Below the pieces are notes generated by a model, which did no database searches, was not told the origin of the DNA, and saw nothing but the letters and a program-made list of their open reading frames with translations. Source: Flavobacteriaceae bacterium (GTDB lineage: Bacteria > Bacteroidota > Bacteroidia > Flavobacteriales > Flavobacteriaceae). From it: a stretch of 56,458 bases of DNA. The DNA lies in the NCBI GenBank assembly GCA_017851655.1, contig JAFMMH010000005.1, positions 1 to 56,458 of the forward strand, read 5' to 3'. The translations under genes were made by a program, and so were the position numbers. The first letter of the stretch is position 1, and each line of letters starts with the position of its first letter. Shown here one piece after another: positions 1 through 56,458 of the stretch.

Positions 1-476
1 ACAGACTCCATGTATTTTGGGGTATAGGTAAGATAAGGGTCGTCCATGTCCACCCAATAGCCTATTCGTTCTGTGAGGGAATTCCAAACATCGGTATAGC
101 GCATGACTGCTTTTTTACAAGCAGCATTGTATTCTTCAACCGAAATGCTATTTCCTATAGCATCCTTTGAAATACCAAGTTCTTTTTCAACACCAAGTTC
201 AACAGGTAGTCCATGGGTATCCCATCCGGCTTTACGATTTACTTGAAAGCCTTTTTGAGTTTTATACCGGCAAAAGATATCTTTAATTGTTCTCGCCATA
301 ACATGGTGAATCCCAGGCATTCCGTTTGCCGAAGGCGGTCCTTCATAAAAAATAAACGGTGGCTTTCCTTCTCGGGTGCTTATACTTTTTGAAAAGGTGT
401 CGTTTTTTTTCCACTCCTCTAGAATTTCTCTTGAGAGTTGAGGTAAATCAAGATTTTTATATTCTTTAAACTTCAC
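1..476 (-). CDS. ileS: isoleucyl-tRNA synthetase, N-terminal part (cut by window edge)
   Basis: Charges tRNA-Ile with isoleucine in the cytoplasm. About 158 N-terminal residues are visible. They carry the class I signature region, with FYEGPPSANG followed by the HIGH-type motif PGIHH, then RKAGWDTHGLPVE, which is typical of the Ile/Val/Leu synthetases; the spacing and the KDIF.RYKT.KG segment fit IleS. The start is taken as GTG at 474-476, because an in-frame TAG lies 17 codons upstream with no ATG, GTG or TTG between. The remaining roughly 1000 residues lie outside the window. A TACTTTCG promoter-like element lies about 70 bases upstream. Confidence 0.93.
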   Translation of the reverse strand, partial: MKFKEYKNLDLPQLSREILEEWKKNDTFSKSISTREGKPPFIFYEGPPSANGMPGIHHVMARTIKDIFCRYKTQKGFQVNRKAGWDTHGLPVELGVEKELGISKDAIGNSISVEEYNAACKKAVMRYTDVWNSLTERIGYWVDMDDPYLTYTPKYMES

Positions 477-548
477 CTTGCTTGGTTTTTGAAAGTTATT
501 TGTAAATGAATATAGAGTGGAGCTCTAAATCATGCACATATTAATGTG

Positions 549-556
549 CGAAAGTA
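549..556 (-). promoter_or_regulatory. possible -7 element upstream of ileS
   Basis: TACTTTCG read on the minus strand differs at one position from the Bacteroidota -7 consensus TAnnTTTG. It lies in the 140-base gap between the end of the TonB receptor gene and the ileS start. No good -33 TTTG was found at the usual spacing, so this is a weak call. Confidence 0.3.
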
Positions 557-616
557 ATTAATTTCGGGCAAATATCGTAACGAAAAATTTGACTTCCTAT
601 TTGATATGAACTCCTT

Positions 617-3094
617 TTAAAATGAATAGTTAAGCCCGATTTTTAAGTTTCTACCAGGAGCAGATATGCCAGAAGCAAATTCGCGATAGTGAATGTCAAA
701 AATATTATCTAGAGCAATACGTATCAAAGTATTTTCTTTCAAACGGTATTGGCTAAGAAAAGAGACCTCACTCCAAGCGGGAGTTCCGGCATAACGTTCT
801 GGAGTTTCAGAGATTAAGGGAGTTTCTTCCAAACCATCTTCTCCCCCTAAGCTATAGTCAGATACTTTTTTCTTTGCACTAAACTGAAAAGCGAGATGGG
901 TTAGCCATTTAGTTTTTTGATAAAGCAAAAAAACACGCCCAAATGCAGGGGAAATAGAAGGTAGTGGGCCGTATTTTTTAGATTCCGCAGCATCTATGAT
1001 GGAGAGGTTTCCACGAAGAGAAAGCGGCTCTAGTATTGAGAGATAGCCATCAATTGAAGCCCCAAGGAGATATCGATCCCCTAAATTATTATTAGCAAAT
1101 GTTTCAACTTCTTCGTTATTATATATTATTGTAAACTCATCAGATGTAGTGGTATCTGCAAAGATGGAATATTGATTACGGCCAATATGCCTGGAAATAA
1201 TTGTAGAAAACCCTCTAACAGAAATGTAGTTTTTTGGCTGTTCAAAATATTTAGTGACTCCTAACTCAAAATTATAGGCATATTCGGGAAATAGAGAAGG
1301 ATTTGGCACGATTAAGGTTCCCTTACTTTCTCTAATTTTTCCTACATCATCAATATTTGGATTTCGAAAACCATTTGAGATAATGGCGTTCCATTGAATC
1401 TTTTCTGATGGTCTGTATGTAAGAGCGAGTGTTTCAGTTAAAGCAGTAGCATCAAGGTTTACCATACTTAAGAGCGCATTGATGTTATAATACTCTTTCC
1501 ATTTTGCAAGAAGATTTGTACTAGTAAGTCGAATTCCAAGATTCAGGGTCAATTTAGGATTGAAATCCCATATCCAATTCACAAACCCTGCAAAACTAGT
1601 ATATGAACTTCCTTTGCTGGGATAGCGAGTTGGGATAGGAAGTTTAGGAGAGTAACCAATGATTTGATTTTGTTGCAATTCTAAATCTTTTTTAGATGCG
1701 ATTGAGGAAACATCATTATAAGTGGCTTCAAAACCATAGGAAAAAGAATGCAGTTTGGTGTAATTAAATTCAAAATCACCATTTAAACTCCACAGATTAA
1801 CATTTTCTTTTTGCGTATTTCGAGTTAAACTTCCAAAGGACCTATAGTTTCTAGACTCCTCTATTGCTTGGTAGGCCACAGTGATTTTCCCAGAATTTAA
1901 AAATTTCTTTTGAGGAAACAGTTTTAATTGAGGTGCTACAAGTAGTCTTTTTTGAGGTCCGTAATACCATTCAGCATATCTGAGCGTTCCGTTTCTTTCT
2001 TCAGTGAGCTTATCATATCTAGAAATATCAGAAGAATTTGAATATTGTATGTTGAGTTGAAATTGATTTTGATCATCTATTTGAACTAAAAATTTTTGAA
2101 AAAGATCCAACTGGTTGTAAGAGGTGTTTTTCTGAATCAAGGGATTTTCATTTTGTAGTGGAGATGGACTGAAAGATGTTCTAGAATTTGATGAGTAAAA
2201 GGGTGTTAGCCCCCATTGGTCATATCCATGAGATCTGTTTTTCCCCATTCGAATATCTCCAAATCCAGAATAACTTATACTGGTTAAACTTGCCCATTTT
2301 TTAAAGCTCAATTCAGTTGAAATAGAATTAATTGTGGCGTTGTTTGCTGAAGAAAAATCTGTAGAAAACGAAGAGATATTTTTCTTTTCGCTATTGATTA
2401 AAGGACTTTTGGTATAGTAGTGAATTACTCCTCCTAAGGCGTCAGAACCATAGGCAACGGATGAGGATCCATAGATGACTTCAACTCGTTCTACAATATT
2501 TGGATTTACTGTTATCGCATTTTGAAGGTGTCCGCTTCTATAAATTGCGTTGTTCATTCTGACACCATCAACAACCATCAAAATTCGATTAGCTTCAAAC
2601 CCCCTGATGACAGGGCTTCCACCACCACCTTGAGATTTTTGAATCCGAACTCCAGGGCTTAAACTTACTAATTCTGCGCCTGTAGCTGGACGTTGTAAAG
2701 TAATGGTTTGAGCATCAATCACAGCAACTTTTTCTGCGATTTGTTTTCGGGCAGTTGGGTTTCTTCCTACAGAGAGAATGACTTCATCCAGAGTTTGGTC
2801 TTTGGGCTGTAAAAGTATAGTTAAGCCATTATTTAATTCATCTGCACTCAGTAATAGCTTTAGGGTCTCAAAACCATAAAACTGAACCATTATTGTATCT
2901 GTATCAGAAAAATTATTCAGAGGCGCCTTTCCCTCTACATCGGTTAAAATGGATTTTGTTTTAGATGTATTATACAATGCAACTCCCTCTAGAGGAAAAT
3001 CAGAAACTCCATCTAAAACAAGGACTTCTTGCCCCAGTATCATTAGTGGTGCAATAAGCAATAAAAGGCTACTATGAAACTTTAAATAGCTCAT
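617..3094 (-). CDS. TonB-dependent receptor, haem/haemoglobin-receptor-like
   Basis: An outer-membrane beta-barrel receptor of 825 residues. It has an N-terminal signal peptide ending near residue 21, then a carboxypeptidase-regulatory-like domain up to about residue 100, then a plug domain at about 115-230 (RGFEANRILMVVDGVRMNN, then VERVEVIYGSSSVAYGSDA), then a long barrel ending in aromatic Phe (LKIGLNYSF). The VIRGFEANR...DGVRMNNA pattern resembles the haemoglobin/haem receptor group, but the ligand is inferred, not shown. The ATG lies inside the end of recO (23-base overlap), so the two are probably translationally coupled. Confidence 0.85.
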   Translation of the reverse strand: MSYLKFHSSLLLLIAPLMILGQEVLVLDGVSDFPLEGVALYNTSKTKSILTDVEGKAPLNNFSDTDTIMVQFYGFETLKLLLSADELNNGLTILLQPKDQTLDEVILSVGRNPTARKQIAEKVAVIDAQTITLQRPATGAELVSLSPGVRIQKSQGGGGSPVIRGFEANRILMVVDGVRMNNAIYRSGHLQNAITVNPNIVERVEVIYGSSSVAYGSDALGGVIHYYTKSPLINSEKKNISSFSTDFSSANNATINSISTELSFKKWASLTSISYSGFGDIRMGKNRSHGYDQWGLTPFYSSNSRTSFSPSPLQNENPLIQKNTSYNQLDLFQKFLVQIDDQNQFQLNIQYSNSSDISRYDKLTEERNGTLRYAEWYYGPQKRLLVAPQLKLFPQKKFLNSGKITVAYQAIEESRNYRSFGSLTRNTQKENVNLWSLNGDFEFNYTKLHSFSYGFEATYNDVSSIASKKDLELQQNQIIGYSPKLPIPTRYPSKGSSYTSFAGFVNWIWDFNPKLTLNLGIRLTSTNLLAKWKEYYNINALLSMVNLDATALTETLALTYRPSEKIQWNAIISNGFRNPNIDDVGKIRESKGTLIVPNPSLFPEYAYNFELGVTKYFEQPKNYISVRGFSTIISRHIGRNQYSIFADTTTSDEFTIIYNNEEVETFANNNLGDRYLLGASIDGYLSILEPLSLRGNLSIIDAAESKKYGPLPSISPAFGRVFLLYQKTKWLTHLAFQFSAKKKVSDYSLGGEDGLEETPLISETPERYAGTPAWSEVSFLSQYRLKENTLIRIALDNIFDIHYREFASGISAPGRNLKIGLNYSF

Positions 3095-3803
3095 TCAATA
3101 TTTCTGTTGATTTTGGTGGTCTGAATTGTTGTAAATGTAATTTGAAATAACTAATTAAATATTCCAAAAGAGTAGCTTTTTCTTTTCTATTAATTTTTAT
3201 TTTTTCTATGTCTTCAAATTTCGTGCCTAAAACGTTAATCCATAAATCCTTCAAATTTCCTTCAATATAATGTGTCGTAGGTTTACTATTTGTTAAACAG
3301 CCTGTTTCCAGATCAAAATAGGAGGCATCACGATTCGATAGATTAGGAGAGAATCCCATAAAGCTAGTCAGGTCAAGCATTGTTTTAACATGAAAGAGTC
3401 CAATTTCATCATGTTGGTCGAGCCAAAGCAAGTTATTTTCAATATAATCAAATAAAGCTGGATTGGCTTGTTCTTCTTCTTTTACCACTTGTTGAATGAC
3501 TTCTGCCAAAAAAAATACGATGGCTTTTTTTCTAAGGTCGAATGGGATTGAAATAAAAGGGTGTAATAAATTAGCCTCTTGAAGATATCCCAAACTATTG
3601 TCTCTATTTTTTTTTGCTTGAAATTCTAGAAGATTAAGAGGTTCGAAGTAAGATTTTGAAATTTTTTTTTTGCGTCTTGCTGAGAGTATTCCTTTCAACA
3701 TATATGACTGAAGTCCATGCTGTTTTGTATAACAGGACACAATAAGACTGGAATCTCCATAGCGTAATGTTCCCAAAACTACAGCCTGAATAGAATCATT
3801 CAT
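3072..3803 (-). CDS. recO: DNA repair protein RecO
   Basis: RecO (243 residues) helps load RecA onto SSB-coated single-stranded DNA in the RecFOR pathway. The N-terminus (AVVLGTLRYGDSSLIVSCYTK) is the usual OB-fold opening of RecO, followed by a basic stretch at about 40-50 (ARRKKKISKSYFEP) and the helical C-terminal domain. I do not see the four-cysteine zinc site found in some RecO proteins. It follows gdhA by 14 bases and overlaps the TonB receptor gene downstream, so the three look like one transcript. Confidence 0.9.
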   Translation of the reverse strand: MNDSIQAVVLGTLRYGDSSLIVSCYTKQHGLQSYMLKGILSARRKKKISKSYFEPLNLLEFQAKKNRDNSLGYLQEANLLHPFISIPFDLRKKAIVFFLAEVIQQVVKEEEQANPALFDYIENNLLWLDQHDEIGLFHVKTMLDLTSFMGFSPNLSNRDASYFDLETGCLTNSKPTTHYIEGNLKDLWINVLGTKFEDIEKIKINRKEKATLLEYLISYFKLHLQQFRPPKSTEILNELFKVS

Positions 3804-3817
3804 CTTAAATGATTGAT

Positions 3818-5158
3818 TTAAACTACACCTTGAGCAAGCATGGCATCAGCAATTTTGACAAAGCCAGCAATATTTGCACCTTTTACGTAATTCACATGAT
3901 CTCCCTCCGCTCCAAATTGAACACAAGATTTGTGAATATCATTCATTATGGTTTGTAAACGTTGATCTACTTCTTCTCTGGACCAGCTGTATCTTAGTGA
4001 ATTTTGTGCCATTTCAAGTCCAGAAACTGCAACACCTCCGGCATTTGAAGCTTTTCCTGGAGCAAAGAGGACTTTGTGATTAGCAAATTGTTCTATGGCT
4101 TCTGGAGTACTTGGCATATTTGCACCCTCGCTCACACAAAGACATCCATTTTTGATTAATAGAGCAGCAGCTTTTCCATCCAATTCATTCTGTGTAGCAC
4201 AGGGCAAAGCAACCTTACAGGGAACTTCCCATGGTGTTTTTCCAGCATGAAAAGTAGCCTTGGGATACTTGGTCACATAGTGATGAATCCGATCGCGTTT
4301 TACGTTTTTTAAATTCATGACATAGGATAATTTTTCTTCATCTATACCATCCGCATCATAGATATAGCCAGAAGAATCTGACAAAGTCAATACGGTTCCA
4401 CCCAATTGGATGATTTTTTCAGCAGCAAATTGAGCCACATTACCAGAACCTGAAATAACGACTGTTTTTCCTTCTAAACCTTCGTTTTGGTGTGCTAACA
4501 TTTGACGAGCAAAATAAACTACACCATAACCAGTTGCTTCTGGGCGGATTAAAGATCCTCCCCAAGAAACGCCTTTGCCAGTCAATACACCGGTAAATTC
4601 ATTTTTCAAGCGTTTGTACTGTCCGAATAAGTAACCAATTTCTCTACTACCTACTCCAATATCTCCAGCAGGAATATCCCTGTTGGGTCCAATATGTCTG
4701 AAAAGTTCCGTCATAAAACTTTGGCAAAAACGCATTACTTCAGTATCTGACTTTCCTTTTGGATCAAAATCGGATCCTCCTTTTCCTCCTCCCATAGGGA
4801 GCGTAGTAAGGCTATTTTTAAATATTTGTTCGAAGGCTAGAAACTTAAGGATACTTAGATTTACACTAGGATGAAATCGGAGCCCCCCTTTGTATGGTCC
4901 TATTGCTGAATTCATCTCAATTCTATAACCTCTGTTTACTTGAATCTCTTCATTGTCATCGATCCAGGCGACTCGAAAAGAAACAACACGTTCGGGCTCT
5001 ACCATTCTAAGTAAAATATTCTGCCCATAGTAAATATCTTGTTTGACGATATAAGGAATTACAGTTTCAGCCACTTCAGTGACGGCTTGCATGAATTCGG
5101 GTTCGTTTTGGTTACGGGCATTAACTTGTGCCAAAAATTGAGAGACAATTTTATCCAT
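3818..5158 (-). CDS. gdhA: NADP-type glutamate dehydrogenase
   Basis: Catalyses the reversible amination of 2-oxoglutarate to glutamate, a main route of ammonium assimilation. At 446 residues it matches the hexameric bacterial NADP-type enzymes. Visible features are the substrate-binding segment GPYKGGLRFH with Lys90, the catalytic region PMGGGKGGSDFDPKG with Lys126, the PAGDIGVGSREIGYLFGQYK segment, and the nucleotide-binding fold with GSGNVAQ near residue 240. Coenzyme preference is inferred from overall similarity. It starts at ATG with a 57-base gap after radA and probably has its own promoter. Confidence 0.95.
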   Translation of the reverse strand: MDKIVSQFLAQVNARNQNEPEFMQAVTEVAETVIPYIVKQDIYYGQNILLRMVEPERVVSFRVAWIDDNEEIQVNRGYRIEMNSAIGPYKGGLRFHPSVNLSILKFLAFEQIFKNSLTTLPMGGGKGGSDFDPKGKSDTEVMRFCQSFMTELFRHIGPNRDIPAGDIGVGSREIGYLFGQYKRLKNEFTGVLTGKGVSWGGSLIRPEATGYGVVYFARQMLAHQNEGLEGKTVVISGSGNVAQFAAEKIIQLGGTVLTLSDSSGYIYDADGIDEEKLSYVMNLKNVKRDRIHHYVTKYPKATFHAGKTPWEVPCKVALPCATQNELDGKAAALLIKNGCLCVSEGANMPSTPEAIEQFANHKVLFAPGKASNAGGVAVSGLEMAQNSLRYSWSREEVDQRLQTIMNDIHKSCVQFGAEGDHVNYVKGANIAGFVKIADAMLAQGVV

Positions 5159-5181
5159 CTTTAGTCAGAGATTAGTTCAAT

Positions 5182-5189
5182 CGAAGATA
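5182..5189 (-). promoter_or_regulatory. gdhA: possible -7 element upstream of gdhA
   Basis: TATCTTCG on the minus strand, about 24 bases before the gdhA start, matches TAnnTTTG at all but one position. It lies in the only gap (57 bases) between radA and gdhA. No clear -33 element was seen. Confidence 0.3.
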
Positions 5190-5215
5190 CTCGGTTTTCG
5201 TTAATTTTTTAATTT

Positions 5216-6568
5216 TTAAAACAAGAAATCTGTAAGGGATTCTACCTTTGTGAAAAATAGAGGCTTGATTGTTTTTGGGTCAGATCCCAATTTGGAGAAT
5301 TTAGAAAGCGCAATATTTTCAAAGCCTAATTTTTCAGCTTCTTGTACTCTTAATTCTGCTTTTGCTACAGGGCGGATTTCTCCAGAAAGTCCAATTTCCG
5401 CAGCAAAACAAACATGTTGTGAAATAGGAGTATCGTGATAACTAGAGAGTAAAGCTGCTATTACGGCTAAGTCTAATGCAGGATCTTCGATATTAATTCC
5501 TCCAGTAATATTGATAAAGACATCTTTACTTCCCAGTGCGAAGCCAGCTCTTTTTTCAAGTACAGCTAAAAGCATATTCAGTCTTTTTGCATTGAATCCA
5601 GTACAACTGCGTTGTGGCGTGCCATAAACAGCGGTACTGACTAAAGCTTGAACCTCGATCATCATTGGGCGTAAGCCTTCTACTGTTGCTGCAATAGCAT
5701 GCCCACTCAAGACTTCATCTTTTGGAGAAATAAGCATTTCACTTGGATTATGAACTTGACGTAATCCTTGAGTTTGCATTTCGTATATCCCAATTTCAGA
5801 GGTGGCTCCAAAACGATTTTTTTGAGCTCGTAAAATACGGTACACATGGTTTCGATCACCTTCAAACTGAAGGACGGTATCTACCATATGTTCAAGTATT
5901 TTGGGCCCAGCAATGGCACCGTCTTTTGTAATATGTCCTACCAATATTACAGGAGTATGGGTGGCTTTAGCATATTGTATGAGTTCTGCTGCTGTAGCTT
6001 TTATTTGAGAAACACTACCAGCTCCACTTTCTATATGAGGGGTGTGAAGGGTCTGAATAGAATCTATAATGAGTAATTCAGGACTCAGTTTTGGAAACTG
6101 TTCAAAAATCTTTTGGGTATCAGTTTGACTAAGAAGAAAGCAGGAATCCGAACTCAACCCCATTCGGTCTGCACGAAGTTTGATTTGTTGTTGACTTTCT
6201 TCTCCTGAAACATAAAGAACCTTTTTATCAATACTTAAGGATAACTGAAGCAGTAGTGTAGATTTTCCAATTCCTGGCTCTCCGCCCAAAAGAATGACTG
6301 ATCCTGGTACGAATCCTCCTCCCAAAACACGATTTAATTCTTGGTCTGTTGTTTTAATCCTTGGTATTTCCCCAGTTGCGACTTCGCTCAGGGGGATAGG
6401 TTTTGATGTACTAGTTTTGGGATCTGTATTCCAGTTTGGCACCTTTTCTTTTTCGATAATTTCTTCAACCAGGGTATTCCAAGCACGACACGCATTGCAT
6501 TGACCTTGCCATTGTGCATGTTGCGTACCACAACTTTGACAGAAATAAGCTTTTTTCAGTTTAGCCAT
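5216..6568 (-). CDS. radA: DNA repair protein RadA (Sms)
   Basis: RadA is a RecA-like ATPase that helps branch migration and processing of recombination intermediates. The 450 residues contain, in order: an N-terminal C4 zinc finger (Cys10, Cys13, Cys24, Cys27); a Walker A motif GGEPGIGKST at about 95-104; the Walker B-like strand LLIIDSIQT near 165; the RadA-specific KNRFG motif at 250-254; and a C-terminal Lon-protease-like domain (from about 270, NITGG...DPALDLAV). It begins directly after the stop of the upstream UPF0104 gene with no spacer, so it is probably cotranscribed with panC-panD. Confidence 0.95.
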   Translation of the reverse strand: MAKLKKAYFCQSCGTQHAQWQGQCNACRAWNTLVEEIIEKEKVPNWNTDPKTSTSKPIPLSEVATGEIPRIKTTDQELNRVLGGGFVPGSVILLGGEPGIGKSTLLLQLSLSIDKKVLYVSGEESQQQIKLRADRMGLSSDSCFLLSQTDTQKIFEQFPKLSPELLIIDSIQTLHTPHIESGAGSVSQIKATAAELIQYAKATHTPVILVGHITKDGAIAGPKILEHMVDTVLQFEGDRNHVYRILRAQKNRFGATSEIGIYEMQTQGLRQVHNPSEMLISPKDEVLSGHAIAATVEGLRPMMIEVQALVSTAVYGTPQRSCTGFNAKRLNMLLAVLEKRAGFALGSKDVFINITGGINIEDPALDLAVIAALLSSYHDTPISQHVCFAAEIGLSGEIRPVAKAELRVQEAEKLGFENIALSKFSKLGSDPKTIKPLFFTKVESLTDFLF

Positions 6569-7546
6569 CTAGGAAGATTCACTCTTTTTTTGTCGATTAA
6601 CTAAAGGTAGCACAAAAAAAGAAAGACTACCAAAGATGATAATCATCATGGTCTGAGAGGTCCACATTATCCATCCAAAAGCCAATCCTGACTCATTAGA
6701 AACGCCGAAAGTAGCTAAAACTAGAGCAACCGAAAAGGGATAAATTCCAATTCCTCCATTGGTAGCTGAAATTGCCAGCCCTCCAATGACAAATGCAGGA
6801 AGAATAGCATTCAGACCTAGGGAGGCCGTTTCTGGAACAGTCCATTTTATAACATAAAACATAGCCAAATACATTGACCAAATAAATAATGTGTGGAAGA
6901 TAAAGGCTCCTTTTTTCGGCATGGTTTGAAGACTCATTATACCTTCTGCGAGTCCAGAAATAAAATTTTTAATTTTTAAAACTAAGGCGTTTTCACTTTT
7001 AGCAAAGCGATTTTTTAAGACAAAATAGCTTAATATTAGAGCGGCTATTCCAATACCTAATTCATTTAAAGAAATACTTTTCTCTTGGAGAATACCCCAA
7101 AAAAGATCGAACTGAAGACTTAAGGCGATCAATATAAAAGCCAATAATATCATGAGATCTACCAATCGCTCTGCTACGATGGTACCAAATGCTTTTTCAA
7201 AAGGGATATCTTCATAGGTGCTAAGAGAGGTTGCTCTAAAGATTTCCCCAGAACGTGGTATTCCAAGATTGGATATATAAGCTATCAGAACCGCTAAAAT
7301 GGAGTTTATTAGGCGAGGCTTATAGCCTAAAGGAGCAAGCAAAAACTTCCATCTGTAAGCTCTGGATAAATGACTTAGAATCCCAAAAAAAACAGAAATC
7401 AAAATAATTTTTGAATCGGCTTTTTGAATGTATTCAAGAATTAGTTTTCGCTCTTCATCAGAGGTTGAGTTGTATGTGAGATAAATAAAAAATACCCCAA
7501 CACCCAAGGGAATGGTAATCTTGAGAAAGGATTTGATTGTTTTCAA
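6569..7546 (-). CDS. UPF0104 / LPG-synthase-type integral membrane protein
   Basis: A 325-residue integral membrane protein with about eight hydrophobic segments. The conserved region PRSGEIFRATSLSTYEDIPFEKAFGTIVAER and the later ATNGGIGIYPF segment are typical of the flippase-like membrane part of lysylphosphatidylglycerol synthases (UPF0104). There is no catalytic aminoacyl-transfer domain, so the substrate is unknown. The start is TTG, two codons after the panD stop and in the same reading frame as panD. The N-terminus from that TTG (KTIKSFLKITIPLG) looks like other family members, and no ATG is available upstream. Confidence 0.8.
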   Translation of the reverse strand: MKTIKSFLKITIPLGVGVFFIYLTYNSTSDEERKLILEYIQKADSKIILISVFFGILSHLSRAYRWKFLLAPLGYKPRLINSILAVLIAYISNLGIPRSGEIFRATSLSTYEDIPFEKAFGTIVAERLVDLMILLAFILIALSLQFDLFWGILQEKSISLNELGIGIAALILSYFVLKNRFAKSENALVLKIKNFISGLAEGIMSLQTMPKKGAFIFHTLFIWSMYLAMFYVIKWTVPETASLGLNAILPAFVIGGLAISATNGGIGIYPFSVALVLATFGVSNESGLAFGWIMWTSQTMMIIIFGSLSFFVLPLVNRQKKSESS

Positions 7547-7549
7547 AAG

Positions 7550-7900
7550 CTACTGAAGTAAATTATTTGTTTCGTTTGGAAAAATAAGTGTAGGTTTAAA
7601 TGCTTTGGCGGCTTCGAGCTCCATTTGGGCATAACTAATTATGATGATGACATCACCCTTTTGAACTTTTCTAGCTGCGGGACCGTTTAAGGTCACTTCT
7701 CCAGAACCAGACTCCCCTTCAATAACATAAGTTTCGAGCCGTTCACCATTGTTTATATTCACAACTTGAACTTTCTCTCCTACGATCAGATTTGCTGCAT
7801 CGATTAGCACTTTGTCTAATGTAATACTTCCAATATAGTTTAGGTCTGCATCCGTGACTGTAACTCTATGGATTTTTGATTTTAAGACTTCAATAAGCAT
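7550..7900 (-). CDS. panD: aspartate 1-decarboxylase
   Basis: Makes beta-alanine from aspartate for pantothenate synthesis. It is a pyruvoyl enzyme of 116 residues that cleaves itself between Gly24 and Ser25; this bond is visible in [10 protein letters not shown], with Ser25 becoming the pyruvoyl group. The family motifs [17 protein letters not shown] and LNGPAARKV are present. It follows panC by 12 bases, so the two beta-alanine/pantothenate genes form one unit with the UPF0104 gene and radA downstream. Confidence 0.96.
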
Positions 7901-7912
7901 GGATCAAAGGTA

Positions 7913-8758
7913 TTATTTTCTCTTCAATTCTACGGTATCTATCAACCTCGTTTTTCCAGCATAAACTGCAACAAAAATCCTGTACATTTTGTGTTGTTCT
8001 ATGTGATCTACTGGAATTAAATCCGACGGTGATGCTACAGAAAAGTATTCAACTTTAAAGCCTTTAAGATTTTCAACTTCGGCTATGAAAAATTGTTTCA
8101 TTTGGTGTGGAGTCCATTTTTCAGCGTGTTTAAGAATTGCTTCAAGGCTTTTAAAAATGACTTTGGCTTCTTCTCGGTCTTTAGGAGATAAGAGTTGGTT
8201 TCTTGAACTCATTGCTAAACCGTTTTTTTCGCGTATTATCGGACAACTAATGATTTCTACCCCCAATTTAAGTTGCTTGTTTAGTTCCTTAATAATAGTC
8301 AGTTGTTGAAAATCTTTTTCACCAAAATAAGCTCTTGTTGGGGTTGTATTTTTTAAAAGCGCCTCTACTACTGTTGCTACACCATCAAAGTGTCCGGGCC
8401 TTGAAAATCCTTCCATATGTAGAGCGAGACTTCCAAAATCAAAATTTTTAGGCACCATACCGTCTGGATATATATCATCATTTTCTGGTGCATAAAGAAT
8501 GATGTTTTCTGATGATGATTGAAGCAATTCTAGATCTTGATCTAAGTTTTTCGGATAATTTTCTAAATCTTTTTTATCGTTAAATTGTGTAGGGTTTACA
8601 TAAATACTCACAATTACCAACTGATTTTCTTCTGAAGCTCGTTTTACAAGGGACAGGTGACCAGTGTGCAAGGCACCCATTGTTGGCACAAGTCCGACAG
8701 ATGTTTTTTTAAGCTGAATTTGTTTTCTAAGCTCTCTAGCAGTGTGAATGACGATCAT
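7913..8758 (-). CDS. panC: pantothenate synthetase
   Basis: Joins pantoate and beta-alanine with ATP to form pantothenate. The 281 residues match the family length. The nucleotidyltransferase HIGH-type motif lies at 25-34 (PTMGALHTGH) and the KMSKS-like segment MSSRNQLLSP in the second half. Also typical are FGEKDFQQL and the SRPGHFDGVATVV segment. It is the first gene of a minus-strand unit panC-panD-UPF0104-radA. It is divergent from the glycogen-synthase-like gene and shares a gap of about 100 bases with it. A TACTTTAG sequence at 8779-8786 could be its -7 element. Confidence 0.96.
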   Translation of the reverse strand: MIVIHTARELRKQIQLKKTSVGLVPTMGALHTGHLSLVKRASEENQLVIVSIYVNPTQFNDKKDLENYPKNLDQDLELLQSSSENIILYAPENDDIYPDGMVPKNFDFGSLALHMEGFSRPGHFDGVATVVEALLKNTTPTRAYFGEKDFQQLTIIKELNKQLKLGVEIISCPIIREKNGLAMSSRNQLLSPKDREEAKVIFKSLEAILKHAEKWTPHQMKQFFIAEVENLKGFKVEYFSVASPSDLIPVDHIEQHKMYRIFVAVYAGKTRLIDTVELKRK

Positions 8759-8818
8759 TTAGTAAATGATTAACAGTGCTAAAGTAGGCAGTTTTTAAGT
8801 ATATGTGCATTAATTTTG

Positions 8819-8826
8819 TACTTTTG
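8819..8826 (+). promoter_or_regulatory. -7 promoter element for the glycogen-synthase-like gene
   Basis: TACTTTTG matches TAnnTTTG exactly and lies about 30 bases before the chosen ATG at 8857. It overlaps the upstream in-frame codons, which argues that translation begins at 8857 and not at 8803. The -33 element is not clear. Confidence 0.5.
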
Positions 8827-8856
8827 CAAAGCTTTTCTGCACGGACATCACAATAT

Positions 8857-9657
8857 ATGAAGGATAAAAGAGTATTAATCATTTCCTCAGAGGTAGTACC
8901 TTATCTACCTCAAACCGAACAAGCCGTTAATTCATTTCAGATACCCAAGGCTATTAATGAGCACGGTGGTCAGACAAGAATATTTATGCCTAGGTATGGA
9001 TTGATCAATGAAAGAAGGCATCAATTACATGAGGTTATACGCCTTTCTGGAATGAATCTCGTTATTAATGATATGGATATGCCCTTAATCATTAAAGTAG
9101 CATCCATTCCTAAAGAGCGAATGCAAGTTTATTTTATTGACAACGAAGAATATTTTAAACGTCGTGCCATCTTGCATGATGAAAAGGGGAATTGTTTTAA
9201 AGACAATGACGAAAGAATGATTTTCTTTACAAAAGGAGTAGTAGAAACGGTCAAAAAACTTAATTGGGCTCCAGATGTAATTCATCTTCATGGGTGGTTT
9301 ACCGCGCTTTTCCCTTTATACCTCAAGACCTATTTTGGTGATGAACCTTTATTTGCAGACAGTAAAATCATAAGTTCCATTTATGAATCTAATTTTGAGG
9401 GAGTTTTTTCTGAGAAGTTTCAAGAAAAAGTAACTTTTGATAAAATCGATGAAAAACTTTCAGAGGTGCTGAAAACAGCAAACTATGAGGCTTTGACTAA
9501 GTTGGCTATTGCTCACTCTGATGGTTTAATTATGGCTTCAGAAAACATTCCAGATGATCTAATTGAAGAGATTAAAAAAAGCAATAAACCTCATCTAAAT
9601 TTTGATGAATCAAAAGATGAAGATGTTTATATTAAATTTTATTCTAAAAAGTTTTAA
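8857..9657 (+). CDS. reduced glycogen/starch-synthase-like protein (GT5 N-terminal domain only)
   Basis: A 266-residue protein resembling the N-terminal Rossmann domain of glycogen synthase: RVLIISSEVVPY at the start, RIFMPRYGLINERRH, then APDVIHLHGWFTALFPLYLK. Two things differ from true GlgA. The C-terminal sugar-nucleotide-binding domain is absent, and the N-terminal KTGGL motif, which binds ADP-glucose in GlgA, is replaced by LPQTEQAV. Catalysis is therefore doubtful. The start is placed at 8857, not 8803, because homologues begin near KRVLIISSE and the promoter lies in between. It is followed closely by the DUF4270 gene, an arrangement I recall as common in Flavobacteriia. Confidence 0.8.
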   Translation: MKDKRVLIISSEVVPYLPQTEQAVNSFQIPKAINEHGGQTRIFMPRYGLINERRHQLHEVIRLSGMNLVINDMDMPLIIKVASIPKERMQVYFIDNEEYFKRRAILHDEKGNCFKDNDERMIFFTKGVVETVKKLNWAPDVIHLHGWFTALFPLYLKTYFGDEPLFADSKIISSIYESNFEGVFSEKFQEKVTFDKIDEKLSEVLKTANYEALTKLAIAHSDGLIMASENIPDDLIEEIKKSNKPHLNFDESKDEDVYIKFYSKKF

Positions 9658-9673
9658 TTACCATCACCTTTGT

Positions 9674-11506
9674 ATGCGAATCACAGTTAGACTTTTTTTA
9701 AGTTTTTGCCTTGGATTATCTTTATGGTCATGTAATAAAGACTTTTATCCTGTAGGCGTATCTCTTTTACAAGATCAAACACTCGAATTAACTACCAATA
9801 GATTTGATGTTTTCACTTTTCAAGAAGGGCTTGATAAAGTTCAATCAAATAATTTGCCGCTTATCCAACTTGGAAGTATCGAGCATCCAGTTTTCGGAAA
9901 ATCTCAAGCAAGTTTTGTAAGTCAACTTGTCCTTTCAGAATCGACAACCTTTGGAAATTATAGTCAGGAGTTAGAGGACGAACAAAATCAAGACCAAATT
10001 TCAATTATACCTGAAAATGAAACAGTGACAGCTGTTTATTTAGAAATCCCATTTTTTAATAATCTAAACGATAGAGATAACGATGGTGTAATTGATTCTT
10101 TGGATGCCGATCCCGACGATCCTCAAAGTAATTCTGATTCAGATGAACTTTCCGACCTTTTGGAGACTCAAGCTGGGCTTAATCCTCTAAGTTCTGACAG
10201 TGATGGAGATGGTATATTGGACCATAACGATGATGAGAATGATGCATATGAGGAAGAAAATAAAGTATATCAAATTGATTCCATCTATGGAAACCCAAAT
10301 GCTAGTTTTGATTTGAAAGTTTATGAATCAACATACTACTTAAACGCATTAGACCCTACTAAAAATTTTGAATCAAGACAAGTTTATTATTCTTCTGATG
10401 ATTATTTTGAAAAAGGTTTTTATAATGAAGTTTTATTTGAAGATCGGATCAACTTGAATTTTGAGGAGCTTCGATTCAATTATAAGGAAGATGATCCTGA
10501 TACGGAAGATATAGATGAAACAACTCGGGTTGAGACTCGATTATCTCCAAGAATCAGAGTTGCTCTGGATACAGATTTTTTCCAAAGGCGTTTGATTGAT
10601 ATGGAGGGGTCACCATCTCTTGCATCAAGTGCAGCTTTTCAAGAAGCCATGCGTGGGATCATTGTCCGTACGGAAAACTTCTCAGATGACATTTATATGC
10701 TTTTGGATATTCAAAATGCAGTTGTTAAAGTGGAATATGAATTTGATCAATACAGCACCAACGGGACTTCAGATGAGATCGCAGACGACAGAATTGATAA
10801 GATACAAAGAGAGTATACGCTTGGGCTTTCTGGAATTCGTATAAATACCCTCAAAAATGAAGGATTTAATGCATCTATTCAAGAAGGAATAATTTCATCA
10901 AATCAGAATTTACCTTCTGATAGGCTCTACATTAAAAGCGGAAAATACCATGGTAAAATCCGTTTATTTTCAAATGAAAATAGTGAAGGCACAGAAGTGC
11001 TAAATAATTTGAGACAACAAAATTGGTTAATCAGCAAAGCAAAACTTGAGTTCTATCTTGATTCGGATCAAACCGAGATTTCCGCAGAACTTTTAGCGCA
11101 AAGATTGTATTTATACGAATACGAATCCGGCTCTCCACTTTTAGATTATTTTGGAGATAACAGCATTTCATCTTCTGGAACCAATAGGAATAAAAATATT
11201 TTTGGTGGACTTTTGGAATACGATGAAAGTAATAAGCCCTACAAATATTCATTCAACCTTACCAAACATATCTCAAACATTATAAGAAACGACTCTTTAA
11301 ATCTTGATTTGGGGCTTGTAGTTTCAGCCAATATAGAAGATAATTCAATCATAGAAGGAATTAAGAATTTTTCTGATGACCCCATTATAAAGTATCCTCG
11401 CGCAGCAACACTCAATCCGATTGGAAGTGTTTTGGTAGGCTCTCATCCAGCAGATGAATTGTCTGACAAAAAAGTTGTTTTAGAGATTACGTATTCTTCT
11501 TATTAA
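9674..11506 (+). CDS. DUF4270 family lipoprotein with a thrombospondin-3-like insert
   Basis: A predicted outer-membrane lipoprotein of 610 residues. The signal peptide ends in the lipobox LWSC with Cys20, followed by NKDFYPVG, the usual opening of DUF4270 proteins. Residues about 131-192 hold Asp-rich calcium-type repeats (DRDNDGVIDSLDADPDDP, later SDSDGDGILDHNDDEND). The rest is beta-rich, with repeated SKAKLEFYLD and YSFNLTKHIS type segments. The function of DUF4270 is unknown. The start is placed at 9674 because upstream codons lack signal-peptide character. The stop overlaps the stop of the convergent gntP-type gene. Confidence 0.82.
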   Translation: MRITVRLFLSFCLGLSLWSCNKDFYPVGVSLLQDQTLELTTNRFDVFTFQEGLDKVQSNNLPLIQLGSIEHPVFGKSQASFVSQLVLSESTTFGNYSQELEDEQNQDQISIIPENETVTAVYLEIPFFNNLNDRDNDGVIDSLDADPDDPQSNSDSDELSDLLETQAGLNPLSSDSDGDGILDHNDDENDAYEEENKVYQIDSIYGNPNASFDLKVYESTYYLNALDPTKNFESRQVYYSSDDYFEKGFYNEVLFEDRINLNFEELRFNYKEDDPDTEDIDETTRVETRLSPRIRVALDTDFFQRRLIDMEGSPSLASSAAFQEAMRGIIVRTENFSDDIYMLLDIQNAVVKVEYEFDQYSTNGTSDEIADDRIDKIQREYTLGLSGIRINTLKNEGFNASIQEGIISSNQNLPSDRLYIKSGKYHGKIRLFSNENSEGTEVLNNLRQQNWLISKAKLEFYLDSDQTEISAELLAQRLYLYEYESGSPLLDYFGDNSISSSGTNRNKNIFGGLLEYDESNKPYKYSFNLTKHISNIIRNDSLNLDLGLVVSANIEDNSIIEGIKNFSDDPIIKYPRAATLNPIGSVLVGSHPADELSDKKVVLEITYSSY

Positions 11507-12831
11507 AATACGTTCCAAATCCAATATCCTGCCCATACTACTAATAGACCGACTCCACCTTGAATTAGGGTTCCCATTGTATGCGTTTTATAAGCTGTTT
11601 TTACATCCATGCCACTCATTTGAGCTACAATCCAAAAATAGGAATCGTTAGCGTGTGAGACCGTCATTGAACCTACTCCTAAGGACATAATTGCCCACAC
11701 CTTACCCATTTCACTATCTAAACCTAAGAGAGGGAGTAAAGGAAAAATCAGTGAAGAAGTTGTAATAATTGCGACTGTTGAAGATCCTTGAGCTGACTTT
11801 AACAATGCAGCGATAAGAAACGGAATCAGAATTCCTAAATTGTCAAAAGAAGCAATAGAGGCTGCATAGGTTTTTAAAGGAATTGTTTGTATTATCGTTC
11901 CTAATGCGCCACCCATTCCCGTAATTATAAGGATAGGTGCTGCTTGTTCGATCCCTTTTTTTATTGAGTTGTTGAGAAATTCTTTTCTGTTGAATTGTGT
12001 GAGTCTAAAAGCAAAAAGCATTCCAATTCCTAAGGAGGTTGTTGGTAGGGTCAAAAACCTTAGATATAATAATCCAGGAATATTCTCTGGGAGAAATTTA
12101 AGCAGGGTCCCAAAGCACATTAATACGATGGGTGCAAGAATAGGAAGCACAGCTTTCATAAATGGAGGAAGTGCTATTTCTGATTTTGTATTTTCTTCAC
12201 TGGGTATTTCTTCAATAAATTTATTTTTTTTGTTAAGGTAATTCCCATACGCTCCTCCAACCAGTATAAGTATAAAAGCGATTAAGGCACCCATTGCAAT
12301 AAGTAGCAATAAATTTTCTAGCTCCAAATTTGCAGCAGCAGCAAGGGGCCCGGGTGTTGGAGGAACCAAAACATGAGGAGCAAATAATCCCGTTGACAAA
12401 GCTACTGTTAGTCCTACCAGAGGAGTCTTAGTTTGTTGGGACAAGGTTTTATTTAAATGAGATAGGATGACAAATGCAGCATCGCAGAATACGGGAATTG
12501 AGACCAAATACCCAATACAACTTATAGCATAAGGGAGAGGAAGTCGATTCATTATTTTTAAAATTCCCTTAGCAAGGGCAAGTGTTGCATTAGATTTCTC
12601 CATTGCAACTCCAATTACGGTTCCGAAGAGAATCAACAATCCAATTTTCTCAATAATCTGACCGAATCCGCCTTGTATAAGGTTTAGGGTTTCTATAGGT
12701 GAAATCCCCAGTAGAAAGGCTAAAAGTAAGGCTGCTGAGAAGAGTACCAGAAACGGGTGTATTTTTGTAACCGAAGTGCCAAGAATAATCCATAAAATTG
12801 AAATAAGGATACTGACAAATGAAAATAGCAT
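11503..12831 (-). CDS. GntP-family permease (gluconate/glycerate type)
   Basis: An inner-membrane proton symporter of 442 residues with about 12 to 14 hydrophobic segments. It shows family features: the early AFLLGISPIETLNLIQGGFG, then PHVLVPPTPGPLAAA near residue 155, and the late ALLKSAQGSSTVAIITTSS and SVGSMTVSHANDSYFW-like region. GntP members carry gluconate or related sugar acids. Because glycerate kinase lies 10 bases upstream in the same unit, glycerate is the most likely substrate here; this is inference from context. It ends with a 4-base overlap with the convergent DUF4270 gene. Confidence 0.9.
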   Translation of the reverse strand: MLFSFVSILISILWIILGTSVTKIHPFLVLFSAALLLAFLLGISPIETLNLIQGGFGQIIEKIGLLILFGTVIGVAMEKSNATLALAKGILKIMNRLPLPYAISCIGYLVSIPVFCDAAFVILSHLNKTLSQQTKTPLVGLTVALSTGLFAPHVLVPPTPGPLAAAANLELENLLLLIAMGALIAFILILVGGAYGNYLNKKNKFIEEIPSEENTKSEIALPPFMKAVLPILAPIVLMCFGTLLKFLPENIPGLLYLRFLTLPTTSLGIGMLFAFRLTQFNRKEFLNNSIKKGIEQAAPILIITGMGGALGTIIQTIPLKTYAASIASFDNLGILIPFLIAALLKSAQGSSTVAIITTSSLIFPLLPLLGLDSEMGKVWAIMSLGVGSMTVSHANDSYFWIVAQMSGMDVKTAYKTHTMGTLIQGGVGLLVVWAGYWIWNVF

Positions 12832-12840
12832 AGAATACTT

Positions 12841-13962
12841 TTAGTTAGTTATCGATTGTAGCCCTCCTAAAAGCGCTTGTTCCAAATTTTGAGCAGCGTT
12901 CGCCATAGCAATATCTAGTGTCATTCCTGCAGGGGTACAGTCTATAATTTTGCAATTTGGGAGCTGTTTTAATTCGTTTATTTTTGCTTTTCCTGTCAAA
13001 ATAAATACAGGAATTTTGTTCTCGTGCGCTAAAGTCGCTACCTGAATGGGCAATTTACCATAAAGGCTTTGTTCGTCAAAACTTCCTTCACCTGTTAGGA
13101 TTAGATCCATAGAAGGAATGATATTAGATAAGCCCGTTAGAGATGCTAATAAATCAAATCCCTTTTCTAATGAAGCCCCCAGAAGTCCCATTAATCCAGC
13201 ACCAACTCCGCCAGCTGCTCCACCTCCTTTTATATTGCTTACATCAATTCCAAATTGTCTCTGAACAATTTCTGCAAAGCGGATACCACCTTTCTCTAAT
13301 TGCTCTATATCGTTATTTGAAGCTCCTTTTTGCTTTGCATAAGTATACGCAGTTCCATTTTTCCCAATTAGCGTATTCTGTACATCACAGGCAATAATCC
13401 ATTTACATTTAAGTGCTTGAGGATGTAGTCCGCTTAGATCAATTTTATTTAGCCGATACAATTCTCCACCACCTGAAGATAATTCATTGCCCTTTATATC
13501 TAAAAAGAGGCCTCCTAATGCCTGTATTATTCCTGTACCTATGTCTTGAGTTGCACTACCTCCAATACCTAAATAAATTGTCTCACAACCTTGTTCTAGC
13601 GCTTCAAGGATCATCAATCCTGTCCCCCAAGTAGATGTTATTAGTGGATTTCGTTCTTCTTTTTTCAGTTGGGTGAGCCCGGCTGTTTGGGAAAGCTCTA
13701 TCCAAGCAGTTTTTTGATCTTTAAAGATAAAATAAGGGGCGCTAATTGGTCTTTTTAGAGCATCGGTAGTTTTACTTTTTATTAAGCTACCGTCTGCATT
13801 TGATTTTAAAGTAAATAAGGCACCTTCACCTCCATCAGAAAAAGGCATACTCATGCATTTACTTTTTGGAAAAACTTTCAAGACAGTTTTCTCCATAATT
13901 CCAGCAACTTCTGCGGCACTGAGACTTCCTTTAAATGAGTCAGGAATAATTAATACGTTCAC
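12841..13962 (-). CDS. glxK: glycerate kinase
   Basis: Phosphorylates D-glycerate, feeding it into lower glycolysis. The 373 residues match the bacterial GarK/GlxK family: IPDSFKGSLSA at the start, MPFSDGGEGAL at about 40, the GIGGSATQDIGTGIIQALGG segment near 132, GGGAAGGVGAGL near 225 and DLILTGEGSFDEQSLYGK near 283. The start is GTG at 13960-13962, directly before the conserved N-terminus. It is the first gene of a two-gene unit with the GntP permease. Whether the product is 2- or 3-phosphoglycerate cannot be read from the sequence. Confidence 0.93.
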   Translation of the reverse strand: MNVLIIPDSFKGSLSAAEVAGIMEKTVLKVFPKSKCMSMPFSDGGEGALFTLKSNADGSLIKSKTTDALKRPISAPYFIFKDQKTAWIELSQTAGLTQLKKEERNPLITSTWGTGLMILEALEQGCETIYLGIGGSATQDIGTGIIQALGGLFLDIKGNELSSGGGELYRLNKIDLSGLHPQALKCKWIIACDVQNTLIGKNGTAYTYAKQKGASNNDIEQLEKGGIRFAEIVQRQFGIDVSNIKGGGAAGGVGAGLMGLLGASLEKGFDLLASLTGLSNIIPSMDLILTGEGSFDEQSLYGKLPIQVATLAHENKIPVFILTGKAKINELKQLPNCKIIDCTPAGMTLDIAMANAAQNLEQALLGGLQSITN

Positions 13963-13975
13963 TTTGATATTTTAT

Positions 13976-13983
13976 CAAATTTA
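13976..13983 (-). promoter_or_regulatory. -7 promoter element for glycerate kinase-permease unit
   Basis: TAAATTTG on the minus strand is an exact TAnnTTTG match, 13 bases before the GTG start, and implies a very short leader. The -33 element is not clear. Confidence 0.45.
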
Positions 13984-14023
13984 CGAAAACACTAATTGAA
14001 ATACTTTTCTTTTCATGAAAAGT

Positions 14024-14983
14024 CTATTTCTTTGAGATAGAGTCTAAAATTTTAATTGCGTGAACTCTGGAGTTTTCAATAAACCATTTGTTGGTTTTAT
14101 AACCACCACAAACTACTCCGGCTAGATAGACTCCTTTTACATTACTCTCCATGCTCTGTGGATCATAGATTGGAGTTTTAAATTCGTCTTGATGAAAGTT
14201 TACTCCAAGCTGTTCAAGCATTTCAAAATTTGGTTCATAACCAGTCATAGCCAAAACAAAGTCATTTTCAATAACATGCTTACCGTCTGCATCTTTAAAA
14301 TGAACTTCATTTGGAGTAATTTTATCTATCTCTGCTTGAAAATAAGCTTTGATTGTTCCCTCTTTTATTCGGTTTACGATATCCGGTCTTGCCCAATATT
14401 TCACGTTTTCTCCAATTTCATTTTCCCGAATAATCATGGTTACACTTTTAGCTCCTTTTCTATACGTTTCTAGTGCAACGTCTACAGCTGAATTAGCAGC
14501 ACCAACAACAACGAGATTCATGCCAAAATAGGGGTGTGGTTCGGTGTAGTAGTGTTTGACTTTGGAGAGGGTTTCTCCGGGGACACCCAACAAAAATGGG
14601 CGGTCATAAAACCCTGTTGCAATAATAAGATTTGGTGAGCTATAGGTTCTTTTTGAAGACCGGATCTCATATCCACCTGCTTTGACATCAATAGTATTTA
14701 TCTCCTCATACAGGTTCAGTTTTAAATTCCAATGAGAAGCTACTCTTCTGTAATACTCAAGAGCTTCGGATCGGGTTGGTTTTGAGTTGTGAGAAATAAA
14801 TGGAATTTCACCAATTTCTAGCTTGTCTGAAGTCGAAAAAAAGGTCATGTTCATCGGATAATGGTAAAGAGAATTAACTAAAGTTCCCTTGTCCAATATC
14901 AAATATTTAAGTCCTTTTTTTTCTGTTTCAATTCCACATGCCAGCCCGATGGGGCCCGCTCCAATGATTATAATATCATACAT
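14024..14983 (-). CDS. ypdA: YpdA-like FAD/NADPH thiol-disulfide reductase
   Basis: A soluble flavoprotein of 319 residues related to thioredoxin reductase. It has an FAD-binding GAGPIG at 8-13 (GxGxxG), an early MNMTFFSTSDKLEIG segment typical of the putative bacillithiol disulfide reductase YpdA, a second nucleotide-binding motif VVVGAANSAVDVALE, and a C-terminal GVYLAGVVCGGYKTNKWFIE. It lacks the CxxC of thioredoxin reductase. A role in low-molecular-weight thiol redox balance is known for the family; bacillithiol use in this organism is an inference. It stands alone, with a 155-base AT-rich gap behind the acyltransferase gene upstream. Confidence 0.85.
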   Translation of the reverse strand: MYDIIIIGAGPIGLACGIETEKKGLKYLILDKGTLVNSLYHYPMNMTFFSTSDKLEIGEIPFISHNSKPTRSEALEYYRRVASHWNLKLNLYEEINTIDVKAGGYEIRSSKRTYSSPNLIIATGFYDRPFLLGVPGETLSKVKHYYTEPHPYFGMNLVVVGAANSAVDVALETYRKGAKSVTMIIRENEIGENVKYWARPDIVNRIKEGTIKAYFQAEIDKITPNEVHFKDADGKHVIENDFVLAMTGYEPNFEMLEQLGVNFHQDEFKTPIYDPQSMESNVKGVYLAGVVCGGYKTNKWFIENSRVHAIKILDSISKK

Positions 14984-15138
14984 TTTGTAAAGTTACGAAT
15001 CTAACAACAAAACAAACTACATAATATTTAATTATGAAAAAAATATAAATAATAAGAATAAATTATAATATTATAATTTGATACAGTTTTACAGTGGAGT
15101 TATGAGCTAACTATAAGAAATTTCTATTGATAATATAT

Positions 15139-16173
15139 TTATAATAACAAAATTCTTTGTCTTAGGAAAGCGCTAAAAATACAAATCAGAAGATACCACA
15201 TCATCACAGTGTTTCCAAAGACATAAGCAATTGACATGCTACTCACGAACCACCACAATGGGAAGAAAAAAACACCCATTGCATATTTTAATGAGCTAAT
15301 AAAAACAAGATCCTCAAATTTTGAAATTACTTTTCTAGTTATCCATAATGGAATCAGGTTAGGAATACTGAGTAAAAAGGCAATAAATCGGGTAAAAGCT
15401 GTTTTTTCATCTTGATCAGGAAGTCTTGAAGGGTTATTTTTTAAAAGCGTTTTGAGATCTTCGAATGGAAGTTGCGTTGAGTGCTGATTGATTTTTTGCT
15501 TTAAAAGCGCGTAGTTTTCAGATTTTTCTGGTAACCAAAGGCATTTTTTCATTTGCTTCTCAAGCTGTATTTTTAAGTTGTTAATGTTTTCTGCTTCACT
15601 AAGACTAGGGTCCAAAGAGGTACCAACCTCAATGGGCTTTTCGAAAACCAGGTGTAAGGTACATCGGGGTTGCCGGTGGTGTCCATAGTTTATTCCTACT
15701 GGTTGTAAATAAATTTTTTTATTGGGAAACTTCATAAAAGCTTGATAAACTAAACGACTACTTCCTTTAGAAAGGTTTTGTAAAAAATATTCATCGTGGT
15801 GACCACCTTCTGAAAACATGAGCATGAATTTCCCTTCGCTTAGCAATTGAAAGCATTTATCAAATGTCAAATCGTTTTTTTTCAAATTACTATACCCATT
15901 TCGAATCCGGTATACTGGGAGCATTTTGGAAGCATCTAAAAACCATTGAAATGGTCCACCAAAAACATCACTTCTGGTTAGTGATGTCATTTGATCAGGG
16001 GTCATAGAGGCAACAATCAGTGGGTCTAGGAAGGCTCCTTGATGATTTGGAGAAAATAAAACCCCTCCATCTTGAGGGATATTTTCATATCCATAGATTT
16101 CAACTTTTCTGAAATAGACGTGGTTGTAATAGCGTAAAAGTTGTTTGACTAAAAAATAAAATAGACGTTTCAA
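15139..16173 (-). CDS. PlsC-type acyltransferase with C-terminal membrane segments
   Basis: A membrane acyltransferase of 344 residues, probably acylating glycerol-phosphate or lysophospholipid. Its N-terminal domain has FSPNHQGAFLDP (His44, Asp50, five residues between) and the later FSEGGHHDEYFL, corresponding to acyltransferase motifs I and III. About 100 C-terminal residues contain two or three hydrophobic segments (FLLSIPNLIPLWI and a long run near 290-335). The start is TTG at 16171-16173, since no ATG exists close by in frame. The acyl acceptor is not known. It stands alone and is divergent from the TonB receptor gene at 16439. Confidence 0.82.
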   Translation of the reverse strand: MKRLFYFLVKQLLRYYNHVYFRKVEIYGYENIPQDGGVLFSPNHQGAFLDPLIVASMTPDQMTSLTRSDVFGGPFQWFLDASKMLPVYRIRNGYSNLKKNDLTFDKCFQLLSEGKFMLMFSEGGHHDEYFLQNLSKGSSRLVYQAFMKFPNKKIYLQPVGINYGHHRQPRCTLHLVFEKPIEVGTSLDPSLSEAENINNLKIQLEKQMKKCLWLPEKSENYALLKQKINQHSTQLPFEDLKTLLKNNPSRLPDQDEKTAFTRFIAFLLSIPNLIPLWITRKVISKFEDLVFISSLKYAMGVFFFPLWWFVSSMSIAYVFGNTVMMWYLLICIFSAFLRQRILLL

Positions 16174-16438
16174 ATGGAATAAATTGGATTTCTAAAATAA
16201 GTCATCCCGCTCAGTTTACCTAATCATTTTTTTGGCATGAATTTTACAGAAGTCACTTTCTTATAGTTTCTGTTTGTTCAAAACAAATTCTTCTTGTAGC
16301 GTCTTAAATTTTAAAAAATCGAAAGCCTATTCCAAAAATGTAGTAACTTAGAAGCCATTAAATAAATTTAAATCAAAAAACTCATTTTACCAAACTGATT
16401 AATCTATAGAAGTTCTAAAGAAACTGAAAACAAAAAAT

Positions 16439-19400
16439 ATGAAAACAAAAAATGTATTAAAAAACGGACTGTTCGCACTCCTATTAATTTTTGCAAACAC
16501 AGTTCACGCTCAGACATCAATTTCAGGTACTGTTGTTGATTCTGAGAATCAGGAAGCCATCCCTGGAGCCAATATTATCGTTTTAGGTTCAAACACAGGT
16601 GCTGTGGCTGATTTTGACGGGAACTTCATTTTGAATTCTTCAGCTGAATTACCACTGACTATAGAAATTAGTTATATTGGATTTAGTTCTCAAAGGGTAG
16701 AAGTAACCTCTGCAGATCAAACTATTCTAGTAGCTCTAGATTACGGACAAAACTTAAATGAGGTAGTAATCTCTGCTTCAAGAAGATCAGAAAAGATTTT
16801 AGATGCACCTGCATCCGTTTCAATCATTTCATCACAAGATCTTGAAAACTCTGCCAATGTTAATGATCCCATAAGAAGTTTAATTAATGTTCCTGGGATT
16901 CAATTTCAACAACAATCTGCGAATTCAGTAAATTTTGAAATGAGAGCAGGTTCAGGAGTTTTTGGAACCAGAGTTTTTCCTATTTTGGATTATCGTTTTT
17001 TACAATCTCCAGCTTCAGGATCCTTTTTTGCTTTTCAATCAGGTTTATCTAACCTCGATTTAGAAAGAGTTGAGGTAGTACGTGGTGCAGCATCTGCTTT
17101 ATATGGTCCCGGAGTAGAATCAGGAGTTGTCCACTTTTTCTCTAAAAAGGCTATTGATAGACCCGGAACCTCAGTTGAGTTAATTGGCGGAAACCTTAGT
17201 ACTATATCTGGTGCAATCCGACATGCTTATGCAAATGAGAAAAAGACGTTTGGATTTAAAGTAAATGCACAATACAAGAAGGGAGATGAGTTTACTTTGG
17301 ACCCTGTTGAAGATGCTGATTTTCTTGCACAAATAAATGGGGCTACCAGAAATGGTATCTTTCAGCCTATTGTAAAAAACAATAGAATTGATCCTTCTCA
17401 AGTGCCTTCTACTCCAATACTTACAAGATCTGAAATAGATCCCGATGGAGATGGTAACGCCTACATGAATGAATACGAAACTTTTATGGCGAATGCTCAC
17501 TTAGAGTTTAGACCAAATGATAATACTGATGTTGTAGTGTCTGGTGGTATCAATTCTGGTAATGGATTGATAAACCAAGCACAAGGTCCTGGTTATGCAG
17601 CTGGAAATGATTATTGGACTCAGGCTAGGATTAAATCTGGCGGGTTTTTTGGACAAGTATCTTATAACTTCAACGATGGTGGAGACGAAAATTCTCCCTT
17701 TTATCTTTATTTGACTGCCCAAAGAATAATTACGAAAAGATCTGCATTAGACGCTCAGTTACAATATAACTTTGATGCTGTTAATTTCTTAGACTCTAAT
17801 TTTACTTTCGGTCTTGACTATAGAGACATTGGGACTGATTCAGAAAACACACTTTTTGGAGCAAATGATGGGAATAATGATTACATCAATTATGGACTTT
17901 ACGGTCAAGGAACTTCTCGTTTTGGTGAGAAGCTTGATTTAACTTATGCATTGAGATACGACAAATTAAATTTTGTTGATAAAGGAAAAATTGCACCTCG
18001 AATTGCCTTAGTTTATAAAGCTAATAGTAAAAACAGTTTCAGATTAACGTACAATCAAGCTGTTTTTGGACCTAGTGCATTAGAAACTTATGTAGATTTC
18101 CCAGTACAAATCCAATCACCTGGAGTATTAGATGTATGGTTATCTGGACAGACTACTGCTCAGGACTTTGATCCAAATGCTCCTATAGAAATTGTTGGAG
18201 GAGGAGGAGCGACACTTCCTGCGAACGTCACAAATTGGCCACTTGCTATTCCTTATGGAGCTGTTGCCAGTCAGGTATTACCTCCATTATATGCTGGGGT
18301 AGGAGCCAATCCAGCTTATGCACCTCTATTACCTTTAGTACAAAACTTTTTTAGCACATATGTTCCTGGCGGAGCTTCTGGTTCTATAGAGGGATACAAT
18401 GCATTCAATGGAAGTGCTATGCCACAAGCTGTAGGCACACCTTCAGCCCTTTTAGGAACAACAACTTCTTGGGAGGTAGGATATAAAGGACTTCTAGGAG
18501 ATAAGTTTGCGATAGGTATAGATGTATACACATTTGCAAGATCTGGTTCTACTCAATTTACAGCAATCGGCCCAACATTTAGATTAAATAATTATGAAGG
18601 GATTCCTACAGATCTTGGAGCTCAAGTTGCTTCAGATTTTGCGGCAGATCCAATAATAAGTGCTGCAATTGCTCAGGCAGTTACTGCTGGTGTAAATGCA
18701 CAAGTTCAAGCAGGTGTTGAAGCTCAATATACTGCAAGTGGAATACCCGAAGCTATTTGGGCTACTGGAGCCCCTGCTGGTGCCTTATTCCCAGGATCAC
18801 CTGCAATAGCACCAGTATCTGATGCAGTAGCTGCTACTGCCGCTGGTTTAATTGGTCCAGCGATAGCTCAAACATCAGCACAAGTTGCTGGGCTTATCGG
18901 AGGTGCTTTTGTTCAAGGAGGTCAGGGATATGTAGATGTTATGAAGCCCACTTCTGAAGGGGGTCAAGGTGCTGCAGGTGCTGTTGGAGTTATAGAGTCT
19001 CAGAGAGTACCTCAGAATGATGGTATCTCCCACATTTCTGCTGGGTACAGAATCTTTGATGACGTAACACGTTCTCACTGGGGATCAGACCTTTCTATGG
19101 AGTATTATGCAACAGACAAGTTAACTTTTTGGGGGAATGCCTCATGGTTGAGTCAGAATGAGTGGAATCCAGGAGAAGACAATGATGATGGTTTACCCTT
19201 CCAAGATTTCTTAAATGCACCTCGATTTAAATATCGTTTAGGAGCAAATTATTTCACTAAAGATGGTATCCAAGCATCTTTGTCATTTCAACATGATGAT
19301 GAGTTTAATTCGAACCAAGGATTCTACGCTGGTACAGTTCAAGCGAAAAATTTGGTTGATGCAAGTATTGGGTATAAACTTTCGAACGGAGTTAAATTAG

Positions 19401-19501
19401 ATTTATCTTCTACAAATCTGTTTAACCAGCAATATCGTGCATTCCCAAGAATGCCCGTAATTGGAAGAAGAGTTAATTTGAGAGCTACATTTAGTCTCTA
19501 A
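16439..19501 (+). CDS. TonB-dependent receptor with carboxypeptidase-like domain and long Ala/Gly-rich loops
   Basis: A 1020-residue outer-membrane receptor. Order: signal peptide (about 1-24, ending VHAQ), carboxypeptidase-regulatory-like domain (about 27-105, ISGTVVDSENQEAIPGANI), TonB-box-like LNEVVISASRR, plug (about 115-245, with DLERVEVVRGAASALYGPGV), then the barrel, ending in Leu (NLRATFSL). Residues about 555-680 and 720-857 are low-complexity Ala/Gly/Pro-rich and probably form very long extracellular loops. The substrate is unknown. The gene stands alone between a divergent acyltransferase gene and a strong terminator at 19522. Confidence 0.85.
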   Translation: MKTKNVLKNGLFALLLIFANTVHAQTSISGTVVDSENQEAIPGANIIVLGSNTGAVADFDGNFILNSSAELPLTIEISYIGFSSQRVEVTSADQTILVALDYGQNLNEVVISASRRSEKILDAPASVSIISSQDLENSANVNDPIRSLINVPGIQFQQQSANSVNFEMRAGSGVFGTRVFPILDYRFLQSPASGSFFAFQSGLSNLDLERVEVVRGAASALYGPGVESGVVHFFSKKAIDRPGTSVELIGGNLSTISGAIRHAYANEKKTFGFKVNAQYKKGDEFTLDPVEDADFLAQINGATRNGIFQPIVKNNRIDPSQVPSTPILTRSEIDPDGDGNAYMNEYETFMANAHLEFRPNDNTDVVVSGGINSGNGLINQAQGPGYAAGNDYWTQARIKSGGFFGQVSYNFNDGGDENSPFYLYLTAQRIITKRSALDAQLQYNFDAVNFLDSNFTFGLDYRDIGTDSENTLFGANDGNNDYINYGLYGQGTSRFGEKLDLTYALRYDKLNFVDKGKIAPRIALVYKANSKNSFRLTYNQAVFGPSALETYVDFPVQIQSPGVLDVWLSGQTTAQDFDPNAPIEIVGGGGATLPANVTNWPLAIPYGAVASQVLPPLYAGVGANPAYAPLLPLVQNFFSTYVPGGASGSIEGYNAFNGSAMPQAVGTPSALLGTTTSWEVGYKGLLGDKFAIGIDVYTFARSGSTQFTAIGPTFRLNNYEGIPTDLGAQVASDFAADPIISAAIAQAVTAGVNAQVQAGVEAQYTASGIPEAIWATGAPAGALFPGSPAIAPVSDAVAATAAGLIGPAIAQTSAQVAGLIGGAFVQGGQGYVDVMKPTSEGGQGAAGAVGVIESQRVPQNDGISHISAGYRIFDDVTRSHWGSDLSMEYYATDKLTFWGNASWLSQNEWNPGEDNDDGLPFQDFLNAPRFKYRLGANYFTKDGIQASLSFQHDDEFNSNQGFYAGTVQAKNLVDASIGYKLSNGVKLDLSSTNLFNQQYRAFPRMPVIGRRVNLRATFSL

Positions 19502-19521
19502 TTAGTATTTTATTTTGATAT

Positions 19522-19553
19522 AAAAAAGGCAACATTTAATGTTGCCTTTTTTT
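19522..19553 (+). terminator. Rho-independent terminator after the TonB receptor gene
   Basis: The inverted repeat AGGCAACAT / ATGTTGCCT with a 3-base TTA loop is followed by seven T. It begins 20 bases after the receptor stop and separates it from atpD. Confidence 0.85.
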
Positions 19554-19588
19554 GTTGAAATTTTTCGTGAAAAAAAAGGTCCCCTTTC

Positions 19589-19617
19589 TTGATTTAACGA
19601 GTAACATCGTATATTTG
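19589..19617 (+). promoter_or_regulatory. promoter for atpD-atpC
   Basis: TTG at 19589-19591 and TATATTTG at 19610-19617 fit the Bacteroidota -33 / -7 pattern with an 18-base spacer. The elements lie after the terminator and about 38 bases before the atpD start. Confidence 0.6.
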
Positions 19618-19649
19618 CCACTTAAAATATTTTAGAAAACATTAAGTAG

Positions 19650-21167
<1,518 letters not shown>

Positions 21168-21170
21168 ATT

Positions 21171-21446
21171 ATGCAACTTGAAATCGTTTCACCCGAAGCT
21201 CAACTTTTTAGTGGCGAAGTAGTTAGTTTAACCGTGCCAGGTGCATCAGGTTCTTTCCAGATCTTGAATAATCACGCACCTATTGTTTCAACCCTAGTAG
21301 AGGGTCGTGTTAAAATTCAAGGGAAAGTCATCATTAATGAAAACAACCGTTCTAAATTTATTCAAGAAGGGGAATTCACTTTTTTAGATATACAATCCGG
21401 AGCTATTGAATTAAGTGACAACAAAGTCATCCTTCTTACAGATTAG
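21171..21446 (+). CDS. atpC: F-type ATP synthase epsilon subunit, short form
   Basis: A 91-residue epsilon subunit beginning MQLEIVSPEAQLFSGEV, with the conserved VPGASGSFQILNNHAPIVS in the beta-sandwich domain. The C-terminal two-helix domain, which inhibits ATP hydrolysis in many bacteria, is missing. This short form is usual in Bacteroidota. It lies 3 bases after atpD, in the same unit. Confidence 0.95.
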   Translation: MQLEIVSPEAQLFSGEVVSLTVPGASGSFQILNNHAPIVSTLVEGRVKIQGKVIINENNRSKFIQEGEFTFLDIQSGAIELSDNKVILLTD

Positions 21447-21518
21447 CCTCCATTTAGTCATCCTACTTCAAGATTACCCCAAACATTTTTTACTACACGA
21501 TTTCCTAAGTTTAGGTTT

Positions 21519-23348
21519 ATGATAAAATCACTGTTTAGTTCACTTTTCTTCGTATTCGGAACTTTTCTGTATTCTCAGTCTTCTGTAGATAGTCTCCCAA
21601 AAACACAGCAACTTTCAGAAGTTGTAATTTCATCTTCAAGAATAGAAATTCCTCTAAAAGAATCCTCTAGAACAATACAAATCATTAGCTCGGAACAATT
21701 GAAATCTAGTGGTGTTATTACAGCAGTTGAAGCATTACAGTTTGTTTCAGGGATTGATATCCGTCAGCGTGGAGTAACCGGAATGCAAGCAGATCTTTAT
21801 ATCCGAGGAGGGAGCTTCGATCAAACTCTATTATTAATTGATGGAATAAAACTGGATGATGCCCAGACAGGACATCATACACTAAACTTCCTTCCACCAC
21901 TTGAAATGATTGAGCGGATAGAGGTTTTAAAAGGGCCTGCAGCTCGTATTTTCGGTCAAAATGCATTTACTGGAGCAATCAACATTGTGACCAAAAAAGG
22001 CACTGATAAGGGAGGTAAAATAGCAATTCGCTCAGGATCTTTTGCCCAACTTCAAGGTGAAATATCTTATCAAAATGGGTCAGATAAAAATAATTATTTT
22101 GCTCATTACTCAAGAAATTCCTCTGATGGTTACCGTTATAATACCGATTTTGAAAATCACACTTTTTTTATGAAAGTAGGTTTATTTGAAGATAAAAAAG
22201 TGCCTTTAGAATTTCTAACAAATTACTCTGGGAGAAAATTTGGTGCAAATGGATTTTATGCTTCTCCTGATGCAAAGGATCAATACGAAGAAACGGAAGC
22301 CAGTCTGCTAGCTTTACAAACAAAAATTCAAAAAGGGAATTGGGTGCTCAAGCCCAGAATCTATTGGCGAAGAGGACAAGATCATTATCTCTATATCAGA
22401 GATCGTCCTGAAATTTATGAAAACTGGCACATAACGCATAAGGTTGGAGCCTCTATGGACGCTAGTTTCTCAAGTAATTTGGGAATTACAGGGATGGGAA
22501 TTGATTTTTCTAGGGTATCTATTGCTAGTAATAACTTAGGTTACCACTCTAGACAATTAGCAACCTTATTTTTTGAACAACGTTTTAGCTTTTGGAATCA
22601 ACTGCTTGATATTACCCCTGGAATTGCGATCAACATTTATTCGGACTTTGGTTCCTATACTTATCCAGGAGTGGACTTAGGACTTACTCTAAACCCCAAT
22701 TGGCGTTTGTATGGAAACCTCGGTTATACTTATCGAATACCGACCTATACAGACCTCTATTATGAAGACCGAACTACAAGAGGAAATGAAGACCTTAAGC
22801 CAGAAGAGGCTTTTTCAAAGGAAATAGGTATTCGATATACAGGAGATACTTTCAGTTTTTATGCTGCCTATTTTGACCGTACAGCAGAAAATTTGATTGA
22901 CTATACCAAGGCTACAGAAGCGTCTTTTTGGGAGGCTACAAACATTCAAACGGTTTGGACATCAGGGTTTGAAACAGAGATGCGTTATTCCTTTAATTTG
23001 GGAGTGCGAAAACAAAATGTGCGAATGGGGTACACCTATTTAGTTGATGATTTGGAAGAAGCAAAAGTTAATTTTTCACGTTATAGTATCAACTCATTAA
23101 AGCATCATTTTACCTTCAATTATACGTCCCAAATTTCGGAAAAAATAGGGGCTTTTTTGGGAATTAAACATGCCCAAAGAGATGGAGTAAAATCATACAC
23201 GGTAGTGGACGGATCGGTAAATTGGCAAATGAATGCATTTTTAATTAGGGGAACGGTTAACAATATTTTGAACTCCATTTATAGTGAGACAAATTTGGTT
23301 CCTATGCCCGGAAGAAATGGGCTTTTATCAATCAGTTATCAGTTTTGA
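21519..23348 (+). CDS. BtuB-like TonB-dependent receptor
   Basis: An outer-membrane receptor of 609 residues without an N-terminal carboxypeptidase-like domain. The signal peptide ends near residue 20 (FLYSQ). The plug spans about 30-165 (TAVEALQFVSGIDIRQRG, DLYIRGGSFDQTLLLIDG, then IERIEVLKGPAARIFGQNAF). The short barrel ends with Phe. The short length and plug resemble vitamin B12 type receptors (BtuB), but no cobalamin gene or riboswitch is seen nearby, so the ligand stays open. It begins 72 bases after atpC. Confidence 0.82.
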   Translation: MIKSLFSSLFFVFGTFLYSQSSVDSLPKTQQLSEVVISSSRIEIPLKESSRTIQIISSEQLKSSGVITAVEALQFVSGIDIRQRGVTGMQADLYIRGGSFDQTLLLIDGIKLDDAQTGHHTLNFLPPLEMIERIEVLKGPAARIFGQNAFTGAINIVTKKGTDKGGKIAIRSGSFAQLQGEISYQNGSDKNNYFAHYSRNSSDGYRYNTDFENHTFFMKVGLFEDKKVPLEFLTNYSGRKFGANGFYASPDAKDQYEETEASLLALQTKIQKGNWVLKPRIYWRRGQDHYLYIRDRPEIYENWHITHKVGASMDASFSSNLGITGMGIDFSRVSIASNNLGYHSRQLATLFFEQRFSFWNQLLDITPGIAINIYSDFGSYTYPGVDLGLTLNPNWRLYGNLGYTYRIPTYTDLYYEDRTTRGNEDLKPEEAFSKEIGIRYTGDTFSFYAAYFDRTAENLIDYTKATEASFWEATNIQTVWTSGFETEMRYSFNLGVRKQNVRMGYTYLVDDLEEAKVNFSRYSINSLKHHFTFNYTSQISEKIGAFLGIKHAQRDGVKSYTVVDGSVNWQMNAFLIRGTVNNILNSIYSETNLVPMPGRNGLLSISYQF

Positions 23349-23349
23349 T

Positions 23350-23817
23350 TTAGAGGTCATTTAAAGCCTCATAGATCAATTGTGTTTCCCAGCCTCGATA
23401 AACCATATAACTTAAAATTTTCTTTTTTTGTAAGTGAATCTCTTGTCCTTTTACTGCATCTTTTCGTTTTTCAAATAATGTCCAGAAAGTTGTTTTGTAT
23501 TCAGAATCTGTTATTTCTTTCATTCCTAATTTAATGTTGTATTCGGAAATTTGACGGGCTTTCAATTCTTTTTTGATACGCACTTTACCCCATTTTTTGA
23601 TTCGAAACTTTCCTCTTGCAAAACTTTGGGCAAATCGTGACTCATTTAGATAATTTTCATTAATTAAATACGACATAATGAAATCAATTGTAGAAGGAAT
23701 CATTCCCAGTGACTTTAATTTTGTTTCTACTTCTTTGTGACACCGTTCTTGATAACTGCAGTAGTGTTCTAATTTTTGCTGGGCTTCAGCTACAGTGAAC
23801 GTTTGTTTTTTTTGCAT
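23350..23817 (-). CDS. recX: RecX family regulator of RecA
   Basis: RecX modulates RecA filaments. The 155 residues begin at ATG 23815-23817 (QKKQTFTVAEAQQKLEHYC). A start 16 codons further upstream is possible but would fall next to the terminator hairpin of rng. Family features are the three-helix repeats: YCSYQERCHKEVETKLKSLG, then YLINENYLNESRFAQSFARGKFRIKKWG, and IKKELKARQIS. It is convergent with the TonB receptor gene, whose stop is 1 base away. Confidence 0.88.
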   Translation of the reverse strand: MQKKQTFTVAEAQQKLEHYCSYQERCHKEVETKLKSLGMIPSTIDFIMSYLINENYLNESRFAQSFARGKFRIKKWGKVRIKKELKARQISEYNIKLGMKEITDSEYKTTFWTLFEKRKDAVKGQEIHLQKKKILSYMVYRGWETQLIYEALNDL

Positions 23818-23863
23818 AATGGAATATAAAAAACTTAAGGATAATTTTTGAAACAAATGGATC

Positions 23864-23899
23864 AAAAAAAAACCACCCTTTTATAAAAAGGGTGGTTTT
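23864..23899 (-). terminator. Rho-independent terminator after rng
   Basis: AACCACCCTTTT / AAAAGGGTGGTT-type perfect stem with a TATA loop, followed on the minus strand by nine T. It starts about 5 bases after the rng stop codon and separates rng from recX. Confidence 0.85.
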
Positions 23900-23903
23900 C
23901 GTA

Positions 23904-25457
23904 TTAAGGGTGGAGTCTTCTTCTTTCTTTATTTAAAAATCGAAACTCCAAATATTGATAAGCATGGCGTGGAACAATTCGAATCCACTTTTTATATTCA
24001 AAATACCATTTTAAACGTTGGGATGGAGTCCCGTTTAAAAGGTAAGCGGCTACAAAAGGATGAACATGTAAAAATAGTTTTTCCTTTTGATTACGCTTGT
24101 TCTTAGTAATCTTACTAAGCTCTGTGTTGATTTTGTCAATTAATACTATTGGAGCTTCCACTTCCCCATTGACATTGGGATTGGGCTCTTTTGTTTTGAT
24201 ATTCATTTCAGGTCTAACACGCTGACGTGTTATCTGAATGAGACCAAATCTACTAGGTGGCAGAATCTTGTGTTTAGTTCTGTCGGTACTCATTTCTTCA
24301 CAAAGGTGTTCAAATAGTTTTTTTCGGTTTGAGTTAGAATTTAAATCAATGAAATCTACTACTATAATTCCACCCATGTCGCGCAATCGTAACTGTCTTG
24401 CAATTTCTGTTGCAGCAATCATATTCACCTCCATTGCGGTATCTTCTTGGCTTTTAGAACGATTGGAACGGTTTCCACTATTGACATCAATAACGTGTAG
24501 CGCTTCTGTATGTTCTATGACCAAATAGGCTCCTTTTTGCATGGAAACAGTTGTTCCAAATGCAGATTTTATTTGCCTTTCGATTCCAAATTTCTCAAAA
24601 ATTGGAAGGTGATGTTCATATAATTTTACGATCCCTGTTTTATCAGGAGCAATGGTTTCAATATAATCCTTGATTTCACTTTCCATAGCAGCATCATCTA
24701 CATGAATACCGGTGAAATGATCGTCAAAAATATCACGTAAGATACTGGAGGAACGATTTATTTCGCTTAACACTTTTGTTGGGTATTTGTCAATTTGCTT
24801 TAGTTTGCTCGATAAATTTTTCCATCGAGTAAGCAATTGCTGAATATCCGCATCTAATGCAGCTACTTTTTGTCCTTCCGCAACTGTACGGATAATTAGA
24901 CCAAAACCTTTGGGTCGAATACTTTGAACCAGTTTTTTAAGACGATTTTTTTCTGCCCGATCTTCAATTTTTTGTGAAATTGAGACACGATCAGAAAAAG
25001 GCATTAGTACCATAAAGCGACCAGCTAGAGAAATTTCTGAGCTTAGCCTAGGGCCTTTGGTAGAAATTGGTTCTTTTACAACTTGAACTAAAACAGTTTG
25101 TTTAGGTGAAATAGCGTCACCTACATTCCCGTCTTTTTCAATGTCATTTTCGTATCGAAATTGTTTTAAAAGATAATCTTTGTTTTTACCTGTGCTTATC
25201 TGTTTAATATACTTAACTAGCGAAGGGAATTTTGGGCCGAGGTCATGATAGTGTAAAAAACCATCTTTTTCATGTCCTACATCTACAAATGCAGCATTTA
25301 ACCCAGGCATTGCTTTTCTGACTTTACCGACAAAAATGTCGCCTACAGAAAAGTTATTGTCTTCTACTTCTTTATTTAGCTCAATTAATTTTCCATCCTT
25401 GAGCAGTGCAAAATCAACAGCAGAGGAATGCGAACGTATTATTAATTCTTTATTCAC
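23904..25457 (-). CDS. rng: ribonuclease G/E family endoribonuclease
   Basis: An endoribonuclease of 517 residues in the Rne/Rng family, cutting AU-rich single-stranded RNA in mRNA decay and rRNA maturation. It has an N-terminal S1-like RNA-binding region (about 35-130, GDIFVGKVRKAMPGLNAAFVDVG), the catalytic metal-binding aspartates in HVIDVNSG near 323 and VVDFIDL near 366, and the QITRQR segment. It lacks the long C-terminal degradosome arm of RNase E, so it resembles RNase G. The start is GTG; an in-frame TAA lies three codons upstream. The leader carries several hairpins (see findings). Confidence 0.93.
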   Translation of the reverse strand: MNKELIIRSHSSAVDFALLKDGKLIELNKEVEDNNFSVGDIFVGKVRKAMPGLNAAFVDVGHEKDGFLHYHDLGPKFPSLVKYIKQISTGKNKDYLLKQFRYENDIEKDGNVGDAISPKQTVLVQVVKEPISTKGPRLSSEISLAGRFMVLMPFSDRVSISQKIEDRAEKNRLKKLVQSIRPKGFGLIIRTVAEGQKVAALDADIQQLLTRWKNLSSKLKQIDKYPTKVLSEINRSSSILRDIFDDHFTGIHVDDAAMESEIKDYIETIAPDKTGIVKLYEHHLPIFEKFGIERQIKSAFGTTVSMQKGAYLVIEHTEALHVIDVNSGNRSNRSKSQEDTAMEVNMIAATEIARQLRLRDMGGIIVVDFIDLNSNSNRKKLFEHLCEEMSTDRTKHKILPPSRFGLIQITRQRVRPEMNIKTKEPNPNVNGEVEAPIVLIDKINTELSKITKNKRNQKEKLFLHVHPFVAAYLLNGTPSQRLKWYFEYKKWIRIVPRHAYQYLEFRFLNKERRRLHP

Positions 25458-25475
25458 TCTGAATTATTTTGTGCA

Positions 25476-25495
25476 ACTATGAGATATCTCATAGT
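25476..25495 (-). repeat. perfect 20-base palindrome in the rng leader
   Basis: ACTATGAGATATCTCATAGT equals its own reverse complement. It lies 18 bases before the GTG start of rng and would fold in RNA as an 8-base-pair stem with an AUAU loop. It could be a protein-binding site or an RNA hairpin controlling rng translation. Confidence 0.5.
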
Positions 25496-25514
25496 AACGG
25501 ATTAAACAATATTT

Positions 25515-25558
25515 TCAGGATTTTCCTGAGGCAGGATCCAAATTTTTTGGGTACTGCC
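25515..25558 (-). promoter_or_regulatory. two consecutive hairpins between the small basic gene and rng
   Basis: On the minus strand there is first a GGCAG/CTGCC plus CCAAA/TTTGG stem with an AAA loop (25530-25558), then TCAGGA/TCCTGA (25515-25529). No T-run follows closely, so these are not standard terminators. They may be leader structures or RNA-processing sites. Confidence 0.35.
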
Positions 25559-25603
25559 TTTTCAATGAACTTTTGGTAAATATTTTAAGTGCATTAACCT
25601 ACA

Positions 25604-25693
25604 CTATTTTTTCTTGTGACGATTCGCTCTTCTTCGTTTCTTTCGCTTGTGCGTCGCCACCTTGTGTCTTTTACGTTTTTTACCACTAGGCAT
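25604..25693 (-). CDS. 29-residue very basic peptide, probably ribosome-associated
   Basis: An ATG-started frame of 29 codons encodes a peptide beginning MPSGKKRKRHKVATHKRKK. It has about 18 Lys or Arg and 4 His and no acidic residue. I remember near-identical short peptides at the same place in many Bacteroidota. The composition resembles small ribosomal proteins, so a structural role in the ribosome is a reasonable inference, though the exact protein name is uncertain. It lies between the HU gene (29 bases upstream) and rng, all on the minus strand. Confidence 0.7.
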   Translation of the reverse strand: MPSGKKRKRHKVATHKRKKRRRANRHKKK

Positions 25694-25722
25694 ATAGAGA
25701 TTGGTATTAAAGGGTTATAAAT

Positions 25723-26016
25723 TTATTTTGATACGGGAACTTTAGATTTCACTCCCTGTACAAAAATCTTTGCAGGTTTGAAAGAAGGGATGTTGTGGGC
25801 TGGAATTTTGATGGCAACATTTTTTGAAATATTTCTACCTGTTTTTTCAGCACGAGTTTTAATAATAAAGCTCCCAAAACCTCTTAAGTATACATTTTCT
25901 CCTTTCTCAAGAGAAACTTTCACTTCTTTCATAAATTTTTCAACAGTTGCCTGAACATCAGCCCGATCTAATCCAAGCTGGTCACTAATGTTTGATACAA
26001 TATCTGCTTTTGTCAT
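25723..26016 (-). CDS. hup: HU/IHF family DNA-binding protein
   Basis: A nucleoid protein of 97 residues that bends DNA as a dimer. It starts MTKADIVSNISDQLGL and contains the helix-turn-helix-like N-terminal half, the turn GENVYLRGFGSF (about 40-52), the arm TRAEKTGRNI..., and the late IPAHNIPSFKPAK, all typical of the family. It is divergent from mutY and followed by the small basic gene and rng. Confidence 0.95.
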   Translation of the reverse strand: MTKADIVSNISDQLGLDRADVQATVEKFMKEVKVSLEKGENVYLRGFGSFIIKTRAEKTGRNISKNVAIKIPAHNIPSFKPAKIFVQGVKSKVPVSK

Positions 26017-26054
26017 ATTTTTTTGTTGTTATATTACTCAAAATTTAAGGCTCG

Positions 26055-26062
26055 CAAATATA
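26055..26062 (-). promoter_or_regulatory. -7 promoter element for the HU gene
   Basis: TATATTTG on the minus strand is an exact TAnnTTTG match, 38 bases before the HU start. A TTTG lies upstream, but the 27-base spacer is longer than usual. Confidence 0.5.
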
Positions 26063-26150
26063 TAAATTTTAATTATAATATGCTCTGTACAAAGTTTTTA
26101 TATTCTCTTTCTTTCTCTATTTTTAACCACATGTTTATACTACTCTTATT

Positions 26151-27203
26151 TTGAATTGGACTCGTAAGTTACTTTTATGGTATGCTGAAAACAAACGTTC
26201 TTTTTTGTGGAGAGATAACCGAGAGCCCTATAATATATGGCTATCTGAAGTGATTCTCCAACAAACTCGAACAGATCAAGGCCTCCCTTATTTTGAACGT
26301 TTTTTGACTGCATTTCCAACTATTGAGGCCTTAGCAATGGCGAAGGAAGATGAAGTATTAAAATTATGGCAAGGATTAGGATATTACTCCAGAGCTAGAA
26401 ATCTTCATTTTACTGCGCAGTATATACACAACGAACTTGATGGTGTTTTTCCTAAAACATTTGAATCTTTATTAGAACTTAAAGGTGTAGGTGATTACAC
26501 CGCTAGTGCTATAGCTTCCATTTGTTTTGATATTCCTCAAGCCGTCGTTGATGGGAATGTTTTTCGGTTTTTATCTCGATATTTTGGCATTTTAACTCCA
26601 ATTAATTCTAGTAGTGCACATAAAGAGTTTAAAAATAAAGCGATGGAGCTGATGGGGCAAAATCATCCAGGGACTTTTAATCAAGCTTTAATGGAGTTTG
26701 GATCTTTGCATTGTACTCCAAAGAAGCCAAAATGTCCTTCTTGTCCATTTGCAAAAAACTGTATTGCATTTAACCAAGATAAAATCAATCTGTTGCCGGT
26801 AAAAACCAGTAAAATCAAAATTAAGAAACGCTATTTTAATTATTTGGTTGTTTCGGATCCAAAGCATCAATTTATGATGCAAAAAAGAACTCAGAAAGGT
26901 ATTTGGCAAAATTTATATGAGTTTCCTCTAGTCGAATCCTCAAAAACGATTAACTCAGTAGATGAACTAACCTCACAAGTTAATTTTCCCCAAAAACTAA
27001 AATTATTATCACCTCAGATCAAATTATGGAACCAAAAACCTATAATACATAAGTTGAGTCATCAAAGTCTTTTGATTAATTTTTGGGAAATTAATATTGA
27101 AAAATCTTTTTCTGATGGATATAATCAAGATGCACTTATGGGGCTTGCTGTACCTGTTGTAATTCAAAATTTCATAAGAAAATTCTTTTCCATTGATCTT
27201 TGA
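26151..27203 (+). CDS. mutY: A/G-specific adenine DNA glycosylase
   Basis: Removes adenine mispaired with 8-oxoguanine or guanine. The 350 residues show Glu33 (SEVILQQT), the helix-hairpin-helix LKGVGDYTA near 110-117, catalytic Asp134 (VVDGNV), and the iron-sulfur cluster cysteines Cys188, Cys195, Cys198 and Cys204 with C-x6-C-x2-C-x5-C spacing. A NUDIX-like C-terminal domain (from about 225) reads 8-oxoguanine. The start is TTG at 26151; the only upstream in-frame codons before a TAA contain no start. It is followed by ssb after 44 bases. Confidence 0.95.
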   Translation: MNWTRKLLLWYAENKRSFLWRDNREPYNIWLSEVILQQTRTDQGLPYFERFLTAFPTIEALAMAKEDEVLKLWQGLGYYSRARNLHFTAQYIHNELDGVFPKTFESLLELKGVGDYTASAIASICFDIPQAVVDGNVFRFLSRYFGILTPINSSSAHKEFKNKAMELMGQNHPGTFNQALMEFGSLHCTPKKPKCPSCPFAKNCIAFNQDKINLLPVKTSKIKIKKRYFNYLVVSDPKHQFMMQKRTQKGIWQNLYEFPLVESSKTINSVDELTSQVNFPQKLKLLSPQIKLWNQKPIIHKLSHQSLLINFWEINIEKSFSDGYNQDALMGLAVPVVIQNFIRKFFSIDL

Positions 27204-27247
27204 TTGTTTAAATTTACCATTACATCTAACTCAAAATCTTTTCAACT

Positions 27248-27673
27248 ATGAGCGGAACATTAAATAAAGTCATGTTAATCGGACACCTTGGCGACGATGT
27301 TAAAATGCATTATTTCGACGGGGGAGGTTCTTTAGGCCGATTTCCACTTGCAACAAACGAATCTTATGTAAATAAAAGTACAGGAGAAAAAGTAAGTAAT
27401 ACTGAATGGCATAATATTGTTGTTCGAAATAAAGCAGCAGAAATTTGTGAAAAATACCTGAGTAAGGGAGATAAAATCTACATAGAAGGGCGAATTAAAA
27501 CCCGAAAATGGACAGGTGAAGATGGAAATGATCGCTATTCTACAGAGATCAATGTGAATGAATTTACCTTTCTATCCACTAAGAAAGAAAGTGCTTCGGG
27601 GGAAAGTCCTGATGCATCTTCTTCAAATACGGCAGATACACCTCCAGTTCAAGAAGATGATTTACCATTTTAA
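27248..27673 (+). CDS. ssb: single-stranded DNA-binding protein
   Basis: A 141-residue SSB with an N-terminal OB fold (NKVMLIGHLGDDVKMHYF, then TEWHNIVVRNKAAEICEKYL and KGDKIYIEGRIKTRKW). It has a short disordered Ser-rich linker and the acidic tip DDLPF that binds repair and replication partners. It sits between mutY and gldE, a gene order I recall in many gliding flavobacteria. Confidence 0.96.
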   Translation: MSGTLNKVMLIGHLGDDVKMHYFDGGGSLGRFPLATNESYVNKSTGEKVSNTEWHNIVVRNKAAEICEKYLSKGDKIYIEGRIKTRKWTGEDGNDRYSTEINVNEFTFLSTKKESASGESPDASSSNTADTPPVQEDDLPF

Positions 27674-27686
27674 AGCTTAAAATTTT

Positions 27687-29003
27687 TTGGATCCAGACCC
27701 TTTGCCATTTTTGATGATGTCCCTATTAGTTTCGAATCTAATTTGGATTCAATGGATCGTAGTTATTTTATTACTAGTGGGCTCGGCACTAATCTCTGGA
27801 GCTGAAGTTGCGTTTTTTTCACTTCAACTAAAAGCAGTTGAAGAGCTTGATGAAAACAATACTGATCCTAGACTTCAACGTGTAATAGCATTGCTTAAAA
27901 GACCCAAGCGACTTTTAGCTACAATATTGGTAGCAAATAATTTTATCAATATTGCTATCGTTCTTGTGTTTTCTGTATTGAGCCATTCTTTTCTATCAGG
28001 AATTGAAAATCCAATAGTGGTACTCATTATTGAAATTGGGATTATTACATCCATTATTTTAATTTTTGGCGAAATACTTCCTAAAGTTTATGCAAATAGA
28101 AATGCCTTACATTTTTCTAAGCGTATGGCACTTTTAATTTCTTTTTTAGATCGTTATATACTTTTTTGGATCACTTACCCGATGAGCCAAACAACAAGTT
28201 TTTTAGAAAAACGATTGGGGGATCAAAAAAATCAATTTTCAGTAGATAAACTGTCTCAAGCTCTTGAACTCACGGGAGATGACGAAACAACTTCTGATGA
28301 ACAACGTATATTAGAAGGAATAGTTAATTTTGGGAATACAGATACACGGGAGGTAATGTGTCCTAGAATGGACATGTTTGCGCTTTCTGATGAATTAACT
28401 CTTGATGAAATTATTCCCATTATTTTGGAGCAAGGTTTTTCAAGAATTCCTGTTTTTCATGAGAAAAAAGATAATATAAAAGGAATACTCTACACTAAAG
28501 ATCTATTGCCGAATCTCAACAATCCAAATTTTGCTTGGCAAGGGGTTTTGAAACCTCCTATTTATGTTCCTGAAAACAAAAAACTGGATGACTTACTTAA
28601 AGAGTTTCAGCAGAAAAAAATTCATTTAGCTATTGTAGTAGATGAGTATGGGGGGACCTCAGGCTTGATAACTCTTGAAGATATCATGGAAGAAATAGTA
28701 GGAGACATTAGTGATGAATTCGACGATCACGATTTAAGCTATTCAAGAATTGATGACTTTACCTATGTTTTTGAGGCAAAGATCAGTCTAAAAGATTTTT
28801 TTAAAGCAATTCACTTAGAGGAAATCGAGATTTTTGAAAACGTAAAGGGAGATTCAGAAACTCTTGCAGGATTGCTTTTAGAGCTTGCAAAAAAATTCCC
28901 CCGAAAAGGACAAAAAATTAAATTTGAAGGCTACGTATTTACGGTTGAAGAGCTCGATCAGATGAGAATTAAACAAGTTAAAGTGGAACTTCCAACCGAA
29001 TAG
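27687..29003 (+). CDS. gldE: gliding motility-associated membrane protein GldE
   Basis: A 438-residue membrane protein of the CorC/HlyC family. It has an N-terminal CNNM-type membrane domain (about 10-190, ISGAEVAFFSLQL and FGEILPKVYANRNA), a CBS-domain pair (about 205-335, TREVMCPRMDMFAL, VVDEYGGTSGLITLEDIMEEIVGDI) and a C-terminal CorC-type domain. GldE is known in Flavobacterium gliding and type IX secretion work and is usually next to gldD, as here. The start is TTG at 27687, giving the DPDP opening that I remember from other GldE proteins; an ATG nine codons later is the alternative. Confidence 0.9.
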   Translation: MDPDPLPFLMMSLLVSNLIWIQWIVVILLLVGSALISGAEVAFFSLQLKAVEELDENNTDPRLQRVIALLKRPKRLLATILVANNFINIAIVLVFSVLSHSFLSGIENPIVVLIIEIGIITSIILIFGEILPKVYANRNALHFSKRMALLISFLDRYILFWITYPMSQTTSFLEKRLGDQKNQFSVDKLSQALELTGDDETTSDEQRILEGIVNFGNTDTREVMCPRMDMFALSDELTLDEIIPIILEQGFSRIPVFHEKKDNIKGILYTKDLLPNLNNPNFAWQGVLKPPIYVPENKKLDDLLKEFQQKKIHLAIVVDEYGGTSGLITLEDIMEEIVGDISDEFDDHDLSYSRIDDFTYVFEAKISLKDFFKAIHLEEIEIFENVKGDSETLAGLLLELAKKFPRKGQKIKFEGYVFTVEELDQMRIKQVKVELPTE

Positions 29004-29008
29004 AATCT

Positions 29009-29554
29009 ATGAGAGCAGTGTTCTTTTCAAGTATTTTATTTTTCTTAAGCTGTACTGATGATGTTCAGCCTAAACCTTGGGGTTATTTGAGGCTGGAGTA
29101 TCCCAATTCTAACTATGAAAATTTTGAAAAAAACGAACAGTTTTCATTTGAGTATAACACTTTTTCAGAGGTAAAAATTTCTAAATCTGGGAATTCTCAA
29201 CTCATTTATCCCGAGATGAAAGCAACTCTTTATCTTAACTATATCGCAATAGAAAACAATCTTGATTCTCTTCTAAATGATGCCTACAAGCTTCCTTACA
29301 AACACATTTCTAAAGCAGAATCAATTCCTGAAAAAGTATTCATTAACCCTGTTAAAAAAGTATACGGGACCCTTTTCTCTGTAGTTGGTAATGCAGCATC
29401 ACAATATCAGTTTTTTTTGACAGATAGTACTAAGCATTTTTTAGTGGGATCGATTTATTTTTATGCAAGACCCAATTACGACTCTATCTTGCCTGCCGTA
29501 AAATACCTTGAAAAAGATATCTTCCATTTGATTGAAACTTTGGAATGGAAGTAG
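29009..29554 (+). CDS. gldD: gliding motility lipoprotein GldD
   Basis: A lipoprotein of 181 residues. The signal peptide ends in FFLSC with the lipid-modified Cys15. The mature start DDVQPKPWGYLRLEYP and the later KVYGTLFSVVGNAASQYQFFLTDS are typical of GldD. GldD is required for gliding in Flavobacterium johnsoniae, with a role linked to the type IX secretion machinery. It starts 5 bases after gldE. Confidence 0.92.
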   Translation: MRAVFFSSILFFLSCTDDVQPKPWGYLRLEYPNSNYENFEKNEQFSFEYNTFSEVKISKSGNSQLIYPEMKATLYLNYIAIENNLDSLLNDAYKLPYKHISKAESIPEKVFINPVKKVYGTLFSVVGNAASQYQFFLTDSTKHFLVGSIYFYARPNYDSILPAVKYLEKDIFHLIETLEWK

Positions 29555-29631
29555 TCCTTCTTTCCTAGCATTCTCAAAATAAAAGAAGAATAGGGGGCTG
29601 TAGCATTCTAAAAAAGTGCAATTTTGCGGGC

Positions 29632-30525
29632 ATGCAAGTTTCGATAAAAAAGTGGTTGTACCTTCTAGTGCTTTCTCTGATCTGGGGCAGTTCCTATATC
29701 CTCATTAAAAAAGGACTTTTAGGTCTAACACCCCTTCAATTGGGATCAACTCGAATTTTAATGACGACCTTTATTCTGTCTATTTTAGGATGGAAACAAC
29801 TAAAAAACATTCCTAAAGAGTCGTGGAAATGGATCATTTTTACGGGTTATTTTGGAACTTTTTTTCCGAGCTATTTGTTTGCTTTTGCTGAAACCGTAAT
29901 TGACAGTTCAGTAGCTGCAGTTTTAAATGGGATGACTCCACTTTTTACACTAATTCTGGGGGTGTTATTTTTTAAATCAACATTCAAGTGGCTTAAAATT
30001 TTAGGGGTCTTAATTGGTTTCGGCGGAACATTAATTTTGGTAGGTAATGAGTTCACTATTCGTTCTGGCACTAATAGTTGGTATGCATTTTTAGTTGTTG
30101 CTGCTGCACTATGCTATTCAATTAATGTCAATGTTATTAAATATAAACTCCAGGGAGTACCTGCACTCAGTATAGCTTTAGGAAATTTTATTGCCATCAC
30201 AATACCTGCATTAGTCATTTTACTTTCCGTTGATTTTCCTTGGAATGAGGCACTTTATTCAAATGAGGTAAGTTCGTCTTTGGGTTATATATTTATTTTA
30301 TCATTGTTTGGAACTGCCCTTGCCAAAGTAATGTTTAATGAATTGGTGTCAATTTCTTCTCCTGTCTTTTCCATTTCGATCACTTATATTCTTCCAATAG
30401 TTGCTATTTCTTGGGGTATTTTGGATGGGGAGAAATTTGTATTTCTTCAGTGGTTTGGGTGTGCTTTAATTCTTTTTGGAGTTTACCTGATCACAGACAA
30501 AAAACGCCCCAAAAGAGGCGCTTAA
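29632..30525 (+). CDS. EamA-family (DMT) transporter
   Basis: An inner-membrane protein of 297 residues with ten predicted membrane segments and two EamA repeats (about 5-137 and 150-288). The first segment shows LIWGSSYILIKKGL and later AAVLNGMTPLFTLILGVLFF, both typical of drug/metabolite transporters. The substrate cannot be inferred. The last codons (KKRPKRGA) overlap a hairpin that looks like a terminator for the opposite-strand M16 remnant. Confidence 0.88.
   Translation: MQVSIKKWLYLLVLSLIWGSSYILIKKGLLGLTPLQLGSTRILMTTFILSILGWKQLKNIPKESWKWIIFTGYFGTFFPSYLFAFAETVIDSSVAAVLNGMTPLFTLILGVLFFKSTFKWLKILGVLIGFGGTLILVGNEFTIRSGTNSWYAFLVVAAALCYSINVNVIKYKLQGVPALSIALGNFIAITIPALVILLSVDFPWNEALYSNEVSSSLGYIFILSLFGTALAKVMFNELVSISSPVFSISITYILPIVAISWGILDGEKFVFLQWFGCALILFGVYLITDKKRPKRGA
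30499..30520 (-). terminator. terminator for the M16 remnant, inside the end of the EamA gene
   Basis: Read on the minus strand, CGCCTC and GGGGCG form a 6-base stem with a TTTT loop, followed by six T. It lies 20 to 45 bases beyond the stop of the minus-strand M16 remnant and inside the last codons of the EamA gene. Confidence 0.55.
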
Positions 30526-30543
30526 GTCTGTAAAAAATGTAAA

Positions 30544-32001
30544 CTAGTTAAAGATTTTAGGATCTAATTCGCTGTTCAAATCAATTTCAGAGGTTGTAAA
30601 ATCTAACTCTTGAGGACCACTGGTTATGCTTTTTTTGTAAGGAAAAAGAATTCCAGAAACATCTTTATAGTCTCCAAACTTAGTCGTACTTGTTTGAGCA
30701 TTACCCATGATTTCAATAGTTTGAATGATTTGTACCTTGAGGAAGGTTTCAGTATCATAAAAATTGGTTTGATTTTCAGAAATCTTTATTTCATATGCTT
30801 TTTGACCATCAACCTCAGAAATACCGATTAATTGAACCTTTTCAAAATTTAAATCTAATTCAGGAAAAATAACAGTTTCATTTATAAATTGCTCCAATTC
30901 TTTACCTTCCAGGTCAATTTTTTGGCCTTGCATTTCCATATAGGCATAGGTTTTATTTGCGACTTGTTTCTGAACTATATTTCCCATCATTTTCATTTCC
31001 GTTAGAGATTGCTTTTCTGTGGTTTTATAATTAACAATTTCTATAGTCATTCCAGACATGGCAGCTTGGGAACTTTCTTTTAGAGTCTCAATCTCTTTTA
31101 ATTTTTCAGATCCTCCAATAGCCTTTAAATAGTTATCTATTACGAAAGCTGCAGTTGTTCCTTCAGGCATGGATTTAGAATAATCAGGACGATCGATTTC
31201 CTCACCCCATTTGTTATAATAGTTTAATTTTATTGGCTGATTATTAAAAGAGAGCTGTTCTAAGCCTTCCAAGATAGCACTCCCTTTTCCAGTTACAACA
31301 ATCCTCGCGCGATCATTTAAAAAGTATTTTTTAGCAGCTGCCATTACTTCTTCTTTACTTACGGCATTTATATTCTTCAGATAATTTTTGTAGAAATCAG
31401 CGGGTAGATTTTGAGTCTTTATATCTAGTGCAAAATTGGCAACTGTCTCGGGATCTTCAAGTGAAATCACAAAATTCCCTGCGTATTTTGCTTTTACTAG
31501 ATCCAGTTCCTCATCCGTGACAAGATCATTTCGAATTTTATCTATTTCATATAGAATTTCAACTACTGCACTATCGGTTACTGCATTTCGTACACTCGTA
31601 GAGGCTCTAAAACGTCCTTTTGTTTTATGTGAATCGCTTAATCCAGAATAGGCTCCGTATGTAAAACCTTTATCTTCTCTCAAGTTAAGAAATAGACGTG
31701 CTTCTGCGCCTCCCCCTAAAATTTGATTAGCTAAAATAGCTGCAAAATAATCTGGACTTCTTTTATTTAAAGAAATGGTATTAAGAAAAGTTATTTCTGA
31801 TTGAACTGCGTTGGGCATTTCAACAAAAGCAATCTCTGTTTGTGAGGCATTTGTGGGTTCAGGATAAGAAATTTTAGGAGTTTCTTTTGCTTTCCACGAT
31901 TCAAAATGTTTCTCCTGATATTGCTTCAAGAATAGGTTCTTCATGCACTGCAATTTGTTCAATTTTTTCTCCTTTTGGAATATCCTTAAAATATGTTTCA
32001 A
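30544..32001 (-). pseudogene. C-terminal remnant of a second M16 peptidase-like gene
   Basis: An open frame of 485 codons, but only the part from about 31920 downstream looks native (HFESWKAKETPKISYPEPT onward). It matches the second half of the non-catalytic M16 partner: the C-terminal M16 domain (FVEMPNAVQSEI, ANQILGGGAEARLFLNLRE, DKGFTYGAYSGLSD), then a beta-rich C-terminal extension of about 200 residues. The native N-terminal signal and first M16 domain are absent. The codons upstream of the junction belong to the other M16 gene read in a wrong frame. It is probably not translated, unless a frameshift joins it to the upstream part. Confidence 0.75.
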
Positions 32002-32671
32002 CTAATTTTTTTGTGGGTTCTATCTCAAAATCACCCGCAACAACAAGGACCGCATTATTGGGAACATAAAACTTTTTATTAAAGGCAATAAATTCATCTA
32101 ATGTGGCAGCATCAAGATGTTCCATTTTACCAATAGTACTTCTTTTATAGGGGTAGTTATTAAAAATTCTTTTTCTTACTTCTTCATTCCATCTTCCATA
32201 AGGACTATTGTCGTAACGCAATCTTCTTTCTTCTTTGACAACTTCATTTTGAGTTTCAACTCCAATTTCATTAATAATAGGGTGAAGCATTCTTTCAGAT
32301 TCCATCCATAAACTCAATTCCAAGTTATTAGAAGGGAAGACCTCATAGTAGTATGTATAATCGCTGTTAGTGTAAGCATTGTTTTTTCCTCCGTTGGCAG
32401 ATACAAGTTTAAACCATTCTCCTCGGCCAATATTTTTAGTGCCTTCAAAAAGTAAATGTTCAAAAAAATGGGCAAAACCTGTGCGTTCACTATTTTCATT
32501 TTTTGAGCCGACATGGTACAACACAGATGTCACTACAATAGGGACGGTGTTGTCTTGGTGCAAAATCACATGTAATCCGTTGTCTAAGTTGAATTCTTGA
32601 AATGCTACTTTTTGAGCATTTAGGGAAATTCCGAAACAAAGGATAAGGGTAAATAAAGAAAACTTATTCAT
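31901..32671 (-). pseudogene. N-terminal remnant of an M16 (pitrilysin-type) zinc peptidase gene
   Basis: A 256-residue product with a signal peptide ending near residue 19 (SLNAQ) and an intact zinc site: HFFEH at 68-72 and a third ligand Glu148 (EVVKEERR). It continues into the start of the second M16 domain (VPNNAVLVVAGDFEIEPTKKLVETYF) and stops after EEPILEAISGETF, where family members should continue for some 180 residues. From the junction near 31905-31925 the adjoining sequence continues in another frame with the C-terminal half of a different M16 protein. The zinc domain may still be made, but as a truncated product. Confidence 0.78.
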
Positions 32672-32749
32672 AGGTAGAATTTGGATTTTATTATGGTAAA
32701 TATTAACAGGGACTTTCTTAATTTCTTAGGATAGCCAATACTAAATTAA

Positions 32750-32757
32750 TACTTTTG
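32750..32757 (+). promoter_or_regulatory. -7 promoter element for the M20 gene
   Basis: TACTTTTG matches TAnnTTTG exactly and lies 21 bases before the ATG at 32779. It covers the upstream TTG that would otherwise be a possible start, which supports the later start. Confidence 0.5.
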
Positions 32758-32778
32758 AGAGTAATAAAAAAAAATATT

Positions 32779-34197
32779 ATGAGATCTAACATCTACCTAA
32801 TTTTAATATTCACTTGTACTGTGAGTTTTAGCCAATCTAAGTATAAAGCAATACTCAAAAGTATAGATGATAGTCAGAAAACATATGCTGAAATAGCCCA
32901 ACAAATTTGGTCTTACGCAGAAATGGGATACCAAGAAGCCCAAAGTAGTGCCCTCTTGCAAAAAACTTTAAATGATCAGGGATTTAAAATAGAAGCTGGG
33001 GTAGCTGAAATCCCAACAGCCTTTGTAGCTAGTTTTGGCTCTGGAAGTCCTGTGATAGCAATATTGGGAGAATTTGATGCTTTGCCTGGACTTTCACAAC
33101 AAGCGGTTCCTTATAAAGCTTCAAATAATGGTAAGGCAGGACATGCTTGTGGTCACCATCTTTTTGGCACTGCATCAGCAGCAGCAGCAATTGCCATCAA
33201 AGAATATATGGAAAAGGAGGGGAAGTCCGGAACAATTCGTTTTTATGGTTGTCCAGCTGAAGAAGGAGGATCCGGGAAAGTATATATGACTCGTGAAGGA
33301 TTGTTTGATGATGTAGATATTGCCTTACATTGGCATGCAGATAATAATAATTCAGCTAGTGTTCGTCCAGCGTTGGCCAATAAATCGGCAAAATTTCGTT
33401 TTTACGGAGTCTCTGCACATGCTGCAGCAGCACCAGAAAAAGGGCGTTCTTCACTAGATGCAGTGGAGGCCATGAATAATATGGTAAATATGATGCGGGA
33501 ACACGTTACCGAAAGTACACGAATTCATTATGTCATTACCCGTGGAGGTGAGGCCCCAAATGTTGTCCCTAACTTTGCTGAGGTTTATTATTATGCGCGT
33601 CACAAAACAAGAGATGAAGTAACTCGTGTTTTTGATAGAATTGTTAACGCTGCAAAAGGGGCTGCGTTAGGAACTGGAACAACAATGGAATACGAGATGA
33701 TTGGTGGGACTCACGAATTACTATTTAATGATATCCTTCAACCCATGGTCCATAAAAATCTTCAGACTATCGGGGGGTATTCATACACAGAGGAGGAAAG
33801 AGCATTTGCAGAAAAGATTTCAGAGTCTTTGGGTCAAACCTTAGATACAACTTATGTTGAGGGTGTGATGCCCTACAGTGAGAATGCCAAATCAGGAGGA
33901 TCAACAGACGTAGGTGACGTCAGCTTTGCAGTGCCTACAGCTGGACTTAGAGCTGCTACTTGGGTTCCTGGCACACCTGCTCATAGTTGGCAAGCAGTAG
34001 CTGCAGGTGGGACAAGTATAGGTGAGAAAGGAATGATCGTTGCTGCAAAAACAATTGCTCTTACGGGAATGCAATTAATAGACAGCCCTAAAGTTATCAA
34101 AGCTGCTCAGGAAAACTTTATTCAAAAAAGAGGAGCAGATTTTAAATATACACCTATGTTAGGTGACCGGAAACCCGCATTAAATTATAGAAATTAG
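32779..34197 (+). CDS. secreted M20-family amidohydrolase (AbgB-like)
   Basis: A 472-residue metal-dependent amidohydrolase, probably cleaving an amide bond of an acylated amino acid or dipeptide-like compound. The signal peptide ends near residue 19 (VSFSQ). The metal-binding HACGHH lies at about 122-127 and GCPAEEGGSGK follows; the dimerisation lid contains GVSAHAAAAPEKGRSSLDAV. The EFDALPGLSQ segment is typical of AbgB and related M20D enzymes. The start at 32779 is preferred because of the promoter. It is followed by an unknown secreted protein gene after 5 bases. Confidence 0.87.
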   Translation: MRSNIYLILIFTCTVSFSQSKYKAILKSIDDSQKTYAEIAQQIWSYAEMGYQEAQSSALLQKTLNDQGFKIEAGVAEIPTAFVASFGSGSPVIAILGEFDALPGLSQQAVPYKASNNGKAGHACGHHLFGTASAAAAIAIKEYMEKEGKSGTIRFYGCPAEEGGSGKVYMTREGLFDDVDIALHWHADNNNSASVRPALANKSAKFRFYGVSAHAAAAPEKGRSSLDAVEAMNNMVNMMREHVTESTRIHYVITRGGEAPNVVPNFAEVYYYARHKTRDEVTRVFDRIVNAAKGAALGTGTTMEYEMIGGTHELLFNDILQPMVHKNLQTIGGYSYTEEERAFAEKISESLGQTLDTTYVEGVMPYSENAKSGGSTDVGDVSFAVPTAGLRAATWVPGTPAHSWQAVAAGGTSIGEKGMIVAAKTIALTGMQLIDSPKVIKAAQENFIQKRGADFKYTPMLGDRKPALNYRN

Positions 34198-34202
34198 AAC
34201 GG

Positions 34203-34859
34203 ATGAGATTTCAATTATTTAGCCTCTTTTTTTTAAACATTATATTTATTCAGGCACAAGTTTATACTTTTCAAACAAATCAAAACGGTAAGCGTGTAAC
34301 TCATCGAATTTTGATGGATCAGTCCTACCTTGTTGAAACACAATTTGTAAGTGATCCTCCCGAATTTATTTTGACTCGTGGGGGTTTTTACAGTAAAGAA
34401 GGGGAGGCGTTTATTGTGAATTTTGAATTTAATTCGAATTTTGAAAAGGACGGAATAAAACAATTAGTAATGAATAGGTCTAAGGATTGGACAAAGACTT
34501 CCAAAAAAACCATGGATTTAAACGGGAAGTGGTTGATGGCAGGGAGGATGACGGACCAAGGACAGCAGAGAAGAGACATTTCGCGACCTAGAAAGACAAT
34601 GAAGTTTTTGTTGGATGGCTATTTTCAATGGATTGCCTTTAATACAGAAACACTTGATTTTTTTGGCTCTGGAGGAGGATATTACACAACAGAAAATGGA
34701 AAGTACACAGAGCATATTGAGTATTTTTCAAGAGATAATTCTAGAGTTGGAGCGGTATTACCTTTTGAATATAGTTTGAAAGGTTCGGATTGGCACCATC
34801 AAGGGTTTAGTAGTAAAGGGGATCCTATGCATGAAATCTGGAGCTTGAGAATTCAATAA
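34203..34859 (+). CDS. uncharacterised secreted protein
   Basis: 218 residues with a signal peptide ending near residue 18 (FIQAQ). The mature protein is beta-rich with many aromatic residues: VYTFQTNQNGKRVTHRILMD, FGSGGGYYTTENGKYTEHIEYFSRD and a late WHHQGFSSKGDPMHEIW. It may be a lipocalin-like fold, but I do not recognise a characterised family. Its start lies 5 bases after the M20 gene, so they are probably cotranscribed, and it may act in the same compartment. Confidence 0.65.
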   Translation: MRFQLFSLFFLNIIFIQAQVYTFQTNQNGKRVTHRILMDQSYLVETQFVSDPPEFILTRGGFYSKEGEAFIVNFEFNSNFEKDGIKQLVMNRSKDWTKTSKKTMDLNGKWLMAGRMTDQGQQRRDISRPRKTMKFLLDGYFQWIAFNTETLDFFGSGGGYYTTENGKYTEHIEYFSRDNSRVGAVLPFEYSLKGSDWHHQGFSSKGDPMHEIWSLRIQ

Positions 34860-34890
34860 TTTTTTTAATTAAGTACAATAAATAAATTTA

Positions 34891-35751
34891 ATGATTGATT
34901 TAAATTCCCTTATTGGGTTACTTCAACTAGAACAAAAAGACACACATCATTTTATAGGTCAAAATTATAAGACTGCTTGGGGACGGGTTTTCGGAGGACA
35001 AGTACTTGGGCAATCACTTCATGCTGCTTATCAAACAGTCCCAAAAGATAGGAAAGCACATTCAATGCATGGGTATTTTATTTTGGGGGGAGATATCAAT
35101 ATTCCTATTGATTTTCATGTAGATGCAATTCGAGATGGAAGAAGTTTTACCACAAGGAGAGTTGTTGCTTATCAAGAAGGAAAAGCTATTTTCAATATGT
35201 CCGCCTCCTTTCATCTAGATGAAGAAGGTGCGGATCACCAAATTACTATGCCCAATGTATTGACTCCTGAAATTTTACTTACCGATATTCAACAAGCAAA
35301 ACAACTTGAAGAAAAAGATCCCGAACGATTTAATCGGTTGATGATGGCGCATCCGCAAGTTTTTGAATTTCGACCTGTAGGGAAAGCGATTTATTTAGAA
35401 ACAGAAAATAAGCCCCCTTTTTCTCATATTTGGTTTAGGACTAAAGAAAAAATTAAGGCAGATATCGCCTTGCAACATCAATTACTTGCTTTTGCTTCTG
35501 ATTACAGTTTACTACTTTCGGCTACCTTACCTCATAGAAAAGAAATTGAACATCAAAAAATCTATTATGCGAGTTTAGATCATGCCCTATGGTTTCATCG
35601 AGACTTTGAAATAGATGATTGGTTATTGTACGCGATAGAAAGTCCGAGCGCCTCTAATGCAAGAGGCTATGCAAGAGGGAGTGTTTTTGATCGATCAGGA
35701 AAGATGGTTGCCTCCGTTGCACAAGAAGGGTTAATGAGAAAATTTAAATAA
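34891..35751 (+). CDS. tesB: acyl-CoA thioesterase II
   Basis: Hydrolyses acyl-CoA to free fatty acid and CoA. The 286 residues hold two hotdog domains. The first carries GRVFGGQVLGQSLHAAYQTV and HSMHGYFILGGD (about 30-70), the second LLAFASDYSLLLSATLPH with the usual Asp and SLDHALWFHRDF. All are typical of TesB. It starts 31 bases after the uncharacterised secreted protein gene and is followed by the DUF2490 gene after 2 bases. Confidence 0.94.
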   Translation: MIDLNSLIGLLQLEQKDTHHFIGQNYKTAWGRVFGGQVLGQSLHAAYQTVPKDRKAHSMHGYFILGGDINIPIDFHVDAIRDGRSFTTRRVVAYQEGKAIFNMSASFHLDEEGADHQITMPNVLTPEILLTDIQQAKQLEEKDPERFNRLMMAHPQVFEFRPVGKAIYLETENKPPFSHIWFRTKEKIKADIALQHQLLAFASDYSLLLSATLPHRKEIEHQKIYYASLDHALWFHRDFEIDDWLLYAIESPSASNARGYARGSVFDRSGKMVASVAQEGLMRKFK

Positions 35752-35753
35752 AA

Positions 35754-36476
35754 ATGAAGAAGATTTTATTTTACGTAATCTTACCTCTGTTTTTTTCTCA
35801 ATTGATTTGGGCACAGGAATATACCAAAGAGGAAAGTTTTTGGAATGCCTTTTTTGTAGATTACCCTCTCACTGATAAATTGAGTTTACGTTCAGAATTT
35901 CACTTTAGAACAGTAGATTATTTTAAGGTTTGGAATCAACAAATATTTAGGCCTCAATTGACGTATACGGATACCAATAAGATCAAATGGACCGCCGGAT
36001 ACAGTTATTTGAGGAACTTTAATTCAGAAATAACCGCTGATCCTAGAATCCGAAATGAGCACAATCTTTGGGAACAAGTACTATACACCTTGCCTTTAAA
36101 AAAAGGGGCCTTTTCTACTTGGATTCGTCTAGAACATCGTTTTCAAGAAGCGCTCCCATTACAACAAGATCGTTCTCAAAGAAGTTTTGATTTTTCAAGT
36201 AGGATTCGTTTTCGTTTTACATATGAGCGACCCCTTTCTAATGCAGAGGCAAAAATTCCAGTAAATTTTATCTTTTACGATGAAATTTTTACACTAATGA
36301 ACCCAAAGGGCATACCCTTTAAGTTCAATCAGAATTGGACCTTTTTTGGATTTAAAGTGAAACTCAATAGTAAAACGACTTTAAACACTGGTTTTCAAAA
36401 AAACACTTTATTTAAAGGAACCGATCAGTACCTTAAAACGAGGTTATGGAATACCATACTTTTTTATAAGATTTAG
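35754..36476 (+). CDS. DUF2490 outer-membrane beta-barrel protein
   Basis: 240 residues with a signal peptide ending near residue 20 (LIWAQ). The mature protein alternates hydrophobic and polar strands: SFWNAFFVDYPLTDKLSLRS, KWTAGYSYLRNF, STWIRLEHRFQE, then ends RLWNTILFYKI. This fits the DUF2490 family, probably a 10-strand barrel of unknown function. It starts 2 bases after tesB. Confidence 0.83.
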   Translation: MKKILFYVILPLFFSQLIWAQEYTKEESFWNAFFVDYPLTDKLSLRSEFHFRTVDYFKVWNQQIFRPQLTYTDTNKIKWTAGYSYLRNFNSEITADPRIRNEHNLWEQVLYTLPLKKGAFSTWIRLEHRFQEALPLQQDRSQRSFDFSSRIRFRFTYERPLSNAEAKIPVNFIFYDEIFTLMNPKGIPFKFNQNWTFFGFKVKLNSKTTLNTGFQKNTLFKGTDQYLKTRLWNTILFYKI

Positions 36477-36522
36477 AATTTATCAACTAGTTTTAATTTT
36501 AGTTTAAATAAAACACATCATA

Positions 36523-37626
36523 ATGCAAACAAATTACAAACTTTTATTTTTCACTTTGATATTCGCTTTTGGAGTCTTTTTTTCAAACGGTCAAAGTACA
36601 TTTTTTAATGCTGAATCAGGAGCAGAATGGATTAGTATGGATTTACATATCCATACTGTTTTTTCGGATGGTGCTGTTTGGCCCAGTATTAGGGTAGAAG
36701 AGGCGAGACGAGAAGGTCTGGATTTAATTGCCATGACCGAACATTTGGAATACCAGCCTCATTCTGAAGACATTCCTCATCCAGATAGGAACAGATCATT
36801 TGAAATCGCTTCTGAAATGATAAAAGATGGTGAACAACTTCAAGTAATCAATGGTTCCGAGATTACTCGTGAAATGCCCCCAGGACATATTAATGCGGTT
36901 TTTATAAAAGACGCAAACAAACTTTTGCACGCGGATTCTCTCTCAGGAATTCAAGAAGCAAATAAGCAGAATGCTTTTGTTTTTTGGAATCATCCCAATT
37001 GGGATGCACAGCGTATTGACGGAATTGCGCGCTTAGAGCCATTTCACAAATATCTGATTGCCAATAAACTTTTACACGGTATCGAAGTAGTAAATGAAAC
37101 AACTTTTTCTGAAGAAGCACTTCAAATTGCTCTAGATAACAGCCTTACAATATTGGGTACTTCTGACATTCATGGATTGACAGATTGGGCTCACGATATT
37201 CATGAAGGTGGACATCGTCCGATGACCTTTGTGAGGGTAAAGGATAAATCTCCAGCTGAAATAAAAAAAGCATTGTTCTCAGGGAATACGGTGGTATGGT
37301 ATGATGATTTATTGATTGGAAAAGAGGATCAAATAAAACAATTAGTATCCGAAAATATTCGATTTGGCAAAATGCATTACCAAAAGGACAAAACGATTCT
37401 TCAATTGGATGTGGTGAATGAAAGTAGTGTTCCAGTTCAGTTGGAATATCTTGGAGCATATAGTTTTCATCAGCGGTCAACAGTATTTACATTAGCCCCC
37501 AAAACAACAGCTCGTTTGCAAATTAAAACAGTAGTTAAAAAAGAGGCTGTTTCTTTACCGTTTAGAATTTTAAATGCAGTGATAGGTCCTAAAAAATATC
37601 TCGAACATACATTTTTAGTAAAATAG
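36523..37626 (+). CDS. Sb-PDE-type PHP-domain phosphodiesterase, secreted
   Basis: A 367-residue PHP-domain hydrolase with a signal peptide ending near residue 24. The metal-binding DLHIHTVFSDG is at 40-50 (His42, His44), followed by AMTEHLEYQPHSEDIPHPDRNRS, NGSEITREMPPGHINAVF, FVFWNHPNWDAQR, and the late GTSDIHGL. The EHLEYQPH..DIPHPDRNRS pattern is what I recall from the Sb-PDE phosphodiesterase family. A beta-sandwich-like C-terminal part follows residue 270. The natural substrate is unknown. Confidence 0.82.
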   Translation: MQTNYKLLFFTLIFAFGVFFSNGQSTFFNAESGAEWISMDLHIHTVFSDGAVWPSIRVEEARREGLDLIAMTEHLEYQPHSEDIPHPDRNRSFEIASEMIKDGEQLQVINGSEITREMPPGHINAVFIKDANKLLHADSLSGIQEANKQNAFVFWNHPNWDAQRIDGIARLEPFHKYLIANKLLHGIEVVNETTFSEEALQIALDNSLTILGTSDIHGLTDWAHDIHEGGHRPMTFVRVKDKSPAEIKKALFSGNTVVWYDDLLIGKEDQIKQLVSENIRFGKMHYQKDKTILQLDVVNESSVPVQLEYLGAYSFHQRSTVFTLAPKTTARLQIKTVVKKEAVSLPFRILNAVIGPKKYLEHTFLVK

Positions 37627-37669
37627 TAAGGAAATCATTATTTTTATAAATCTTAACGACGATTGATTC

Positions 37670-38038
37670 ATGATAAAGAACAGTAATTGGAGGCCACTTC
37701 CTGATTTTCTGACCATACGGGAGAGTAAAATAGAAGGTTTAGGGGTATTCGCTATCAAGCCTTTAAAGGAAGGTACTGACTTAGGGATGACACATATTTT
37801 TGATCCTCGCTTTCAAGATCAATACATTCGTCTTCCTTTAGGAGCTTTTATAAATCATCATGAAATTCCAAATTGTAAAGCCGTTTTTTTTGAAGAAGAT
37901 CCTGTTTTAGGAGAAATAAAGCATATCCGTATTAAAGCCCTTTCTGATATTCAAAAAGGAGAGGAAATTACGATTAAGTATGTAATTAATAAATTGGAAA
38001 ATCCCAACTGGGAACACGATTATGAAATAACACAATAG
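37670..38038 (+). CDS. SET-domain protein lysine methyltransferase (small)
   Basis: A 122-residue single SET domain, the fold of S-adenosylmethionine-dependent lysine methyltransferases. Motifs: RESKIEGLGVFAIKPLKEG (SET N-terminal strand), GAFINHHEIPNCKA (equivalent of the NHxxxPN active-site stretch), and KGEEITIKYV (equivalent of GEELTYDY). No cysteine-rich pre- or post-SET region is present. The target protein is unknown; bacterial members are few and poorly known. It starts 43 bases after the phosphodiesterase gene and is followed by the candidate small RNA and terminator. Confidence 0.83.
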   Translation: MIKNSNWRPLPDFLTIRESKIEGLGVFAIKPLKEGTDLGMTHIFDPRFQDQYIRLPLGAFINHHEIPNCKAVFFEEDPVLGEIKHIRIKALSDIQKGEEITIKYVINKLENPNWEHDYEITQ

Positions 38039-38133
38039 AAAATATTGGATTTTAAATAGCCCTATTTCAAGGTTTTATAATCGAACTAATTTAAAAAGTT
38101 TGTTTTTTATTAAAAAGTATGTTTAACTTTTAC

Positions 38134-38141
38134 TAAATTTG
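38134..38141 (+). promoter_or_regulatory. -7-like element for a possible small RNA
   Basis: TAAATTTG matches TAnnTTTG exactly. It lies after the SET-domain gene and before a strong terminator on the same strand, with no gene in the same direction between them. No -33 element at normal spacing was found. Confidence 0.35.
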
Positions 38142-38145
38142 CTTT

Positions 38146-38214
38146 ATCAATTCTTCATTGATGAATTGGTTTATGGTTATGCCTTTGGGAATAATTCCCG
38201 AAGGCTTTTTTTTT
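38146..38214 (+). ncRNA. candidate small RNA of about 70 bases
   Basis: From the -7-like element to the terminator the sequence could fold into a first hairpin (CAATTC / GAATTG, or TTCA/TGAA inside it) and the terminator hairpin. A 23-codon frame (38161-38232) runs through the terminator and is not a convincing gene. I do not recognise a known RNA family. Transcription is not proven. Confidence 0.3.
38181..38214 (+). terminator. Rho-independent terminator
   Basis: GCCTTTGGGAA / TTCCCGAAGGC stem with a TAA loop and nine T. On the plus strand it could end the SET-domain transcript or the candidate small RNA. No T-run follows on the minus side, so it does not serve kynU. Confidence 0.75.
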
Positions 38215-38228
38215 GCTTTTAAAAATCA

Positions 38229-39494
38229 CTAAGTTACATTTTCTTTTTGTGCACTATAGTTAAGGTAGGACTCTGAAATAACAATTTTTTTGAGCTGATA
38301 AACAGTCCGCCAAAGATCTTCAAATCGAGTATAGAGAGGAGCTATCCCCAATCGGATAAAATGGGGAGGTCGATAATCGGGAATAATCTTTGGACTGTCT
38401 CCATCGCCTTTAATCAATGCTTGGCAAATTTGCCATGCAGCTTTGTGCGACAGTGTAAGATGGGAACCTCTGAAAAGAATATCTTCGGGACTTTGCAATT
38501 CAAAATTCAAGGGTCTCAATTCATTCTTTACGAGATTTATCAAGAATTCTGATTGCAATACGCTCTTTTCACGCAGCATTTTTATTCCTGCCTCTAGGAT
38601 GAGGTCAATACCTGTTTCTGTTGCTTGCATAGAAAGTATTGGAGGAGTACCATTATTAAAACGTTCCAAACCTTTAGCTGCTTTATACTTTGTTTCAAAT
38701 GCAAAAGGGTGTTGATGACCAAACCAACCTTGAATAGGATTTTGAAGATTATCCTGTAGCTTTTTATGGACATAGAGAAATGCTGGAGATCCAGGACCCC
38801 CATTCATATATTTGTATGTGCAGCCGAGGGCAACCAAAGTTTCAGTAGTTTTAAAATCAATTTCCAAAGCACCAACGGCATGGCTTAAGTCCCAAATTAT
38901 TATACTCTTATGTGCAGCAGCCCAATGATTTAGTTCTTTAATAGGATAGAGATAGGAACTTTTATAAGTTACCAAACTCAAACAAACTATTCCAGGGGAT
39001 TTTCTAATGGCGTCTTTTAATCGATCAAGATTTGCTTCAATTTCCTGATCATAATGGATAACTTGAACATCTGGAATGGAAAAATGCTTGGCTAAACCAT
39101 GTAAAACATAAAGATCTGTTGGGAAATTTAATGCATCTGTTAGTATTTTTTTTGGATATATATTTGACTCCAACAAGGCAAAAATAATTTGATAAATCCT
39201 TACCGAAGTTGATTCTCCAAAAACTAGTTCTCCTTCATCAGCATTGAGTAATTCGCAGTATTTTCGAGATAATCGTTTTGGAAGTTCTAACCAGTTTTTG
39301 TTCCAACTTCTTATCAATTGTTTTCCCCATTGGTTCGAAATAGTCTCTTCCAAAACAGGAATAGCAGCCAAAGGGAGCTTTCCTAGAGAATTTCCATCCA
39401 AATAGATTTCGTGATCTCTATTTAAAAAGCGTTCTCTGAATTTCGCCAGAGGATCTTGTCGATCTAGCTTTTTTGCTTCTTCAATATCAATCAT
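38229..39494 (-). CDS. kynU: kynureninase
   Basis: Splits kynurenine into anthranilate and alanine, or 3-hydroxykynurenine into 3-hydroxyanthranilate and alanine, using pyridoxal phosphate. The 421 residues match the family: IYLDGNSLGKLP near 30-41, ELVFGESTSVRIYQIIFALL, then WDLSHAVGALEIDF and the PLP lysine in CTYKYMNGGPGSPAFLY near 228. No other kynurenine-pathway genes are nearby. It overlaps the upstream GDSL-lipoprotein gene by 8 bases. Confidence 0.94.
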   Translation of the reverse strand: MIDIEEAKKLDRQDPLAKFRERFLNRDHEIYLDGNSLGKLPLAAIPVLEETISNQWGKQLIRSWNKNWLELPKRLSRKYCELLNADEGELVFGESTSVRIYQIIFALLESNIYPKKILTDALNFPTDLYVLHGLAKHFSIPDVQVIHYDQEIEANLDRLKDAIRKSPGIVCLSLVTYKSSYLYPIKELNHWAAAHKSIIIWDLSHAVGALEIDFKTTETLVALGCTYKYMNGGPGSPAFLYVHKKLQDNLQNPIQGWFGHQHPFAFETKYKAAKGLERFNNGTPPILSMQATETGIDLILEAGIKMLREKSVLQSEFLINLVKNELRPLNFELQSPEDILFRGSHLTLSHKAAWQICQALIKGDGDSPKIIPDYRPPHFIRLGIAPLYTRFEDLWRTVYQLKKIVISESYLNYSAQKENVT

Positions 39495-40158
39495 TTGATG
39501 TTTTTATAAAAAATGGAATAATCTCTTTAATCCAGTTGGCATATTGAGAACCGCTAGGGTGTAAACCGTCTGAAGCAATAAATTCAGGATGCTCAGAAAC
39601 TGTTCTGGAGATTGGGGTTATGTCGATAAAAGCGATTTCCTGCCTTGCACAAACCTCATAGATCACTTGATTAAAGTTATCAATTTGCATTGCTATCTGA
39701 GATTGATCTCTATCTTTTGCAAAAGGCATAACTCCCCAATCTGGAATAGAAACAACAAATACCCGATCTTTTCTATTTCCTGAAAACAATATTGCTTGGG
39801 TTAAAAGCTGTTCAAATTCAGTTTTAAAAGCTGAAATACTATTTCCACGATATTGGTTGTTGACACCAATTAAGAGTGAAACCCAATCATATGGATAATC
39901 TAAAATTGCTTGGTCGATTCCAGTTTTTAATTCCTCTGTAGTCCAGCCAGTTTTTGCAATAATTTTGGGAGGAGCAATAAAAATATTTTTATTTTCTAGA
40001 GCAGCTACAAGCTGCACTGGCCAACGCTCATATTCTGAAACAGATTCACCAATTGTATAGCTGTCACCTAGCGCAAGAAAGCTTTGCTTTACCTTCTCCT
40101 TATGGCAGGAGGTGAGTAGGAGTCCAATTAGTATGGAAAGAAATAAATTGTTATTCAA
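39487..40158 (-). CDS. SGNH/GDSL-hydrolase lipoprotein
   Basis: A 223-residue lipoprotein with a lipobox LLLTSC (Cys18) and an SGNH hydrolase domain: block I FLALGDSYTIGES near residue 29, block III GVNNQYRG, and a late DGLHPSGSQY with the catalytic Asp/His. It is probably a lipase/esterase; the substrate is unknown. The start is TTG at 40156-40158, which gives a good signal peptide; an in-frame TAA lies five codons upstream. It overlaps kynU by 8 bases. Confidence 0.85.
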   Translation of the reverse strand: MNNNLFLSILIGLLLTSCHKEKVKQSFLALGDSYTIGESVSEYERWPVQLVAALENKNIFIAPPKIIAKTGWTTEELKTGIDQAILDYPYDWVSLLIGVNNQYRGNSISAFKTEFEQLLTQAILFSGNRKDRVFVVSIPDWGVMPFAKDRDQSQIAMQIDNFNQVIYEVCARQEIAFIDITPISRTVSEHPEFIASDGLHPSGSQYANWIKEIIPFFIKTSND

Positions 40159-40179
40159 AATGATTTTTTAGTATCTAAA

Positions 40180-40187
40180 CAAAAATA
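40180..40187 (-). promoter_or_regulatory. -7 promoter element for the GDSL lipoprotein-kynU unit
   Basis: TATTTTTG on the minus strand is an exact TAnnTTTG match, 21 bases before the TTG start. A -33 TTG is not evident. Confidence 0.45.
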
Positions 40188-40246
40188 GAAATTTAGATAG
40201 GAATCATAATATTAAGATTGATTATCTTGTTAAATTAAAAAACAAT

Positions 40247-41065
40247 ATGCGGTATCTTTTTATAACCCTATTTTCAATATGGATCTGTAATGCTCAGTTA
40301 TCAATCACAACTATAAAATTACCTTCTCTCCTTGAGGAAACTTCGGGTCTAGAGCTGGTTGGGGATAATCTGATGACAATAAATGATTCTGGTGACAAAC
40401 CAGTTTTGTATATTTTTTCCAAAGAAGGAAAGCTTATTAAAAGTATCCGATATTATGAATTTAAAAACAAAGATTGGGAAGATTTAGCCGCGGATGACGA
40501 GTTTTATTACATAGCCGACACGGGAAATAATTACGCTACCAGAGAAAATTTAAAAATTCATATAGTTGATAAAAATTTTGATCCAAAAGGGACCATCCGA
40601 ATTCGTTATGAAGCTCAAAAAATATTTTCTAAAGAAATACGAAATGCCTACGATGCTGAGGCTTTAGCTTCTGTAGGTGATCATTTGGTGATCTTTTCAA
40701 AAAACAGACTTTCACTTCAATCAGAGATCTATTCTTTTCCCAAAACGGAAGGGATATATAGTCTTATCCCCGATGCTATAATTGATACCGAATCATTGAT
40801 TACTGCAGCGGATTACAATTCTGAGTTTGATCTGATGGTTCTCACAGGTTATGATTTTAATGGATTACAATTTTTCTATACCATTGAGAATTTTGTTTTA
40901 AATGGTTACGATAACATTGATTTAAAGCGTTATTTAATTCCTGTAAAACCTGCACAAATTGAAGCGGTCAAAATAATTAATAATTCAGAGTTCTGGATCA
41001 CTTCAGAAAGTGAGTTAAAAGGAGCACCCCGTTTATTTCATTTAAAATTAGACCGGTCAAAATAG
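40247..41065 (+). CDS. uncharacterised secreted beta-propeller-like protein
   Basis: 272 residues with a short signal peptide (WICNAQ). The mature protein has repeated beta-strand pieces: LEETSGLELVGDNLMTINDSG, KDWEDLAADDEFYYIADTGNN, YDAEALASVGDHLVIFSKNR and QIEAVKIINNSEFWITSE. This fits a six- or seven-bladed propeller related to extracellular phytase-like or SdiA-regulated-type domains, but I cannot name it with certainty. It lies 26 bases before the BNR-repeat gene and may be cotranscribed with it. Confidence 0.65.
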   Translation: MRYLFITLFSIWICNAQLSITTIKLPSLLEETSGLELVGDNLMTINDSGDKPVLYIFSKEGKLIKSIRYYEFKNKDWEDLAADDEFYYIADTGNNYATRENLKIHIVDKNFDPKGTIRIRYEAQKIFSKEIRNAYDAEALASVGDHLVIFSKNRLSLQSEIYSFPKTEGIYSLIPDAIIDTESLITAADYNSEFDLMVLTGYDFNGLQFFYTIENFVLNGYDNIDLKRYLIPVKPAQIEAVKIINNSEFWITSESELKGAPRLFHLKLDRSK

Positions 41066-41091
41066 CTTAAAAAAGCAACAAATAGAACGAC

Positions 41092-44000
41092 ATGAAAAAT
41101 CCGATACTTTTATTACTTGTATTCGCACTAAGTAGTTCATTTACACAAAGCCAAAAAAGAAAAAAATCTCAGAAAGACACAGCAGAAAAGTTAGTAACCT
41201 ACAACAATCTTGATTGGAGAAATATTGGTCCTTTTCGAGGCGGACGCAGTGTTGCTTCTGAGGGGGTTCTAAAAGAGCCCTCCACTTTTTATATGGGAAC
41301 AACTGGTGGCGGAGTATGGAAGACTCAAGATTTCGGTCAGAACTGGAAAAATATTTCAGACGGTTTTTTTAAAACAGGTACTGTAGGAGCAATAGCAGTT
41401 TCTGAAAGTGACCCTAATGTTGTAATTGTTGGAATGGGAGAGCATGCAGCTAGAGGAGTAATGACATCAATGGGAGATGGAGTATATAAGTCTGAAGATG
41501 CAGGATCTACCTGGACTCATATAGGTTTAGATAATTCAAGGCATATTGCAAATGTTGAAATTCACCCTACGAATCCAAACCTAATATACATTGCTGTTCA
41601 AGGGGCACAATATGGGCCAAGTCAGGATCGAGGAATTTATAGGTCTAAAAACGGAGGAGAGACTTGGGAAAAAGTATTATATGTATCAAATACATCTGGG
41701 GCAGCATCTTTGAGTATGGATAAAAATAATCCTCGAATTTTATATGCTGCAATGTGGGATCATGAACGTTCTCCTTGGCAAATGAAATCAGGAGGGGAAA
41801 AGTCTGGACTCTATAAATCTACAGATGGAGGGGACAACTGGACTTTATTAGAAGAGGGTTTACCAGCTGTTTTTGGAAAAGCAGGAATCTCAGTTTCAAG
41901 AGCGAATTCCAATTTGGTCTTTGCTAATATTGAAGCAGAAGGAGAGGCTGCGGGAGTTTATCGCTCCGAGGACGGAGGAACTTCATGGAAGCAGGTCAAT
42001 AAAAACCGTATCGCTGTGGCAAGGTCTTGGTATTATATGGAAGTGTTTGCTGATCCACAAGATGAAAATGTAGTATATGTATTGAATGCTCCAGTTTTAA
42101 AATCTATTGATCGTGGAAAAACATTCCAACCCCTACCCACACCTCACGGAGACAATCACCATCTTTGGATTCATCCAGAAAACAATAAAATCATGATCAA
42201 CTCTAACGATGGGGGAGCCAATGTTTCTTCTAACGGTGGAAAAAGTTGGAGTACTCAACAAAATCAACCTACAGCTCAGTTTTATAGAGTTATTGCAGAT
42301 GCTCAAGTACCCTACCATGTATACGGTGGGCAACAAGATAATTCTGCTATAGGGATTAAAAGTAGAGATCAAGACAGTGGAATCGATTGGAAAGATTGGT
42401 ATTCGGTATCAGGATGTGAAAGTGCTTTTTTAGCTTTTGATCGCAATAATCCTCAAATGGTTTTTGGAGGGTGTTATCAAGGAATTATTGAGCGTTGGCA
42501 TCGAGCTACACAGACTTCTAAAGAGATAAAAGAATACCCAGAATTAGCTTTAGGAAATGCGCCAGAATCTTTTAAATATCGGTTTAATTGGAACGCACCC
42601 ATCATCAGTGCACCTTCTGATCCCAAAACGATTTATCATGCTGGAAATGTTGTGTTTAAGACGCAAAATGGAGGAATTGATTGGGAAGTGATCAGTCCTG
42701 ATTTAACAAGAAATAAGAAAGAGCAACAAGTGGCTGGTGGAATTCCTTTTACAAATGAAGCCGCTGGAGGAGAAAACTACAACACACTCATGAGCTTGAT
42801 GACTTCTCCTCATGATCCAAATGTTCTCTGGGCAGGAAGTGATGATGGATTACTTCATCTGACACGAGATGGAGGGAAAACGTGGATGAATGTGACCCCT
42901 AAAGACAGTAAAGAAGGAATTTTTAATGCCATAGAAGTTTCTCCTCATAATCCTTCTAAAGCTTATGCTGTATTGATGCGATATAAGTTTATGGATTTAA
43001 CACCCTACATCTATAAAACTGAGGACTTTGGAGCTCATTGGGAGTTAATTACCGAAGGAATTGAAGGAGCACATAATTTTGCGAGAGTGGTTCGAGCAGA
43101 TCCAAAAGTTTCAGGTTTATTATATGCAGGAACAGAAACAGGGTTTTATGTTTCGTATAACGACGGTTTATTTTGGGAAGCGTTTCAAAGTAACTTACCT
43201 GTTGTTCCAATCAATGATTTATTTATTCAAGACAACGATCTAATTGCTGCTACTGCTGGACGATCTTTTTGGATATTGGACGATTTGAGCTCTTTGCAGC
43301 AGCGTCCAAAAGGTGACGAAATACATTTGGCAACACCAAAACCAAGTTATAGATTGACATCTGGAAAGACCCCAAAAAATTCATCTCAAGGAACAAATCC
43401 AATGAGTGGAGTTTATCTAGATTATTATCTGCCTAAAATTCACGATTCCTTAGAGGTACAATTATCCATTTTGCAAAATGATAAAATTATTAGAACCTAT
43501 TCTTCAAAAAAGGATACTGACTTTAAATCTTGGCCAGGAGGCCCCTCACTTGATCAAACTCTTCCTCACAAGGAAGGATACAATCGGGTTTACTGGGATT
43601 TTAGAAGATCTATGCTCCCAAGTGTTGATAATGTATTTGTTTATGGTTCGTATTCTGGGAGTAGAGTAGCACCGGGTAATTTTAAAGCTCGTTTAAGTTA
43701 TGGTACTGAGAGTAAGGAGGTAACAATTCAAGTTTTACCCAATCCCAATTTAGAATACAGTGAATCAGACTTTGAAGAACAACAAACGCTATTGCTAAAC
43801 ATTGAAGGAGCAATAAAAAATATCCATCATGCAGTTTCTCAGATGAGAACTGTACAAGAACAACTGGATCATTACACCCGATTATTAGAGGACAATGAAA
43901 CTTTTGATACTCTCTATGATCAAGCACTTGCTATTCAAAAACAATTGAAGGAATGGGAGCTTAATTTGATTCAACCAGATCAGAAAACCTTTCAGGATGT

Positions 44001-44238
44001 GATAAATTTCAACAATAAACTGAATGCAGAATTGATGTATTTAAAGGATTTCGTAGACGCTGAAGACCCAATTGTAACTCAAGGAGCTAAAACGCGATCT
44101 CTAGATCTTTTAGCCCAATGGGAAATACAAGAAAAGGAATTGTACCAAATCATTAATGAAGCGTTTAACTCATTTGAATCAAACTATCGTAGTTCCGAAG
44201 CTCTAATTTTGAAATTTGATTTAGGAAAAGATAATTAG
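41092..44238 (+). CDS. secreted BNR/Asp-box beta-propeller protein (VPS10/sortilin-like)
   Basis: A 1048-residue protein with a signal peptide ending near residue 20. At least nine Asp-box motifs (SxDxGxxW type) mark beta-propeller blades: SEDAGSTW, SKNGGETW, STDGGDNW, SEDGGTSW, SSNGGKSW, TQNGGIDW, TRDGGKTW, TEDFGAHW and SYNDGLFW. Residues about 40-720 would form one large or two smaller propellers; the last 300 residues include an Ig-like part and a helical end. The family is often annotated as glycosyl hydrolase or sortilin, but catalytic activity is unproven. Its stop overlaps that of the convergent DUF5916 gene by 4 bases. Confidence 0.85.
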   Translation: MKNPILLLLVFALSSSFTQSQKRKKSQKDTAEKLVTYNNLDWRNIGPFRGGRSVASEGVLKEPSTFYMGTTGGGVWKTQDFGQNWKNISDGFFKTGTVGAIAVSESDPNVVIVGMGEHAARGVMTSMGDGVYKSEDAGSTWTHIGLDNSRHIANVEIHPTNPNLIYIAVQGAQYGPSQDRGIYRSKNGGETWEKVLYVSNTSGAASLSMDKNNPRILYAAMWDHERSPWQMKSGGEKSGLYKSTDGGDNWTLLEEGLPAVFGKAGISVSRANSNLVFANIEAEGEAAGVYRSEDGGTSWKQVNKNRIAVARSWYYMEVFADPQDENVVYVLNAPVLKSIDRGKTFQPLPTPHGDNHHLWIHPENNKIMINSNDGGANVSSNGGKSWSTQQNQPTAQFYRVIADAQVPYHVYGGQQDNSAIGIKSRDQDSGIDWKDWYSVSGCESAFLAFDRNNPQMVFGGCYQGIIERWHRATQTSKEIKEYPELALGNAPESFKYRFNWNAPIISAPSDPKTIYHAGNVVFKTQNGGIDWEVISPDLTRNKKEQQVAGGIPFTNEAAGGENYNTLMSLMTSPHDPNVLWAGSDDGLLHLTRDGGKTWMNVTPKDSKEGIFNAIEVSPHNPSKAYAVLMRYKFMDLTPYIYKTEDFGAHWELITEGIEGAHNFARVVRADPKVSGLLYAGTETGFYVSYNDGLFWEAFQSNLPVVPINDLFIQDNDLIAATAGRSFWILDDLSSLQQRPKGDEIHLATPKPSYRLTSGKTPKNSSQGTNPMSGVYLDYYLPKIHDSLEVQLSILQNDKIIRTYSSKKDTDFKSWPGGPSLDQTLPHKEGYNRVYWDFRRSMLPSVDNVFVYGSYSGSRVAPGNFKARLSYGTESKEVTIQVLPNPNLEYSESDFEEQQTLLLNIEGAIKNIHHAVSQMRTVQEQLDHYTRLLEDNETFDTLYDQALAIQKQLKEWELNLIQPDQKTFQDVINFNNKLNAELMYLKDFVDAEDPIVTQGAKTRSLDLLAQWEIQEKELYQIINEAFNSFESNYRSSEALILKFDLGKDN

Positions 44239-46478
44239 AGACCAATTAAGTATTGAAATTTCAAGAAAATTTGAGTTTGATCCACTCTAAAAGGTGAGTA
44301 AAACTCATCGTTGTAGTCTGAAATAGAATTTTGATTTCCCCCTATATAAAATACAGTGGCGGGGTTTGGATTCCATTGCATTAGAGGTTGGATAAAAAAG
44401 CGATCTGCAAAAGAGTTGTACTCAGAAACGATACGAATACTGAAAAAATTATTAAACTGATAACGTGCAGAAAATCGTGAAATAGCCCCTTTGAAATATT
44501 CTTCTTGGGTATTTAAATCTACCAATTTAGCGTACCGAATTGAAGGAGATAGATTGATTTTATTTCCCAATTGAAAGCTGGGCATAATAAAAAAAGTAAA
44601 TTCTCGACCTACGTCAGGATTTTCCTCATTGTAGGCTAAATCTTTACCAAACGTAGATCGAATCATAAGCGAAAAGGATTCGCTAGGATTACTCTGAATA
44701 TTCAATTCGCTTTTCCCAAGATTACGATAATCACGACCGAGATAATTTTTAAAAACATCCCAATCATAAGTATACTCAATAGTAGTGTTCAAAAAGGTTT
44801 TTACACTAAAGATTCCATCTAAACTAATTGCTTTTAAATAATTCTGAAAAGTATAATTTAAATCAGCTTTGGTGCCAATACTGAAAAATTGCAATCCTTT
44901 TTTATTAATAAAATTCTGATATTCGTGAAAAAATGTTCCCCAACGGCGATTATTTTTTACCACAAATCCAACATTTGCTTGGTATTCCGGGGTAATGTTT
45001 CGGTAGTATATATAGGATTTCCAATGTTCCGTATTTCGATATAATTGAAAATAGAAAGCACTACCACCAAACTTTTCTTTGTTTAGAGCTACAGATCTTC
45101 CTAAAATAGCATCCTGACTATCTATCCAATTAGCTTCAGGCTCTTGATTGAAGTTAGCAAGTAGTTCGTAGGTTAACCTCCAGTTTTTTGAGATTAAAAA
45201 CCAACCGTCTGTTCCGAATAAGTTTCCATAGCCTCCTTCTTTGTAGTAACGATTTGTGGTGACTAATCCCAATCGCGTATTTTTATTTACCAATCGTTGA
45301 TACCTCAATACATTAACAAAGGATTCTCCTCCTTGTCCTATATAAGAACGGTCTTCTCCTGCAATTTGATAAGGGGAGTTTTGATCCAATGCAGTTAAAA
45401 AATAAAGTCTAGATTTTTTAGCTTGACTTAATAACTTAGAAGAGACCAAGGGGTTATTTATTGATCGGGAATAAAATGCACCATCAGTAAAATTTACAAT
45501 ATCTGTTCCTCTATTAAAAAAAGGTCTCCTTTCAGGATATTCTAATGCAAAAGAGGAATTCACATCTATTTGTGTTACGTCAGCTTCTACTTGAGAAAAA
45601 TCAGGATTAATGGTAATTTCAAGACCACTATTTTTACTTAGATCAAGGTTTAAACCGAGTCCAAGATTGGGTTTAAATTTATCGTAATTAACGGGTGTAT
45701 TTATTGAAGGTCTTTTACCGCTTAGATTCCCTGAAACATAGGGTAAGAGTTCGATTCGTTTTTCAATTGTTATGTCGTTTAAAATAAGAACTTCACTTGT
45801 CTGACAAACTTGACATGGATTATTTCGATCAAAGGTTTGGTTCTGTACTTCAATTTCTACATTTTTTTCATTAAAATATTTTCTTGCTAAACTAAAATGC
45901 CATTTTTGGTCTTCTCCATTGGGAAAAGGCAGTGAAGAAAAAGGGATTTTGTATTCAACCTGAAAGCCATCTGAAACAATTGAGCCAGCAGTTTCAAAAT
46001 CCATATTAAAGCTACCGTCATATCGTTGGTCGTCGGTTAAGGCATTAATTGCTCGAACGTCAAATTGGCTTCCGAAAGGATTTGATACAAGAATATAGTT
46101 GTTACGACCATCGGCATAGGTATCAAAGCGAACGGTTACGATATCATCCTGACGGTACATGGCAAAATCATCTCTGGAACGTACTGAAGCCCTTACATTG
46201 GTGGGATCATCAAAGGCATGAAAGCCAATATATAAATCAGTTGCTGTATACGTAATGTAGGCGGTAGTTTTCTTCTTTGAAGGACTATTATTCCCTGGAT
46301 TTATTTCAAAGTTTAATTCTATTGGAGTAGCATTTTCCCATTCATTTGGGGAAAGTTTTCCATCAATTATAATCTCAGAATTATTAAGTTTTTTGGGTTG
46401 GTATTCATTCTGGCTAAGACTTAGTTGAAAGCTAAAGATTGTAAGAATAAAAACTTTTAAAAAGTCCGTTTTTTTCAT
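44235..46478 (-). CDS. DUF5916 outer-membrane protein with CBM9-like N-terminal domain
   Basis: A 747-residue protein with a signal peptide ending near residue 22. The N-terminal 200 residues resemble a carbohydrate-binding family 9-like module (IIIDGKLSPNEWENATPIEL, AYITYTATDLYIGFHAFD, RQDDIVTVRFDTYADGRNNYILVSNPFG). A Cys pair CQVC lies near 205. The rest is a beta-barrel of DUF5916 type ending FLKFQYLIGL, with LEITINPDFSQVEADVTQID and NSSFALEYPERRPFF. It is thought to be an outer-membrane protein of unknown function. The promoter element lies about 20 bases upstream. Confidence 0.82.
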   Translation of the reverse strand: MKKTDFLKVFILTIFSFQLSLSQNEYQPKKLNNSEIIIDGKLSPNEWENATPIELNFEINPGNNSPSKKKTTAYITYTATDLYIGFHAFDDPTNVRASVRSRDDFAMYRQDDIVTVRFDTYADGRNNYILVSNPFGSQFDVRAINALTDDQRYDGSFNMDFETAGSIVSDGFQVEYKIPFSSLPFPNGEDQKWHFSLARKYFNEKNVEIEVQNQTFDRNNPCQVCQTSEVLILNDITIEKRIELLPYVSGNLSGKRPSINTPVNYDKFKPNLGLGLNLDLSKNSGLEITINPDFSQVEADVTQIDVNSSFALEYPERRPFFNRGTDIVNFTDGAFYSRSINNPLVSSKLLSQAKKSRLYFLTALDQNSPYQIAGEDRSYIGQGGESFVNVLRYQRLVNKNTRLGLVTTNRYYKEGGYGNLFGTDGWFLISKNWRLTYELLANFNQEPEANWIDSQDAILGRSVALNKEKFGGSAFYFQLYRNTEHWKSYIYYRNITPEYQANVGFVVKNNRRWGTFFHEYQNFINKKGLQFFSIGTKADLNYTFQNYLKAISLDGIFSVKTFLNTTIEYTYDWDVFKNYLGRDYRNLGKSELNIQSNPSESFSLMIRSTFGKDLAYNEENPDVGREFTFFIMPSFQLGNKINLSPSIRYAKLVDLNTQEEYFKGAISRFSARYQFNNFFSIRIVSEYNSFADRFFIQPLMQWNPNPATVFYIGGNQNSISDYNDEFYSPFRVDQTQIFLKFQYLIGL

Positions 46479-46497
46479 AAAAACCCAAATTAATCAT

Positions 46498-46505
46498 CAA
46501 ATATA
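46498..46505 (-). promoter_or_regulatory. -7 promoter element for the DUF5916 gene
   Basis: TATATTTG on the minus strand is an exact TAnnTTTG match, 19 bases before the ATG start. No clear -33 element was found. Confidence 0.45.
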
Positions 46506-46594
46506 AGTAAGCAATTTCTTAGTAATGCGAAAAAATGGGAATAGTAACAATTTTTAATAAAAAGTTTTCGTATTCTCGTAGCATAAAACCACTT

Positions 46595-47971
46595 ATGGAA
46601 ACTGATAAAAAATTAATTGGTAATCAAGAATGGTGTTCTTTTAAATCTATAAATATTCCTTTAATTAAAGCAAGAATAGATTCAGGAGCAAAGACATCCT
46701 CTATTCAGTCTACTAATATCAAACGATTTAAAAAAGGGAAGGACCTTTGGGTTTCTTTTGATGTCAATCCCATTCAAGACAACCTCAGCATAGTTTTGCG
46801 ATGTGAATCTAAAGTTATCGATGTTAGAATTGTGAAAAGTTCTTCTGGAATTACAGACAAACGCTATGTTATTAGAGAATTTGTGACTATCGGAGAGGAT
46901 TCTTTTGAAATGGAACTCACTCTTGCAAACCGAGATGGGATGGATTTTAGAATGCTCTTGGGAAGAGAAGCAATGGAAAATCGTTTTTTGGTAGACCCTT
47001 CAAAACGATTTTTATCCGGTTCTGTTTCACAAGAAGATATCGATAAGTGTTATAGTCATTTACTTCATGAAAAGTCAGGATTAAGTATTGGGTTACTCGC
47101 TACAGACAAGTCATTGTATAGCAACAAACGTTTGATAGAGGCAGGAAAGGCAAGGGGTCATGAAATGTATTTTTATAACATACAACAATGTTATATGCGT
47201 TTAGATACAGTCACCCCGGAGGTGCGCTATCGAGGAGGAAGTATTATTCAGGATTTGGACGCCATTATTCCAAGAATTAGACCCAGTATGACATTTTACG
47301 GCTGTGCACTTCTCCGACAATTTAACTCGATTGGAACGTATTGTTTAAACTCTGATACCGCCATAACACAATCAAGGGACAAGCTTTATTCAAGTCAACT
47401 TTTTTCGGGCAATGATATTCAAATTCCAATTACTGGATTCGCTAAATCACCTCTAGATACAAAAGATTTGATCAGTATGGTAGGAGGGTCACCTTTAGTG
47501 ATTAAATTGTTGCAAAGTGCTCAAGGGAAAGGAGTGGTTTCTGCAGAAACAGATAAGGCCGCAGAAAGTGTAATCAACGCCTTTAAAAGTCTTCAAGCAA
47601 ACATACTTGTACAGGAATTTATAAAAGAGGCAGCAGGAAAAGATTTACGTTGTTTCGTTGTCAACGGGAAGGTGGTAGCATCCATAGAGCGGACAGCACC
47701 AAAAGGGGAGTTCCGTTCCAATATTCACATGGGAGGCACTGCCAAAAAAGTAAAAATTTCACTCGAAGAAAAAAGACTAGCAGTTAAGGCTGCCAAAATC
47801 TTAAATCTTGCAGTAGCGGGAGTAGATATTATTCGTTCCAACAAAGGACCGCTCTTATTAGAAGTAAATTCTTCTCCAGGACTTGAAGGGATTGAAACTG
47901 CAACAGGGAAAGATATTGCTAATGAAATGATCATTGCCATAGAAAAAAAGTTAAAGTTTAAACGAACATAG
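46595..47971 (+). CDS. RimB-like protease domain fused to RimK-type ATP-grasp ligase
   Basis: A 458-residue two-domain protein. Residues about 5-150 are a retropepsin-like domain (DUF/Zn_protease, RimB type) with the aspartic motif KARIDSGAKTSS (Asp29) and a late MLLGREAM. Residues about 170-455 are a RimK-type ATP-grasp ligase: IGLLATDKSLYSNKRLIEAG, PRIRPSMTFYGCALLRQFN, then VVNGKVVASIERTAPKGEFRSN and the metal-binding end LLLEVNSSPGLEG. RimK family members add glutamate to ribosomal protein S6 or related targets. The start at 46595 is preferred; an ATG 20 codons upstream (46535) is possible. Confidence 0.82.
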   Translation: METDKKLIGNQEWCSFKSINIPLIKARIDSGAKTSSIQSTNIKRFKKGKDLWVSFDVNPIQDNLSIVLRCESKVIDVRIVKSSSGITDKRYVIREFVTIGEDSFEMELTLANRDGMDFRMLLGREAMENRFLVDPSKRFLSGSVSQEDIDKCYSHLLHEKSGLSIGLLATDKSLYSNKRLIEAGKARGHEMYFYNIQQCYMRLDTVTPEVRYRGGSIIQDLDAIIPRIRPSMTFYGCALLRQFNSIGTYCLNSDTAITQSRDKLYSSQLFSGNDIQIPITGFAKSPLDTKDLISMVGGSPLVIKLLQSAQGKGVVSAETDKAAESVINAFKSLQANILVQEFIKEAAGKDLRCFVVNGKVVASIERTAPKGEFRSNIHMGGTAKKVKISLEEKRLAVKAAKILNLAVAGVDIIRSNKGPLLLEVNSSPGLEGIETATGKDIANEMIIAIEKKLKFKRT

Positions 47972-47999
47972 TGAATAGCACAAGGCAGATTCTTTTTTT

Positions 48000-48710
48000 A
48001 TGATTGACAGAAAAATAGCCTTTCGAATTCGAAAAACACATCGTTATTTAGGATTGCTCATCGGAATTCAATTTTTAGCATGGACTATTTCTGGATTATA
48101 TTTTAGTTGGACGGATATTGATGAAATTCACGGAGATTTATTTCTAAATCCAAACAGGAAAGCTGAAAGTTTTCAGAATCTTCTTCCTCTAGACAGTATT
48201 CCACAGTCCATTGAAACAATTCAGCTGGTGTCCCTGGATTTACAACCATATTATTGGATAAACAAGAGTCGGTTGTACCATGCTCGGACTGGAGCTATAA
48301 AGGAACAGATTTCAGATTCTGAAGCGATTAGAGTAGCCCAAAAGTATTTGATTGATGGTCTAAAAGTGAAGAAAATTGAACTCATTCAAGAAACTGATTC
48401 ACATCACGAGTATAGAGGAGGCTCCTTGCCTGCTTATGCAATTCATTACGATCATCCTGATTTATTAGTAGCCTATATAGATGCGAGAAGCGGAATGTTC
48501 CATAAGGTTCGCCACCAAAGTTGGCGTTGGTTTGATTTTTTATGGATGAGCCATACCATGGATTATCAGGGGAGAGACGATTTTAATAATTTACTCCTCA
48601 GAGTTTTTTCACTGTTTGGGGTATTCACAGTATTGAGTGGCTTTGTTTTATGGGCAACGAGTTCGCCTACCCTTATTAAATGGACAAAAAAGTTCAAAGT
48701 TAAATCTTAG
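48000..48710 (+). CDS. PepSY-domain membrane protein
   Basis: A 236-residue protein with an N-terminal membrane segment (YLGLLIGIQFLAWTISGLYF), a PepSY region in the middle (SEAIRVAQKYLIDGLKVKKI...YIDARSGMF) and a C-terminal membrane segment (LLRVFSLFGVFTVLSGFVLW). The order is that of short PepSY-associated TM proteins. Such proteins are linked to metal/iron reduction or protease inhibition, but no function can be named. It begins 28 bases after the RimB-RimK gene. Confidence 0.78.
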   Translation: MIDRKIAFRIRKTHRYLGLLIGIQFLAWTISGLYFSWTDIDEIHGDLFLNPNRKAESFQNLLPLDSIPQSIETIQLVSLDLQPYYWINKSRLYHARTGAIKEQISDSEAIRVAQKYLIDGLKVKKIELIQETDSHHEYRGGSLPAYAIHYDHPDLLVAYIDARSGMFHKVRHQSWRWFDFLWMSHTMDYQGRDDFNNLLLRVFSLFGVFTVLSGFVLWATSSPTLIKWTKKFKVKS

Positions 48711-48822
48711 TTAACTAGTTATCTTGTAAAACACAGCTTACTATAATCCTTCCAAAAGAATAATTTTAATCCAAAGAAAGTTTTCCTGAGAATGCTTAAT
48801 TTTAGAATCAGAAAATAAGCCT

Positions 48823-50118
48823 ATGGAATACCTTTTAATTGCCTTTTCTTTCATTACACTCCTCTTGCTTAGCCTCCAGTTTTTTAAAAAAAGTACGGAT
48901 AATTTTTCTTCCATAGAAAATATTTTTAAAACACTAATTCAAAATGAATTTGTCCTTAACAGAGAAGAGCTTTCTAAAAATTTAAAAGAAAATAGAACTG
49001 AGTTAATACAAGCCATAGAGCGACTCAATGAAACTCTTTCCAAAAAAGCCAAAGATGATCGGGAAGAGCTCCGAAATACCCTAAAAGATTTTGAAGAGGC
49101 CTTTTCTAAAAATGTTGAGAGCTTTAATAAGCTTCAGAAGGAAAAGTTTGATCAAATGAAATCCAAGCAGGATGAAATGATCAAAACTACCGAATTACGT
49201 TTGGAGCGAATGCGGGAAACGGTAGACGAAAAACTTCATAAAACACTTGAAGAACGTCTTGGCAAATCATTTGAAATGGTTACCAAACAGCTTCTTGTCG
49301 TACAAAAGGGTTTGGGAGAAATGCAAACTATTGCCTCTGGAGTTGGGGACTTGAAAAAAGTGTTGATGAATGTTAAAACCCGAGGAGTATTGGGAGAAAT
49401 TCAGCTTGGAAATATTCTAGAAGAGATCATGGCTCCTGAACAATATGAGACCAATGTGAAAACCAAAAAAGGGTCAGATGCAATGGTAGAATATGCAGTA
49501 AAACTTCCTGGCAAGGGACTGGATGAAAAAGCAGTATACCTGCCCATTGATGCAAAATTTCCACAAGAAGATTATCTTCGTTTGCAGTCTGCTTATGATG
49601 CTGGAGACTCAGTCGCTGTTGAGGTTTCTTTAAAGGCTTTGCTTCAATCCGTCAAAAAATTTGCGAAGGACATTTCCTCAAAATATATTGACCCTCCAAA
49701 TACTACAGATTTTGGTATAATGTTTTTACCTGTAGAGGGACTGTTTGCAGAAGTTGTTCGTCAGCCGGATATGATTGCGTTTCTTCAAAGAGAATATAAA
49801 ATTGTAGTAACAGGGCCTACGACTTTAGCAGCGATGCTTAACAGCCTCCAAATGGGCTTTAAAACACTTGCTATTCAAAAGCGTAGTAGTGAGGTATGGA
49901 ATGTTCTAGCTTCTGTAAAGAAAGAGTTTAATACTTTCGGGGGTGTACTTGAAAAAGCTCAGAAAAAAATTAATGAAGCTAATAATGAGATTGAAAACCT
50001 GGTTGGGACCCGAACACGTATTATGCAGTCTAAATTAAAAAATGTAGAACAATTAGAATTGGGACCCGAATCGAAGGAAGAACCTCCCTCTTTGCTCAAT
50101 CTGAATCCTAAAGAATAA
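48823..50118 (+). CDS. rmuC: DNA recombination protein RmuC
   Basis: A 431-residue RmuC. The N-terminus is a membrane anchor (about 1-20), then a long coiled coil (about 30-160, many Lys/Glu), then the RmuC domain (about 180-390) with KTRGVLGEIQLGNILEEIMAPEQYETN, PIDAKFPQEDYLRL and MAFLQREYKIVVTGPTTLAAMLNSL-like segments. RmuC limits inversions at short inverted repeats in Escherichia coli. It ends 5 bases before the stop of the convergent thioredoxin gene. Confidence 0.92.
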   Translation: MEYLLIAFSFITLLLLSLQFFKKSTDNFSSIENIFKTLIQNEFVLNREELSKNLKENRTELIQAIERLNETLSKKAKDDREELRNTLKDFEEAFSKNVESFNKLQKEKFDQMKSKQDEMIKTTELRLERMRETVDEKLHKTLEERLGKSFEMVTKQLLVVQKGLGEMQTIASGVGDLKKVLMNVKTRGVLGEIQLGNILEEIMAPEQYETNVKTKKGSDAMVEYAVKLPGKGLDEKAVYLPIDAKFPQEDYLRLQSAYDAGDSVAVEVSLKALLQSVKKFAKDISSKYIDPPNTTDFGIMFLPVEGLFAEVVRQPDMIAFLQREYKIVVTGPTTLAAMLNSLQMGFKTLAIQKRSSEVWNVLASVKKEFNTFGGVLEKAQKKINEANNEIENLVGTRTRIMQSKLKNVEQLELGPESKEEPPSLLNLNPKE

Positions 50119-50123
50119 AAACA

Positions 50124-50426
50124 CTATATCTCTAAGTGTTGTTCTATAGTTTGTTTTAATACATTAACCTCTTGAACACCAGATTGCTTCCAAAGCACTT
50201 TGCTTTCTCGCATCAGCATCAATGTAGGAACCCCTCGAATTTGGTATTTGGATGCTACTTCAGGATTTTTATCTACATCTATTTTGATGATCCGAAGATT
50301 TTCTCCCATCTTTTCTTTTAGTTGTGTTAAAATTGGAGGCATCATTTTACAGGGACCACACCATGTTGCATAAAAATCGATCAATACCGGTTTGGGATCT
50401 TGAATGATTTGTTGAAATGTACTCAT
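50124..50426 (-). CDS. trxA: thioredoxin
   Basis: A 100-residue thioredoxin with the active site WCGPC at 22-26, the buried Asp17 (IDFYATWCGPC), and the cis-proline loop VPTLML near 77. There is no signal peptide, so it is cytoplasmic. It lies 10 bases after the rhodanese gene, suggesting a joint role in sulfur or redox handling. Confidence 0.92.
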   Translation of the reverse strand: MSTFQQIIQDPKPVLIDFYATWCGPCKMMPPILTQLKEKMGENLRIIKIDVDKNPEVASKYQIRGVPTLMLMRESKVLWKQSGVQEVNVLKQTIEQHLEI

Positions 50427-50436
50427 AGTAAGAAGT

Positions 50437-50778
50437 TTAAAAAGACCAATTGGAATACCCTCCTTTTAAATCATATATCTGACTAAAGCCCATTTTTATT
50501 AGAAGGCTTGAGGCACTTTTACTTCGGTTTCCAGACTGACAATACAAATAAACAGGAATTTCTTTATTAAGTTTAGATGCACCTTGTTCAAAAGCTTTAC
50601 TGTTAAATAAATCCATGTTTTTAGCTCCTTTAATATTTCCGGCGGCAAATTCATGAGGTGTTCGAACATCTATTAGTTGTATTGGCTTTTTTTGAATAGC
50701 TTTCTTGAACTCAGAAGATGGCAATACACTTATTTTATTGTTATCAGATCTAGATTGAAATAAATTACTTAGAAACAT
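50437..50778 (-). CDS. rhodanese-like sulfurtransferase domain protein
   Basis: A 113-residue single rhodanese domain. It has QLIDVRTPHEFAAGNIKGAKN and the catalytic loop VYLYCQSGNRS with Cys80, followed by LKGGYSNW. It can carry sulfane sulfur on that cysteine. There is a promoter element about 20 bases upstream and a 7-base inverted repeat between them. It is the first gene of a pair with thioredoxin. Confidence 0.9.
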   Translation of the reverse strand: MFLSNLFQSRSDNNKISVLPSSEFKKAIQKKPIQLIDVRTPHEFAAGNIKGAKNMDLFNSKAFEQGASKLNKEIPVYLYCQSGNRSKSASSLLIKMGFSQIYDLKGGYSNWSF

Positions 50779-50797
50779 TTTATTCTATTTTAGAATA

Positions 50798-50805
50798 CAA
50801 ATTTA
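50798..50805 (-). promoter_or_regulatory. -7 promoter element for rhodanese-thioredoxin
   Basis: TAAATTTG on the minus strand is an exact TAnnTTTG match, 19 bases before the ATG. The next bases (50781-50797) form the inverted repeat TATTCTA-N3-TAGAATA, a possible operator or RNA hairpin. Confidence 0.5.
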
Positions 50806-50887
50806 TCACCTATCATAAATCTGATGGTAACATAAGATACACAAGACTCAGGACACGTTCATTTTTAAGGAATTGTATGCTATGAGG

Positions 50888-53800
50888 TTATTTATTCCGA
50901 AGCAATTTTTCGAAGACTAAAAGACTACCTTGGTTTTGCGAGACTAAAATAAGTTTTTTCCCATTTTGGAGTGTAATAAGTTCCAAATCTCTTGCATCAC
51001 CAAAAGCATAAAATCCAGTTTCCTGTGCATTTTTAAATTTGATTGATTGGTCTAAATTCATGATTCCTCCTTGGAAGGCATCAGAATCACCCTCAAATGG
51101 TGGGCCTCCTAAATCATTACCAACTACAAAGACCACTTTTTCACCTTCTATTTCTGCACTAAGAAAATCATTTATAGGACCCCATTGCATTTCTTCAGGT
51201 AGATTTGAGAATCTAAACTTCCCTTCTCCCAGGTTTTCAGCCCACATAGATGCATCAAATTTTGCAGAAAGGAGTGAATCTTCATCTATTATATTTTGTT
51301 CTTTATAGTAGCTTAAATTTGCGTTTGAAAAAGCACTGTAAGAATTAAATTCCTGTCTAAATACGGGACTCTGCTGGGTCAGGTTATCCCAAAACTGAGT
51401 TGGGTACATATCCCAGTTTCCGTTATTGTCTTTTTGGCTACAGAACATTAAGGGATCTACTTTGCCATTGCCATCTATATCTTGAGTTGAAATTAGCAAA
51501 GGCGTATTCTCACTGATTGAAAGCATATTGTTCTTTCCAAGATTTCCCAAGAGTATATCTTGGTCGCCATCGTCATCTAAATCTAAAAGTTGCACTGTTC
51601 TCCAAAGGCCAGTAGTTTCTGATAATACTGATTTTTGAGCAATAAAACCCTCCGGTAGATTTAAGAAAACTTGTACTCCAGTATATTCACCAACAATAAC
51701 TAAATCTGCTCTGCCGTCTTGATTGATGTCTCCCCATTGTGCATCGTTTACCATTCCTAGAGATTCTATCAAGGGAAAGACTTTAGGGCCAACAGATTTA
51801 AATTTTCCAGATGTATTCTCCAGTAAAAAACTTTCATCTGCGAGAGGAAATGCATTTGGTTTGTTTTTTCCACCTATAAATAAATCCATATCACCGTCAA
51901 GATCATAATCAAATGGTCTGACTACGGCTCCATTGGAATAGATTACTGGGAGATTTCCCTTAGATATTTTAAAGTTTCCTTTCCCATTATTTAGGAGAAG
52001 ACGATCTTCATGCTTTGCTCTTCCTGAATCTTCCATATTCCCTCCTGATACTAGATACAAATCTAGATCACCATCTTGATCAGCATCAAACAAGGCAATG
52101 CTTTCTATTTCGTAAGCCTTATCACTTGCTGACGTAAAAAGATCTTGTGCTTTGAAAGAATTCTGTGTTGTCTGAAAGTAGATTACAGGGGAAAAATCTG
52201 AGGAACTGCCAATAATAAAGTCCTCTTTATAATCACCGTTAAGATCACCAACCGCTAAACATGGTCCATTTTGAGACAGTTTATGTGGGATCAGCCTTTG
52301 ATTAAAAAAATCCTGCACATTTTTTTCCTGATGCAGATAGTCTATGCCGTATTTGGAAGCTACTTGTTCATAGGTTTTCTTCACTATTTTATTGACTAAT
52401 GGGAAAGCTAATTTTTCTGGATTTTTGGCATCCTTTTGATGAAAAACATGTCTTTTATTTAATTCCGGATTTTTGATTTCGGAATAGTTACCGTCAGGCC
52501 ACATGATTTCAATCACAGATGCTTGACTTTTAGTGCCAAGTCCAAAGTAAAGAATTGGATCTACTGAAGACATATATCCCCTGGAGAGTTGTTGTTCTTG
52601 AAATTGAATTTGACCTTCTTCCATACGTAAAACAACTTTTGCCCCAAGCGCATTTGGATTTTGTTTTGAGCCTTTTAATTCTATTTGAAGGTAATTGGGT
52701 TTTTGTTCGTTTGCTAAAAGGGTATTTTCAAATACAAAAGCTTTATCATTTATATTATTTACCACATAGTCTAGATCTCCATCAAGATCCAAGTCACTCA
52801 GAACTGCACCATTTGAGAAAGAGGGAATTTTCAATCCCCAATCTGAAGTATTATCCTCAAAGGATTGATTACCATTATTTTTAAATGCATAATTGGGTAT
52901 TTTAACAATCGGAATGGCATCCAATAACTTAGGGATTGGTGTAAAAGGACCTGCGTCTAATTTATAGTTAGCAAAATCCATATCCGTGATATCTCTTGGA
53001 AATCCGTTGGTTATCAATAAGTCTCTATCACCGTCATAATCGACATCAAAAAAAAGTGGTGCCCAACTCCAATCGGTTTGATAAATTCCAGCAAATTGTC
53101 CAATTTCTGAAAAAGGCAATTCAGTTCCATTATTTTTGAAAAGCATGTTACGCATATGCTGATCTTGATACCCCCACTTTTTATTAAGGATATTTTGAAA
53201 AAACGAACTTTTTGCAATGGTTGTTTTCCTTCTTTGATGAGATTCTCCAAGCATATCTAGAGTCACGATGTCGGTATAACCGTCATTATCAAAATCTGCT
53301 GCATCAGATCCCATTGAAAATTTACTTTGATGCAATATTTTTTCGTCAATTTGATTTTTAAAGGTTCCGTCTTTTTGATTTATATAGAGTAAATCATTTG
53401 TCAGGTAGTCATTTGTTATATATAGATCTGTATAGCTGTCTTTATTTACATCTAGAGGGGTTACACTAAGTCCATATCCTTCTATTTTAATTCCAGCTTG
53501 AATAGTAACGTCTATAAATTGACCATTCCCTTGATTTTGATACAATCTGTCGTTGCTACTTGCAGTTCCGTCTATTATTTTTTTTCTGTAGTTTGTTGGG
53601 ATTGTTTCGTTTTGTTCATTATTTAAAACATAAAGGTCTAAATCCCCATCGTGATCATAATCTAAAAATGCAGCTCCCATACTGTTTCTATCATCATCAA
53701 CTCCGTACTTTATTGCTTGTTCTTCAAAAATTGGCACACCAGTTTCATCCAGTCCTTGACTTACAAAAAGCTTATTTGTTCTATTTATTTCATTCATTGC

Positions 53801-54199
53801 ACCACAAACGTATATGTCCATGAGCCCATCTTCATTGATGTCTGCTACAGCAACTCCAGTAGTCCAAAAATCATTCGTTTTTAAATTAGCTTGGGTAGTA
53901 ACGTCTTTAAACTTTAATTTTCCTTGGTTTAAATACAAGCGGTTGGAAACCATATTCCCAGTAAAGAAAATGTCTGGCAATCCATCTTTATTAAAATCTG
54001 AGATTGCTATTCCCCCTCCATTGAAAATATATTCGTTTGTAAGAATATTAAAATCATCGGTTTCAGTAATTGTATTTTCAAAATCTATTTTTGTTTTCGA
54101 TACATCTAGTAGCTTAAACATTGGTTCTTTTTTTTCAGAGCAAGAAGTTAATCCGATCAAAAAGAGTGCTAATAAAAAATATTTTTTTTGAGAATACAT
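50888..54199 (-). CDS. CRTAC1-family FG-GAP/VCBS repeat lipoprotein with UnbV domain
   Basis: A 1103-residue lipoprotein with lipobox LTSC (Cys20). About 13 calcium-binding FG-GAP motifs (DxDxDGxxD type) mark propeller blades, for example DFNKDGLPDIFFTG, DYDHDGDLDLYVLN, DVDYDGDRDLLITN, DADQDGDLDLYLVS, DYDLDGDMDLFIGG and DLDDDGDQDILLGN. An ASPIC/UnbV domain lies near 510-600 (LGTKSQASVIEIMWPDG). It is usual next to SusC/SusD, where it may act as a surface binding protein. The start at 54199 is preferred over codons 15 further upstream. The gene lies behind a terminator, with 13 bases between. Confidence 0.87.
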   Translation of the reverse strand: MYSQKKYFLLALFLIGLTSCSEKKEPMFKLLDVSKTKIDFENTITETDDFNILTNEYIFNGGGIAISDFNKDGLPDIFFTGNMVSNRLYLNQGKLKFKDVTTQANLKTNDFWTTGVAVADINEDGLMDIYVCGAMNEINRTNKLFVSQGLDETGVPIFEEQAIKYGVDDDRNSMGAAFLDYDHDGDLDLYVLNNEQNETIPTNYRKKIIDGTASSNDRLYQNQGNGQFIDVTIQAGIKIEGYGLSVTPLDVNKDSYTDLYITNDYLTNDLLYINQKDGTFKNQIDEKILHQSKFSMGSDAADFDNDGYTDIVTLDMLGESHQRRKTTIAKSSFFQNILNKKWGYQDQHMRNMLFKNNGTELPFSEIGQFAGIYQTDWSWAPLFFDVDYDGDRDLLITNGFPRDITDMDFANYKLDAGPFTPIPKLLDAIPIVKIPNYAFKNNGNQSFEDNTSDWGLKIPSFSNGAVLSDLDLDGDLDYVVNNINDKAFVFENTLLANEQKPNYLQIELKGSKQNPNALGAKVVLRMEEGQIQFQEQQLSRGYMSSVDPILYFGLGTKSQASVIEIMWPDGNYSEIKNPELNKRHVFHQKDAKNPEKLAFPLVNKIVKKTYEQVASKYGIDYLHQEKNVQDFFNQRLIPHKLSQNGPCLAVGDLNGDYKEDFIIGSSSDFSPVIYFQTTQNSFKAQDLFTSASDKAYEIESIALFDADQDGDLDLYLVSGGNMEDSGRAKHEDRLLLNNGKGNFKISKGNLPVIYSNGAVVRPFDYDLDGDMDLFIGGKNKPNAFPLADESFLLENTSGKFKSVGPKVFPLIESLGMVNDAQWGDINQDGRADLVIVGEYTGVQVFLNLPEGFIAQKSVLSETTGLWRTVQLLDLDDDGDQDILLGNLGKNNMLSISENTPLLISTQDIDGNGKVDPLMFCSQKDNNGNWDMYPTQFWDNLTQQSPVFRQEFNSYSAFSNANLSYYKEQNIIDEDSLLSAKFDASMWAENLGEGKFRFSNLPEEMQWGPINDFLSAEIEGEKVVFVVGNDLGGPPFEGDSDAFQGGIMNLDQSIKFKNAQETGFYAFGDARDLELITLQNGKKLILVSQNQGSLLVFEKLLRNK

Positions 54200-54212
54200 A
54201 TGATAGGGGTTT

Positions 54213-54247
54213 AAAAAAAAAGCCGCGGAGTAAATATACTCCACGGC
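54213..54247 (-). terminator. terminator between susD and the FG-GAP lipoprotein gene
   Basis: An 11-base stem GCCGTGGAGTA/TACTCCGCGGC (one mismatch) with an ATTT-type loop, followed on the minus strand by nine T. It begins 25 bases after the SusD stop codon and ends 13 bases before the next gene. Confidence 0.85.
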
Positions 54248-54271
54248 TTTTAACTTTACAAGTCTTAAGAC

Positions 54272-56005
54272 CTAGTAATTAGGATCCTGAGTCAAAGTTG
54301 GTTCACCTTCTAAGAATGATCTATCAATTGCATAAGTTGGAATTGGATAAAATTCATTTTTAGGAGAGGTAAATTTCTTTCCTTGAAGATAAATTCTGTA
54401 TTTAGATTCTCTTGCTAAATAGTCATTTAACACTTCATTCTGAATACCCCATCTCTGTAAGTCAAAGAATCGGTTACCTTCCATTGCAGTTTCCAAACGA
54501 GTTTCATAACGAACCGCTGTTCTTGCAGTTGCTTGGCTTGTCCATGCAGCAGTATATTCACCTACATTGTAGTTTGCTCCTGGACTACCCGTTAAAGTGT
54601 ATTCCGGACGCGTAGCACCTTGTGTTGCACCAGGCACAAATCCATCAGGATTTGCAGCTCTTGCTCTCAATCTGTTTACAAGTGCTCTTGCTTCTTCAAG
54701 TTTCCCTAATTCTACTTTAGCCTCAGCTGCCCATAGGATCACATGACCCAATCGCATAATTCTAAGGTTATTAGCAGAAAGGTTACCCCATCCACCTACA
54801 CCAAATCCTTCTGGCTCAGCAACGTGCTTCTTAGAAAAGTATGGTCCTGCATAAGTAAGGTCACGAATGTAATCTACCTGCATGATGTGGTGGTTTTTGT
54901 ATAAAATACCTGGACGACCTACTGTGTGGTCTAAACGTGGATCTACTGAAGGATCTCCGATAGGCTGACCGATATTGTCTCCTGTTGGATTAGTGATATG
55001 GTTGGTTTTCCAAGATTCGTCAAGGAGTGGTAACCCATTGGCATCAGTTTGGAAAAAGTCAACTAAATCCTGAGGCGCTTGCAAGAACCCACAACATCCC
55101 CAAGGAGCAATGTAAGGGTGTGCCAATCCGATTTCTGCATTTGAAGCAGCGGCATCAGCACTAGAAACCGCATATTGAACCTCAAATATAGATTCTTTGT
55201 TATTTCTTGTAGCAACCAAATAGTTGTCTTCAAACTTTTCAACTAGTTCAAAAGGACCGTTATTGATGATATCCATCAAGATAGGTTCCGCACCAGCCCA
55301 ATCAGATTGGTAAATTTTAGCTTTCGCCAAGTACGCTTTTGCAGCCCAACTTGTCGCTCTACCAATTTGACCTTGCGTAGCAGGTAATGCCGAAGCAGCA
55401 TCAGAAAAGTCTTGCTCAATTTGAGACCAAATCTTTCCAGTGTTTGGAACTTTAGAAGCATCCAAATTATCAAGGCTGAAGTTTTCACTACCTACATACT
55501 TAGGTGTACGATACATCTTCTGCATTTCAAAGTGTTGCCATCCTCTAATGAATTTAGCCTCTGCAATAATTTCTGCTTTTCTTGTTGCAGTTAAATCCTC
55601 TACTTCTTCAGCACTTAAAATAACATCATTCGCACGAGCTGCCCCCCAGTAACCTGAGCGCCACTTATCGCGGTTGTGTACGTTAAAAGTGTTAAAGTCA
55701 TAGGTCTCAATAAACGAGTGTTCTGGTTGATCCCCAGCATCCGTTCCTTTAAGCGCATCATCTGAAGAGATCGATCCAAAGATCCAAGCCCAAGTAGAGT
55801 AGTACCAAGTACCTCCACCATCCATACCGTATCCACTAAGGGTACTGTATGCAGAAATCAATTTTCCTTCTACTCCATCTGCATTAGCTAATGCAGGTCC
55901 TGAAAGAGACGCTTGTGGCTCTTTCGTCAAAAACTCATCATCACATGCAACAGTAAATGCAAAGATTGCAAATGAAGCTACAAATAACGTTTTTAGATTT
56001 TTCAT
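54272..56005 (-). CDS. SusD/RagB-family nutrient-binding lipoprotein
   Basis: A surface lipoprotein of 577 residues that lids a SusC transporter. The lipobox TVAC gives Cys21, followed by DDEFLTKEPQASLSGPALANA, typical of SusD. Family segments: AEAKFIRGWQHFEMQKMYRTPKYV near 148-170, TSWAAKAYLAKAKIYQSDWAGAE, and near the C-terminus YETRLETAMEGNRFFDLQRWG, FYPIPTYAIDRS. The carried nutrient is not known. It lies 19 bases after the SusC gene. Confidence 0.94.
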   Translation of the reverse strand: MKNLKTLFVASFAIFAFTVACDDEFLTKEPQASLSGPALANADGVEGKLISAYSTLSGYGMDGGGTWYYSTWAWIFGSISSDDALKGTDAGDQPEHSFIETYDFNTFNVHNRDKWRSGYWGAARANDVILSAEEVEDLTATRKAEIIAEAKFIRGWQHFEMQKMYRTPKYVGSENFSLDNLDASKVPNTGKIWSQIEQDFSDAASALPATQGQIGRATSWAAKAYLAKAKIYQSDWAGAEPILMDIINNGPFELVEKFEDNYLVATRNNKESIFEVQYAVSSADAAASNAEIGLAHPYIAPWGCCGFLQAPQDLVDFFQTDANGLPLLDESWKTNHITNPTGDNIGQPIGDPSVDPRLDHTVGRPGILYKNHHIMQVDYIRDLTYAGPYFSKKHVAEPEGFGVGGWGNLSANNLRIMRLGHVILWAAEAKVELGKLEEARALVNRLRARAANPDGFVPGATQGATRPEYTLTGSPGANYNVGEYTAAWTSQATARTAVRYETRLETAMEGNRFFDLQRWGIQNEVLNDYLARESKYRIYLQGKKFTSPKNEFYPIPTYAIDRSFLEGEPTLTQDPNY

Positions 56006-56024
56006 GTTTTTTATAGTTTATAAA

Positions 56025-56458
56025 TTAAAATAAGGATATGTTCAATCCAACGATAAGTGTTTTAGACACAGGCATAAATCCTCCGTCATATCCTAATTGA
56101 ATATCATTACCAGTTTGTATCTCAGGATTCAAACCAGAATAGTTTGTGATCGTGAACAAGTTCTGTCCTTGTAAGTAAATCTGACCTCCACTAATTCCTA
56201 AAGCAGTGTTGATAGCATCATCAAAGCTATAAGTCAATTGGATGTTTCGTAATCTGAAGTAAGAAGCGTCTTCAATTAAATAAGAAGAAGTTCTACTACT
56301 GATCTGATCATTTGCATCCATAATAGGAGAAGTCGCATTTGGATTCGCAGCAGTCCACTGTGCTCTTGGAGCCGATGGGTTGCTAGGTTGCCATGCTTCT
56401 GTCAACGCTCGAGTTGAACGGTTTCCTTGGAAGGTGTTAAAGTCAGCAAAGTATCTTA
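56025..56458 (-). CDS. SusC/RagA TonB-linked outer-membrane protein, C-terminal end (cut by window edge)
   Basis: The frame is open to the window edge and gives about 143 C-terminal residues of a SusC-type transporter: YFADFNTFQGNRSTRALTEAW, SSYLIEDASYFRLRNIQLTY, GGQIYLQGQNLFTITNYSG, ending VSKTLIVGLNISLF. The YLEDASYLRLRNITLGY-type and NLFTITNYSGLDPE-type segments are hallmarks of SusC. It pairs with the SusD gene downstream. The N-terminal part is outside. Confidence 0.93.
   Translation of the reverse strand, partial: RYFADFNTFQGNRSTRALTEAWQPSNPSAPRAQWTAANPNATSPIMDANDQISSRTSSYLIEDASYFRLRNIQLTYSFDDAINTALGISGGQIYLQGQNLFTITNYSGLNPEIQTGNDIQLGYDGGFMPVSKTLIVGLNISLF

Follow-up and report, generated by a model that had tools for sequence, protein, structure and literature searches.

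Most M16B peptidases are heterodimers of two-domain subunits, in which only one subunit carries the zinc site and both parts are essential, and adjacent gene pairs for the active and the inactive subunit have been described (PMC12731061). The flavobacterial locus analyzed in this work resembles such heterodimers (SPH2681/SPH2682 of Sphingomonas; TTHA1264/1265; AlbF/AlbE) in that its intact relatives likewise possess adjacent genes of an active subunit with HxxEH and of an inactive one. It differs from them in two respects: the inactive flavobacterial subunit has an extra C-terminal domain with a predicted LolA-like fold, and neither of the subunits is whole in the window, i.e., in the entire analyzed stretch of 56,458 nucleotides (contig JAFMMH010000005.1 of the assembly GCA_017851655.1, genome G000 below). 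Gene loss in small-genome free-living bacteria has been the subject of a general review (PMC4285135). The deletion pseudogenes and gene losses of these bacteria are similar to our case, where a dispensable operon was likewise lost by deletion, graded remnants occur in relatives, and the mechanism is not different. No literature on the loss of M16 pairs in flavobacteria was found, as judged by titles and abstract openings. Considering the evidence presented below, the window locus is very probably an M16B heterodimer operon turned into a deletion pseudogene, which is young and arose by an ordinary mechanism.

The intact M16 pair and its remnants in the window

The loci closest to that of the window, L002 (AG-901-E05) and L003 (MAG JJ.26), contain M16 genes for proteins of 436 aa (gene 1) and 689 aa (gene 2), separated by seven bases and located between the same M20 and EamA genes as the remnants in the window (L002, L003 and L022, the latter from Flavobacteriaceae bacterium TMED48, were taken as the same records as G025:C3, G015:C85 and G001:C19, respectively). 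Among the solved M16 chains, the intact gene 1 protein matched best 4nnz and 5euf, followed in third place by the active subunit of 3amj (E 6e-45), while the best match of the intact gene 2 protein was the inactive subunit 3amj_B (E 8e-28); we take 3amj to be the structure of Sphingomonas SPH2681/SPH2682. HxxEH was not seen by eye in the gene 2 protein of L002, and in the intact relatives this inactive partner is encoded by the adjacent gene. Scanning of 11 more distant loci revealed the pair followed by EamA in L004, L005, L008 and L009, the end of gene 2 followed by EamA in L006, the pair without EamA within the available stretch in L007, L010, L016, L018 and L019, and gene 2 in part only in L014. 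Family-wide, 91 of the 120 genomes (one per genus, the window's own included) matched the gene 1 protein at E≤1e-60, some of these matches being longer M16 proteins at about 29-38% identity. Judging by the distant loci and the family matches, the pair is most likely ancestral, and the window locus derived.

Table 1. Features of the M16 locus and its flanks, in window coordinates
Feature	Position	Strand	Remarks
Catalytic M16 gene, 5' remnant	31901..32671	(-)	256 aa; signal peptide, zinc-site domain, ~50 positions of second domain, TGA
Inactive M16 partner, 3' remnant	30544..31917	(-)	457 residues; ~residues 236-689 of 689
HFFEH zinc-binding motif, residues 68-72, retained	32456..32470	(-)	by eye, in translation and sequence
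Deletion junction	31896..31912	(-)	1,256-1,262 bp missing vs eight relatives; frame +1
C-terminal ~240-aa domain of inactive partner, complete in remnant, predicted LolA/LolB-like fold	30547..31266	(-)	
M20 peptidase gene, flank, divergent, intact	32782..34197	(+)	open frame starts 32755
EamA transporter gene, flank, convergent, intact	29632..30525	(+)	

The first-pass annotation of the window, made from its letters and open reading frames, had recognized two out-of-frame M16 remnants here (31901-32671 and 30544 to about 31920) and had attributed them to a deletion between neighboring genes; both frames were confirmed by the ORF translations. The signal peptide, HFFEH and Glu148 reported for the first remnant were indeed found by eye, at residues 68-72 and 148 in the case of the latter two, so that the remnant preserves the HxxEH and the downstream Glu in the first domain of an active M16B subunit. 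Pfam analysis recognized in it the whole Peptidase_M16 domain (E 7e-21) and, out of the 181 positions of Peptidase_M16_C, only 2-52, in agreement with the reported early stop in the second M16 domain. The first remnant shares 74% identity with the intact 436-aa protein (L002:2984-4294) over residues 4-256 of the latter, and 79% with G004. The second frame occupies 30544-32001 (-) and comprises 485 aa from the first possible start to the stop, its partner-homologous part beginning at about 31917-31926 and its first in-frame ATG after the join lying at 31818. Peptidase_M16_C positions 35-180 were recognized in it, and the remnant indeed represents the second half of the partner. Apart from the TGA at the join and the natural end, no stop was found in the remnants. 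The locus displays what characterizes a deletion pseudogene, namely a frame-destroying lesion where close relatives have intact orthologues, and neither subunit is complete with its two domains (gene 1 retains residues 1-256 of 436, gene 2 about 236-689 of 689). Judging by its sequence, the locus is thus probably a dead member of the M16B pair kind, containing no working pair.

The proposed course of events is as follows. The ancestor would have possessed a two-gene M16B unit, encoding a secreted catalytic subunit (436 aa) and then the inactive partner (689 aa, with the LolA-like tail). A single ~1.26-kb deletion, whose endpoints are not equivalent in the two genes and have only a short string in common, would have taken from gene 1 its second domain and from gene 2 its first, together with the spacer between them, and shifted the frame. 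As a result, gene 1 would now stop within its second domain, gene 2 would be devoid of a start, and formation of the clam-shell heterodimer is not expected; both genes were probably killed.

The deletion junction and its possible origins

The sequence at the join is ACATTTTGAATCG, with the ACA codon starting at 31909, within the interval 31905-31925 where the junction had been placed, and with a +1 shift of the frame directly followed by TGA at 31903-31901. Relative to eight genomes (G004, G012, G014-G017, G019, G020; G025 is absent from this set, as its second motif was not located by the script), the deleted length is 1,257-1,261 bp with fixed pairing of the two TTT codons and 1,256-1,262 bp allowing one base either way. 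The proposed size of 1.2-1.3 kb thereby held, and one base error, already disfavored in the first-pass annotation, is ruled out by the ~1.26 kb missing in comparison with each of the eight relatives. The M20-to-EamA distance (between match ends) is 2,259 bp in the window vs 3,515-3,561 bp in the nine intact genomes with the locus on one contig.

The join connects Phe256 of gene 1 with residue 237 of gene 2, while the gene 2 residue aligned with Phe256 is 263, which gives an offset of 26 in each of the eight intact pairs aligned (10 are known), close to the 'about 25 residues' first estimated. The accompanying statement that the middle of both proteins is missing proved correct as far as gene 1 has lost its second domain and gene 2 its first, but not for the shared fold, which has no gap and in which ~26 residues are repeated. 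At the first point, the relatives have GA(A/G)GC(N) and then TTTGAT in 8/9 cases and TATGAT in G012; at the second point, they have TTTGG in 7/8 cases and TTCGC in G019; the window at the join reads GAAACATTTTGAATCG. A string of few bases (CATTT or TTTGA) was likely shared at the break, as deduced from these relatives, which stand in for the pre-deletion sequence and of which the closest, G004, is 73-76% identical. Within the eight intact pairs, exact matches of gene 1 to gene 2 were at most 10-13 bp long (register and repeats were examined in 8 of 10 pairs, G013 and G022 being left out). The out-of-register join and the shortness of these matches point to illegitimate (short-repeat) recombination as the mechanism, and argue against homologous crossover as well as against an assembler misjoin. 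An unequal homologous crossover could be thought of because gene 1 and gene 2 are paralogues arranged in tandem and have the same fold, but with the join 26 residues out of register and ≤13 bp in common in 8/8 pairs tested it is highly unlikely, and it was rejected on the grounds of register and absence of shared sequence.

It is also improbable that the junction is an assembly artefact or reflects a strain mixture, i.e., that two reads or strains were joined and the true genome has both genes. The G000 assembly is indeed fragmented and incomplete (1.85 Mb, 130 contigs, 89.5% complete), the junction rests on this one assembly, and assembly faults probably occur in the set, as another decayed genome (G010) has frame breaks even in the flanking M20 and EamA genes. 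Usual k-mer joins made by assemblers, however, need a longer shared sequence than the ≤13 identical bases shared by the two genes in the eight intact pairs. Moreover, the join is located midway along a 56-kb contig, in which none of the other comparable genes is broken, and several other genomes have different deletions at the same place. Of the 52 relative ORFs mapped to the window, 46 were covered by ≥90%, the other six being four M16 rows, one antisense ORF and one running off the window end; no further broken gene was found among these ORFs. The mapping was performed with ORFs of 150 aa or more from G004 and G025 above 45% identity (pieces of 45% identity or less were dropped from this and the codon-position comparisons), covers the window, with gaps, from 7.9 kb onwards.

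The search of the G000 assembly with both whole proteins detected no missing halves elsewhere at E≤0.001, which is what the deletion proposed in the first-pass annotation implied for this 89.5%-complete genome. The same hybrid was detected in none of the 37 other genomes of the genus, nor, as that annotation also implied, was any version of it intact in one frame seen in the 27 assessable ones; the other 10 had no match to the pair, several of them being only 54-62% complete. The junction 32-mer had no match among viral contigs, an uninformative place to look. Overall, the original observation is confirmed, and its interpretation as a deletion is supported.

The age of the deletion was considered on the basis of differences to G004 by codon position. 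These were.156/.070/.441 in the first remnant and.207/.132/.481 in the second,.107/.052/.503 in M20 and.131/.051/.522 in EamA, and the intact G017-G020 comparison gave.153/.096/.534 and.192/.093/.518. At the sites fixed in six other genomes, changes in G000 only vs those in G004 only numbered 5 vs 1 in the first remnant, 11 vs 9 in the second, 6 vs 7 in M20 and 1 vs 4 in EamA. The ratio of 5 vs 1 is a hint of relaxation with a count too small to read, and changes at fixed sites are not clearly raised in the remnants, both of which look to be still under constraint. Since the codon-position differences are uneven, internal stops are absent and the fixed-site changes are not clearly raised, the deletion is, on these comparisons, young, and most of the divergence from G004 would predate it.

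The same open and seemingly constrained frames could be considered in favor of a functional chimera, in which a +1 slip at ACA TTT TGA (UUU to UUU, then GAA) would yield one M16-LolA protein. The junction does read TTT-TGA, a run where the +1 slip re-pairs fully before the stop, and such a run is comparable to the prfB frameshift site. Constraint is, however, equally explained by the youth of the deletion, and no relative with an in-frame version of the join was found, so that slippage is highly unlikely. Its product, in which the first domain from gene 1 would be linked to the second domain plus the tail from gene 2, would repeat 26 residues and be without a partner subunit.

Decay of the pair across the genus

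The genus set included 38 genomes, 28 of which were assessable; in G002, G005, G007, G018, G021, G023, G024, G026, G027 and G029 the locus was missing, split or cut off. Comparison with the M16 pairs of relatives, suggested as a check along with the original observation, revealed the pair whole at the same place in 10/28 genomes (G004, G012-G017, G020, G022 and G025), G022 being counted intact although a contig end divides its gene 2. Gene 1 of G019 is frameshifted. Stubs were detected in four genomes: residues 1 to ~65 of gene 1 joined to ~516-689 of gene 2 in G001, residues 1-89 of gene 1 in G008, ~414-478 of gene 2 in G011 and ~623-689 of gene 2 in G010. No trace of the pair was found in 12/28 genomes (G003, G006, G009, G028, G030, G031, G032, G033, G034, G035, G036 and G037). 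The M20-to-EamA distance amounts to 3,560 bp in G019, 873 bp in G001, 460 bp in G008, 355 bp in G011, 279 bp in G010, and 62-196 bp in eleven empty genomes.

In the tree built from RpoB and four flanking proteins, the window appeared as the sister of the intact G004 and G001 as that of the intact G025, each with support 100, while several deeper nodes were weak (47-61). This tree needs 8 losses if G009 is counted present and G019 intact, or 10 with both as losses; the flank-only tree (28 genomes) needs 9, or 10 with G019; and the RpoB-only tree (24 genomes, G009, G015, G020 and G031 lacking and some lineages grouped differently) needs 6, or 7 with G019. All these counts assume that the pair can only be lost, and regain by within-genus recombination between the flanks would lower them. 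Thus, the pair appears to have decayed repeatedly, with 6-9 separate losses needed by the trees (the G019 frameshift not counted), one of which, we infer, is the window deletion.

Taken alone, the window presents one more deletion pseudogene. Its value is that of a step in a series, as the same pair is whole, frameshifted, cut once, reduced to stubs or gone within one small-genome flavobacterial genus, and such a series lets one ask whether an envelope M16 peptidase was lost by drift or by selection. The whole gives the impression of ordinary gene loss caught midway, of which the repeated decay of the pair within the genus is the new part. That the loss of the M16-LolA heterodimer was repeatedly favored in the genus, beyond mere dispensability, is a tentative and rather doubtful proposition. 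If true, 6-9 lineages (G019 not counted) broke the pair separately, and the window caught one of them in the act; possible reasons would be that the pair processes a costly or exposed envelope protein, or that neighbors supply its product.

Replacement by another M16 protein was considered and rejected. A separate ~990-aa M16 protein occurs in some genomes where the pair was lost, such as G003, G006, G028 and G034-G037, and also in G013 and G015, where it was kept; it was not found in G000, G001, G008, G009, G010 and G030-G033. Its presence in genomes with and without the pair and its absence from several losers speak against a general replacement. As such, this protein marks a subset of the genus (including G003:C46, G013:C22, G015:C76 and G037:C1), both with and without the pair.

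Several of the decayed loci have peculiarities of their own. In G001 (L057, G001:C19, ~5300-6000 of the turned stretch), the deletion is larger and different, being in frame at the join by eye; only GG is shared there, the zinc site has disappeared, and a one-base gap follows at some distance. The aligned stretch of the protein search contains two TAA in this stub, which differs from G025 by.162/.024/.325 at the three codon positions, mostly at the third. Comparison of G019 (L051) with its sister G022 (L049/L050) gave few and rather even differences for the M16 pair (.023/.036/.059 and.026/.026/.057) vs.037/.031/.216 for M20, a pattern that may result from recent exchange followed by relaxed constraint, or from sequence errors. 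In G009 (L067, G009:C136), M20 directly adjoins gldD, the M16 pair and EamA being gone, and no EamA orthologue was found in this genome at E≤1e-40. In G010 (L066, G010:C155), M20 and EamA are themselves split by frame breaks, which suggests assembly or sequencing errors; because of these broken flanking genes, the detail of the G010 stub is doubtful.

The C-terminal domain of the inactive partner

For this domain, made up of the final 240 residues of the protein (window:30547-31266 (-); L002:5649-6368), no Pfam family was reached with any of the four sequences tried. The AlphaFold model of this domain, built with 12 sequences, had a pLDDT of 89.5 and a pTM of 0.80. The Foldseek search with the model revealed the LolA superfamily protein 3buu (E 4e-9, TM 0.53), P. 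gingivalis LolA3 9tp6 (E 1e-8) and also LolB. Altogether, 39 matches were obtained at E≤0.001, mostly LolA/LolB, the rest being RseB/MucB, a DUF1329 protein and mycobacterial lipoproteins, with TM-scores of ~0.5 at best. The modeled fold thus matches that of the LolA/LolB family, and the domain is predicted to be LolA/LolB-like. In comparison with the lipoprotein carriers 3buu and 9tp6, with which it has this predicted fold in common, the partner's domain is fused to an M16 domain and shows 10-12% identity; a carrier role is putative.

The domain could be aligned from loci within the genus and beyond it (23-56% identity to the window), and this draws attention to the inactive M16 subunit joined with a LolA-like domain, which is present outside the genus as well. 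A literature search for LolA with peptidase M16 in Bacteroidetes returned nothing relevant, a metasecretome paper being the only match, and the main text of PMC11885536, devoted to LolA and LolB in Bacteroidota, contains no match for M16 or peptidase. Two separate frames of G000 (C12:323-979 and C127:1419-2084) weakly match the C-terminal domain, at 24-25% identity.
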